A stretch of 64,000 bases of DNA, from positions 1 through 64,000 of the forward strand of contig FN648414.1 in NCBI GenBank assembly GCA_000310025.1, in the 5' to 3' direction. The notes below the pieces were generated by a model, which worked only from the letters and a program-made list of their open reading frames with translations, searched no databases and was not told the DNA's origin. Shown in pieces: positions 1 to 64,000 of this stretch. A program made the translations under genes and the position numbers. Source of the DNA: Ectocarpus siliculosus (taxonomy: Eukaryota; Sar; Phaeophyceae; Ectocarpales; Ectocarpaceae). The first letter of the stretch is position 1, and each line of letters starts with the position of its first letter.

Positions 1-3000
1 TGGAGTGGGGGGGGGGGGGTACGGAGGTCTAATGAAGAGCCGGAGATTGGGGGCCATCAAGGCGTCGTCACCACCGACGATGGTTTGCACACCATAACGT
101 TGGTGCGCGTTATTCAACGCAGCGACAAACAAACTAACCCTCGGAACCAAAAGCTCCCGAAAAAAATGATGTCCAGGAGCACAGACACACACATCCACAT
201 CCACATCCACCACAAAAGCAACAACACCACCAAAAACAACAACACCACCACCACCACCACCACCACCACCACAACAACATTTGATAGCTTATACTTTCAT
301 CCGAAGACGAGACCGCGAGGAGAGAATAGGATGCATACGAAGCTTTGCACAATAGCCTGCTGTATGCAAATGAAACTTACCCTAGACAGGACACATCCTC
401 GGGAAACGACAGCAGGAAGGGCGCGTCCCGGTCGTTCCCTCGCAGGCGGCTGAGGGCCGACACCTCCTGCGCCCACTGCGGCAGGGGATTGATCGCTCGC
501 GGCCCCTCCGGGGAGGATACGTGCCGTCCCCCGTCGAACACGCGGTTGACGACTAGGGCGTGCCGCTGCCCCGGGACACACTCGTGGGCCGTGATTTCGT
601 AGCCGCCCTGGGTGAACGGCAAAATCTGGCGCGCGGTTTGAAAATCCGGGCACGGAATAAGCCGATAGGGCGGGGGGGGGGCGGGGGGCGGGGGCGGGAG
701 GCATGTGCAAACGTTGAGCGTGGGATGAATCAGGGTCGATGGTGAGAAGTACGACGGCAGTCTTGTGGCTGTGTCTTTTGCATGTCGTCTACAACGCATA
801 GTTTCGTAAAACCACGTGTACACGGCAAAAATCTGACGCATGATATTGATTTCCGAGCTATTTATTTAGTAAGATGGAGGGAGGGCAGGCGGGCAGGAAC
901 GTGCATACATTGAGCGTGGCATGAACCAAGGTCGTTGGTGGGAAATGCGGCAGTCGTGTGGCATGTCTTTTTTTGCGTATCGTCTTCGCATAGTTTCTTC
1001 AAAGCACACGTGCGAGGAGGTCTTTTCTCAGTGCAACTAATGACGCTGGGGTGTGTTCCCACGGGCGTTTGTCTATTAGTGCCTTTCCGACAAAAAAAAC
1101 AGACAGCACAGACGATGGGTTTGCTCAGTAAGACAAGTCCATTCCGCACACAGCTACATGACTCGGGCACGATGCGGCAAAGCTGGCAACGGTATTCTAC
1201 CGTATGGGAGAACCACAATCCTTAACACTGAAAATGGTTTAGAACCAAATCAGGTATGGGCTCAGGTCATGCCCTTGAAAAATCAGCGCACGTTGCTCTA
1301 TATCAGGTTTTCTAAGAAAGCGAACGGACTGGATAAAGCATAGAATCGGCAAAGTTGGGTTTGGGGCTAGGGTTGCGGTCTGCGTGCCCCCTTTCTGGCC
1401 TTTCTTCGTAACAAGCCTACTTTCTTTGCGGAGGCAGTCCCTCTATCCCCCCCCCCCTCCCTAAGGTAGTTCCACAGTGATTCCAAATGTCTCTGGAAGT
1501 GAAAGCACCAGAAAATAAATTAAGTCATACGCAGCTGTCATCCGTACGCAAGGAAGTAAGCACAAGATGCCGAACACCCTTAGCAGGATGCAGCGCACCC
1601 TTCATGCGACTCGTCGAATACCTCACGGCGCTTCACGCTTGGTGATGTGAGAGCCTGGTCCGGTGAGAACCCGGCGTGCTCCGTCCCGGCTTTGTAGGGA
1701 TGCGAGGTCAATGGTCTAACGACTACGGCATGCACGACTATTAGTACACCCCCCCCCTCCCTCCACCTATTTCACCTGTGCCGAGTCGGGGAGAATGCGG
1801 AGGAATGGCTGTCCGCTGACGGGTGACACAACGATCACCATCTCGTCCACGCCGATGTCGAACATCACCGCCAACTCGGCTGGGGACGCGCGCGGGGTTG
1901 GGGATGTATGTCACTGGTCTGTAACTGGTCTTTAATTAATGCCATTCTTGACTAGCCACGGAAGTTAAACCGTTTTATCAGGCCACGCATCATCATTTTC
2001 TAGACGAAGGCGGCAGTTTTCCCACTGCTTATAGGGGGCGGGGGGGTTGAGAATTCGTATTTCAAACTTGTTGGTGAACGGTGGTACAGGGCAAGCATGC
2101 AAAGACACCACGACAGACAACTAACACCCCCCCTCTTCTAAAAACGATGACTGAAACGGCCCCCCGATTGAAAAGAGGGGTCAAAAAGCAAAACCAAGTA
2201 CTTGCAAAAAAATCTTGGCAACGCATGTCCAACGCCGCCAATAGACGCGTCGACCACTAACAAATCATTGCGAAGACATCGAGCATCAACAACCACCGCA
2301 CGGCAGCGGCGGCGGCAGGGGGGGGAGGGCACTAGTTGTCATATACTGTACGTGTATGATACGCCGGTGATACTGGTCGCATCTTCTCTGTAAAGCCAGA
2401 CAACATTAAAAAAACGGGGAGAAACGAACGAAAATAACATCAAGAACAAATGCGAGACCAAATCCACTATAGCCAATATTGGAAACACACAACCGAACCT
2501 TTGACGTCCGCCACCAACGACTCCTTCGGAACCAACACCGCGACCCTCCTCGGCTTGCGTCCCTCCACGCCCGGTCCCCCCAGCAGCATCGCCGCGCTGA
2601 GGTTTCCGACGCCTTTCCCGTCGTCTCCTGCTGCTGCCTTGGCTGCCGTTGGCGCAGCAGAGGGGTTCAGGAGCGGCGCGAAGTCCAGGATTACCTGGAG
2701 GCGCTGTCCGTCCAGGAGCTCGACGGGCATCACGTTGAACTCGTCGAACTTCCGCGATAACTATACATCGATCGCCGACAAAATGCGGAGCGGGGAGTGG
2801 GGGTATGGACCATGTGCACGGCTCGTGCGCGCAACCGTCGGGAGGTTTTGAGGAGCATATCCGACGGTTTGTCGACGTCAATGCCACAACAGCAGCAGTA
2901 ACAGCAGCAGCAGCAACACCAACAGCAGCAACAGCAACAGCAACACGACAACAACAGTAATATGCACAAGAACAACAACAGCACCACCACCACCACCAAC

Positions 3001-4493
3001 AACAACAAACACCAACAAACACAAGGAGAAAAATGAACTACTTAAGCCTTCTTCATACCTTGCCGCACTGCTGGCATTCGAGCGTGCTCTTGAACTGGCC
3101 GTACAGACTCTCCACGAGGACGCTCTTGTCCCTCATACCGAACATCTCCCACGACTCTGCTGCGATGATCGAATCAGGCCTCCCGCACTCTCCATCCTAA
3201 ACACAAAAAAGAAAAACGACTTCATGTTAGAATAATGTATCACGACGGAAGATTCACTTCTTCGCCTTTATGGCAGAGTTGGGAACATAGTGCACCGAGT
3301 AGAACCAGAAACATTTACCCATTATTAGGGTTTTAAGATTACCGCAACGACGAAGAAAACACCCTGATCTTCCGGACCCGTCGCGGCGTGCCCCCCGCCC
3401 CGTCTTGCAATATCGTGTCCGTAAAATCCTTGTGCGAGTAAGGAAGCAACAAGACCGGTGGCAAGGGGTAGACGAAAAACGACCCCCACGACCCGGCTGT
3501 GACAACCGAACCAATCCACAAAATCAGTCAACAAGTTTTACCTCACTGCGGCGTGATACAGGGCTTCTGGATGACGCCCTGTTGGAGCAAAAAAGGCTCA
3601 ACATTTTGTGTGTGTGTGTGTCGTTTTGAGAAGACCACCACTAAACACGAAATCGAGCCCTCTACGCGAAGTGGCCTGCGCATGCGTCTACCCCAGCCAT
3701 GCAAGGAACACCTGGTAACGCATACTCTTGACGAAGAAAAGGCGATGATGTTGTTGTGGAAAAGAGGAAAAATAGGTCCGCGACAAACGTTGCGGAGATG
3801 CACGACCCTCCGGAGGTGGGCCGTTGGCTTTGAGATTCATATCGTCCCAGTTAGTTAGAAGACGTCCCGGAGAGATGATTCGGCTGAGGCGGCATGTGTG
3901 GATACCACCACATTTGGTGGATGACTACTTGCTGCTGCAGTCGAAATTTGGGGCCATCGGTAAGAGCAGATTTTTATGCTCCCGTGCAGGACTGGTGTAA
4001 CCTCTTCCATGTCATGATTCCTCAACAGATCGTCTCTAGACGAAGAAATCTCCGGTCCACCATCTCACCGGGAGCGTGAGGTAGGGCTTCTTGAGCACCC
4101 TGTTGAGGTCCTCGTGCAGCCCGTCCAGGAGGAAGGACAGGACCTCTTGCGAGTCCTGCTGCGAGTAGCCGTTGAACTGCGGGGCGAACTTCGCGATTGC
4201 GCTCTTGAGGCCCGAGGGGGACACCGAGCTCCCGCTGCCGAACCACAGCTCCTGCCGAGGACCAGGAAACACGCCCTCCCGTCAGTTGGACCGCTACAAT
4301 GCACTCAGCAGAGACCGGAACGGAACTTTTTGGGTGGGAAGACAACAACAATCCCCTTCGACTGTGGTTGTATCTCCAACGGGTAGTCTCTCGTTGATGT
4401 AGTCTTTCTTGGATTGTATGCATTTCTAAAAACGACGACCACAGATTCGGCCGCATTTGTTGCGGTTGGTGATACAGTACGAGCGAGCGAGCG

Positions 4494-4535
<42 letters not shown>

Positions 4536-5436
4536 GCATCACGCTGGTCAATCGTTCGTCTCACCTTGAGCACTTGTTCGTAGGCCTGGACAAGTCGCCC
4601 GCCCGTCCCTGACGAAAAGGAAGAAAAAAAAAGAAGGAACAAAAAATGCGAAGAAAAACAAACATGGTGATGATCTCTAACAAGGGTGTAGAGAGGAAAA
4701 GCTGTGTTGTACCAGGAGTTTGGGTACACAGCATGTTTTCTACACGAAGATAAGCCATGACCGACAGCAGAACACGTTGCATATGCAATACATATAGGGT
4801 CAGCATGTGCACTGGAACAGAAAAACAAAAACGGGGACGGGAGCACGCGCATTCGCACCCAACCAAATCTGTTGGCCCGACCGGTGTGAAATAATTTCCT
4901 TCCGATCCATAAGATCGTGGTACTTGCGCAAGGCGGAGGGGGGTGCAACACCGTGAAACACCAAAAGAGCCACGGTACAAGCTACGGAGCGAGCCCGCGA
5001 ATCGAAATCGTCTTGAAGCTGTTGTTTGCTCAAGACGTGTCGCGAAACCGAAACACAAAGCGCGTGGCCTGGTTACCGGTTACCACGAAGGAAAATACGG
5101 TTTTGTTCCATCTCCGACCAACCACTTTTATCGGAACACCTCACAAAAGAAAGAACCGAGACACAGGAGAGCGACCCATGACTTCTCACCGAGTGGGTTG
5201 GTTAGGTTCAGGTCTTCCTGGAAGGCGTTGCTGAGGACGTGTCTCGTGAGAGGCTGGACGTGGCTGAGGCACTGCACGGCCGAGTTGAGGAAGCACGTGT
5301 TTCCCAGGTTGTCCAGGCCCGCCTTTCCTCTAGGCTCCCACGGGTATCCACAGACGAACAAACAACAAACAAGAGCACTTAACATTGTTTTCATCGTGGA
5401 CGTTTTTTTTCTAGATGACAGCGGCGCTCTTGTTTG

Positions 5437-5480
<44 letters not shown>

Positions 5481-8400
5481 CTTTCTCTGCCTCTCTCTCT
5501 CGTATTCTCCTGCAAAACAAAACAATACAAAAAAATACAACGTGACAACAAACTTGAACACCCCACACAAAGGGTTCACAAGTTGCTCAGTTCCGCTTTC
5601 ATCCGTCTAGACACCAACAACAGCGGGGTGTAAGAGAGCGCCCAAACCCGCTTTTCGGTGTGAGAATGAGAACCGTTTCTTCGTGAGCTTCCTACATACA
5701 GCTCAGACCTGGCACTACGGTTGCACACAACACCAAAACGGGAGCCTCGCGAAAAAAACGTGGGCGTTTGATGCTCAAGACTTGTCAAAAACGAGCGTCC
5801 TTTGGAAGGTATGGGCCACGAAATAGCTATTCTGTCCGACGGCGGATGGTAACGCCTTCACAAAAAACGCAAAGACCGTCCGGTACGAAGATCTTGCGAG
5901 CGACGGTATATATGCCGGAGGAAAAAAAAATAAAAACAAACCTTTGACAAAGAGCGGAGCAGTTGTTGTCGCGCGCAGCAACTACTTCCATCGGCACGTA
6001 GGCAAGTACGTCATTGGTCTCTCGGACACGCTCTCCATCGAACAACAACAAGCAGACCGCATGTTCTTCCACATCATAACCGTCATCTGATTCGAACACG
6101 ATTCGATCCACTATACCCCTTCACCTCTTGGCCAGCGACAGCCCGGCTCCCGAACCCTTCCCGCCGCAGAACTTCTTGTGAAACCTCCAGTGGGCCTTCT
6201 GGCAGGCCGGGGAGCAGTAAGACACCCTGTGCTGCGTCTGCATCGGGGACGAGTAAACATTTGTTGATGGACAAGTTAGTTGATTGGTTGATCGATCGAA
6301 TGGTGTACCGTGTCAAGGATTATTGCTTGACTGCTGTGCCAACGTGGGTTTGGGATATGTTTTCTGCATCGCTAGGGTTGTCAGGGTTGTGTAGGTGCTG
6401 CGTAGAGGCAATAGACGATTATTTAGTGCCAAGACAACCGCCATCACCACAAGCACCACAACAACAACATATTTTCTTCAATAGTGTCGTTGCAGCCCAG
6501 CAATTGCCACACCCCGTGTCTGTGCGGTCTTTTGCGCTGATTTCTGCTACCTCTCTCGTCTACAGGCCCTTCGGACAGCAGGAATCGCCGACGAAAAAAG
6601 AGATTTTGGACGGAATAAGGAATAAGCCACCCAAGCACCTACTTCTGTTGCCCCAACCAAGCACTAAGCGAACGGTGGACATAGCTAAAACAAAGTGCAC
6701 AACCAAGAGAAACGGCCAAACCACCAAGAGAGAATGAGGAAAGAAGAGAGAGACCGGGGGGGGAGACAGAGAGAGAGAGGCAAGAGCGAGAGAGAGACAG
6801 AGAGAGGAGAGAGAGGCAAGAGATAGACGAGGGGTGGGGAGAGAAAGAAAGAGAGAGAGAGAGAGACGTAGAAGGCAAAAAGAGGCCGAAAACTGTTCGG
6901 GAAGTTCAATCCAACTGATGAGATTAGTGCGAGACAACAGTCATCCTAAACCGGAAGAGACGTTTCCAGTTAACGCGAGCCCTGCCTCACCTTGGAGCAA
7001 GAGGTGCACTTCTTGTTGGAGGGGGCTCCGCACGCCGCGCAGGGGTACCACGCATCTTCATTCTTCTTTGTCTTCTTGTCTGCACTACCGTCCCCCTTCC
7101 CCTCCCCTCTGCCGCCCGCCCGGTCCACCTGCACGCCACCACCGGTACTGCTGCCGTCGTCGCCGCCGTCCTGTGCCCCTTCTGCTACCGCTGCTGGTGG
7201 TGCCGGTGGTGCTTCTTCCGTCGGTGCTGGCGGAGGCTCCGTCGATTCTCCCCCTACCCCATTCCCTACCCCCTTTCCGTCTACGGAACCCCCGGTGTCT
7301 TCTTTGCTATCAGCTGCTGCTGCTGCTGCTGCTGCTGCCACAAGAGGGCTCTTTTCGACGGGACTACCGTTGGCGATAGGACCGTTGGAGATAGGATCGC
7401 CGTTGGCCGTAGGTTTGTCGTTGGCCAAATCCTCGTTGGAAGGGGCGTCGTTATCACCAACAACGCTACTGCTGCACACAGTGGCTGATCTTAGGACCGG
7501 ATCTAGTCGTGAAAACTCCTGGAAGTGAGTCGGAATTCAACAGGGGAGGACATGGAAAGGGGCAAGGGGAGCGTGCGCGGGGGGGGGGTGAGATGGAAAA
7601 ACACGAAACACAACGACAGTAACGCTTCTTCGATCAATGATGACCATGTCTTTGTAGGGGCCCTCGTCCAGAATGCAAGTGGGCGAGAGAGATCTTCGGG
7701 GTAACGGGGATGGGATTGGCGGGATACCCAGATACCGCTAATCTTTGGATGACTACTGTAAGCATCAAACAACGCGTGACTGCCGACGGCAATCCAAGTA
7801 CACAGCAGTGGGCGCATCACACCCAACAACAAGCGCCAACAATACCAACACCGTATGAAAGCCAACCATCAGCACTACTCCCAAAACAAAACAAATACTA
7901 CGGTAAACTATCACGCCCACAGCTCGAACTCAACGGTGTCCATGTAGTATTATACTACAAACACCCCCCGACGAAGCGGGTTCGAGCGTCGTACGTATCC
8001 CCGCGCTATGCCAGAATAAAGAAACGCCGTCGCTAATCTCACCGGGAAGAGCTGAGGCTCGAACACGACACGCCCGGAGTCGCTATCTCGGATCGGCACC
8101 AGCGCTCTTGGCAACGCGGGCCCCCCACCATACCTGCATCGCACCGCATTGCGTTGTTGGGTCGGATTGAGAAACCGTACGCGGGGGTGGAGCAGCCGGG
8201 AGGATCCACTTGCAACTTGTTTGAGTTCTATGTATATGGCCACTGACTTGACAGCTCGACTCTTACGAGAATGAGTCATTGTGTAGGGAAATAGTTACAA
8301 GGGGGTGAGACTGTTTTATTCGCTTGCACAAGTCGTTTGGCCATGGACAATGCACCACACACGACACGGGGCCACGTCGATCCTAGTCCCATTGTAATAG

Positions 8401-8778
8401 AGATACTGCCAACGCTCGGACGCCTTCTGCCCTACTTTTCTGTCATAGGTTAGGGGGGAGGTTTGGAATGGTGGTGGATCAAGTATGCGGTATGCGGGCA
8501 TGCGTTTGTGTGAAGGCGCAGCGAGCATTGAAAACGGAAATATGCTATTTCTGACTCTGGCATGGCAGCGAAACCGACACCTCTGTCACACAGGAACAGC
8601 ACGACCAGCAATTAACAACTTTGAAACGCCAGCTTGGTGTACCTTGGTACCACGTACGCAGTGGACGAAAAAAGAGGGCAACCCGATCGCAGTAAAGAGA
8701 CACGACAAAATTTCGAGGACGACAAACGACGTGCACGTGCACCGCACGACACGAGAGAGATGTGACGCACACAGGAAG

Positions 8779-8825
<47 letters not shown>

Positions 8826-11800
8826 CGACGACGACCAGACAGGCACGTGAAATCGAGACACTTATAGAAACAGAGAAAAAAAAAGGTGGACAACCAATAA
8901 CAGGCACGCCGAACAAACAACTCACCACGCGTGCAGAGCAATCCAGGCCTCCTGCGGAACGAGGACAAAGTGGTACCCCCGAACAAGACGCAACCGGAGG
9001 CGTCGCCCCGTCCCGGGGATGGTTCCCGGTGTCCCCGCATCCAAGACCAGCTCCGAGTTATCGATCGGGCCAGGGTGTGCTGCGGGGGGTTCGACTCGTT
9101 GCGGAGCTGCTGGTTGGTTGGATGCGTCAGGACACGAGAAGCAAAGTTTCGGCCGTCAGCCATGTTGGGAAAAACACGGGAAGATTTGATGTATCAGAGG
9201 TTTTATCCTGATGATGCGTCGCTATGCTGGAGCAAGGCGCGTGGGCGATCGATTGTGCACACGCCGAGACTAGCGACACCGGCACCAGCACGAGCACCGG
9301 CACAGTGAACACACGAAAAAAAAACTATCAGAACCGACAGCCAAGTTCCCGCCACCGGCTGAAAATTACCAGCAGGCAAACCGCTAACATTATTCTCGAC
9401 ACCGTGAACATTATTCCCGGGACCAGCGTCACCAACCAGCCCAAACCAACCCCACACTACCACTACCAACCCCAACCACGCCCCCCCCCCCCCCCCCCCG
9501 CTGCACGCAAGGTTGAATGTCCCAGACTGCTGATTGATCCTTGTGAAACGCAGTAGCCTGATCCGGCGAAAACCCGGCATATCGCTCCGTCCCGGTATTG
9601 CAGGGATGCGAGGTCAATCGTCAAACGGCTACGGCATGCGGTTACATGGGTACACCCCGCCCCAACCAATTCAACGCGCGGAGCCGCGGCTCACAGCTAC
9701 CTGTCTTTTGATGGCCGTTTGTTCCCGCCTCGCCGTCTTTCTCCACCGGCCCCTCGCCACCGTCGCCGTCTCCCATGGCGGCACCAGAGCCCGCAGACGC
9801 AGGGTGGGGCACGATATTAGCATCACCCCCTACCTCCTCGGTGTTTTCGTCTTCTCCCGCCGCCGTCGCTTGTAGCCCCCCGCCATCCCCGTTCTCTTCC
9901 GTTACTGTCGCCGTTCCTCCGCGGGGCGGTGCTTCTTCCTCTTCTACCGGTGACGAGTCAAGGTCAGCCGCCGGGCCAGCACCGGTGCCTTCGGCGAGGG
10001 TGCCGTCCGGGTCTGGCCCCGCTGCCGCCGCCGCCGCCGCCGTCGCCGCCGCCTCCGCATCGGGGTCTGCCGTTGCCTGGTCGGCATCGGCGTCTGCTGT
10101 TGGTTGGGCGGCACCTGTTGTCTCGGTGTTGGCAGCACGAGGAGCGGGAGCGGGGAGACCGGTTGTACCAGCGGTAGCACTGGAACTGGCAACACCAGCC
10201 TTACTACCCGAAGCGTCTGCAGCATCAGTCGCACCAGCAGCATCAGCAGCGGCGTCATCAGCGGAACCAGCAGCGACAGCGCCACCAGAACCAGCAGCTG
10301 CACCATCAGCAGTATCAGCAGCGACTCCATCAGCAGAACTATCAGCGGCAGCATCACCGGCAGCATCAGCGACACCAATACCACAACCAGCAGGGGCAGC
10401 ATCGTCTGCAGCAGAAGCAGCAGCAGCAGCAGCGCCACCTGCAGGGTTCTCTACAGTGCCGCTGCGAGCTTCGCCCACGGCATGCGCGTGCTCGTCGCAC
10501 CCCGTGTAAAGCTGCCACCTTTGCCACCACTTCTTGTCCAAGACCGCCCAGATGTTACCCTCGCAATCCTGCGTTTTTCGGTCCGCACAAAGAAGAGAAC
10601 GACCACACACGACAGCACAAGCGAGCGGGAGAGAGAGAGGGGGGGGGGGGGGGGGGGGGAAAGGGGAAAAAAAAAAGGGGAAATTTACCCCAAAAAAAAA
10701 AGGGGGGGCAAACACCAAGTAAAACTTTTGGAAACCTCTGGGCNNNNNNNNNNNNNNNNNNNNNNNNGCGGGGGGGGGGGGGGGGGGGAACAGGGAGAAA
10801 GAGAGAGGGAGAGTTAACTCAGAACAAGATAGGCGGCACAACAACGAGTTATAGCTCTTGATACTCTCTGTGCTGGGCCATCGTTGTTTGCCGGGCTGTT
10901 TAATGCAGTTGATCCTAGCAGTGCTGTCATCGGCCGCAGCACGAACATAAACGACGAAAGGGGAAAAAGCGCAAGCAACGCCGTCTACAGAAACAGTGGT
11001 AGCACTGCCAGGAGCAGCACACCTTCTTCTCCTTTTCCTGCGCCACCAGCCAGCGAATAAGCTGCGCCTGAGCCTCCGGCGGCGGGGCTTCGCCAATCTC
11101 AAACCCAACCCCGGCGCCAGCCTCCGGCACCGCCGCCACGGTTTGTGCATCTCCCCCTTGCTTATCACTGCCGTCTCCTTTATCCGCGTCTTCTCCTTGT
11201 GCTCCGATGCAAGCATCCCCGTCACCAGCTGCATCACCGGCCTCCAACGTGCTCGCAACATCGGCCGCATCCACCTCACTCCCACCGTCAGGCCCATAGC
11301 ACCGCCGGACGGCGGGACCCCCGAGAGCGGGTAGAGGAGCTGGGTACGTATCGCTCTCTTCCTCCCTCTCAGCAGCAGTGCCGTTCTTCCCCATCCCCGG
11401 GTTGCCGCTGCCCGGTGAACCCCCAGGCCACGGACGCGGCCGGCGCCTCCTCGGGGTTTCCACCCTCGCGGTCACCACCCCGTCTTCGGCGCTGCTATCG
11501 CCGCCGCAGGAGCTGCCGCCGCTGGAAGTACCGCCAGCCCCCCCGCTCTTATCAATACCATCACCCCCACCGCCGGATCCTGCTTCCGTTGGGAGCCAGC
11601 TCCTGCGCGAGTCTTCGCTTGTGCCGCCGAAGGTCAGCTCTGCCCCCGCCCGAGCTTCCAGGCGAGCTTCCAGCCTAACCGGGTTCCCGCCCCCGCCGGT
11701 CCTCGCCGCGGCTGCGCCAGCAGCGCCTCTTACCCTCCTTCCTGCCGCCGCCGCCGCCGCCCCCGCCCCCGCCGCCCCCGCCGCCCCCGCCGTCGCCGCT

Positions 11801-14355
11801 GCAGCGCACGTCGACGTCGCAGCCGCCCCCCGTACCGAAGAGTTGGCGCCACCGCAACCGCCAGCAGAAGGCCTGGAGACAGTAGCGCCGCCGTTGTTGT
11901 TGCTGCTGGTGGTGGTTTTGGTGAGGGCGGCGTTACCGTCGCCAGCCTTCTTCTTTCTAGCCTGAGACAGCAGCAGCCGCTTAGCGTCGGCGTTGCCGAG
12001 GTCGGCAGAGTTTTTCAGGTCCCGCAAGGCCTGATTTTTCCATACGTAGACAAAACGGGGCGCCGACACCGGCCGAGACGGGGGACGACCCCCCGGCGAA
12101 GACCGGGAGAAGGGGGTGGGGGGGAGGTTGACAGGCGACCAGGAGCGACGATGCCTGAAATACCATTGGTCCACAACTGCTACGCATGACCCTGAGCCCC
12201 TCCTGTGCTCGTACAACCACACACACCATAGCTTCGCGCCGAGAAGGATAATCTCGCACACGTTGCAACTATCTAGATGGGTGGTCCACGGCGAAATCAC
12301 ATGTAACCACTAGATTTTACTGCAACTCGACCCCTCCCTTCTCCTTTGAGTCCTCACATCTTCGCGCGCCCCCAAGCCAATACGAGCGTGATAGCGCACG
12401 AGATGCGCCGCCGACGTTGCTGTGTTTTCGACGGAGTTCATCGACAACACCTGCGGCACGAAAGCAAAGGTACACGAATATTAGCATAGCTTACCAAGAG
12501 AAAAAAATGCCACGTATGTCCTACGCGCACTCTAGGGAATCGTTGCTCTGCTGCTCTATCAACCAATACGTAGTACCGATCGTCGTTGCAACGCAGGAAG
12601 GTATCTCCAGCCTCTAACGACCACACCAACCTGCGGACTGGTTGGAAGCAGCAGACTAACGCGGCATTGGGGCCGATTCTCTCTCTGAGAAAGTAAATAA
12701 GGGACGATCGTCAACCTGGAAAATAACTCATGAAAAGAAAACAAGAAGAGAGAACATGATGATGTTCTGGGATGATGTTCTGGAACCCTCCAAGGGGAGT
12801 GAAAGGTATCAACGACCCCGGCCACAACGCATGCACAAATTTCCACCTCCAGGGACTTCGTACCGTAGTATCGTATCTCGTGCGAACGGGTGCAATTGAA
12901 ACCTCCCCTTTTTGCAAACGCGCTTTCATATCCTGGACTTGCTGGCTAAACAGATCCGAGTGTCGCCACGACAGGGGCAAGTCCAGCGTTTTGTAGGTTT
13001 GTTTAACATGGGCGGGTGAGGGCATGAGATGGCCGTTGGTCCGAGCGGCGTTCACTTGGGAACCGACCTCGCTGGCGTCGGCTTCGGCGAGCTCCATCTT
13101 GTCCAGCTTCACGTACACGCGGCTGCGGTTGTTGAGCGACTTCACCAGGTCTGGTCCGGCCAACTCGCCGGGAATCTGTACCAAAACCGTGACGATATGA
13201 AAACAACCTGGGCATTATTTTCCCTGGTGCATGCCATGTAGAAGAGGCGTTTTATCCATCTGGCAAGGGATGCGTGTGTCACTGGAAGTCAAGTAGCGAT
13301 GGCTGGGCGGAGAATCGACTCGAAACTGTCAAGGCTTGCCGGGTGATGTTTGAGCGCAAATTGCTGTGGGAGATCGTCCGTAAAAACGCTAGTCTAAGCG
13401 TTATACTTCCGGCAAGAGGTTGCCTAGCATTACTACTGGACTGTGGACTGTAGGTCATGCGCACACCTAGTAGGTGCCCCTTCTTGCGGTTTGCAAGCGG
13501 GAAACAAGCAACAAATTGGTGCGCTACTGTATACGTATGTTGCCGCTTCAATCAACAAGCCAGGATCTTTCCGAGATGCGGCTTCTTCATGCGAACACCA
13601 AACCAGTCATGCGATTCAAGCACACACCAAACCAAGGACGGCACACAACACGTCGGAGAACATGCAGCCACCCCCCTCCCCTTCGTGTGTGGGCGCTCCA
13701 TTGGGATTTGTCGCATGACCTACTGCTGTAGGTTGCCTACCTGCTGTCCGCAGCTATGCCGTGGCACCTGTCGATGAAGAATTCGGAGGCCTGTATCCAA
13801 ACATCCAAACCGCCACAAACAAACCATCCACAGCAACCTGAGAGAGAATCCGTGGCACTCATCGCCAACCCCGTCAAGAACAGCAACCTGTAGACCACAA
13901 GGGCCTGTATCTATGGCTCACTGCTGCTGTTGATGGTGCTGTTGGGGATTACCTACAAGCGGGAGATTCAGCGTGCTTTGGTCGTGGTTCGAAGACAGCA
14001 CGCTGTCCCAGGCAGATTTATTTTTCACTACACAAGCAAAGAGAGCGGGTGCTGCAACAGCAAGCAGTACCGAAAACTCCGAACCGAATGCCAGCAAAGA
14101 CGGTTTTCGATCCGTCATCCAAGGGCGCGCACTCGCCTTCTGCAGGGTGTGGATTGCCTTGGAGTACTTGATCTCCGCTTCGGCGTAGGACTGGTGTTTG
14201 AACAGCGAGTTTCCTTCAGACCTGCTCTCCCCTGCTTGTTCAATCAACCGTTGCAGCACCTGCTCTCTCCTCTTTTCGCTGCTCCGCGAGGCAGAACCTT
14301 GCGAGGTTTCCGACGGGGAGGAGGCCCCCGTCGGGCCGTACTTCGGTGCCACCAT
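1..14355 (-). CDS. Ubiquitin-specific protease (C19), TPR-DUSP-MYND-USP, 3' end missing
   Basis: Predicted deubiquitinase that would cleave ubiquitin from proteins using a Cys-His-Asp site. Supported exons, read from high to low: 14355-14137, 13175-about 13060, 12030-11023, 10568-9701, 9079-8931, 8133-8043, 7518-6991, 6241-6125, 5329-5190, 4608-4564, 4251-4069, 3196-3059, 2760-2499, 1879-1776, 607-381. Phases agree across nearly all junctions. Two TPR-like helix pairs lie at the start ([40 protein letters not shown]). The DUSP domain shows [30 protein letters not shown] and [10 protein letters not shown]. The MYND finger has CAAC, CTSC, YCSPAC and HWRFHKKFC. The USP Cys box reads [20 protein letters not shown], followed by [18 protein letters not shown], the [20 protein letters not shown] box and a zinc-type CQQC. 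The His box must lie left of position 1. Overall order recalls USP4/USP15 with TPR and MYND added. ATG 14,355 is inferred. A TPR/DUSP gene fused by my model to a separate USP is the main alternative, but phase continuity argues against it. Confidence 0.82.
239..273. repeat. (CAC)n microsatellite
   Basis: Ten or so CAC/ACC units following CAACAACACC-type imperfect repeats from about 215, near the 3' end of the visible protease gene. Translated frames through it on either strand (His/Thr or Trp/Gly runs) are artefacts. Confidence 0.95.
1647..1757 (+). repeat. Dispersed repeat, copy A
   Basis: About 110 bp reading GAACCCGGCGTGCTCCGTCC, then GGGATGCGAGGTCAATGG, CTAACGACTACGGCATGC and ending TACACCCC. 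Related copies lie at 9,551-9,657 and, in part, 41,722-41,775. This copy sits in a protease intron, just downstream on the map of exon 607-381 and 20 bases below the exon border at 1,776. Confidence 0.7.
2885..3012. repeat. CAA/CAG/CAC trinucleotide tract
   Basis: Imperfect runs of CAG, CAA and CAC triplets fill most of the protease intron between exons 3196-3059 and 2760-2499. Open frames with poly-Cys or poly-Val across it come from the repeat. Confidence 0.9.
4477..4533. repeat. (GAGC)n/(GA)n microsatellite
   Basis: GAGCGAGCGAGC followed by about 20 GA units. It lies in the protease intron between exons 4608-4564 and 4251-4069. The purine strand is the plus strand. Confidence 0.95.
5438..5480. 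repeat. (CT)n microsatellite
   Basis: About 20 CT units in the intron just above protease exon 5329-5190; read on the gene strand it is (GA)n. It is the only long dinucleotide tract in this gene with pyrimidines on the plus strand. Confidence 0.93.
6125..7518 (-). other. MYND zinc finger, two exons, before the USP core
   Basis: Exon 7518-6991 carries an acidic, Ala/Asn-rich linker with a (GCT)n-coded alanine run near 7,310-7,340. It ends with the first two Cys pairs of a MYND finger (C-A-A-C and C-T-S-C) and a GTGAGG donor. Exon 6241-6125 completes it with Y-C-S-P-A-C and H-W-R-F-H-K-K-F-C. This is the full C4-C2HC pattern of MYND, which usually binds proline-rich peptide motifs. The 3' side of exon 6241-6125 splices in phase to the Cys-box exon starting at 5,329, so the finger directly precedes the catalytic core. 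An open frame inside the intron (about 5,940-6,111, minus) was left out because this direct junction is in phase. Confidence 0.85.
6735..6870. repeat. GA-rich purine tract
   Basis: Some 135 bp of almost pure purine on the plus strand with GAGA units and a G9 run. It is in the protease intron between exons 7518-6991 and 6241-6125, where on the gene strand it is a long pyrimidine tract. Confidence 0.9.
7620..7735 (-). other. Possible ubiquitin-like segment exon of the protease
   Basis: A short minus-strand frame reads [13 protein letters not shown], similar in shape to the 'DAGLYKGQVLVIE' end of the ubiquitin-like domain that follows DUSP in USP4/USP15. It sits where that domain is expected, between exons 8133-8043 and 7518-6991, both in phase 0. 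A 5' border after the AG near 7,735 would be in phase; the 3' donor is weak. I list it as a tentative exon only. Confidence 0.35.
8781..8827. repeat. (GACA)n tetranucleotide repeat
   Basis: Eleven GACA units in the protease intron between exons 9079-8931 and 8133-8043. A second, shorter (GACA)n array occurs at 31,577-31,606. Confidence 0.95.
9551..9657 (+). repeat. Dispersed repeat, copy B
   Basis: Same order as copy A: AAAACCCGGCATATCGCTCC, GGGATGCGAGGTCAATCG, AAACGGCTACGGCATGC, then TACACCCC. Identity to copy A is about 75-80 percent by eye. It lies in the intron between protease exons 10568-9701 and 9079-8931, some 45 bases below the 9,701 border. Confidence 0.7.
10744..10767. other. Assembly gap (24 N) in low-quality G/A-rich sequence
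   Basis: A run of N lies within the protease intron between exons 12030-11023 and 10568-9701. Both sides, about 10,630-10,800, are long runs of G and A broken only by a few other bases, which looks like the poor end of sequencing reads through a (GA)n/(G)n tract. Length and content here should not be trusted. The neighbouring exons are unaffected. Confidence 0.9.
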
Positions 14356-16990
14356 CTTTCCTCTCTCTCGCTCTCTGCTGCGCTGTGCGGCAGGACCAGG
14401 CACATTGAAACTTGCAAGGGGGGACTGCAGACACGATCAATGTCGTTGGTGTGAGCATGATTTCGCGGACCCCCTCCGCCGCGAGTCCACGAAGTGGCAT
14501 GTGCATGTGTGTCGGCATGCAGGATGTCGTAGCATCGATTCGACTGGCAGCGTGTGATTATATCTGCTGGAGGGGGGAAGGCGACCCCAAGGAGAACACA
14601 CAATCGCTCACAACATGTAGGTGAAATTTTCCACACCTGCGCGGGTACACAGCAGTATTATGCATGCTCCTGTTCGCCGACAACAAAGTTGGTGCATCCG
14701 CGATCTTCGACGATCTTTTCTGTCACCTGCCCAGGTCCCTCGGTCCTGTACCCTCGGTCCTGTACAGACCAGTCCTGAGTGAAAGCATTGCGGATGTCTA
14801 GACGAGATATCTTTTTCACGTGCTCTTTAGATAACTGTGCTTTATGCAGGGCCCACTTTCGTAGTGAATTTGCGACCGGCCTTGAGAGGCCAGATGATCG
14901 ATTGAAGAAGATAGGGCAGTGATGGAGGTCAAACCTTGAATATCTTCGAAGGAAAGGCCAGATGGATGGTTGATGTCTTCACATTACGAGCTCGACTCAC
15001 ACAGAACCTTCTTTATTCGTGCTGGTTTGACTACAATAACGCCGGCGCCTTCCGTGGGCGCAGGCTTCTCCTTAAAGAGGCACCTACATACATACAGTGC
15101 AGTGGAGTGACGAGAGGAAATGAAAGGGCTCAGACAAATCAACACGAACTCGATGAAAAAAACAAAGACGAGAGTCCCTACTGCACGTCTACACAGTCAG
15201 ACCTCGCAGGTGACATGTTCGAACAAAAGTTCAACACTTTGACAGTTGCGTCTTTCAATTGTCGTGAGAGTTTCCCCCCGTTCCATACGGAGGCATGAAC
15301 GCGTTCGAGAAACATGGGCTCGTCGGGGTGTCGTTGTTGATTCACTGAGAAAGGGGGGGAGGTCGTCATGGCGATGCGCCTTCCTTCGGTTTTCATGGCA
15401 TACGTGTACCCCAGGCTGCCCGGCTAGCTACATTATCTACAAGTTTCCTCTCGTGGTGTTGCCAATCTCAGATATATCGAATCTCCGGTGGGTGATGCCA
15501 CCGGCCGTTGCTTCATCTTCTCGATGACGGAGGTTCGATATGGGAGAGTTAGACAGTTCCGAAGAATCCCAAACACCGTCGCTGCCTAAGTAATGTCTAT
15601 TCATGAATCGACGACGAGACCCACAGCAGTGTAGACTACTGTAGTACTATTCCATAATCAACCGTGTCTACCCTTCACTTCACAGTCTCTCTATGTATGG
15701 TCTTTGTGTAAAAGAAGTGCAAAAAAAGAGTTGCTAGAATTCGCAAAGAAATTGCAACGAGAGACCTGCAACCACAGATTCGCCTCGTCTACTTTCAGGC
15801 GATCGCCTCCCCGTTCGAATTATGTCCCGTCATTCGTTGCGCACCAGTAAGACTTTCCTATTCGCGCGTGTGCTTCAACATCTGTAACCAACAAGACATC
15901 CAACGTTCCTAATGCGTTATTACTGTGCCTACTTGCCGCGCAGGTTCGACGGTCGCCCTCATGCAGCGTTCGGCGAAGGGGATGTCGGAGTGCCACAACG
16001 CTCGTGTCCCTCCACCCCAAAGCAAGGGACCGATCGTCTTGTGGACAAGGGGCGCGAGTGGTTTGGACCGTGCACCAGAGGCATCAGGCTCGTGATTTCG
16101 CAGGTATGCTCGTACTTTCGTGTTTTAGTCTCGTTAGACTGCTATTGCTGTCCAAACAGAAACCAAATACAAGCAGTTCAAACCTCTGTCCGATACCTCC
16201 TGTTCTTCCGTGCCCTCACGGCAACGAAAAGGAGTATCATGGTCACCGGCCAGAACAACAACGAAAAGGACAACAGAACGGACCCAGGATTTACATGCTA
16301 TGCATCTACTGCTATGAGCTCTATCTAGAGAAATTCTCCATCAGGACGCGAGAAAGAACAGCTTCCTTGTAAAGAAATGAAGCCGTATGGCATGGAGCCG
16401 GGTGGCTCAAGAGCCTTCCCCTTTACAAGAGGAAAGGTCTGTAGAGCCCATCGCGCCATTCGAAACTGAGCGATAAGGTGACGCCAGCTGCTAGTGAGAG
16501 GAACAAGACTGATGTAAAACCACAGCATTATGTCGATTCGACCTGTGCAGCACCTTGTCGCGCCGCCAGAAATACACTTCCCACTCGAGTGCCAGTTGTC
16601 CGGTGCTTTCGGAGGGCCTGTCATCACATGCATGTATGGTATACCGTCCAACGTTGCCGCTGTGCACACGCCCTTTCCCACTCGAGCCCAGGTGATCCAC
16701 TGGCGAAACCTTGATGCGTGTACGCGCGTACCAATACTTACGCAGTGTGTGTGTGCGAAATCCCTACGCGCGTCCGACGTACGTTTATTGCAGACAATAG
16801 AACAAATACATCTGAATACACGACCTACCTGTAGATATATACAGTGTATTCGGCAACATGGAAACATGGCTGTAGGTTGTTTTTAACACGGCAATAAGTA
16901 GCTGAGTACACGAAGTCGCAATGGCGACGAACAATTCCACGCGTACAATGAGAACATGTTGCGGCTGATTCGCGAAACGAACAGGATGAC
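14356..16990. promoter_or_regulatory. Head-to-head intergenic region, one candidate exon
   Basis: This 2.6-kb stretch separates the divergent starts of the protease gene (minus) and the EF-hand protein (plus), so it should hold both promoters. No clear TATA box or repeated operator was found. One exon-like block, plus strand 15,943-16,102, is bounded by a CAG acceptor and a CAG/GTATGC donor and is open in two frames. It could be a 5' exon of the plus-strand gene, but no phase or homology supports it. The rest shows no coding signal I can defend. Confidence 0.4.
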
Positions 16991-19900
16991 ATGGAGTCGG
17001 TTTCTTCTTTGTTCGGGCAAATTACGGCTCTTAGACGGGGTGGCCTGTCTCCGAAAGATGACGAGAACAAATTGGACGCACACGTGCGAGTGGTCATGCG
17101 CATCATGAAGGAGCGGTTGGCCTCGCTGACGGAGGGCCCCCTGCAAGTGAGGCCCACTGAACTACATTGCGTACAAGCGACGTATTTGCGGATACCTGAT
17201 GAGTGTCGTTGGGATTGTCGGGTTAGGCGGACATTCACCGTCCGCTGCAGGAGGGTTGCGATTGATGTTGGGGCGGGAAAAAACACGGCACTCGGAATAA
17301 GAGCTACGATGTTCAAAAGGGCTATGTCATGGATGGTGTAACGACTACGGTCAGTATCAAGGATACCTCGCCTGCCTCCTCCGCCCCCAACGCTCCCTGG
17401 TGCCTCCCTCTTCGTTTCGCCTCCGTAGGATGCTGAGGTTGTGATGGCGAAGCATGGCCTCTACAGCATCTGCTTTCAGGAGCTAATTTCGATCACTTGC
17501 GCGACGAATCCTGACCTCAGGTGCGCCACGGATTGGCTTAGCTGTCCGGGGCCCTGTAGACTACACCTGTACACCAGTTTCACATCTGCTAGTAGTTCTC
17601 TGCTACTTGCCTGCACTTCGTCCATCCCAAAAAAACAGGTGTATCATAGCTACCGTTTTGCAAAGATTCTTGCTTTGCTGATGATGCCCTCAGCGCTACG
17701 TATACGCGAAACAAACGAAGGACCCCTACAATTCAATCATGTGAAGGGAGATATAGACAACTCAACAAACAACAACCAACATAGAAAACACACGGTTCCT
17801 AACTCCTTCCCCCGTGAAAGCAAGAGCAAACTTCTTCTGCCGCGTGCACATGCTAGATATTTCCTGCCAGTCCCCCAAAACAAGTTTTCGGTCAGGTCAC
17901 GTGCCCCCTGCAGAAACGTTCGCTGAGTGTGCAAATCACGCACGTTCATTGTTCTCCATGCCAACCCCGTGATGGACGGCTACGCGCGCCCTCCTGTTCA
18001 CCTCAGCTGTGCCTTAGAGAGCCTCCGCGACGCGCACGACGGCCTTCTGCAAGACGTGCCGGGGATAGTCCAACGGACGCTAGACGAGAACCAACAGGTT
18101 GGTCCGGAGGCCGTCCAAACCACACCCTTTTTACTCACTTGTGCATATGTCCGAGCTATCCGACGAGCACGGTTGCAGGGTTGCGGTATGCCTTGAACAG
18201 TCAACCGCTATCCCATCTCACAAGGAACAGCGAACGAAGGTCCAAGCTGATACTGCGGTTGCGGCGTTCCACCAGAGCGATTGCATCGGGCAGATATTGG
18301 CAACGGGTGTCATGAAGTTTTGGCGTACTGGAATCGTTGCAAATCCCAGGCTTGATTGAGCTCCTGTTTGATTATTTTTTCAGACACGACCGAGGGTATG
18401 AACGTAGCGTACCCGGAGCGAGTTTCGAGTTTCGCGTCCTCGGGGTGTACCACCAAACAATTACCGCAGGGTGTTTCTTCTACCTGCGTTACACGTTCGC
18501 TGCAGGAGATATCCTCTTTACGGGACAGCAAGGAAAGTGAGGCCAGAGAAGCCGGAGAACTCGTTCAGGTAAGCAGCTTGCAGCGTGCAGCATCGGTGGG
18601 CTCACAAGGTTCTAAAACAATCAGCGCGTCTTCAAAGTTTTGTTTCTTTGACGCGTTTTTCTGTAATCTGTTTCAAGATTTGTTTTTCTGCTGCCAGCAA
18701 GCACAAATACAGTGTAGCGGTTGAACGGTATTTATCACAAGCTCTGGCTTCCACCTGAGGTGAGAGTATTGGCAGCGAGAGCCCCTCGTCACCCTACTTA
18801 CCCGCACCCTGTTCCTGCGTCGAACTAACCGTTTCCGGTCCGCGTGTCTCGCAGGCGGCTCAAGCACTAGAGAGAGAGACCGTGGCACATCACCAGGAAC
18901 TGCGACAGTTGCACCGGCGACTGAACGAGCTCGAGGTGATTTGAGGAGAAATTGCCAAGCACAGTAAGCAGCAGAAATTTGAACGTATGAGGTCCGACAT
19001 ACGAGCATTTACTAAATCAGAGTCTGGCCGCTTGAAGCCCCATATCAGGTGTATTTTGTTTTTTTTCGGGGCAAGAACGTTTAGCTGATTGTGCGGTGGG
19101 CCAATCTACTGACAGCTTCTCCGACGAACGCGCTCAGAAGCAAGCAACATTTCGACCATGACGCCCGCCGTAAACAGGACGAGAACGCCGCTTTGAAGAC
19201 CACGCACTACGCTGGGCACTCCTCACTCCAATCAAGGCCTCGGACACCTCTCCACAAACCGATACCGGACGGGTTCACCTGTTCTACCACTTCAAGCGCG
19301 AGGGAAAAACATCACGCCCTTCCATCTGCATCGATTACTCGATACCACGGAGGAGAAGGGGAGGGGGGGGGTATAACACCCGAGGAGGGAATTACGCCCG
19401 AGCCGTCCTTAGAACATGTTCGAACAGTCTGGTTTCGCTGGGACCAAGGAGGGGATGGTGAGACTGCGGACGGAAAGGCAGCGCCAACACCGGCAGTGGC
19501 GATGGCGATCAACGGCACGCGGGAGCTCTCTCTCAAACAGCTTCACGTGAGACAGCTTCATTAGCGTTTCACACACCGGAGGTTTAGTGCGTGATTGCTT
19601 TCGGCCCCAAAACTGAGTACAGTACGAGGCTGCGCCACATAACTAGCCTAATCGATTCATCTCGCCTCGTTGCTGGCGACCTTCTCTAACGCCCAGGCTT
19701 GCCTTCTTGTTCTCCGACAACCGCGACACGACGGTCTAGCATATTGTTTGGTCTTTTGGATGGCATCTCATATACCCACCCCCCCATTGGTGCGTGCAGG
19801 ACTTCATCGCTTCAGTGTACGCCTCTAAGGAGAAGTACGACCTTCGTTGCACCACCCAACGTTTGCCGAGCCAAACCTTGGCCAGACACCTTGACGACTT

Positions 19901-22036
19901 CCTGGTGCACAGGTGCTTCTAGGGTTGTGTCAGGTGTAGCCAAACCACTATCTTTGTATTCCGCCTGTTCACGGTAGTTGAAGGTGACCTCAAAACCAAG
20001 CGCTTCCCTATCGACAAATGTCACGGTAGCATGAACGGATGCTAAATACTGAGATTCATTCCGTTTCACGATGGTTTGAGGAGGGCTAGGGTATACCCCA
20101 GGGTGTACCTGAATCATTGGCGGAGCCCCTCTAGAGCTCCGCCTCAACACGTGTTTTGGGTGATCGCTCACTGTTAACACGGCCAATCTCGGAAGAGGAA
20201 CTTTGACCCACCCGCTAAGAAGCAACCAGTCTGTGAGTCAAAGCATGAGAGGTGGATCTGGATAGATCTTGCCTAGACCCCCCTTGCTAATCCCACTTGA
20301 TTTGACCCACAGGGCTAGACCCACCGGGATTGTATCCCTTTTGCTAGCGCCCCCAACTTGAATCCAATGGTAAGATACCATGAAACTGACCATGAAATGG
20401 ATGAAACTAATTGAACCCTAGCCAGTGCTTGTTACGCTAACACATGAGTGAGCTACCCTAAGCGATAGCGTTATAACCACTGTGACACAAACGTACAAGC
20501 GCATAGAGCGCTATAACCATGTAGGGCTTTTCGCTAACTATTCGGCAAACAGCGGCGTATTCTGATGCCAATTCTGATGCCAAGTGTCTTGGGTGGGAGT
20601 TTTTTCCCGAGGGGTTTCCCTGGGGTTTGGTAAGGGAAAATCGTGTGACAATACGTCGTTGGCTGCATTGATGTTGCTTGTTTTGGACAGAGGGAAAATT
20701 TCAAAGTGCTGACTCTTGCCATGATGTTGTTTGTTCGTCGCAGATATGGGTTGACTTCGATGGCGAGATCTCAAGCGGCAGCGTTGCGACTAGGAGTCCA
20801 GAGATATAGAAACGCTGACAACGCGGTGAAGGTGTTCGAGATGACTCTCCGAAACGAGGTGCGCTGATAAACTTAGGGAATCGCCTATCAAGGAGTGTAC
20901 GCCCCCAGTGGCCTCGTTATCGAAACAACGACCTCTGTGTTTATCGTATTGCTCCTCCGTGCTACATTATAAGGTTGATGAGGGCTTCCGGGTCGAGCAG
21001 CGGAAGCTCGAAAGGACCGTCTTGGACCTCATTCGCGTCAGGATTCGAGAGAGGACAGAACGCCACGACAAAATCCCCAATTATCATGACCGTTACAGCT
21101 ACCGCCGCTTGGGCGGTACTAGCATCAGCAAGGTCGCGGCAGGAAACAGCGGCAGCGGCCCTAGCAGTAGTGGAGACCATCGGCAAGGAGGTGGGGGTGC
21201 TCATTGGTACTCCGGCGCTGGGGCTTCGTCCAACGCCACCACGGAGTCTCTTCTCCGCAGTCAGACTCGTCCGGGTGCGCTACTCGCTGCGGCAGACTGG
21301 CAGGCGGTGGTCCAGCACGTGCACAAGGGAGCAGATGTGCAAACGGTTTTATTTCTGATCAAGGAGGCCATTTCGACGCGGGGCAGTCGCAGGGATCGAG
21401 TCGACGGCAAGCCGAAGTCGGGCAAAGGGGGAAGCGCAGCGGGAATGGGACAGCAGTCGGTGCCGTTCGGTGTTTTTCTGGAGGTTCTTCTCGGATACCA
21501 GCTGCATGGGTATCTACGACGTTTGAATATCTTCAGGGAAGAGTTTCGAGAGGTATGTACAACGGAGTTCCGAACGACGACAGAGAAGTTCCATGCTCGG
21601 CGCTGTACCGCGTAGCCCCCCACATATTTGTGCAGTTTAGTCGTATTTCCGGTGGTTGCGTCTTTGTGGTGCCACCTCCCCACCCACCCTGCCCCGCAAC
21701 CTCTTGCACCTCCGTCTCGATCTACAGGCCGACGTCAATGCTGATGGTGTCCTTAACCCCGTCCAGTTTCTGGCCCTCGCTAAGCGCATGCTGCGGCGGA
21801 CACAGAGAACGACGACACCCTCACGACAGGACACAGCGCAGAGACACTCCACGAATGGTTCTCCAACGACACCGGGAACTAATGGTCGACACCGCCAAGC
21901 TGGGCCGGCGACAAAGGCGAACCTGAGCTGTGTAGAGAAGATAGCAGCAACCCACCTGCGGGCCGCCGATCCCCACGGCTTTGGAGTAATCACTTTTTCT
22001 CAGTGTGTTTTGCATCTGGCAAGTAGCGTTGCATAA
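16991..22036 (+). CDS. Coiled-coil protein with C-terminal EF-hands, candidate flagellar protein
   Basis: Eleven exons give an in-phase protein of about 732 residues: 16991-17146, 17429-17520, 18007-18097, 18231-18306, 18384-18568, 18855-18935, about 19145-19546, 19800-19912, 20744-20858, 20974-21552, 21728-22036 (TAA). An early exon reads HGLYSICFQELI, which faintly recalls the p28 axonemal dynein light-chain motif. Middle exons are heptad-like and charged (LQEISSLRDSKESEAREAGE; HHQELRQLHRRLNELE). A block reading YGLTSMARSQ and VKVFEMTLRNEVDEGFRVEQ resembles a motif I recall from protist cytoskeletal proteins. The last exon has an EF-hand loop (DVNADGVLNPVQ, Gln in place of the usual Glu at position 12) and a degenerate second loop (DPHGFGVITFSQ). 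A flagellar or cytoskeletal role is inference. The exon at 18231-18306 and the start of 19145-19546 are the least certain. An upstream start exon cannot be excluded. Confidence 0.62.
19913..20743 (+). other. 831-bp intron with decayed minus-strand reading frame
   Basis: This is the largest intron in the second half of the EF-hand gene. On the minus strand, 20,225 to about 19,900 stays open in one frame but does not resemble a family I know, and it runs into the plus-strand exon. It may be a remnant of an inserted element. No terminal repeats were found. Confidence 0.35.
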
Positions 22037-22130
22037 ATATGTACCCATGTCCATGCGGATTGGATAATCACGTTTTCTCACTATACCTTGCATCTGGCAA
22101 GCAATGCTGGTCAAATTCATACTCATGCCT
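21974..22130 (+). repeat. Imperfect tandem duplication of the EF-hand gene's last codons
   Basis: The segment beginning CGGCTTTGGAGTAATCAC at 21,974 and running through GCATCTGGCAAG to the stop codon region is followed by a second, diverged copy from about 22,055 (CGGATTGGATAATCACG, then GCATCTGGCAAGC). Both copies also share a following ACCCATG/ACTCATGCC stretch. The second copy lies after the TAA at 22,034-22,036, so it is not translated in the present gene. Confidence 0.6.
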
Positions 22131-24100
22131 GCGCGCAAATACAGAGAGAGGTGTGCGGAGGAGGTGAAGTCGCAGATATTGTTGATGATAGCCATGATCT
22201 GCACCAATTTACGAAGAGTAAGTAAAACTGGGCCATGTGTTGTACTCCCGATCATCACGACACAATTTCGCCAAGAAAAACAATGCGTTGTGTGTATGAC
22301 GTGTGTAACCTCGTTGTTGAAACTGACGATCGTAAGGTTAGTTGATGTTGTTGTTGTTGCAGTGGTGGTGGTGGTGGTTGGTGTTGTTGTCTGCCACAGA
22401 ACAAACGTCCTCACCGTTTCCAGCTTACTTCTACTTTACTTCCACATGATTCTCAAAAGAGAGGAAAAGAAAGGAGGAGCGAATTTCCGTGGGCACATAA
22501 AAAACAATCCCAAACAGAAAGCAGGGTAGCAAGGAAGGCCCAACATATGAGCTTACAGAAGATGCTTAGCCAGTAGATACAGGAGTCCACATCTCCCTTG
22601 ATTGTGGTAGGCTGCGCGTCCCAAGCCAACACCACGAGAGCTTCTGTAGAAAATGCATCATATACGGGCACAATTAAACGGAAATGACAGACAGACCTTA
22701 CCTCCCATCGTCTTACCTACAAGGGCAGGTTTGTTTAAGGCGTAGACAAAGGCGTAGAGAAAACAAACCGAGTTTATTGAAACAACTCGAATTGCCATAC
22801 TGTTTATATTGGGGCACCCGGAACGCATTGCGTACTGCGGGGCCCCCTCGGTCGAGAGGAGGAGTCGCATGTGTTACCATTCTGTTCAAGCCTTGTGTCC
22901 ACAGAGTCTTAGCGTGCAGAGAGAGTATCGCAGAGACAACTAGCGAGGTGGTCACATAGAAGGCTTCTAGTGGTGTGCCAGCCTCTGGAGCTGACAGGAA
23001 GTGGAGTCTTTTCCCGCCCACCCACCCCTTTTCTTTCGAAGGTGGGGGAAAGGAGAGGACGGATTAAGTATCCGGTAGAACTTATTATAGCTGTGTGTAT
23101 GTGAGGCGAAGAAAATGGTAGGGTACCATTTTAGGGACTTGGTCATCTGAGACTACTGTGTGCAGTAAGATTGGTTCCCTCCACCGCAGGAGAGAGCACC
23201 CTCAGTTGCTGTTTGGAGGGAAGAGAGAGACAGTCTTTATTGGGAGAGAGGCAGAGGCACGATAGAAAGGCCGCAGAAACGTGTCTGTCTGCGGGACGTG
23301 CTCTCTGCCAGTTTGGTATCTCTCTCTTCCCTCGGGCGGTAGAAAATATTAATAAATGCAATTCGAAAGAAAACAATAAAACAGTATAGACAAAGAGTCT
23401 CGGTCTGTTTTCGATATCCAGACCAACCCCGTTCCACGCTCTGGATGTCCGAGAGGGTTGCAAACACACACCAAATACACACACAAGGCTACCAGCTTCA
23501 GTAGACTACGTCAGCAAGCTACAGCAGTAAGTGTAGTACCACCCGAATCATGCAGCCACAGGGACTGGCCTGTCATGGGCATGCGTCAAGCCCACACGCC
23601 CCTAGACATGTATTATCAGTTGATTGTATAAAATATTTGGTTGCAAGACGTGAGTAGACGCCTTTCATTCGAGCGTGTGTCGGTCTGGATGTCGAGCGAT
23701 CAAAAGTGACGGTCGACAGGGCAAAAGGATTGGATCTTTTTAACACACAACCACATATGGTGCAACGTGCCCCCATGTGACCCACCACGCCCACCCACGA
23801 TCTCCACCGTTGTGCCTCTGGAGCAGGAGAACGAGACGACTCAGAGCAACAGAGCAAGACCCAGCACTTTCAATGTTTCGTTCGCCATTAACAGGGGGCG
23901 CTGGCTAGACAAATGTGGCCAACTGCTCTAACTCTAGACTGTGGTAGGCAGAGAGATACGGGGCAGCATGTGTGCGTTTGACAACGTGCCAGGTGAGAGG
24001 GGCTCCGCAGAATTATCTCGGATCTTAGATCGCCCCGACATCGGCGATATCCACCCCGCGATCTTCAGGTCCGGCAGGTGAGTACCACACCAAGAGGACC
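22037..24100. other. Intergenic region, no supported gene
   Basis: Between the EF-hand gene and the tectonic gene, both on the plus strand. It contains a GTTGTTGTTG/GTGGTGGTGG microsatellite around 22,345-22,390 and several short frames with no family signal. A plus-strand frame at 23,968-24,077, starting with ATG and ending at a GGCAG/GTGAGT donor, could be a 5' exon of the next gene. It adds nothing recognisable. Confidence 0.4.
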
Positions 24101-24151
24101 ATGCGCACGTGCATGGGCGTACAGAACGACGCAAAGGGCACGCCACGTCGA

Positions 24152-27100
24152 ATGATGAAGAGGAAGAGGAGTGAAGGTCTCTCGCAATCAGCAAACAAGA
24201 GGGTGGTGATCCTCCTCTCGATCTACAAGGTCGTCGGAGCAAACGGACTGTTTGCCTGTGATTCGGGAGGTTGGGATGTGACACCAAGCGAGGCGTACTC
24301 TTGGAGCTATGCACCTCCGCAGGGTTGCAGCTGCGAAGAAACAGGAGTGCCTCTAGCAGATTGCAAGGTGGGTGTAGCGTCGAAAGGCAGGCAAGTCACT
24401 CGAGTTGGCCTATGGCGATGATGGAGGCACCGTCTCGATAGAGGGAGAGGGATCCAGATGTTCTCTACAGCATACACGGCAGAGCCTTGTCCTGGTTGAG
24501 CGTGTATTCACCTCTTCTGTATGCACATCTCATCGCCCAACCTCACCGGGGCAGCGCTTGCCCAAACTACTGTGTTTGGTGAACGGATCGTAGACAAAGG
24601 CGTTTATCTGCAGGAGACATGCCACTGCTGTATTCTACAGTACTCCAGCTAGACTTGTACAGTAAGTTCTACACTTGTGGAGGGTTAGAGCCTGTTTATG
24701 TGTATGCTACCATAAAGCGTACACCACTGTGGTCGACCAATCACCTATTATTTATAGTACACGTACAATAGATGCCTCGAAGTAGATCCCTGTAAACGAG
24801 CGTGGTGAGCATACGGATCCTCGGAGTATGTACGTTCTGTGGTAGCCTAAACGTTTCAAGCTGAACTGTCTCGAACCAGCAGAATACTGTATGTCCTCTC
24901 TTTCGCTCGTGACACTTTGTTTGTTTGTGTGGTTATATTATTGCAACCATCCCTATCCCTACAGTTGTACGAAAAATACATTGAAAAGTGTAGTACTCTG
25001 TACATACACTGAAAGTGTAGTACACATCTCACCACGAAAAATGGGAGGACTGTCGCAATAACAACTCTTAGGACGAAAACACACAAACATCCCTTCTTCC
25101 CACGGAAAGCAGATCTTTGACTGCGGGTGCGTGTGCGATCTAACGGCGGGCCAATGCGACACGAACTGCTGCTGTGATGCCGAGTGCACTCAAACTGAGT
25201 TAGAGCGCTTCGCGGAGCTGGATTCATGTCTGGATGAAGGTCCGGCGGATGAGGTCACGACCACCTGCTACTCCAGCGGTAGGTTGTCCTTGGTGGCAGG
25301 GCTGTGAGCGAAAGTCCGACGTACGCTCAGTTCCATTCCCCTGACACCTGAAATGAGCTCAACCGCCGGACAGGATAGTGTGTGCTTCGCCTCACATGAA
25401 TACGACATAGACCATGCCTCTCGTAGTGAAGCATAGAGTCACTTTTACTCTATATGCTCGCATGGGATGGAACTGGGGTTACGGGAAATGTCTTCGTCCT
25501 GGCAAGCAAGTTAGCACCCGTATCAGATCGAGTATATATCAGCTTGGACAGCCCCGGCACCACCATTTCCAGTGAGTGGTAAGTCAAACACGGAACCTTT
25601 CGGAGAGGAACGAGAGGGACATGTGATGCCTCAGGAGGCGCCGGACCGGGTTTGGCGGTTCCTAGGGCGGCTTGGCACGGACATGATGGCGCGAGTATCG
25701 CTGAACCCGAAACACGTGTCGAGGACCACAGAGATAAGAAATATAGCGTCATTGCTTGATTCAGCACCGGCAGAAGTCGAACAACCCATACCACGGAAGG
25801 AGCCCTGGCCACGCGTGTGGGATTCTTCCCTAATCGCGTATTCATCCAATCGTTCGATTTGGGGCTACAACAAATTAAGAACTTCATGGCATAGTCGGGC
25901 AATCCTGTGCAGGCACATCCCCTTGCTACACGAAGTCTCCCGAGCCATGGGAACATATGGTACTCGTCCCCGGGCTTAAACAGGGTTGGATCCTCGGCGA
26001 TGATAGTGCTTGTACCCCGGGAGAAATGAGCCTTCTTCGCCCGGCCCTCGACCATAGGCTTCCATTGCTGGGGTGCTCAATGTTTTCCACGCAAAAAGCC
26101 GTTTGCTGCTCCCCATGGTTGCAAACTGTATCGCCGCGGGGTACCTCCATACTCTCGGTGCAGTGTGAGGGCATACTCTCGGGGCAGTGTGGGGTGCACT
26201 GCGAACAGATTAGGTCTGGTTTCATTGACAGGATACAACCACAATATACACGGCACTGGTTAAAGGATGGGGGTGCCTTGCGTTGGTCTGGAATGGTTTG
26301 GGAAGGAGAGTGTTTGTCAATTGCTCGTCGAGTTCCTTTACCGTTTATTTATCGCGACAACTCTACCCACGTATCAACGTCCGTTTCGCTGTCGAGTTAA
26401 AATTTCTGGCCGAGTGGTAGTCGCCACAAGTGTTCTACATCGAAAGCATGCAAACCCTACCATCGCCACACCAATAACAGACCATCTGGACAAGATCAAC
26501 CCAAGTTACCCCCTTACTGGCGGGGGTGCCGCCCAAGGGGCCGTGGACGGCCTACTCTGCGTGCAATACGACAACAGTGCTTCTAAGGGAGAGTTTTTCG
26601 AGGTACGTTGTAGGATCTAGGTAAACTGTGGTGTCCAACAGTTACAGCAAGCGTTCTCGTGACCGCGGGCTGGACATTTCGGGATGGCACAGGGGGATCG
26701 AAACCAGCAACGCCACAACCAGACCACCTTCTTCAATACCACAAGTAAACTCTGACAACGAGATGCCCGTGTTCATAAAGAGAAGTTCTGATCTTGGCGC
26801 GATATTTTTTCAGAAATAGAGCGTAGTTTCGACAACGTTTATTGCCGTATGTTCTTGGTGTGATTTTTTCTGTTCTCGCTGGTCCGCGTCGACGATAGAT
26901 ATCGAAGGGGCACCCCCGACGCCGTTGCATTGCTTCGAACGGAATCGATAAGGAAGACCCCTCTCAATGCCACGAAATGTGCCATTCTCGTGCGCTCTTC
27001 AACCTTTGGACGTCACCAGTTGTTGACCACTATAACCTCATTTACCGGGGCCGCCTGGTCTTCACAGTAAAACTTCTAGTATTTTTTGGGTCTCAGTTGT

Positions 27101-30100
27101 TTGGCATCCCGAAACATGAAACGCGTACAGGTCTCCCTCTACCGAAGGTATCTACCCAACATGTGCTCCGCACCCCTTGGCCGTTTGTGTTGCAGTATTT
27201 GCTCCCCCTATTGTTTCGGCCATCAAATAGCGCTCTCTCCCTCCCCCCCTACCCCCTCTCTCTCAGGACCCTGGCACGCTGCCGATATCTATTTTTGGCG
27301 ACAGCGGAGCGTCCGAGTTCTCGTACCACGACAACCTGGCAGCATCGGCCGCATCGGGGGCCACCGAAACCGACTCCTTTTTCGATACGGGGTGAGGATG
27401 CATTGAACGATTGAGCTGGATCCTATGAAAGTTCCATGCAGTACGACCATGAACACGAGTCCAAGTTGCCACAAAACGAACGGAGAAACAGGCCATCGAC
27501 CGTTGGACTACGCCTTTCTAAGTACCTGGAATTTTTCCACTCACAAACAACAAGCTGCCAAGACAACTCTGGCTCAGGATATGCTCAATCAAGCTTGCTT
27601 TCGATTGTTTCGTCTCATATCTTGCGCGGCTCTTGATAACATGCGAGTGAAGGCCGACAGGAAGGCAGGAGGGCATAAATCTTGAGAGCTTTCACCTTGA
27701 GGGTATCAAGCATTTTGAACAGACTATGCCAACGTACGTTTGAACGCTATAAGGTTGTGTTCTTCCGAAGGCAGCGCACGCGATTTACTTCGGCATATCA
27801 TTTTCTTGTCCTTTCCTCGGTCGCTTCATCTACAGCGACAGAATACCTGCCGCCTTCCTGGCCGACGATGGCGGCACAGTTGCGGCTTTTGGCGGCTTCT
27901 TTCCGGTGAGCAAGTCTTATATCACTATTTATGTGTTTCATTGAAAGTTCGCCCCATGACCATAACATTGGAGTTCGGCTTCATGTTTGTCTCGGGATTT
28001 GAGCCAAGCATGCCTGATAGAAGAAACCTCTGGTAGACTGGGATGAAGATCTCTTCCTCTCGATGATGTCGTGGAACGACTTCATTATGCCCCGGAATGG
28101 GTTCAGATTAGTACCCGTTGCGAGCTGTTGGGCGTGTACAGTCGAGCGATCTGACTAAATTACACCGCATGTTTTGTGTTCGTGACTCTGCCGTCGTGGA
28201 GATTTCTCTATGACTCTCAGTCGAAGGTGAAGGACTCATGCCGGTCTTTACGAGGAGGCGAAAGGGAACATGGTCCTCTAAAATTACCCACGAATCCACT
28301 GTTTACGTTTACCCACGAAAGACTTGGTACTTTTACTGCGAGTCAACGAAATGTTACTGCAAGGGCCATGACTGACTGATAACGCCATCACCGACGGCAG
28401 CGGTGACCAACGGCTGGGGCCAATGAAACGAGGTTATTCGTTGTGTGGTTTCGAGCTTGGTATTCCCGCGATAAAAAGTGAAGGAATATTCCCGCGATAA
28501 ACAGTGGAGGAGTACGCCTACGCTGGGGAACAACGATAAAATCTCGCAGCCGTGATGCAGAAGCATATTTCCGAAATGAACCGCAAAGAACCCTATCCAT
28601 GATCTTGCTGTTTTGCTGAGAGCAGCTGCCGGTGGCCGATGACACCGGCCAATGTAACGAGGCCAGTTTCGTGGAGTTCGCAGTCCCCGTCCCCTCGACA
28701 ATCGGAGAGGAAAATACGTGCGCAAGGGAGGTGGAAAACCTCGCAAGTCAGTGCTCGTCGGTGTTCTCGTGGGGGCGTTTCACGAACCAGCTTTACGTGG
28801 GAACCGATGGAACAGTGGCACCCGCGCCGCTCGTGATCGGCGGCGAGTATACCGCGGTGAGATCAGGACCCGTACCGCCGAGGCCTGGGGCAAGGGGGAG
28901 GGTAAACAGTAATCATGCCTCAGATGAAAAGGACAACACCGTTCGTATTCCTAGTAGGGATGCCCATGTTGTATTACGCTCTTGATAGTTTGCCATTTTG
29001 CGCATATCATTTTGCTTCTCCTTTCTTCGAAGGCACGCGAGGGAGTTCTCCGTCATACCTGGCGGTTTCACGGGGGGGGGGGGGAAGGAAGTTTTCTTTC
29101 TCATCAACGTGGCTATTAACCCACTCACCATCTTGCACATGTACCAATGTGCCCGAAAGGCGGCGTCACCCCAGCACCCACCCAAGGTCGCTCAGAAGCA
29201 AAACTAACCAAGGACAACGAACCCTTATACAGTCGCGCCAGATAATAAACCAAGAACGATACAACATCGTTCCGAAGGACGGTAGGTGTGGCCGCCTTTC
29301 AGCAGTACAGGCAACCCTCAAGCAAAGGATTAGAGCAGTATTCACCGAGTATACGTAAGGACGGGATGAAGGTGCGGAATGTCGGTCGCTTGTGGCGGAA
29401 TTATTGTGTAGGGTTACCTAAAGCAGAGACATTCAGACTTCGCCGAAGGATGAGCCATACGCTCGTGCGCGGTATTGACGCTTCTCTTTGAGGTGTTGGT
29501 GACGACGGCAGCGTCTCGAAACACAGCAAGAAACTCGAAGACTAAAACGAAAAATAATATTTACGTATCGGCACCCGCACGCTCTGCCCGGTGCACGCAC
29601 CGCAACGACAGGTGGAGATATCGTCCGTAACATGGCGGGATTGGGACACCGGCCAAGAGACGGACTTCATGGACGTCAACTGTGGAGTGTACTACTACGA
29701 CGGGGCGGCTGTGGACACAGTAACGACGAACTCCGCCTGTATTTTGGGAGGGGGTACCGGGGAGACGGTTGCCTCCGCCACCGATGTCTCGGATGGGTGC
29801 AAGAACGCGCTGGCGTCTGTCTGTTACACCGTGAGTACATGTGAGGTAGTCTTGAGCACGCGTCTAGTTGCACCTGTCTCGCTGCAGCTTGCCAGGGCAG
29901 CTCGGGATGACTTAGTACCGCCCGCGCGTGCTCTGAACATTGTGGAGCGAGTCTTGAATTTTCGTCTCTCAATTGCACCCAACCAATGTTAAAACAAACA
30001 CACGGCTGTGATAGTTGGTTGTCATGGGCCAACGTTTCCTTAGTCGAATACGCGATTCTCGTCCGCTACGACGCTTGTCTGCGATGCGAAATGGGCCAAG

Positions 30101-33100
30101 ACCCGACGTGGTCCGTCCTTGCATTCAGTAAATCAGGGCTGCCCAACGCTGTAGCTTCGGCTCACAAACACCACGACTGCACGCCCCCCCCACCTCCCAT
30201 TGCCCGGAACAGAAACTCCCTTTGCCCTTCTGTTTCCTCTCTTGCCCTTCCTCTCTCTGTTAATTCCTCGCCTAGATAACTCACGACGGCGAAGGAGGCG
30301 TATCCGCCGTTTCCGCAGCGGTGGTGCTCACGGACATCCCTCCCGGCCCGAACGGCGGCAGTTTCTCTGCCGTATCGCCTCAGCAGTTCTCCGTGGAGTT
30401 TCGTCTGGACGAAACATCCGACTCGTTTGCGGACATGACGCGTAGCCAGGACCTGGGAAACTTGGTGGAGAGGGGAAGGTCTGGAAACCCAGGGTATTTG
30501 CCGGGGCTCCCCGTGCTCGCCGGACGGCTGGAATCGTTCGGTGAGTGACGTTCCGACACGCTTCGAGATAGTCAGGTCTTCCGTCGGTGCTGTACAATGC
30601 TGTACGATGCCCCACACGATTTCTCTTGAGCAAGCGCTGTCGCGGTTGTAGGACAGGGCTGTAGGGTTCGGTCGTCGGATTCGACGTGTTTGGTGAATTT
30701 TCAGAAGCCGAGATTTGTTTCACAACCGTTGATTCCGGATCGCCTTGTAGCACAGTGGTCGGCGGCGTGAAGCTGTTGTTGCCGCTCACTTCAAGCATCG
30801 TGCTCACCTGTGCTCAAGACCCCATAATTTCGGTAGGAAGACGAATCACGCGATACGTATGAATATGTAGCCTTTGAGCTCGGAAAGCGCATGCATCGAC
30901 AGAGGCCGGCAGGGTGATCGGCATGTCTGGTTCATGCGTTCATCGACTTCGTGTACTCGTAGCAATGTCTTTCACCCTCGCATTCTCGTTTCGTCTCAAA
31001 AATTTGTCCCGAAAGGCACAATGCCGTCGAGCAGTCAACTCTCGGGAGTCGCTCCACAGTATTCTTTCACTTCGTAGCAACTCGTACAAACAGAGGTGTG
31101 TGGGCAATGGGTGAACATTGAGCAACCATGGGATGCTCAACCACCTCGCCCCCTGCGCGCTCCTTGCCAGCCTGGCCAGCGAATAGCGGGCCACGGTGCG
31201 AGGCTTCGGTAGCCTGAGGACTAAGTCCATGGATGATTCTGAGTGCTTGCTGTTCTCCACAATTCCTGCTTCGCTCGCCATGTTTCGTTTCTACGTTGAC
31301 TGAGCGAAGACGACGACGAGTACATTGCTCCCGGAGGGAGCAATGGTGGCGGGGGCCTAGAGCTGATGGCCGGGGAGGGGCGTGGCTGTGACGACGTTGG
31401 AACAACTCCGGTGGAGTTTGCGTATGACGGTGTCGGCTGCTGTGTTCTCTCTCTCACCCGAGAAGCCCTGGCGGAGGTGAGGCTGGGAGAGACCCTGACA
31501 GAGAGAGAGAGAAAGAGAGAGAGAAGCTACAGACCGAGAGAGAGAGCGAGAACAACCCGCAGATCAGACAGAGACAGAAAGACAGACAGACAGACAGACA
31601 GACAGGCGCAAGAGAGTGAGGCAAGAACACATGTGTCACAACTACCTCAAATCTGATAGTGTACTGTTTCTAACTCGCGACCCAAGCATGCCAACGACTG
31701 GTTAAATGGTTCGTGACCCGGGGAAATTGAAATCAACCTCGGAGGTGCAAATGTTTGTCTTGTTGTCATGTTACACATCTCGGTGGACATATATTGGTAG
31801 AGGCAACCTTGGAATCACCTGTTGGCTTTGTTTGTCGAGTCTCTCCGTATATGTTTAAAGACCCAGGAATGCCCTTGCACCAAAAACGAAAGCAACTGAG
31901 TCTAGGAGAGAGACGGGTTGATGGGTAATTTCCGTAAGCAACACCGAACGGCTCAGAATCGAAGAGGGAGTTGATGCGAACAGTTGCGACCCGCTGCATA
32001 CTCCGGTTAAATGCCAATCTAAACGAAACCGTCCGCGTTGCGCTTGCCCGAACGTGCTGTGTGGCAGCACTGTACAGGTTCCGGGCAGCACGTGGACCCT
32101 GAGACGGGCTTCACCCCTTTGGCGTTTGGGAACACGTCCTCAACGGTGGAGTACTTGGGCATCTACGGCAACGCCGACCCGTTGGACGTGTCCCAATGGG
32201 TCGAACTCCCGTTAGCTTCCAGCGCAGACACGGCATCCTGGGACGACGAGAGGTGGGTGTGTGCGGGCGCCGAACTACCACCACCGTGGGGTGATCGAAA
32301 CCTTTCTAAGTCTTCGTCCACCCTTTTCCCTACGAGTTTCTTTCTTCTCCCTCTTGCCTATCTTTACCGCATTTTTCCTCCTGCTGGTGAGAGGCGGGGA
32401 ACATCCTGTTTACCGCTTTCTGATTTGGAACGCTCTCTGCCCTTCCTCAAGTTGAGTGTAGAAGAGCCACAAAGCTATACAATTAAAGCTGTTCGCAAGG
32501 GTGAGATAAAATTCCAATTATCTCCTCCGTCCGTCCGAACATCTTTTCTGCGGACCGTCCGCCCCTCCGTCCCCCTTGCTCACCCTTGCCCCCGCCCCCC
32601 CTCAACAAAAGTGGGATGTGCTCCAGCATGGTGTCAACCTTGGAGTACAGAGTGTTGTACACCGCCGTGGGATCTAAGGCAAACCCGCAGGTGACAGATG
32701 GGGGTCGTTAGGGAAAATGGCGGCGGTGCTGCCACACGGTGCGGTTTCGCCAGGAAAGGCGTGTCTTGGGGGGAGCGTTTCGGGTCCTTTCCCCGCTCTT
32801 GCCACCCGTTTCTGTCGTTTCTCCGCATGTACTCGCTCGGTACAGCGTATGGTATAGTATGTCTTGTGTTGAGTGCGTTGTTTGTCGGTCTGCCGCAACG
32901 CAACGCAATCTCGGTTTCCACTCTCCGTGCGTCTGATACTCACGCACGCACTACTTGTTTCATAAATACTTAACATGAAAACAACAGAGCAAGATTGTTT
33001 CTGCCGCTGCTCGGTATGGCAAGTCGGACTGGATCTGGCGCGAAGAGTTTGCGGATGAGCAAAATTTTCTGGTATGCAATACCGTGTCATTCAAGATGTA

Positions 33101-33775
33101 CGAGCAAGAGGTGTGTACTGCATTTCTATCACTAAGCGATGGGGTCAATGTGTAACTTTGGAAGAAACAAAACCGCGTGTGGGTGTTGAGGGGTGCAGGA
33201 AAAGCAATTGTTTCTTTCCAAGAGCGATATCATGTATTTTCCCGGCACGTTCAAGAACCAAAACAGATCCAATTGTTTTCTGTGTTGTCTGTCATGCTGG
33301 TCATGCTTCCTCTCGGCCTGTCGTCCAGACCTTTATGTGTGAGTGGTTCCTCTGCCCCCACTTATTTATGCGTCGTGATTGCTACCTGCGCCCAGCGTCG
33401 ATGTGATTACATTACTGTGCGAAACCCTGATTTGTAGTAGACCCATACCTTACTGATCCTGTACCTCTATCGTTGTCCTTGCGACCCCTGCGATACATGA
33501 CAACTCTGACACTTGGTCTCGCGTCTACTGATTCCTCCCCTGCCCTTGGCCCTCACGAATCATCAATTGATCCACAGACGCTGCGGTACACTCCACCATC
33601 CCCCCCAGTGGCGTTCACTGTTCCATGGGACGTATTTTATCCGTTCTACATATCGACGTCCGGCGGCACGGCATCCACACCCTCGCATAGCACTATGGAC
33701 GGTTTCTGCATCGCAGTTGCTCTACTTGGCCTGTCTGCGTTCTGGACTTTTTCGGCGAACAGCTTTCCGTTTTAG
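24152..33775 (+). CDS. TCTN: Tectonic-family protein (ciliary transition zone)
   Basis: Tectonics are secreted or membrane proteins of the MKS/B9 complex at the ciliary transition zone. Fourteen exons in consistent phase give about 748 residues: 24152-24367, 25113-25278, 26481-26602, 27267-27391, 27836-27905, 28623-28856, 29612-29830, 30276-30540, 30705-30832, about 31321-31476, 32068-32252, 32612-32690, 32988-33071, 33578-33775 (TAG). The start has a basic stretch then VVILLSIYKVVGANGLFA, a plausible signal peptide. The family's Cys-rich block is clear: CGCVCDLTAGQCDTNCCCDA. Later blocks fit the family: DGLLCVQYDN, the REVENLASQCSS Cys region, SGNPGYLPGLPVLAG (the NPGY.xGxPL motif), YGNADPLDVSQWVEL, VGSKANPQ and VPWDVFYPF. 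A hydrophobic helix (FCIAVALLGLSAFWTF) precedes the stop. The start codon could also be at 24,101 or upstream. The 31,321 acceptor is weak. Orthology to TCTN1, 2 or 3 is not resolved. Confidence 0.85.
25279..26480 (+). other. 1.2-kb tectonic intron with long antisense frame
   Basis: The intron is fixed by in-phase exons on both sides. Inside it, the minus strand is open from 26,055 to 25,450 (201 codons) and the plus strand from 25,572 to 25,979. Neither matches a family I recognise. Long open frames on both strands inside one intron suggest a recently inserted, unidentified element rather than normal intron sequence. I saw no clear terminal repeats. Confidence 0.4.
31577..31606. repeat. (GACA)n tetranucleotide repeat
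   Basis: About seven GACA units, preceded by GA-rich sequence from 31,498. It lies in a tectonic intron directly after exon 31321-31476. Confidence 0.93.
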
Positions 33776-36700
33776 AGTTGGCACCGTGGGGCGGTGGGGA
33801 GAGAGGAGGACGTAGAACTGGATGGAGGTCGCCGTGCAAGCACATGGGTGCGGAGGTGCTACGGCCTGTTGGACATTTAATTTCCGGCGAAAGAGACATG
33901 ATGGATGGCTTGGGCGAGGTTTGGGAGCGTTGTCCGAGATGAACAGTGTTGAAGAACACGCACCGCTGTGTCTAGTCCGCTCAGTTTGTTGCGCCTGACA
34001 TGCCTCAAACTATGTAGTCCATAGACTGGTTCGAAAGAGGTTATGTAGGGAAAAGGACAGCTGTTAGAAAGTGGCAACCTCTCATTGTACCGTAGTGCGG
34101 CTGGCGTCGTTGACGGTTTCAGTGCGGCTCATACCTGCAAAGTTTCAGCAGATAGATTTGGAACAATGAGCAAAAAGAACCTCACCTTAGCCGGCCGCAT
34201 CGTTCACCGTAGGTACGTGTGGTAGGTGCAGACCTTGGGTACATCTTTTTATTCTTCGCCCAGAATTCGAGACCTTCGATACAATAACTACCAGATCGTA
34301 CATGTAGTCGTCGATCGATCGCAGAAACTATTGCCATTTTGCTGCCTCCACAATAGTACCCAGCCGGTTTCCTCCATTCACTGTAAAGACTTCATCACAT
34401 CCCGTTCGACTGTGGTCATATCTCGACTGTATGAAGTCTTTCTGTGTTTGTTTGTATTTATGTTTCCTAACAATGCCAATTTCCAACCCTGCGTCCGGCG
34501 ACACGGCGACTTGTTCCTGCCCGTGCCAGAGAGAAATAGACTCAACTATTACACACTGGCACAGCACGCGGTGACGACGGTGGCAGGGTAGATTTCCCCG
34601 AGAGCCTGCCTAGAGACGGAGAGCTGATGATGAGGACACTCAATGAGAAAATGAATTTTCAGTCCAAGCACGCGGTGTGTCTTTCGCCCTCCGATACCAG
34701 CTATCGCCTCGTGTGTCATTTCTAATCTCTGCGATTTGAACTGTGTTCATGTTAACCACGTGATCACCTCATGTTGAACGTTCGTGCGCGGTCGTCACAA
34801 TAACATCCTAAAGATCGGGCCACAAACATGCAATCCAGATCCACACGCAGCATCTGGGTTCCCACATGTACCTCCCCACCGATCTCGAGATCCATGCACG
34901 GGGCCCCGGCATGGCAATCGCACCGCATCGTTCGCAGAGCGTGCGCAGCTCGGATGAGAGTGATCACCTGTGCTTGCTTGTGGCCGTGTGCGACCAGATA
35001 GGAGAGGCGCGAATAGGGATCGCCATGATGAACATACGACATCCATCTATCCGCGGCAAGCTAATGAGGGAGAGAGGGGTGATACTGCTGTTGTTTTTCT
35101 TCAGCGAGATGCAGGTGCGGTACGTATATCATTCCCTTTTAGTAAGAGCCCCGCCAGCTTCAGTCGATTGCATGTATCGAGAGATAGCACAGCAGCTGGC
35201 GTGCCCGGGCTGCGGCGTATGGTGTCAAGGCCGTTCAATACGCAATGCCGTCACTTGGTTTTGCTGCACAGGGACAAAGAAAAGTCAGTAAGCAAGAGAG
35301 TAAAGGTTCAACAGGAGTTCAGAGTTCAGAGTTCAACAAGCCCGACATCAACAGCAGTGGCATCAGAATATTTTTACGGCGGGGGTGATGATTCGCCGAT
35401 ATCCACGGCGAGAGCCATTTTTTTTTTCGTCCTTGAACAAACGCGACGATAACACACACCGGAATTAATCACACCCGCAATCGCAGTTGTCGCACCAGTG
35501 GGCCAGCTGGTAACTTCGCAAGCTTCTGTTGAAGCGTGAACTACAACCTCGGCGTTGTCTCACAAATTAATATTCTCAAGTGGTATCCACAAGCAACCCT
35601 GAAACGCACCAGCCGGGGTCGCAGAGGCGGAGGCCACACAGGAGGTTCGTTGATTTAATTCTCCCGCCTTCCTTCTGTGATTGCCATAGTTCCATCGCGA
35701 ACGGTTCAGTGACCCCCTTCTCTCGTCGATAGTTAAGACAACACCACTACCAACAACAGCAACAACCCACAAGCAACCCTGAAACCCGATGATTCCACAT
35801 GTGCCCATAGTTTGACTTTCGCTCGACGAGGGAAAGGGGTCACTCAATCCTTTTCGCGATGAAATTATGGCAACCACAGAAGGAAGGCGGAAGAATTAAA
35901 TCAACGAACCTCCTGTGCGGCCTCCGCCTCTGTGACCCCCGGCTGGTACGACCGTCAACGAACCAACAAGTGTAGACAAAACAATCAAATTGACGCCCGG
36001 GATGATGTGATGACACACACGCACAATGTGGCTTCGTTACCTGTAGCATCTACTGGCTACACAGATCTTGTGTTGACTGGCTCTTCCCATTGCAACCTTT
36101 CGAACCCTTTCCACCACTCCGCCCCACCCCTTTCAACCGTTCAAACGCGAAACAAATCGGCTTAAATCCCCTCCTCTCCTCCTCTCTTCACCGTTGAACT
36201 CGCGATGACTGTACATTCCAATACGCACCGGCAGCACCAATGCTGTTCGGCGTTCTCCTTGACCGCGCCGCGCACGGGTTCTGGGAGAGCCAACGCGCAG
36301 CACACCGTGAGGCCACGACGAAGGCAGCGGAGCTACCAGCACCAATCGAGCATCGTGGGTGTAGGTGCGCCCCTTGCGACTGCCAGCAGCAGCAGCAGCA
36401 GCAGCCACCCTGCTTGTAGCATTCGCTCGGCGTCATCGGCAGCAAGGGGGATGCACGGGGGAGAGCTGCGTGCCCAGGATATCGACACCGTGGAACAGCG
36501 GGTGCGATTTTGGATATTTTTCAGTTTTTCTATGCAACAGAAAATGATGGATTCCGTCGAAATCGCACAATAGAGAATCAGAACTAAATATGCAAATGTT
36601 GCCATGCCCGCGGCGGTAGACCCCACTAATACCGTTGCACCTCTGCTCGAATGAAGTATTTGGGAGAGAGCAGATCGGAAGGAATAGGCAGACACCGCAC

Positions 36701-36852
36701 CGGAGAGCTGCACACTCAGGATGTCAGGCTTTGGTGGCGGTGACTGTGCTGAAAGCACCGAAAAATCCATGGCCAGAAGGAATGGCTAGCTTCGTGTCTA
36801 CACCGATGTATACAGGAGCTCGCTTCTTTCTTGTTGTGGATGGTTTTGTGCC
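33776..36852. other. Intergenic region between tectonic and oxygenase genes
   Basis: Three kilobases with no supported exon. Its main structure is the foldback at 35,608-35,947. A plus-strand frame around 34,866-35,115 and several frames at 36,150-36,600 are open but lack family signal. A Ser/Ala-rich stretch near 36,365-36,440 includes a short hydrophobic run ending in VAFA. That loosely recalls a plastid presequence cleavage site of secondary-plastid algae, so a 5' exon of the oxygenase may lie there. Confidence 0.35.
35608..35947. repeat. Foldback element, about 122-bp arms around a 93-bp spacer
   Basis: The left arm 35,608-35,729 (starting ACCAGCCGGGGTCGCAGAGG) is matched in reverse complement by 35,823-35,947 (ending CTCTGTGACCCCCGGCTGGT), with about 90 percent identity by eye. 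A 19-base direct repeat, CACAAGCAACCCTGAAAC, also occurs just before the left arm (35,588) and again inside the spacer (35,768). This is typical of a foldback transposon or an inverted duplication. No coding capacity was seen. Confidence 0.8.
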
Positions 36853-39800
36853 ATGAGCATGAAGAGCAGCAGCAGCATGAGCACGAGTACGTGGGGAATC
36901 CGGCCGCGCAAGAACTACGCAGGTTGGGGTGCGTCCTACGCTCCTCTTGTAGCATCTCGATCAGTATTCTGGAAGCAGTGGCGTTCTTTCGGCATCGCAC
37001 GATCAAACCAATCAACGGAGAAGGTTTGGCATCTTGGAACGGCGTTCGGAACTGGGCAGCTACGCGCTGTCGTTCTTGCTGTCGTTCAACCCTTTCGCGT
37101 CCCTCTTTCTGCTGCTGTTGCCTACGCCCACGTGCAAACACGCGGCCACTGCCTGAGATCACAGGAGGTTGACTCGGGTCCGAAAGACGAAAGCGGCAGC
37201 GCCGCCCCCGACACCAGCAAGCAAGCGGGCTTCCAGTGGAGGAGGCAATGGTACCCTGTGGCTGTCATGCGGGACCTAGAGGCCAGGGATCCACGGATGC
37301 CGTACCCTGTCCAGGTTTGTTTTTTTGCTCTCTTTTTCATGCGCCCACTCCCAGCGTTCCGTTGGGCTTCTAGTTTGGGGGACGGAGATGAGTCTCTTGC
37401 GGACCACCCTAGGTCACCCCTAGCTTGATCGCCCTTTGCAAAGTTCTTGTTTTAGTTTGAAGCGGTTCGATCGCTAGCGGTGATTTTGTGCGTTGTTTTG
37501 GCGGAACGTGCGGCAGGGAATCCATCTACTTTTGTACGGCCGAGTTGAAACCACGCTTGTACTCGATTCTGACACGTTGTGCTCTACACCGTTGACTTAC
37601 ATTATTTTTTTACACGTAGTCGATGTCTAGTCCTTAGTAGTCGGAATGACGCTGTGTCAAACAATCCCCTCCCGCACTATGTGGCTCTGGACGTACTCCC
37701 GCGCACCCTTGCTCTATTCCGCACCACCTCTGTTCGACCCGGTCTTCAGCTGATGGGAGAAGGATTGGTGGTATGGAAGGACCCAAAAGATGGTGGATGG
37801 AAAGCTTTTGCCGACAGGTGCCAGGTCGAAGGACGATTGTTGTTGTTTTTGTTGCAGCGCTGATAATGACGTGTTTTGTGCCAGCGTTTTTTGGATGCGG
37901 TGTTGTAGATGTGCTGCTACCGCGACGTTGCCGTTCGTTGTTGGTAGCAGGCACTGAACTCTAGCGTTGGCCGATTTTGTGGTTGCCTTTGCGTGCGACC
38001 CGTGGTCCACTCTCCCCGTTCCCCATGAACAACACGAAAACACGTAATTAATTCCGCGCTACCTATTGGTGTTACCTCTAGAAGGCAGGCGACAAATGTG
38101 AACGCCCGCACCCCCCACGGGGGCATGTAGATATGCTGCGTCCCTGCAGACGGGAAAACTACGCTACCGACCGAGACACGACACGTGATGTGACGGTGGT
38201 GGTTGGCCAGGGTAGGGTGGTGAACGGCAAGTTGGTTAGTATAAATCGAAGGACACGGGTGGGGCACGGCGGGGTTAGGGATGGGGCTGTTTGGATGCGG
38301 GTATGGTCGGGCGGGTGGTGGCGGGTGGCCAGTGGATCGGGACTACGCCCGTCATTCTAACGCAACGAATCATCCCTTAGAATGATGTCTAGTGATGGGT
38401 TGGGGCACAGATGATCGGTTTTGATGTGGCGAACCTTTCTCAGGTGTCCGCATCGCTGGGCGCCCCTGTCGGAGGGGCGGGTCGATCAAGAGAGCGGGCG
38501 CTTGCAGTGCATCTACCACGGCTGGGAGTTTGAAGGGTGAGTGAGAGAACTACAAGGAGGACGAGGATAGAGAGAGAGGGGGAGAGATAACCCACGCAGT
38601 ACGAGGGACCTCGCTGCGATGGTGGCTCGTTCACGGGTTCACCCGGCGGGATTTCCACACCGCTGGCATCTGCGTAGCGTACTCGACAAACGTCGCGCGT
38701 TCATCCATCAGTTGTTTGGTCCCCTCCGTAACCTTGGCAACTATCGACTCTTTGCGGACGGTTTTCTTCTGCCACCCCATGACCAGAGACGGAAAGTGCG
38801 GGAGCATTCCCCAAGCAACACCGGGGAGTCGTGAGACCGCGCAGAACTCGAAGAGGTGAGTTTAGGGACACGAGGGACTTTTGCTCGTAGGTGTTTAAGA
38901 AATCTGATCCTTGTCCCGTGCCAGGGGGCACGCGGTGAAGGCAACGCCCAGGCGCCGTCATTGTGTGCGTGTGTGCGATGTGTCTTCTTTTGGTCGACAC
39001 CGCTTACCAGCTCACAGAACGGAAATGCGCAATTTTAACGGACAAAGTGTCGTGATTTTCCTCAGAGGTCTGCGGAAGGGAAGCGGGCAGCAAGAGACTA
39101 CAATAGCGTCAGCATGAGGAGTGGTATCATAGGTTAGAATGAAAACAAGTGTCATGGCACTGCACCAGTGTACGTTCGCAAGTTTTTGTTTCGTTTTGTT
39201 GTGCCTTCCAGAGAGGTGAACCCGTTTGTTTTCGTGGAGAGCGTGTTGTACATCTTGCATTGCATTCGAACGGAAGCTGCCTACGAATATCGGTGGTCAT
39301 ACGGTACCTCGTCACCCCACCCCCTCTCGTATGAGGGTCATGCGACCCACACATCGGTCGTGTATCACAACAATAGCTTGAACCTGTTCGCTTCTACATG
39401 TATCATCCTTGAGTACGCACCCACGATCAATGTGCACCCCATCCCGCCCCCCTCCGCCCGCCCCTTCATACCGACTTTTCGCTAAAATAGGGCTCGCGCC
39501 ACAGAGTCATCCCAACCTAGCCCCGCCCCCCCCCCCTCTTCCAAGATCAACGAGTTCCCCGCCCCCCTCCTGTTCGTGGGTATTCTCTTCCTCTCCCCCT
39601 GCACAGGGCTTGCGCGACGGCCATCCCGACCAAGGTAGTAGAAGGCAAGCTGTGGTTGTGGCCGGACCCCAGCCCGGAGGGCGTCAAGGAGAGCGAGACC
39701 GTTCCGCCCGCGACCGTGCCAGGCCTGGACTTCGGTTCGGGAGACTTCGGCGGCAACTGGTACTGCCGAAAGTTGGCCTACGGGTTCGACACGCTCATCG

Positions 39801-40405
39801 AGAACCTCGCCGGTGCGGTTCATGAGTGGTGGTCCGGTGTTTGGATGGTTCTGATGTGCTGTTTTCCAAGAAGTTCCGGCTTGACGTTCGCTTTAGCAAA
39901 CGCAGTCATGCGGTGCTTGTGTAAGTCTGCGGCGTGCTGGCGCATGGTCGGGTCGGAGTTCGTTCTCGGACGGGCTCGACAAAGCTCGCCGGTGGGATGG
40001 GTAACGGAGACCTAGTAGTGATTTTGTCCTTTTCGGTTTTGTTGGTGGCGCCTCTCATGGAATACGTACATCGTCGTGTTTTTCTTCAGAGTGTTTGTTA
40101 GGAAAGGTAGATGGGAGCGCAAATTCACGATAGCCACGTTGTGCCTCCATTTCTGGAAAGCATGGAGGGCGTCCACCCATCGACAGGTACGGACGGCATT
40201 CGAATCCCCTGGTAGGTGAAAACGCAGATTGTTGTGTATTTTTTGCATGGGTTCGTGGTTTTGAGTCCGATGCTTGATTTGTTTCTGTCGGGATTGTGAA
40301 ATGTTTCGATACGCGAAGGGAACGGTCTGTTAGGAGTCGCGATATTGCGCGTAATGTGTCGGAACGCTTGTTGTGGTATACTTCGTATTTGCTTTTCGAG
40401 CTCTC

Positions 40406-40489
<84 letters not shown>

Positions 40490-43400
40490 TGTGCTGATTT
40501 CGGAGGGAGATATGAACTAACGGCAGATCCGTAAGTGAGTGATCTCCAGGTGAAGGACTGGCTTAAACTATTAATAGCAAATGTGCTGATTGGCATTGAT
40601 GTTGATGGTGGGTTCGATGCACGTCTCGAAAGTTCAGCAATACAGCGATGGGTGACACGATGCCCCCGCCCTTCTCCTCCGCCCTCGGAACGCAGACCCC
40701 GCACACGTTCCTTTCGCCCACCACGGTGTGATGGGAAGCCGTGCCATGGGCACCCCGATGGCGATCGAGATGGACAAGGAAGCGGGATCAGGTATGCCAT
40801 GGCAGGTAGCCATCACGCGCGACGGCGGGGTTACGCGTGCGCGCGTGTTGTGGTAGAGGACTAAGAACATGTTGCCCTGGGGGCAAGCTGGGCAGAATAC
40901 CGTACCTATGCTACGCATACCGGCGCACGATGAACAACGAGCAAGGACAACCGTTTGCCATGGACCCAGGCGAGGACGAGTTCGTGACGAAGAGGACCGG
41001 GTACGCCGGGAGCAACGTGATGCGCGTCGGGTTCAAGGCGCCGGGTCTCATCTACTACGAGAGCGACTACACCGAGGTGCCCATCAAGTGTTGCCGCTTG
41101 AGCGGGAGACTGGCTCAAATGAGTAACAGTAGAGATCCTAATCTTAATGCCGGTTGAAGAATGCCGGTGCCATAGTATAGTGCCGGTGTTTTCGGCGGTC
41201 ACACACTGGGTTTCCAAGTCATCATCTCAATACTTGGAATAGTGCCGGTTCGGTATAGTGCCGGTCAATTTTCTGGGCACATACCGGCACTTACACCGGG
41301 ACCTCTACTGTATAACCGGGAAGTTCTCTTATCACCCAATAATCATTCCTCATAATTATTTTCTTTTGTGTATTCCATGATAGTGTCGTTGACCCTAGCG
41401 CCAATAAGTGACATCATCGTAGCAGGAGTTACGAGGTCTGGTGGGAAAGGTCGCGCCTTGACACGCCTCAGGAGACTCTTGGGCGATCAATTTCTCGACC
41501 CTTTGAGGCACGCTCATAAATTCCACCCTTGTTCGATGAACCTGTATGTTTGCACCCCAAAGCTACCGTACGATCTCATCACCGTTGAACCCTACGTACA
41601 TTCCGACAGCGGTGTTCGGCGCTTCCCCAAACACAAACCCATTCTTTCCAAAGTGAGCTTCACCAAAATCTCGTCGTTAACAATGACTCCATTTGACCCT
41701 CTCCCACCTCCCCACCTTTCAGGATGCAAGGCCAAGGGTCTAACGACTATGGCATGCCTTTTACATGAGCACCCCCCCCCCCATCCCCTCGTTTCCCCCT
41801 CGTCGAAGTTGGCAGACTTCGACCAGGCTCTCCGTTGTAAAGATGCGAAAAAGCGCGTAGGGTTTATTCCCGTGTCTCCCCCTCTCTCCAGTTTGGCTCC
41901 AGAGAAACGGAACGCATTGTCGATGGTCGAACGAACAAAAGTCGTGCAACAAATGAGTACGTTTCCCCGACCCCCCTCTCGCCGAAATACCTTGCGGTTG
42001 TACGATATGTGTGTTTTTTGCTCAGACGCTGGGTACGACTGTAAAGAGGCTGGCCCCACTCTTCCGGGCGATTTACTGGTTTATGATCAAGCTGAAGATC
42101 GACAAGAGAATCTCCATGAAGGTACAGTCGTGGCCCCGACACACCGCGGTGTAATGACAGGCGAAAGTCACCGCGGTATATCGGGACACGGCACTATTTG
42201 AGTGTTGGGGAGTATGTAGATTGTACTATAGTAACTCAATCCCGTGATGAGCGATTTTTCCCGCGGTGTGTCGGGACCCACACTACTCTGGACCGCGGTA
42301 TCTCGGGACCATCACTGTAATCAAGTGGGCTCAAACACAGTACTACTCCATAGCGAAGGCTGGCACTACGTGGATCAACGAACCAATATGCCCGTGATCA
42401 AGGGGGTACCGTGATGTGTCTTTCCTGTGCCTCTCGTGTTTGTAAGTGGGTAGATGGTCCTATCAGGGTTTTGGACTCATTTGAGGCTCGTCTGTGGGGC
42501 CGCCTCTGCCCTGTCAGGAGGAGGAAGAGGTAATCGGGAAAAGAAAAATTGTGCGTGAGTGATCTTCGGATTAATACAGTTAGGGTCAGCGGTACACCAG
42601 ACGAAACAACGGCGTACGCGTGAGTAGACTGATTGGGGTTAGCGGGGAGCTGGGAATGCTGCAGGACAGATCGTGTAATTCGGAAAGGATATTGTTCAGG
42701 GTTGTTGTTTAACCCACTCCTTGTTCTACCACCGTTTTACGGCCATCTCGGAGCTCGCGATTCGCGTTTGCGGTCAAACCAGACCTCAACTTCGCTCGTT
42801 TGATTGTTATGGCGCGACAATGTGCGATTGAAATTGGAACCACATATATATGCTCGTTTGACGCTCCACATCGTGGCGGAAGGTCCCTGCACCAACCTGT
42901 TCGACATCTGTTGGCGAAAAGACCGATCCATTTGATTTCTATGCGTTTCTATCCGTCGGTGTTCTTGGTGTACTATTTATGAACCCGCTTGATCGCCCCC
43001 TTGTGGTGAAACATCAGCTGCTGACCGCTTTGCGGCGTAACATCGTCTGTCACTTTTTCTCTGGTCGTGTGGTTCAGAAGATAGTCGTTGCTGCGTCCGA
43101 TTTCTGTGGGTGCACTTGCGACATATCCCCAAAGTTGGCCCTGCTCTGTTTGCAGTGCATCGTTGATCACGATATTTCATCGATCGTGTCATGTCAAAAT
43201 CGTGTGATATTTTGATGTCGGCATGGATCCGATCATGCCACTGATCATGACCTTACGTTGATGATGACATGTCGTGTCATCGATCATGCCCATGTCATCA
43301 TTAAACCACGTTGGCCTTGAGTTGACATGGTTCATGTCATGACATCGATCATTCCACTTCGTCGATCCTGCCATGTCATCGATCACACCATGTCATCGAT

Positions 43401-46400
43401 CCTATCATGCCACTGATCATGTGACTTTACGTCGCTCATGACATGTCGCTTCGTGAATCGTGCCATGGCATCGATCCTCCCATGGCATCGATCCTCCCAT
43501 GTCATCGATCACACCATGTCACCAATAATATCGTGTACACCCATCATTTGCAGGACGAAGATCGGAAGGAAAGAAGCGATCGCCTGCTCTCCTACTTTGT
43601 GGGCTACGCTGTGCCCACCTCTCCCGGAAAGTGCATGATTTTCACAAGGTGGGGGTCGATCGGTCCAAAAGACAATGACAAGGAATGAATCCGTTTTGGT
43701 GTAGAGCATGGCGGAAACGCTCAGAACCGGAGGTTGGTGCTTTCTCTCTACGAAGAAAATCGAACGGCATTCTACAACGCCCCCGTAGGAGACTCGAACA
43801 TGCCCGTAGGATACTCGAACATGCACATTACTGTTTTTTTAGACGAGGCGAATACACCTAAGGCAATCAGCGCTTACAGGACGTACACTGTTATCTTGGA
43901 TATTCATGGTCACATGAGTAGCTGTATCAGGGAGGGTGGCATGCAGTTTGCTTGGTCAAACAAAGCTTGTGGCGAATGTTTTCAGAGACGACCGAAGATC
44001 CTTGGATGACGAGTGGGTGATATCCACGGTTATTTTGTCAGGAAGAATCTTAGGCAAAGCCAAGTTTATGCCTGACCGATTGACCGTGGATGACACCCAC
44101 CCGTCATCCAAGGACCTTCGGCTAACTCTGAAAAAGAATGGCCTCGAGGTTCGTTTGACCTTTCAGAAAACTGCCTGCCACCTTTTCCCCTTTTTCTCAG
44201 GTTCAATCTTGCTCACCTAGAAGGTCGAGGGGGTTCTACGAGAGAAAGGGAGTTTTACTGCGCAGCACCTTTCCCTTTCTCCCGTTTGAAGCCCTCGACC
44301 CTGCTGGTTGAGCACGATTGAACCTGTGTGCCAGATTATTTTAGTCCCCCCAGGAAGCCAAGCGGCAGGATGGGTTCGTGGACCTCCCTGAGATAGGGGA
44401 AGGTGGCACGCAGTTTCCTGATCGACCAAGAAACCTTGCGGCGAGAACAGAAAATCGAGACGAGAGAAGGTCCTTGGGTGACGGGTGGCGATTGTGCAAA
44501 CGAAGACGTACGTCTGGAGGACGGGTGACTCCAATAGGTCCTCAAGGGAAGTGATGGAAGGGACGATCGTCCTCCATCACTTCCCTTGAGGAGTTACCCG
44601 TCCGCCAGACGTATGTCTCCGTTTGCATAATCCCAACCCGCCATGCGTGCCACCTTTGACTTTCTTCTAAGGAAAGTTCGCGAAGCCATCCTGCCGCTCG
44701 GCTTCTTGGGGGACTAGTCAGGCACTCAGGCTCAATCGTGCTCCACAAGAAGGTCGGGGGCACCTTCAACGAGAACAGGGAAAGGTAGCGTGTAGTACCT
44801 TTCCCTTTTTCTCGTTGAATGTTCCGCCGACCTTCTGGTTTAACACCGTTGTATATCAGTGCGAGAATAGTCCTCCAAGAAGCCGAGCGGCAGGGTGGCT
44901 TCGTGCACTGTGCTCATCTTGGTCGACATGAACAGCCTGGTCATCATTCAAACGGAGACACAGCACGCAGTTTCCTGAATATGATGAAAAAAACGTGAAC
45001 AAAATCTGGCGGCGATTGTTTTCAGAGATGACCTAAGATCCTTGGATGACGAGTGGGTGTGATGCACGGTCTCACTCTGTCAGGCAGAATTTTGGGGCAA
45101 AACCTTCAAGGGACGAGATGCCATGCCCAAGATTATGCCTGTCCGATTCACCGTGGATATCACCCTCTCGTCATCCAAGGATCTTGGCTCATCTCTGACT
45201 AACAATCGCCGCAAGTTATTTTTACCAATCGTGAAACTGCGTCATTCCGTCCCTTTCTCTTCAATCAGAAACCCGTGTGCGACCCCCTTTCCCTCTCTGG
45301 CCGACGAGATAGAAACTGGAGACATATTTTGAGCGTCTCCCTCCCCGCCCCTTTCTCCCTTCGGCAGGACAGCGCGAAACTTTTTCCTCCAGCATCCGGT
45401 AATACCCCGCCGCTTCCGCAACAGCATCGCCAAGGAACACCTCGGGCAGCACCTAGTTCTCGACGGGGATAGCCCGGCGCTTCACATACAGGTGGCGAAG
45501 GGAGGAAGGAGCAAAACATGAGGCCGAACCAAGACTTTTTAGTAGTGGTGGTACGCCTGAAGTTTTCGTCATTAAGGTTTTCGTAAGGAGAAGGAAAAAG
45601 TTGTGCCACTCGCTTTTGCACAGTTTAGGTATGAACGAAAACGTCAATGTACTGTTACTTGGGGAGGAATAGCACATCGTCACAATACAACCAAGGTTTG
45701 GAGGTGAAATGGGACGAAACCGTGGAAAACGTAGCTGTCGCGCGCTACTAAACACTATCGGATGTCACGTCATGGAACATTTTGTTTTGAAGTCAAGAGC
45801 GAACAGAGTCTCAATAGACACTGGGCTTGGTTGTTGCGCGAAGACGAACAAATCACAACGCTACGCGTGTGAGGTTTGATTCCCAGCCCGTCGTGTGTTC
45901 AAAGTGAAGTTATGCAGTATGCTACGAACCACACTAAAGAGAGAACACGGAAACAATACAGGTTAGGGCGTAACCCCAAATCTCAATGTCTGCAGAAACA
46001 GCAAAAGAGCGCGAACTAAGAAAAACGCATCATGACGAAGTGAAAAGACACAAAAATCACCACACCGATTTTCAGGAACGCCTCCTGGCCGACGCTGGCG
46101 AGCGGGGTGTAGAGCGGCCGGAGAAGACGTACTACATGCCCACCGCCAGTGACGTCCCCGTCAGGTTCTTCCGGAAGTGGTACCACTCCCGAGGGGGCGC
46201 CGGACCTCCGTGGGCGAAGGTGAGAGACAATGCGAAGAACGAAAACCTATGGGGTGACATTCTGGCAATGAACTCGACAAGGAGGGGTGTGTGTGTGTGT
46301 GTGTGACGTCATCGGACATCGCCAAAATGCCAACAGAGGACGGACGGGGGGCGTTTAGTAGTTTCTGACAAACAACGGTTTCCGATGCGGAATGTTTCAT

Positions 46401-47502
46401 ACTCGAGTGGAGCGCCCTCGTGTTTTTCGGCACCTCTCTAGGAGTAGGAACGGTGCTCTTTCTCGAAGGGGGCGCACGGTCACTGTTCGACCGACAAAGG
46501 CAAGCATGAACCAAGCGTCTCAGCCAGACTTCAACATTTTCATCCGATTTGAAGCTTTTACCGGTTTCGGTCGCACAATCCTCTACAACAGGGGGTGGAT
46601 CCAGCTGACCTTGGTCCGATACTTCCCCGCGAGGAGGTTCTTGACAGGATGGACGCGCACACAAAGGATTGCTCCGCCTGTAGCAAAGCGTTCCGAGGTA
46701 CGAAAACTGCATGTATGTTTTGTGCGGACATGTTTGTTGTTGTTATTGTTGTTGTTGTTGTTTTTCTTTGGAAGGTTGTTGTTTCAAACATTGTTAGATA
46801 GTGTCGAGCTACGAGAGTAAAACTCTATTTTGCTCTGCTGTATCCTTCGACTACCCGCCTCAACGTCTGTTCTTGAGCAGAGATCGCTCCCATTGTCCTG
46901 GACACAAACTGTTGAGTGATCACGCATTTTAGCAAGCGCAAATTTCCTGGCCTAACCACCTGCTTTTTTCGACTTACACCCATCATCCCGGTTGCGTCAC
47001 CGCCAGTGTCGGGGGCCGTGAAGCGCCTGTCCGCCGGCAGCACCCTGGTGCTCCTAGGGGCGGCCGCGGCGGTTCCTCGGGGATTGCTCCCTGTCGGGCT
47101 TGTCGGTGGAGCCTTGGCGAGCGCGGGTGAGCAAGTCAACTCTCTCCTGCTGCCGCCATCGCCACAGTATGCGAACGGTCAAGTGCGATTTTGGCACGCA
47201 TGTATCCCACCTATGCAAGTACGATATTTCCCGTCTAATTTGTAGTGCTCCTTGAACCCCCCCCTGCCCCCGACGTGCGTCACGCGGTACCCCCTCCTCC
47301 CTGTCTCTACTGAACCTTCCCGGTATATTGTTGCCCATTTACGCGCTGCATCGCCGTCGCTAAACCATTACTTCTTCCGCTCTTTATATCGTACCGTGCT
47401 GTTTCTGTGTGGTTGCCGAACAAATCAGGTCTCGCGGTGGCCATGTCGAAGCGCCAGCAGCAATTCGTGTTTCTGGATTACGTCCATGCCGAACGTGATT
47501 GA
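36853..47502 (+). CDS. Rieske non-haem iron oxygenase, pheophorbide a oxygenase/TIC55 family
   Basis: Expected to be a plastid membrane monooxygenase using a Rieske 2Fe-2S centre and a mononuclear iron; family members act in chlorophyll breakdown or plastid redox steps. Thirteen exons, all in phase, give about 587 residues: 36853-37314, 37750-37817, 38444-38536, 38787-38855, 39607-39812, 40696-40791, 40970-41076, 43554-43648, 45368-45491, 46076-46219, 46592-46697, 47007-47126, 47429-47502 (TGA). The Rieske site reads [11 protein letters not shown] then CIYHGWEF. The iron site reads [16 protein letters not shown]-terminal marks are [18 protein letters not shown], the redox CSAC motif of the PAO/TIC55/PTC52 group, two hydrophobic stretches and the ending [10 protein letters not shown]. 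The start is the weakest part: ATG 36,853 lacks an obvious signal peptide, which a secondary plastid protein would need, so a 5' exon may be missing. The exact substrate cannot be told from sequence. Confidence 0.85.
40409..40483. repeat. (GA)n microsatellite
   Basis: Roughly 36 uninterrupted GA units in the oxygenase intron between exons 39607-39812 and 40696-40791, the longest dinucleotide run in the window. Charged Arg/Glu frames across it are artefacts. Confidence 0.96.
41127..41310. mobile_element. MITE 1, CAGT...ACTG termini, pogo/mariner-like
   Basis: This 184-bp element begins CAGTAGAGATCC and ends GGACCTCTACTG, an inverted repeat. Inside, several GTGCCGGT/ACCGGCAC repeats pair across the element. 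A TA lies directly after the 3' end and one base away at the 5' end. CAGT termini with TA target sites are usual for pogo/Tigger and mariner-derived MITEs. It sits 50 bp downstream of oxygenase exon 40970-41076, in the intron. Confidence 0.7.
41311..42124 (+). other. Intron stretch between two MITEs, open but unassigned frame
   Basis: A plus-strand frame stays open from 41,368 to 42,201, running into the second MITE. It looks unlike any family I know. Since the flanking exons join in phase around it and it spans a transposon end, I treat it as non-coding or a decayed insert. It also contains part of a dispersed repeat at 41,722-41,775. Confidence 0.4.
41722..41775 (+). repeat. Dispersed repeat, copy C (partial)
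   Basis: Only the 3' half is present: GGATGCAAGGCCAAGGGTCT, AACGACTATGGCATGC, then ACATGAGCACCCCCC. It ends in a poly-C tract as copies A and B do. It is in the oxygenase intron between the two MITEs. Confidence 0.55.
42125..42317. mobile_element. MITE 2, CAGT...ACTG termini with TA duplication
   Basis: This 193-bp element begins CAGTCGTGGCCCCGACACAC and ends CGGGACCATCACTG, flanked on both sides by TA. Internal CACCGCGGT/ACCGCGGT motifs repeat in inverted order, and CCCGCGGTGTGTCGGGACCC mirrors the left end. It shares terminus type, size and target site with the element at 41,127, though the internal sequence differs. It lies in the same oxygenase intron. Confidence 0.72.
43180..43540. repeat. 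Degenerate minisatellite of CATGTCATCGATC-type units
   Basis: About 360 bp of irregular tandem copies built from CATGTCATCGATC, with variants such as CATGGCATCGATCC and CATGCCACTGATC. The core ATCGATC is self-complementary. The array ends a few bases before the AG acceptor of oxygenase exon 43554-43648, so it occupies the branch-point and polypyrimidine zone of that intron. Confidence 0.7.
43937..45240. repeat. Nested inverted-repeat block in an oxygenase intron
   Basis: The 1.3-kb block contains at least four related hairpins. GATCCTTGGATGACGAGTGGG at 43,998 pairs with CCCACCCGTCATCCAAGGA at 44,098. The same pair recurs at 45,038 and 45,165. GGGAAGTGATGGAAGGACG-type sequence at 44,548 pairs with CCATCACTTCCCTTGAGGA at 44,573. 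AAAGGTAGCGTGTAGTACCTTT at 44,781 closes another stem. Units reading AGAAGCCGAGCGGCAGG and CACGCAGTTTCCTGA recur on both strands. The exons at 43554-43648 and 45368-45491 join in phase around it. Confidence 0.75.
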
Positions 47503-50500
47503 AGAAAAACCACAATTAAAAATACCAGAGAGACGATAATTGGAGTACGGCACGAAGGAATACACCCAAGGTCGTCATTGCCGCGCTGCGGCTTTCCTTC
47601 GGTTGCGCGAAATTCAAGCACCCCTTCGGCGCGCGACAACAGCGAGCAAGAAGGCCTTCATGTACAGCGTTGACCAGGAGTTCTGTCTGTATGACCTCTA
47701 TCGGAGCCAATCAGACGATATGATAGGTGAAACGTAGAAGCTGCCAGCGACGGCAACCACAGACGATAACGAAACTCAAAAGTTGACAACCACAATTAAT
47801 TTCTGTCTCTGAATGAGGGAATCGTGTTCAATGCAAGTATTGTTCTGTCCGTGTAGCCCGCGCTATAGATATCATGTGGGTGGCGTATCCTGTTTAAATA
47901 ACACAACAGTGGTAGAAGCCCCCCCTTATGTTCGCATGTGCCTATTTAGACCTGGGTGTGTGGATGGGCCGGGGCAACATGATGAATGAAAACACAAGTA
48001 CCAATGTGTAAGTACAACGGAGGAGAGCACAAACCTTAAAATCGACTGTTTACATTTTTGTATCTCTTCGGAGTACAATGAACTCTCTACCGTGACATTT
48101 TGAGTATTGTGTTTTCGTAGAATGTCTCTTCAGAAGTAAAAGTCTCGACCCCTGCTGACGTCACTCACGGCCCGAAGTGTGTTCGGCCAAACACACGAAG
48201 ATGGCACCGGAGTTGACCAGTGGGACAACTGCGTGAAGTGGGTATATGCAGTTGGGTAGCACGGGGTTGTTGGCATGGACGGACGAGACTGGTCTGCGTT
48301 GGTGTCCCATGTTTGGTGGTGCGTGTAATTAAGGGCGTAAACTAAGCGGCACTACAGGTTGCCGCGCGTGGACACTCGATACCGTTTGTTTCCCGCCAGG
48401 AGTAGCTCAGAAGCACAGGAGGGGTTGGCGCGCTAGTATTTGAAGAAGTAAGAGGAGCGGTATTTGGTTCTCATTGGCTTGTCTGGCCGCTATGGAATGT
48501 GATTGTGGAGTCGCGACAGATACCTAGCGGGCAATAGCATTGTTGGTGTACGGCAGCAGTGTGCCACGCGCTCGAAGATTCATTCGCCACGGGGGGGAAG
48601 TGGATGTAACGATCGTTCGTTGTTGTCTCATGTGTATTTTCTATGTACCTTTAAATACTCCTTTTTCGAAAATATCGGGAACTTCAAAGAGAGACCACCC
48701 GTTCGAGATACTACCCCGTTCGAAGGTACGTGGTGGAATAGACGGGTTGAGGGACACCTGCCGGCAACTGGAGTTCGTTTATCGCCGAGGGAATCTCATG
48801 AAGACCTCGTCCCCTCGGACAAAAACCCCCAAGGAAGGGTAAGTTAGCTATAAGAACATAGACAACGCACTCAACCTCTTCTTATGGCCGAGACTCGTTT
48901 TTTTGTGTACGGGGTACCCCCCCGGTGGCCATAGTCTATAGGTTTTAGTGCCGGCTGCTTGACTGAGCACATGTTCTTGTGTCCAAGTTCTTGAGACGTG
49001 GGTTTGTTCAAGTGCTCAAGGTGGCGCGTCCTTGTGTTGTAGCGTGTTGGTGCCTTCGTGATGCCTGCAGAAGATACGCACCACATGAAGAAAATGACTA
49101 CCTATCCGACATCGGAGGCTAAGAGGTGTGCTGATGAGTTCAGCGGAAGGCCGAAGGTTAAGGTTCGGGCGGCATCATCAGAGTAGGGCCGCCAGTTCAC
49201 GACCTTCCACAGATGGATCTTCCACAGATGGGTCCGGGTGCCTTACGAGTTCCTGCAGGTGGCCGTTGCTTTTTAGTTAAAATCCTATGTACGAACGTAC
49301 GTGTGACGAGAGTGACAGATATATTGCTTACTTAGTGGCGGCCAGTTACCGTGATTGGTTTTGACATTTGCTATTGACATACATTATTTGATATACGACA
49401 TTTGATTTTCGGGGATTGTGTGTTTTGGGGTTGGTCTTCCAGAATTTGGAGACTGGAAACTGAGTTGCTGTCCAAATACTGTGGGTGAAAAGTGGTGGCG
49501 AACAGCGTAATGATCAAACGGGGAACGTTGCAGGGCACTCGCCTGGGCCTCAACAGTGAAACTGAGACAATTGGCAACGATTAGGCCACACATATACAAG
49601 GTACATGGACGGTGAAGTCCCATATGCCGTGGAAAAAGAGAAGGAAAAAAAAACTCCCGAGGAGAGAATCAGACCAGGACCCTTCGGCTGTGGAACGACC
49701 CATTCATCCCGTAGGGTAGAATCTCGTAACAGGTTTGAATTTGCTTCAACATACTGCCCTATGTATTGTAGCGTAGTGCTCTTGACTCTTGCCCGCAAGT
49801 CTATCCATATGAGACTATGCACGATTCAACCGTTAGAGAATAGAGGCGCCCATACACACACGGCCTTCCACAGATGGATGCCTTACGAGTTCCTGCAGGT
49901 GTGGTAATTATTTTCGTCAAATCCTACCCATGTACCGAACGTGTGTGATGATGACCAATATTGCTACTGGTACAGTATATCTATGCTGGGCGTATTTTGT
50001 TTTGGGTATTTTGGGGGACGCAATATATGGTGCACTTAAGTGTTGGCGAACGGAGGGAAGCAATGGACCCTCGCTCCGAACAATTTGGCGGCTTGAACCA
50101 CAGAGAAACCGGCGGACCGCTCCCCAGCAGAAAATGAAGGACCTTTTCCCAGGGTAGGTACAAACGCAAGCGAGGGACCGTCGATCTTACAAAGCGTACA
50201 AAGCAAGTTTTGCACCGCCCGTGAAAAAAGTCTTTTTCGTAGGGCACGAAAAAGTGTATGCTTGTGGTTTGGGGCAACCTCTGACCGTGGTAACTCGTTT
50301 CGTCGCCTTGGAACGGTTGTACGTGCGAGCAACCTGGGGTAGCCAGAACCACTTTCGCAGAGCGCGACACACATCAACACCGCATGAAAGGCTCCCGCAA
50401 AATGACTCTCTTACGTTGAATGAAGTAAAAGGGCGTGTTGTGTGTGTGCCAAGCGAAGGTGCGCCATGATTCATGTGAGTTGTCGCATACTAGCTTGATG

Positions 50501-51300
50501 TCATGAGGAGAATTGCTTCTGTTGCAACACACAGACGCCCCATCTTAGGCCGTCTACCTTACGGCGCGAGCTTGGTAGGCCCGAGTACTGCATGTACCTT
50601 GCACGGGAGTCACTTGATCCACGTGTGAGTGCACGCTACGCCGTGGTGCTATCAAACCAATTCTCGCAAATACGGAAAATGTGGTGGGGGGGCGGGGGCT
50701 ACGTCACGGGGAAATGAGTGCGAACAATCAAAACAAGGTAGGTTTCTCCATCAGAGCGATTTTCCCTAGAACGCCACCGCGTCTGAATTCGAGGACGGCT
50801 ACCGAGTGCTGCAGCTGCTGCAGCTGCACGGTATTCCCCGCGTCACCTCACGATAAATTGCTCACCAACCGGGGACAAGCGTCATGGCAACAAACATACG
50901 CGGCCAGCCCCAAACCCACACACGAAGGCAGATGTACCTTTTGAAAAAAAAGAATGTATTTTTGAAGGAACGTGGGAGGGGTACATTTGGGGCCCTCTGA
51001 GCCTTACAAATGCGGGCCGATTTTAGGCTGACCCCCTGTCCACCAACTAAGCGATATTTGTTTCACGTATCCAGGACGCTCCTCTGGGACAAAACTACAA
51101 CTGGGGGTCGTGATGACCATATCATCATTCGTTATCAACCCAACGTTGGTTTTCGTCATAGATGTAACGCAGTCATAGATGTAACGCAGCCGCCTTACGT
51201 GAGACATCGCCAAGATCCCATGCCAAAAAAATGAAATAAATCCTTGCCATCCTTGTTGACAACCGCGTCAACATGGTATGCATGAAGACTGCCAACATGT
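47503..51300. other. Intergenic, no supported gene
   Basis: About 3.8 kb after the oxygenase stop. I see no exon with family signal on either strand. It contains the direct repeat pair at 49,203/49,863 and short open frames only. Poly-G near 50,687 and a CAGCTGCTGCAGCTG run near 50,812 are simple-sequence features. Confidence 0.5.
49203..49965 (+). repeat. Direct repeat pair about 660 bp apart
   Basis: Copy 1 (49,203-49,330) and copy 2 (49,863-49,965) share CTTCCACAGATGG, GCCTTACGAGTTCCTGCAGG, and then AAATCCTA..CATGTACCGAACGT-type sequence followed by GACNAATATTGCT. Copy 1 has an extra internal CTTCCACAGATG. The pair could be short terminal repeats of a non-autonomous element or a simple segmental duplication. 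No coding sequence lies between them. Confidence 0.6.
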
Positions 51301-51304
51301 TCAG

Positions 51305-51875
51305 GCGTGCACCATAGCCTTCAAAACAGTGCGTTCGGTCCAAGATATCGAACCACCGCGGTTGAGCATGCCCATGCTCTTCATGTGTGCATCCCCCCCC
51401 CCCCCCCCCAAACAACAATTGCGCCGGGGCCCCCCCCCTTGGTCTGTATCCGGGAGCCCAATTACTTTTTCCCCCCAAAACCTGACAAAAAAAAAAAAAA
51501 AAAAAAATTGGGGGAAAGGAGGCGGGGAATCCAACTCCANNNNNNNNNNNNNNNNNNNNNNNNNNNNNNNNNNNNNNNNNNNNNNNNNNNNNNNNNNNNN
51601 NNNNNNNNNNNNNNNNNNNNNNNNNNNNNNNNNNNNNNNGCGTGCACCATAGCCTTCAAAACAGTGCGTTCGGTCCAAGATATCGAACCACCGCGGTTGA
51701 GCATGCCCATGCTCTTCATGTGTGCATCCCCCCCCCCCCCCCCGAACCAGCAGTTGCGCCGGTGCACCCCCTCTTGGTCTGTATCCGGCAGCCGAGTTAC
51801 TTCTTCCCCCAGAACCCTGACAAAAACAACAAAACAAGAGAGTTGGGGGACAGGAGGCCGTGGATTCGAACTCCA
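51305..51875 (+). repeat. Duplicated sequence on both sides of a 100-N gap, likely assembly artefact
   Basis: Copy 1 (51,305-51,539) and copy 2 (51,640-51,875) both start GCGTGCACCATAGCCTTCAA and are the same for about 90 bases up to a poly-C tract. After the tract, copy 1 degrades: where copy 2 has mixed bases, copy 1 shows homopolymers (long runs of C, A and G). This is what a low-quality read end looks like, so the two copies are probably one locus and the gap is likely false. Confidence 0.8.
51540..51639. other. Assembly gap (100 N)
   Basis: Exactly 100 N, the usual placeholder for unknown length. It is flanked by the duplicated sequence described at 51,305-51,875, so the true distance may be zero or negative. 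Confidence 0.95.
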
Positions 51876-52336
51876 GCTCAGTTGTATTTAGTTGCAGTGC
51901 ATCGTCCTGCTAAATATTAGTTCTGTTTGTGAGGTGGATTACATCATCCGAACGAATGCTGCTGCGGTAGTACTCATGTGCAGTCTAGAAGCGATGAAGG
52001 TATATGAAACAAGTGGCCGTTCCACGGACGTAGACTTTCGGGGTATCTCCAGACGTATATTTGGGAAGTTGAATTGTGTTTCGAGTTGCGGATCCGTCCT
52101 TCCGACGGTGAATTTCTTGTGACGGTTGGCTGGAGTGCCCTGGTGTATGTGATGCACCTTGTGCTCACTCTGTCCTGTCACTTGTCTACAAGGGGAAACC
52201 AAGCAAAAGCCGTAACAATCTCTTCACGCCTGTCAACCCGATCAGCCGTGCTCGTCCAGCAGCACTAGGCTTGGGACCAATCAACACTCTAGAGCAACGG
52301 CTAGCTCCGTATGTTAGTGAGGCAGACATACGTCGT

Positions 52337-53620
52337 CAGGAGAGTCGAAGATGCCGGCGGGGGCGAGGCCGCCCCGACTCACGACGAGCTCAGGACGGTC
52401 ATCGACGAGGTCAGCATCAGACTGGAGAACATGGTGACGGAGAAAATGGGCTATCATGGACGCTTTGTCTCGGTTTGTGCCTGAGACACCGCCCGCCCGA
52501 AGTACGGCCGCAGCGGGCGGTGGGAGAGAGCGACGGGGGGGGGAATGCACGCCTCTCCAGGCGCGGGTCTACGCACGGACCACGCGCCGAGCATCGGACG
52601 AGGACTTGAGGGAGCGATTAGACTGCTGGGCCCAGCTCCGCAAGAACCCACGCCACCTGTGGAAAACGTCTCGCGCGAAAGCGAAACAGTGGGCTATCTG
52701 CACTGTACGACCCCACCATGAGGGCCCGGACCCCATATGCCTCAAGCAGCTAAATTTTGACGGCCGCGAGAAGAACTGGCTCGTGTTCAAGAACGATTTC
52801 ATGACGCAGGTGCAAACGTGTGGAATGACTCGTGCACTGAACGGCAGCAGAGACAATGTGGTCCAAGAGATGGATGATGATGGTATGATAGAACAGGGGG
52901 TAGCGGTAGAGGAGTTTGGAGCATGTTGCTAGGAGCGATTTCTGATGAGAGTACCAAGCTGATGGTATACAACAGCAAGGGACCTTTCCCAGCACGGTGT
53001 GCACTTGAGCAGTTCAAGTCCATAGCGACTAGCCTAGAGTTGGCCCTCGGCCAGCCCATCCCCGGACGCGCTTTCCCCCGAGCGCGTCAAGGAATCGTGC
53101 GTATACGAGCATTTCGGGGATGGGCTGGCCGAGGGCCAACTCTAGGCTAGCCGCTATGGACTTGAACTGCCCAAGTGTACACCGTGCTGGGAAAGGTCCC
53201 TTGCTGTTGTATACCATCAGCTTGGTACTCTCATCAAAAATCGCTCCTAGCAACATGCTCCAAAATCCCGGTATACGGCAATCTCCTCTACCGCTACCCC
53301 CTGTTCCATCATGCCATCATCCATCTCTTGGACCACAATGTCTCTGCTGCCGTTCAGTGCACGAGTCATTCCACACGTTTGCCGCATCCGTAGCGCAAAC
53401 CACTACGGCAGTGAGTGCCCTCAACACATCTCTGCCAGAGGTGCGGAGGAAGAGGGCACAATGTGAAACACTGCGCATAAAAGTAGTGAGTGAGACTGCT
53501 GAGGCCGCGTTCGAAGTAGACACATGGAGCACGAAGCACTTCGATAATCTCTCGGCGTGTTGCCATTCTTTCGCACAGCTGCCCCTTCCCCCTGCATGTG
53601 TATTGCAGTCGGTTATTTTC
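52337..53620 (+). mobile_element. Decayed copia-like gag fragment with inverted duplication
   Basis: The plus strand around 52,456-52,930 encodes LNFDGREKNWLVFKNDF, a pattern like the start of Ty1/copia Gag proteins (small residue, Asn, W..F). The downstream frame SDESTKLMVYNSKGPFP continues it. Just upstream, 52,337-52,472 holds an exon-like frame (HDELRTVIDEVSIRLENM) that may belong to the same element. A further open stretch at 53,383-53,620 follows the palindrome. No protease, integrase or reverse transcriptase is present, so the copy is incomplete. Confidence 0.5.
52812..53382. repeat. Large near-perfect palindrome, about 250-bp arms, 50-bp spacer
   Basis: The arm 52,812-53,064 is repeated in reverse complement at 53,115-53,382 with very few differences. 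The right arm carries an extra stretch of roughly 15-20 bases reading ATCCCGGTATACGGCAAT. The spacer itself is partly self-complementary (ACGCGCTTTCCCCCGAGCGCGT). The arms cover the gag-like coding stretch, so the same peptide can be read on both strands. Little divergence suggests a recent event or an assembly inversion. Confidence 0.82.
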
Positions 53621-54633
53621 TGTTGAGAGTCGCCTCCGACTGTCCGGCGATGTGACTGTTGGAAAAACATGGATGCCAGATTTACTTTTTCCGGGTGTGC
53701 TATTTTCTGGTCTGCCTGCTGTCTTCTTGTGTTCTGAGCTGGTACCCAGGCAGTCCACGAAACTCGATCTTGCTTGTTCGGTAATTCTTGCTGATCTTGG
53801 TAGCTAGTCGTACAGATTGAGCTGAGGCGTCTTTGCATGATAAAAACTGGTGATGGTGTGGCATGCCGTTGTTCTCTCATTTTCGGATTGATGGCCTGCG
53901 GGGCACCGCGGTCATACTGATATGATATGATGTCAGAATCAATTTTCAACCCGAGTTGTTCCGGTGTGCGAAAGAAGACGCATACCGTTGTTTATCGACT
54001 TGAGGCCGAGCATTTGCTCTGAAATCAGGGAGGGTTGACGTAGGAATCTGCGACCCCTTTTTCGTGATGGATGGCAACCAGCGTCTCTCATTGTAGTACA
54101 GGTACCAACAAGTTGGTTGATGAGCCGTTTTCGATTTGAGACACTGCTTGATCTCTCACTGATGCAGGTTTTGAGGGGGCACCCATCCCTGCGATTTGGT
54201 TGGTTGCCCTTTCTAGAGGCCAGTCGGTTGAGAGCGATGTAGCGTTAGATGTTACGTTTGTCCGCTGCGATTTGACATTGGTGCTTGCGGTTGTTGTAGG
54301 CGTGCCCCGGTGCTAACAGCAGCTTGATATGGTAGGGATGCTGTCGCTGGGAGGGCGCTTCTTGACAAGGAGCAACACGAATGTCTGATATTTGCAAGCG
54401 CGTAGGTTTGCAATTTGGTGACTGCTGTGTTGATTTTGTGCTGACATGTTAATCAGCTGGATGACCCTCGGGGCGGAGGGTTTTGTTCCGGTGGCCGGGT
54501 TTTCCCTTCGTTCTGTTTTGGTTTTCTACACAGGAGTGTACGCTGAAACATTGATTTTGCAAGCATTCGTGACGACGTACAGAATCAGGGAGGGTGTTCG
54601 TGAGGTGGACTATATCATCCTAACGAAGGCTGC
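53621..54633. other. No gene seen; end repeat related to 51.93 kb
   Basis: No supported exon. At 54,597-54,655 the sequence GTGAGGTGGACTATATCATC, followed by AACGAAGGCTGC and ACTCATGTGCAGT, closely matches 51,930-51,985 (GTGAGGTGGATTACATCATC, AACGAATGCTGC, ACTCATGTGCAGT). The two could be remnants of the long terminal repeats of the gag-bearing element between them. Confidence 0.45.
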
Positions 54634-55887
54634 TTACTCATGTGCAGTTCGACAAGTACGTCCCTTACCGTGCTTGTAGTTCTGGTGCGTGATAGCACCA
54701 ACCACGATTCCGATACCCGCGAATACACCTCCACCCACGATCAGGCCCGCGCTAAACTTGGTGAAGGGCTCCTTGGCCGTCTCGAACACCAACTGGAATG
54801 CATGGCAAAAAAACATGAAGCGCAGCCAGGGGAGTACTGAGATGGTCAACGGACAAAGCAAGCGGGTATGCCTGCTTTTGAGGAAACATACATACTTCGA
54901 AGCACAATCAAAGATAGACTACCCGTTGCCGATAATACCACACTCGAAGGGGATGGGTTGAAGTTTGGTTTTTGCCAATACAAAAATCCCAAGAGCACCA
55001 GGTTTGCTCGAAAATTGTCTCAGGTGGGGAAAACGTTGGTGTTAATATACATGTGGGTAGAATGGTTTTGCTCTGTCCGAAGCCAACAGAGGCAACGGCA
55101 ACAAGACTACAACAAGAACATCCGTCCAACGAAAGTTCAATCTGACGTATAGGCGAATGAAGAAAACGAGGGTTTGACGGCGAGAATGTTCTCAGGAAGG
55201 AACTGCTGAACCAGAGTCGGGGCAACAACAAAAGACCAATGTGACTATTCTGTGCGGCACAGGATGGGAGTTTCGTCGCAAAAAGCAAGACCGTGTGGAT
55301 TTGTAGCGCAGTCTAAAAACAAGGCCTGAGAGCGGAACAAGCCGCAAAAAATAAATGACACGCAGACAGCCATCACGAAGAAATACCATTAGTGGGTGCA
55401 CTGCTGTGAAACACCTTTCGCGACGCCAATACACTTGGTGTCAAGACCGGCCTGGTCGTCGAAACTCCTTCGAAGTGCGCTATCCGGGCCTTGTTGTACG
55501 CGAGGGTTCACACGGTGAGCTAACCCGAGCTAACACTGCATGCCTCAAGGAGTGATAGTACCAGGACCCTTCGTTCGCACAACCCTAGGTGGCAGGAGAT
55601 ACGACACCCCCGCGACCAATTTTGAAACTTTTTCCTCACAGCAGAAACAGCGGAGGCGGCGAAAACGGCGGCATTGAACCCCTCTCGTCGAGAGCTTCCG
55701 AAGACGAAACTTGTCATTTATGCATCCTCTTCGTCGTGGTCGTGGAGCAACCGAGCTTTGAAAATTGGGCCAGGGTGTGTGTGGTACCTTATGTCACGTA
55801 CGGAATGCAACTCACGTGAGGGTGGTCATCGTGTCCTCCACCCGCCCTGGGCATAGACCGCGACACGATCGTCCTGTACATGGTCAT
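54634..55887 (-). CDS. Small mitochondrial-type membrane protein, COX7C-like candidate
   Basis: Two exons, 55887-55816 and 54792-54634, join in phase 0 at GTGAGT and CAG sites. They give about 76 residues. The N-terminus is basic and Ser/Arg-rich (MTMYRTIVSRSMPRAGG), like a mitochondrial presequence. Then comes LVFETAKEPFTKFSAG and a single glycine-rich membrane helix (LIVGGGVFAGIGIVVGAI) ending in HQNYKHG. Size, presequence, a Pro-Phe before the helix and a His-Gln...Lys end match the layout of cytochrome c oxidase subunit 7C, a small inner-membrane subunit. Sequence identity is low, so the assignment is inference. A GTAAGG donor at 54,663-54,668 offers a shorter variant ending KHG with a stop in the next AG-bounded bases near 54,621. 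Confidence 0.5.
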
Positions 55888-57080
55888 GTTCGAAGGCACC
55901 AAGACGAGCTGTATCAGTGTAGCGCCACACAGAAATGCACACAGGAAAGTAACCCGTAAAAGCGACTCGTCGCCCCGCACCGGAAAGCAGGGCTCGTCGG
56001 TGTGTTTAGGGATGCTTACAACAAAGTCGTCTAGTCTATTGTACTGTAGTACCTGCTCCGCCCTCTACAAGTTTAAGTTTCCTTGTCACGCGAGGGTAAA
56101 AGAAAACGCGCTTGTATCGAAGTACACGTCTGTTTGTCTGCTTTGTCTCCACGCCAACATTTACTAAATAACTGCTACTGGAAACGCCTCTCTCCTGCTG
56201 CACGTCCCCGCCTTATCACTGCGTTTTTGTGTAGGCGCACAAGACCCGGCTCGAAACAAGCAGCAGATGCTTAGCGAAGCAAACTGACGCCGACACGCTG
56301 CCCTGGTCTCGCTAGTGGCGAGACAGGTCTTCACCTGTACACAAAGTGGTTGAAGCCTTCGAGGGCTCTGCGGCTAGTACAAAAAAAAAAATTCTAGAGA
56401 AGGCAGCAAGCAGGTTTTTTTCCCAGAAGGTGCAATACATGAAGCGGAAGCAGTAGCCGATGGAGGAGGTCCTACCATGTTCCATCAACCTAGCGGACTC
56501 AGTCCTGGAGTAGTTGCGCAAACCACCACCTGAGTCCCTGAACACTGCTGCATTGATGCCAAGGGGTCAGACGCGGTACCCTACCCTCGGGTATGTCTGT
56601 AGTCTGTGAAGCGTTGTTATGCCCGATTCGTCAGCGAAAAAGCAAGTGTTCAAAGAGCGGCGTGCGGCAGACATCGGACATACTCACCTCATTTGCGGGG
56701 CCTGGACGGCCCTGCTGACAGTTCGAAGCATTGGTGCGGACATGGCTTACGTGAGGGGGTAGCTGTTGAGTTGCGCGCGAGCGTTCTCGTCGTGCCCTCG
56801 CAGTGCTCTCGCCGAGGGGGGCCGCCGGTTGGGGGAAATTGTCTGGGTGTTCCAGAGCCCCGAAAAAGGCGTTTTGACGGTTTCATGACATACGGTGTGG
56901 TTCCCTCCTCCTCTCTCTTCTCGCGGGCGCGCACTCGGGAACACCACGCACAAGCACAGATGCGTGCGCGGGAACCACGAACATTGTGCGTCAGTTCGCC
57001 CGGCTCCACCATCAAGTCGTGATCCTCACTCCCCCGTTCGCTGTCGTCACGTCCCGAGGGACTCGCGGCGACGGAGTGCG
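55888..57080. promoter_or_regulatory. Head-to-head intergenic region
   Basis: About 1.2 kb between the start of the COX7C-like gene (minus) and the FAM13-repeat gene (plus). It should include both promoters. Open frames near 56,606-57,022 on the plus strand and 56,689-57,015 on the minus strand overlap each other and show no family signal. The bases just before ATG 57,081 are GC-rich. Confidence 0.35.
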
Positions 57081-60000
57081 ATGGAGAGCAATGACCTCCC
57101 TAATTTGAAAACGCACCGCAAGAGGCTGAAGAAAGACATCCAAGCATGGATTACGGCCTTTGAAGAGCGGGAAGGCCGTCCTCCCGAAGCAAAGTGAGCA
57201 TAGAGACAAAGCGAACGCGCGGTAGAGCAATGTCGTGGCAACAGCCTAAAACAACACCCGCTGTGTATGCGATGTTGTACAGCAGCAGTAAACGATGTAC
57301 TTGTTCTTCTTTATTTTTCTCCCTTCATTGGACTCTGTCGTCTGCCCCTCTGGCCCCCATACTCCACTTCTACTAGCTAGACGCCCCAACCGGGGCCAAA
57401 TAGGAGCGGGGGGTTGGACCCCCTCCTGCGGTTCCTGCCTGTAATATTTTTATCGCGAGAAGGGTACAGCAATCCCTTCCCTCGCGACTTATGAAGTCGA
57501 TCTAGTTTACAAACAACGAGCTGTGCAGCGCGTCGCTTCCAACTTGCGCCAGGATTTATAGAGTGAGAAAAAGAACTCACTTTGCCGGGACTCAAACCCA
57601 TGACCTGGCCCTTGGTAGGCTGCGAGGGTACCCACTAGACCACCGGGGCGACCGGTGTACTGTACTCCTCAGAAGTCGATCACGTACCATGTACACCAGG
57701 TACGTTGACAACTAACAGTTCTGTTAGTACAAGCAGTGACACAGCCGTATTAAAGAACTCCAATCCAACCACTGCATGTAGTCCGACATGATGCCATGAT
57801 ATGCAAACAACCCTACGTCTACCACTGTTCAGCCGTCTACAATACAGTAGGCTAGACGTACCTCACCAAATGCACCCTACAATTAAGCAACCTTGACAAA
57901 ACTGCCAAGCTTGCTGCACCACCCACCGTCAACTGCAATGCAGGGACAAAGAGGAAATCCGACCATTGTACCGCGAGTACAGGGAGCTAGAGGCGAAGAT
58001 TGCATCCATCTCAGCGGCAAGTCCTGGCGATGGTGCTGCGACTGAAGGCGCGGGAACTACTCGTGTAGAACCTCAAGTACAACCACTGCCGGATGGAGCT
58101 GGTGATGCGGCGGGAGTAGGTGGTGACAACATGGATGTGGCGACAATCAAGATTGAGAGAGACGCCAAGAAACGAGACATCAAGCAGTGGATTCAGGATT
58201 TCGAGGAGCGAGAGGGGCACACGCCTACAACCAAGTGAGTATTGTAGTGGCTGTCAATTGGGAGAAGCTGGTTGGGACTCCCAGCACATCAGGACGTAAC
58301 TTGGAAACACCGCTTGTTGTACTACTCCGGAAATAGTCGTGGTTCATGCGGTTCCCCTTGCCGTTGTCGACCGACAGAGAAAAGGCCCCAATCAAGAACC
58401 TCTACATCGACTTCAAGGAACTCGAGCGGCGTCTTGCGGCCTGTCCAAGTATTGGCGGTGGCGACGAAGATGCAGCTGATAATGCCTTGCGCCCTGAAAT
58501 GGCGGCCGGTGGTGATGTCCCAGCTGATGTGGAGAGTGTCAAGGCTGAAAAGAAGAAAGTCAAACGCGAGATCCAGACCTGGCTAGACGAGTTTGAGGCC
58601 CGGGAGGGGCGCGCAGCTCTCCAAGAGTGAGTATGAACATCGGTGTTTATTTATCTGGAGCCTTGCAAGTGCTTTTGGTAGACGTATGGATAAAACATAA
58701 ATATAACTCTATCGAGTATTTCTTCAAATTACTGTTTACGTACTCAACGGCTGTTCTAATAAGGCGTGCTTAACGCAGATATTACTTACCAGCACGTAAT
58801 CAACGGCTGTTCAAATAAGGCGTGCTGAAGGAAGATGATACTGTAGCACCCTTTCCATCGCGAGGACCAATGCGACAGTGTGACCACAAGAAAAGGTTGT
58901 ACGAGAGGAAATTCGAGGTACAGCGCTACAGTTCTTCCACTGACCCAACAGCCTTTTATCGTGTGCTCAAGCCCGTCGCATCGCATCCTTCCTTCTCCTG
59001 TGTTTGACCTATCGGGGTTTCCCTTGATCAATCGCGCAGAGATAAGGCGGAGATCCGGCCTCTATACAAGCGCCACAAGGAGCTCGAGCGTAAGCTGGCC
59101 AGTCTCACGGCGACATCATCACCACCACCGCCATCTACCGCTGCCGCTGCATCGTCTTCGTCCTTGGCGCGACCGCAGGACACCACCAACGGTGACCTCG
59201 ATCCCACGGCCATGCTCCTGAGCCCCACATCGTCGGCGGGAGAGATACCGGTGACCGTACCACCGTACGATGGAGACAGCAGAACAGACGAAGATGCGAA
59301 ACAAGATGGCGGCAAGCAAGATGGGGGCAACGGTAGCGGTCAGTCAGGGGTGGAGGAGGAGAAGGGCTCCTCATGCGCGGTAACGGCGGAGGGGGGAGAA
59401 GTCCCTTTGGTCGGAGATGGAGATAAAGGTATCGACGCCGGCAAAAACGAGGGTACCGGATACGTTGACGGGAAAGAAGATAGCCTTGCCCAAACGCCAC
59501 CCGAGGGTGGCGGGGCAGACGAGGCTTCCTCGCCAAACATGGAAGCATTCGGTGAAATCACACCTCCTCCTATTATCACTGACCGCTCCTCTTCTTCAGG
59601 TGCCGATACCAGCACACTGTTGACTTCGGGGGGCGGCGAAGAAAGGGAAAAGGGCGGGGGGAGCGGCGGCGACAATGGCGAGAGCAACAGCAAGCCGACA
59701 ACTGCGCAGGAAGCTAGGGTGAGGCGTATGCGTGCGCGATTCCTCAACATGAAGAATCTTATCGAAGGCGATGAGTCGGCTCTTCCCTCTTCTCCAAAGG
59801 GGGGAGAGGTACACGAGGAGGAAACTGGTGGTACGCTCACGCCCTCCCCCAAAGGTAAGGATACCTTGGTTTGGTCACGGAAACATTGAGGAAACTATGC
59901 ACGTTCTCAGCCGCGGCAGTAGCCGAGCCGAGATGATACAGCAGCAGTCCCTCCGTCGTACTATGAAAGAACTCAACAATTATTTTTCAGAAGTTGGTCC

Positions 60001-63000
60001 GCTTGGAAATACAGTTGTATTTCTCCGAATCAACCCCACCCCACGGATGATAGTGTTCACCGTATGCACTTCACCACCACGGTAAGTCTGCGGTTGGTTT
60101 ACCAAGGAAACGACAAGTTTTTCTCTATTGCGCCCCAAATTGACGCCGTGTCCGTTCTTCAGTGTCTGTAATAACATCACATGTCCGCCGGTGCTTGCCT
60201 GACGGGAATTACTCAAAAAACCTACGATATAGGTGCAAAGAACCGATGGGCGCTTCTGGGAGACGCGGTCGCGCCGAACCGTCTGTCGTCGCGCTCTCCC
60301 GCCCGACCAGCTTTGGCCCAAGCCACCGGCAATACAGACAGCGACAAGGAAAGAGACAAGACCGCCACCACCGTAACGACCTTACAGGCGCAAGGAAACC
60401 TCGCAGATGGTGTCACAAGCGAACAAACCTCGGACGCCGTGTTCGCGCCGCTTGCGGACGACGGGGTGTCGGGAGCGTGGGTTTCCGGCCAGTTGTCGGA
60501 CCTCCTGCTCTCTGACGCTCCGCCGCCCCCGCCGCCTGCCCCGCCGGGGCTCGAGAGCCTCGAGGCCGAAGCCTCGCGCCTGCGTGGTGCGGTTGATCCC
60601 CCGCCGCCGGGGTACGTGGCGGAGTACCAGAGCGGCGTGCGCGGGGCAGAGCTGGTCGTGGCCAGCGTGGGGGTCGAGGAGGTCCGGGCGCGCGAGCGAG
60701 CGCTGGAGCTTGAGCGGCTTGCCAACGCTCGCGAGGAAACAAACATCTACCGCGCGCGGGAGGCGAACTTGCTGTACCGGGAAGACCGCGCGCGGAGGCG
60801 GGTGCTGGCGCTCAAGGAGGAGATCGAGAGCAAGGTCAACATCGAGAAGCAGGCGGTCATCGAGATCTCGATCGCGGGGGAGCGGGCCCTAGCCCCGGCG
60901 TTCACGAGAGCACGTCGGGGGCTGGAGAGAGCCATCCGGGCGCAGGCCGGCAGGGTGAGGGAGGTGTTCGGGGAACTCCAGCCGGGGGAGACCCCGGGAG
61001 GGAGGAAGTTTCGGGTGGACTGGAAGGGGGTGCCGCAGCCGGTGGAGATCCGGCTGCACTGCATCCGTGCCGTGCGGGACAGGCTGCCTCGTGGCTCGTA
61101 CGTCATGCTCTCCAGCATGGCGGAGCGGCTGGGCGGCCGGGTAATGCGCTGGACGAAAGGGGCCGACTTCGACGACTTCGACGAGGAGGACAGCATCGAC
61201 ACCGACGGAGGCGACACCCGGCCGGCGGCCACCTTGCCCGTGAAGCACGGCGGCCGGTACTTCGACCGCGAGCTCAGGCTCGACCAGAACGTGTACCAGC
61301 TGTGCCCCAGCAAGTCGGAGGTTCGTCCCGGGAACGTCATGGTATTCGAGCTGTTCCGTCTGGCCGGGAGTGGCGGTGGCGGCGGTGGCGGAGGCGGCGC
61401 GCGATGCGGCAGCAGCCGGCACAAGGGCGGGGAGCTGGACGAAGACACCGCGGTCGGCTGGTGCGTGCTGCCGCTGGCGGACTCGCGGCTCCGAATTGTC
61501 CGCGGCAGCTTCCGCATCCCCTTGCTCCGCGGCGAACCTAACCCGAACATCGACCTGCACGAGGGGCTGGAGAAGCTCATCGCCGCTGACCTCGAAGCAT
61601 GGCTCGGGAACCTGTACCTGGACATTCGCCACTTGCCGCGGGTGGCGAGGCTGGACGGGCCGGGGCTCGAAGGCGGTAGCGCCATCGGCGGAGAGGGGTA
61701 CGACATCGAGTACGACCACGTGAGGAAAGTGGCACGGCTCGGGAGGGGGCTTTGGGGGAAGCTGATCCCGTCGGCAGGCCGCTGGGAGCGCTGGAAAGCA
61801 AGAAAGGAAACGGGTATGGATGATGACAACGACAGTCATGGAGATGGTAAAGGTGACCACGACGGCGACAACGACGGCGACAACGACGGCGACAACGACA
61901 TCGAAACTGGCGGTGGCGACGATTCTGTTGGACTCCTGGCAGGTTCCGAAGCTGGAGAGGCCAAGTCGTTGTTGCCTTTGATCACAGAACTCGGAGAGAA
62001 TACCTCAGGGGGAACAGCAGGGGGGGGGGGCGACACTGAAGACTTAGTGCCGAAGCCCGTGAGCAACGAGGCGGAGGGGATGGGCGCATCGACAGACCAC
62101 GAAGAAGAGAAAGCCAGTACAAAGGGGGAGGAGATCTCCCCGGGTGATTCCAAAAAGATCAAGAAGGTCCCATGGTTTGGGACGAAAAAAGACAAGAAAA
62201 AATGGATCGACGACGCGCTTCCTCCACCGGACACAGTCAAGCTCAAGAAGGCTGTCGAAAAACAAGTAAGCTACACGCCGAGGTTTTCGTCTTACCCCCG
62301 TCCTGTTCGGTTAGAACTGACCTGTGCATAGTATCTACGCCGATCTTCAGCGCGTTATAGCCGTTTTCCTCGCATCCAGTGGGAGCACGCCTGCAGCAAG
62401 CACTTGAGTCGGAACTACATTCAGGAGAGTGTTTTCAAGGTATTGGTACGCAAGTGGGTGGCCGTCGCGTGCTCGTGGTCTCCGTCCGTGTGGTACAGAC
62501 GTGTTTTCAACAAAGTACGGCGTGTAACTCGACCGTTTGTTCCAAATGCTTTCTTCGCCTTACCTTTTGTTCACCATGACGCGTTTCTCAGTCTACCAAA
62601 GAAGCCGCATCAGCGTTGACAACTCTCTCAGTTCCCATCATCAGGACGGACGTGGAGCTATTCAGATCTACGTAATTGTAGCACCTTTACTTCAGGATGA
62701 TTTCACGCCGCCCTCTGCGCCACAAATCCCGCCGATCAGAACCAACCCAAATCAGAGAAACGCCATGAGAACTTGTTCGTGTTGTCCCTTGCCGCCCCCT
62801 CGCGGTCAACACACAGTCCAACAAAAGGAGAGGCGACGGTGGCATAGAGGCCCCCCCGCCCCAGGGCGGCTGGGCCTCCCATCTCGAGGGTGAAGAAGAC
62901 GTGGACGACGGCAACGACAACGAGGAGCACGTCAAGATCGAAGAGACTGTCGACGAGGAGTGCCTGTCCGACGACGACATGCCCCGCGGGAGCACGTTCC

Positions 63001-64000
63001 GTTTCACCCCCTCCGGGGAGGCGGCCCTCGCCGTCGACAAGGCCGCCGGCTCCGGAGCGCACACCGGGGGACACGCGAAAGGCGTGGGGCTCAGGAGGAG
63101 GGGGGAGGGTGCGAGGTGGGACAGCGCGGCCCTCGGGCTGGGGCACAGGGGCCTGCCGAAGCGCTACAGCGGGGGAAACAACGGCGCGAGAGACTCACAC
63201 ATGTGGACCCCGCTGACGAACCCCGCGGAGATGGAGTTCTATCGGTTCGCGGTTGCCTCCGATCCCGGTAAGAATACCTGGCGATTGTGTTTTGGTTCTT
63301 ATTACAGCTGGCAAGGCAACAGCAACACTGGTCTCTTCCTCGAAAGCACTGCGTTCTTCCCCAAACGAAGGTACATAGTAAGAACGACCCCGTTAGGTCG
63401 GGTCCACGGATTGAACCCTGGAGAAGAAGCCTCCCAGGCGCCCTGGCATCCATTTGCCGTAGATCGGGGAGTAGGCCAGACTCCCTCGTCCCCGCGAGTA
63501 TCACGTGCAAAACCTGCTTCATTGAATGGACGGCCCCGAGCCATAACAGGATTCCGACCCTTTCGTCTCTCAGATTATGAACCGCATGGTGTGCGTAGTT
63601 TCCAACGAATTAGCGCGAGGAAGACCGCGCGGCATAATATAATCGGGCATGCAGTTATAGATCCGTTTCACACGAACAGTCAAGCCCCTATAGCTTCAGA
63701 CGACCACGATCTTGATCGAGAGTTTCAATGCCTCCCCCTCGCCCCCGACCCCTTTCCTTTTCCTCTATCCCATCTATTGCTTTTCCCCACGATTGGAACG
63801 ACTCATGCAAACCATGACGCCAGGTACGGACGCGCCGGCCACTCCAGCACATATCATCGCCCACAAGCTGCGCTATATCCAACAGGAGGTCCTGCTAGAC
63901 CTCCACCCCCGTGGGTGGCGTGTGGTGGAATACTGGCTGGCCGTCATGGTGTTCGTCGGAGCGCTCTGGCTGCGTGTCTACATCCACGCGCTCGGGCAGT
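57081..64000 (+). CDS. FAM13-like repeat, coiled-coil, C2-like membrane protein, 3' end missing
   Basis: Exons in consistent phase: 57081-57193, 57944-58234, 58378-58626, 59040-59854, about 60407-62265, 62332-62439, 62592-62671, 62828-63267, 63824 to the window end, about 1,377 residues so far. Three repeats of the FAM13A/B C-terminal type follow the pattern K.DIQAWITAFEEREGRPP then EEIRPLYREYRELEAKI (residues about 13-60, 104-160, 189-245). Then comes an acidic, Gly/Ser-rich linker, a Pro-rich patch, and a coiled coil (about 580-650, EETNIYRAREANLLYREDRA). A beta-rich C2-like region follows (about 690-915, with VEIRLHCIRAVRDRL, VMVFELF, GWCVLPLADS and RIPLLRGEP). A second acidic linker has (GDND)n repeats, and a membrane helix (WLAVMVFVGALWLRVYI) begins near 1,350. 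ATG 57,081 is the first in frame. An alternative joins 59,854 to an exon at 59,989-60,079. The protein is not one I can name. Its role is unknown; a C2-like region before a helix suggests membrane contact. Confidence 0.68.
57375..57655 (-). mobile_element. tRNA-derived SINE in the first FAM13-repeat intron
   Basis: On the minus strand, starting near 57,650, TGGTCTAGTGGGTA matches a polymerase III A box. About 40 bases later GGTTTGAGTCCC matches a B box with one change. The flanks pair only partly, so it is not a working tRNA. The sequence down to about 57,375 would be the SINE body. It lies in the intron between exons 57081-57193 and 57944-58234, antisense to the gene. Confidence 0.6.

Follow-up and report, generated by a model that had tools for sequence, protein, structure and literature searches.

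The Sld2/RecQL4 motif is best known from replication initiation, and at the N-terminus of RecQL4 it reportedly interacts with DNA. Repeats with the same pattern (W..aF....Gr.P...D....ir.LY.eY..L, 39 aligned profile positions) occur in a predicted protein of the brown alga Ectocarpus siliculosus, which is described here. The likeness extends to Sld2/Drc1 and to the RecQL4 N-terminus (PF11719; PDB entry 2kmu). Compared with RecQL4, the algal protein carries three copies of the motif on a predicted membrane protein and has no helicase domain.

Two other groups of proteins invite comparison. FAM13A, FAM13B, and FAM13C are similar only in a C-terminal motif, which may be of the same kind as the repeats at this locus. 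The algal protein differs from FAM13A in having several hydrophobic segments and no RhoGAP domain. Two papers describe FAM13A with an N-terminal RhoGAP domain and C-terminal coiled coils (PMC11376246, PMC13245938), and one of these, a review, states that it is not a classical transmembrane protein (PMC13245938). Membrane proteins with C2 domains share, by eye, a beta-rich region with hydrophobic segments after it, toward the C-terminus. No description of a fusion of such repeats with a membrane protein was found in the literature searched.

Results

Gene structure

The window analyzed here is a stretch of 64,000 nucleotides at the start of contig C62, which is 248,281 bases long, and the genome searched comprises 189 Mb in 492 contigs. 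An additional 19 kb 3' of the window was included, and contig sequence was inspected up to position 69,000. Exon borders were set by eye from open frames and splice signals. In this extended gene model, the complete gene spans positions 57081–66234 of the plus strand and has 10 exons separated by nine GT/AG introns with compatible phases (exit phases, in order, of 2, 2, 2, 1, 0, 1, 0, 1, and 0). It codes for 1759 residues and closes with a natural stop (TGA at 66232–66234) outside the window.

All exons are on the plus strand. Exon 1 (57081–57193) begins with the ATG at 57081, codes for the first half of repeat 1, and ends at a phase 2 donor (AAA/GTGAGC). Exon 2 (57944–58234, 291 nt) runs from the second half of repeat 1 through a linker into the first half of repeat 2, and exon 3 (58378–58626, 249 nt) joins the second half of repeat 2 in the same way, through a linker, to the first half of repeat 3; both are symmetric, with phase 2 at either end. 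Exon 4 (59040–59854) completes repeat 3 and continues into an acidic linker, ending at a phase 1 donor (AAG/GTAAGG). Intron 4 (59855–60232) is the doubtful joint of the model, judged by its splice-site scores and offsets. Exon 5 (60233–62265), which lies in an open frame at 60175–62331, is entered in phase 1 and left in phase 0, and it codes for charged, beta-rich, and acidic low-complexity regions. Exon 6 (62817–63267; GT/AG, phase 0 in, phase 1 out) is acidic and of low complexity, and exon 7 (63824–64044), inside which the window stops at 64000, codes for the first hydrophobic segment (about 63916–63993). Exons 8 (64547–64724), 9 (65059–65291), and 10 (65539–66234) are in the contig beyond the window.

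The order of parts that the initial annotation had proposed holds: in-phase exons code for three repeats of about 50 residues, an acidic linker, charged sequence, the PLLRG-containing region, and a hydrophobic segment. Its start for exon 5, at 60407, is indeed in phase, but the alternative start used here, at 60233, is equally so. The gene model appears sound, and the repeats and a multi-pass membrane protein seem to be fused in one gene.

Repetitive DNA is also present at the locus. A 12-nt minisatellite of GACGGCGACAAC units, coding for Gly-Asp-Asn-Asp, occupies 61848–61910 within exon 5, and a 49-nt unit occurs in intron 3 in two copies that are 56 nt apart and 86% identical (58738–58842). 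A repeat element in intron 1 (57560–57670) is found in at least 39 other genomic places at 89%–97% identity (scoring covered 40 of 765 candidates, one of them the element itself). Its minus strand contains stretches that resemble the A and B boxes of tRNA genes, and the element may be a tRNA-derived SINE. No tRNA genes were found within the window by ARAGORN.

Three repeats interrupted by introns at the same codon

The repeats correspond to residues 11–61, 110–159, and 191–241 and have 16 invariant alignment columns. Their existence, also claimed in the initial annotation, is well borne out: the likeness is far beyond chance, with all three pairs at the floor of the shuffle test (P = 0.0005, 2000 shuffles), and in a larger alignment repeat 2 shares 45% and repeat 3 shares 49% identity with repeat 1. 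When repeat 1 was used to query the 189-Mb genome, it matched parts of repeats 2 and 3 (E = 0.004 to 0.012). A query with repeat 3 returned both halves of repeat 1 (E = 0.002 and 0.5), and repeat 2 was not among the matches listed.

Every repeat is interrupted by a phase 2 intron between the second and third bases of one codon, the one that matches K28 in the first aligned unit. An intron at one codon in all three repeats, together with the symmetric exons that each join the second half of one repeat to the first half of the next, points to tandem exon duplication. The repeat array would thus have arisen by tandem duplication of phase 2 exons, since this is the pattern that such a duplication would leave. 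The duplication is old, because the copies are no longer found as DNA repeats at a minimum length of 20 nt.

Relationship to the Sld2/RecQL4 motif

Pfam was queried up to an E value of 10 and returned 16 rows for the 245-residue repeat region. The top row was Drc1-Sld2 (PF11719) with an E value of 3.9e-6 and 27.2 bits, which is below the cut-off of 28. The remaining 15 rows (E = 0.006 to 8.6), including GPW_gp25, DUF465, BAG, and Spectrin, are taken as noise from charged helical sequence. With the full protein as the query, Drc1-Sld2 scored only 19.1 bits (E = 0.0012). Among the single repeats, repeat 1 (E = 7.8e-4) and repeat 3 (E = 0.13) matched Drc1-Sld2, and repeat 2 alone had no match in Pfam. 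The window was not listed in a Drc1-Sld2 search of the genome. An exon on contig C33 that resembles the genome's own Sld2/RecQ4 N-terminus scored 25.4 bits; the cut-off of 28 is therefore no sharp test, because this exon falls below it as well. The C33 open frame (L012 1351–1860, minus strand) starts with MASATSEGYCNHLRGQLKEWERAF and has no intron in the motif.

Comparisons with known structures gave the same relative. The top PDB sequence match of the repeats was 2kmu, the N-terminus of RecQL4 (E = 0.0015, runner-up 0.063), and a profile of the repeats also retrieved 2kmu (E = 0.0024) ahead of a spectrin (E = 0.009). In shuffle tests against the 2kmu fragment, repeats 1 and 3 each had a P value of 0.0005 and repeat 2 one of 0.0035. 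All three have the appearance of divergent representatives of an established motif type, that of the Sld2/RecQL4 N-terminus.

Linker, charged region, and beta-rich region

The linker in exon 4 (residues 246–489) is acidic, with 43 D+E vs 20 K+R, and is rich in Gly, Ser, and Pro. A coiled coil proposed earlier for this protein gained no support from helical periodicity of hydrophobic residues (3.4–3.6 residues), which had a P value of 0.28 over 104 residues and 2000 shuffles. The beta-rich region that had been called C2-like (61009–61647, plus strand; FRVDWKG to LPRVA) includes the PLLRG motif (61519–61533, plus strand; residue 919) and occurs in a single copy in the genome. This region and the C2-domain membrane proteins part ways in database searches: no C2 row was returned by Pfam up to an E value of 10, leaving the label without support, and the charged and C2-like part had no credible match when compared with the PDB by sequence (best E = 0.13). 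Structure prediction of the C2-like region with AlphaFold2 without an alignment gave no usable model (mean pLDDT 31.3, with 226 of 226 residues below 50). No relatives of the C2-like region were found in IMG/VR and GTDB contigs. Five further matches to it were found in the alga's own genome (E = 0.004 to 0.9), and a tblastn search of the whole protein in these five loci yielded a single match, which fell outside the C2-like region, in a different part of the protein.

Membrane part

Four hydrophobic segments are predicted from hydropathy (19-residue means of 1.91 to 2.25), with peaks at residues 1356–1374, 1421–1439, 1459–1477, and 1523–1541 and an extra shoulder at residues 1369–1391. Segments 2 to 4 are all encoded past the window (64547–66234). 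What had been described as a single membrane helix is really the first of the four, and it was read as the only one because the window ended inside the gene. With at least two hydrophobic segments of helix length, the protein is a predicted multi-pass membrane protein. The loop between segments 3 and 4 has four Cys in 13 residues.

The C2-like and membrane half matched no Pfam family or PDB sequence; for the membrane part the best PDB hit by sequence had an E value of 2. Searches for relatives of exon 10, which encodes the C-terminus, returned none, and for the membrane half no relative was found anywhere that the architecture could be checked against. This absence of relatives says little, because the collections searched beyond Pfam and PDB are non-eukaryotic.

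Further copies of the repeat

The repeat was found at two more loci in the genome, on contigs C10 and C26. The C10 locus (1619168–1619873; L027 about 5007–5690) has one copy, located among charged, helix-like open frames, and an intron splits this copy at the inter-helix turn. Two copies are present on C26 (2702556–2703752; L026 3960–5153), the second of them uninterrupted within a single exon, which a stop codon closes. By eye, the splice-like joints at C26 can all be phase 0, and the open frames upstream have long hydrophobic stretches; the locus possibly encodes a second, unrelated membrane protein bearing these repeats. Neither the C26 nor the C10 copies matched Drc1-Sld2 in Pfam, and the repeat profile had no match in IMG/VR. 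The weakest pairs in 28 shuffle tests were C26a-C33 (P = 0.067), C26a-RecQL4 (P = 0.026), C26b-C33 (P = 0.014), and C10-RecQL4 (P = 0.013).

Alignments place the motif intron of C10 about 7 nt after, and that of the first C26 copy about 10 nt after, the intron position in the window. With the residue numbering of 2kmu, position c.84 of RECQL4 presumably falls 2 nt before the window's position. Neither the second C26 copy nor the C33 exon is interrupted by an intron at the inter-helix turn. A splice site at c.84 of human RECQL4 is given in a table of one paper (PMC8637615). Clustering of motif introns in the inter-helix turn is suggestive only.

Alternative readings of the locus

The joint after exon 4 bears on whether the repeats and the membrane part belong to the same gene. 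The locus could instead hold two head-to-tail genes: gene A (57081–59889), whose product of about 500 residues would be soluble and acidic and carry the three repeats, and gene B, coding for a beta-rich multi-pass membrane protein and starting either at the ATG at 60181 or upstream of it in a small exon. That ATG is in the exon 5 frame, and the exon 4 frame stops unaided at 59887–59889, only 12 codons past the donor, as expected if two genes were present. A strong donor just ahead of the stop argues the other way. On a rough scoring matrix built from the gene's own eight other introns, the donor at 59854 scores 7.9 (7.3–10.7 for the other donors), and donors as good number 39 in 83 kb of this strand, or about one per 2.1 kb. 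The acceptor at 60233 is weak (0.7) and below all others of the gene (3.6–12.6), which favors two genes, but several in-phase acceptors are available downstream of the donor, including 60338 (4.0) and 60407 (4.8), and an alternative in-frame route leads through a small exon at 59991–60081 (acceptor 2.4, donor 10.2) to 60342 (6.1). GC3 is lower in exons 1–4 (0.52–0.60) than in exons 5–10 (0.75–0.86), again as for two genes, but the shift falls about 240 nt inside exon 5 and there is no change at the joint. Two genes would also have only about 290 nt to accommodate the end of gene A and the promoter of gene B. A codon usage score trained on later exons of the same gene preferred the stated frame in the linker (-35.7, with the other five frames at -49.3 to -91.8) and, by a small margin, at 60407–60600 (12.1 vs at most 10.7). 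Two other frames were better in exons 1–3 (-29.8 and -34.8 vs -50.0 for the stated frame) and at 60233–60406 (-3.9 and -5.9 vs -6.0), so the codon test is no help for these stretches. No second copy of the joint was found for a substitution test. The initial annotation had read 59,854–60,407 as part of one gene; the donor, the in-phase acceptors, and the steady GC3 at the joint agree with this, and the acceptor at 60233 and the unaided stop do not. From these sequence features, one gene across 59,854–60,233, which would give a single transcript, is likely, and two genes are rather unlikely.

Given one gene, the repeats could be assigned another role or another family. They might bind nucleic acid, so that the protein would tether DNA or RNA to a membrane, e.g., the nuclear envelope. 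The DNA interaction attributed to the RecQL4 motif is in line with this, but the repeat region is slightly acidic overall (44 K+R, 50 D+E), the linker is strongly so, and no RecQ or other helicase domain, nor any other nucleic acid domain, was returned by Pfam for the full protein. We regard a nucleic acid tether as highly improbable. The label "FAM13-like," which the initial annotation gave to the repeats, may be right as far as the C-terminal motif goes. A true FAM13-family protein that lost its RhoGAP domain and gained a membrane part is a different claim, and it is hardly probable at all. The N-terminal RhoGAP domain of the long FAM13 form was not found in the full protein by Pfam, and the two RhoGAP exon matches in the genome are both on contig C3, away from this gene. 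No FAM13 family appeared among Pfam rows up to an E value of 10, in a library not shown to hold such a model.

Discussion

We favor the reading, with a probability of about 0.5, that the locus is one gene coding for a 1759-residue multi-pass membrane protein with Sld2/RecQL4-type repeats, most likely a membrane-anchored adaptor. The long N-terminal part, with the three repeats, acidic linker, charged region, and beta-rich region, would be cytosolic. Such a placement is consistent with an even number of helices and with the four-Cys loop between segments 3 and 4. Repeats on flexible acidic linkers could form a multivalent array that binds one partner several-fold, and the acidic surroundings make protein partners likelier than DNA for this protein. 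The hydrophobic helices, perhaps with the beta-rich region, would then fix the complex to the membrane. The C26 locus provides a supporting parallel: the same repeat follows open frames that contain hydrophobic stretches, and the splice-like joints there are in phase.

Judged by searches of Pfam, PDB, IMG/VR, GTDB, and the alga's own genome, the fusion, if real, is a new arrangement. A broader proposal is that the Sld2/RecQL4 motif belongs to a wider eukaryotic module, spread by exon duplication and shuffling through introns in the inter-helix turn, and that in this alga it was joined on at least two occasions, as an array for docking in the cytosol, to multi-pass membrane proteins unrelated to one another. 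We consider this quite doubtful at present.

Should the fusion be real, the gene would clearly exemplify a repeat that arose when exons splitting the unit in two were duplicated. A motif of replication initiation proteins (Sld2/RecQL4), perhaps common to FAM13, would have been reused on algal membrane proteins. Such reuse would suggest that partner binding is a general function of the motif, and the motif could then be studied apart from helicase or RhoGAP domains.
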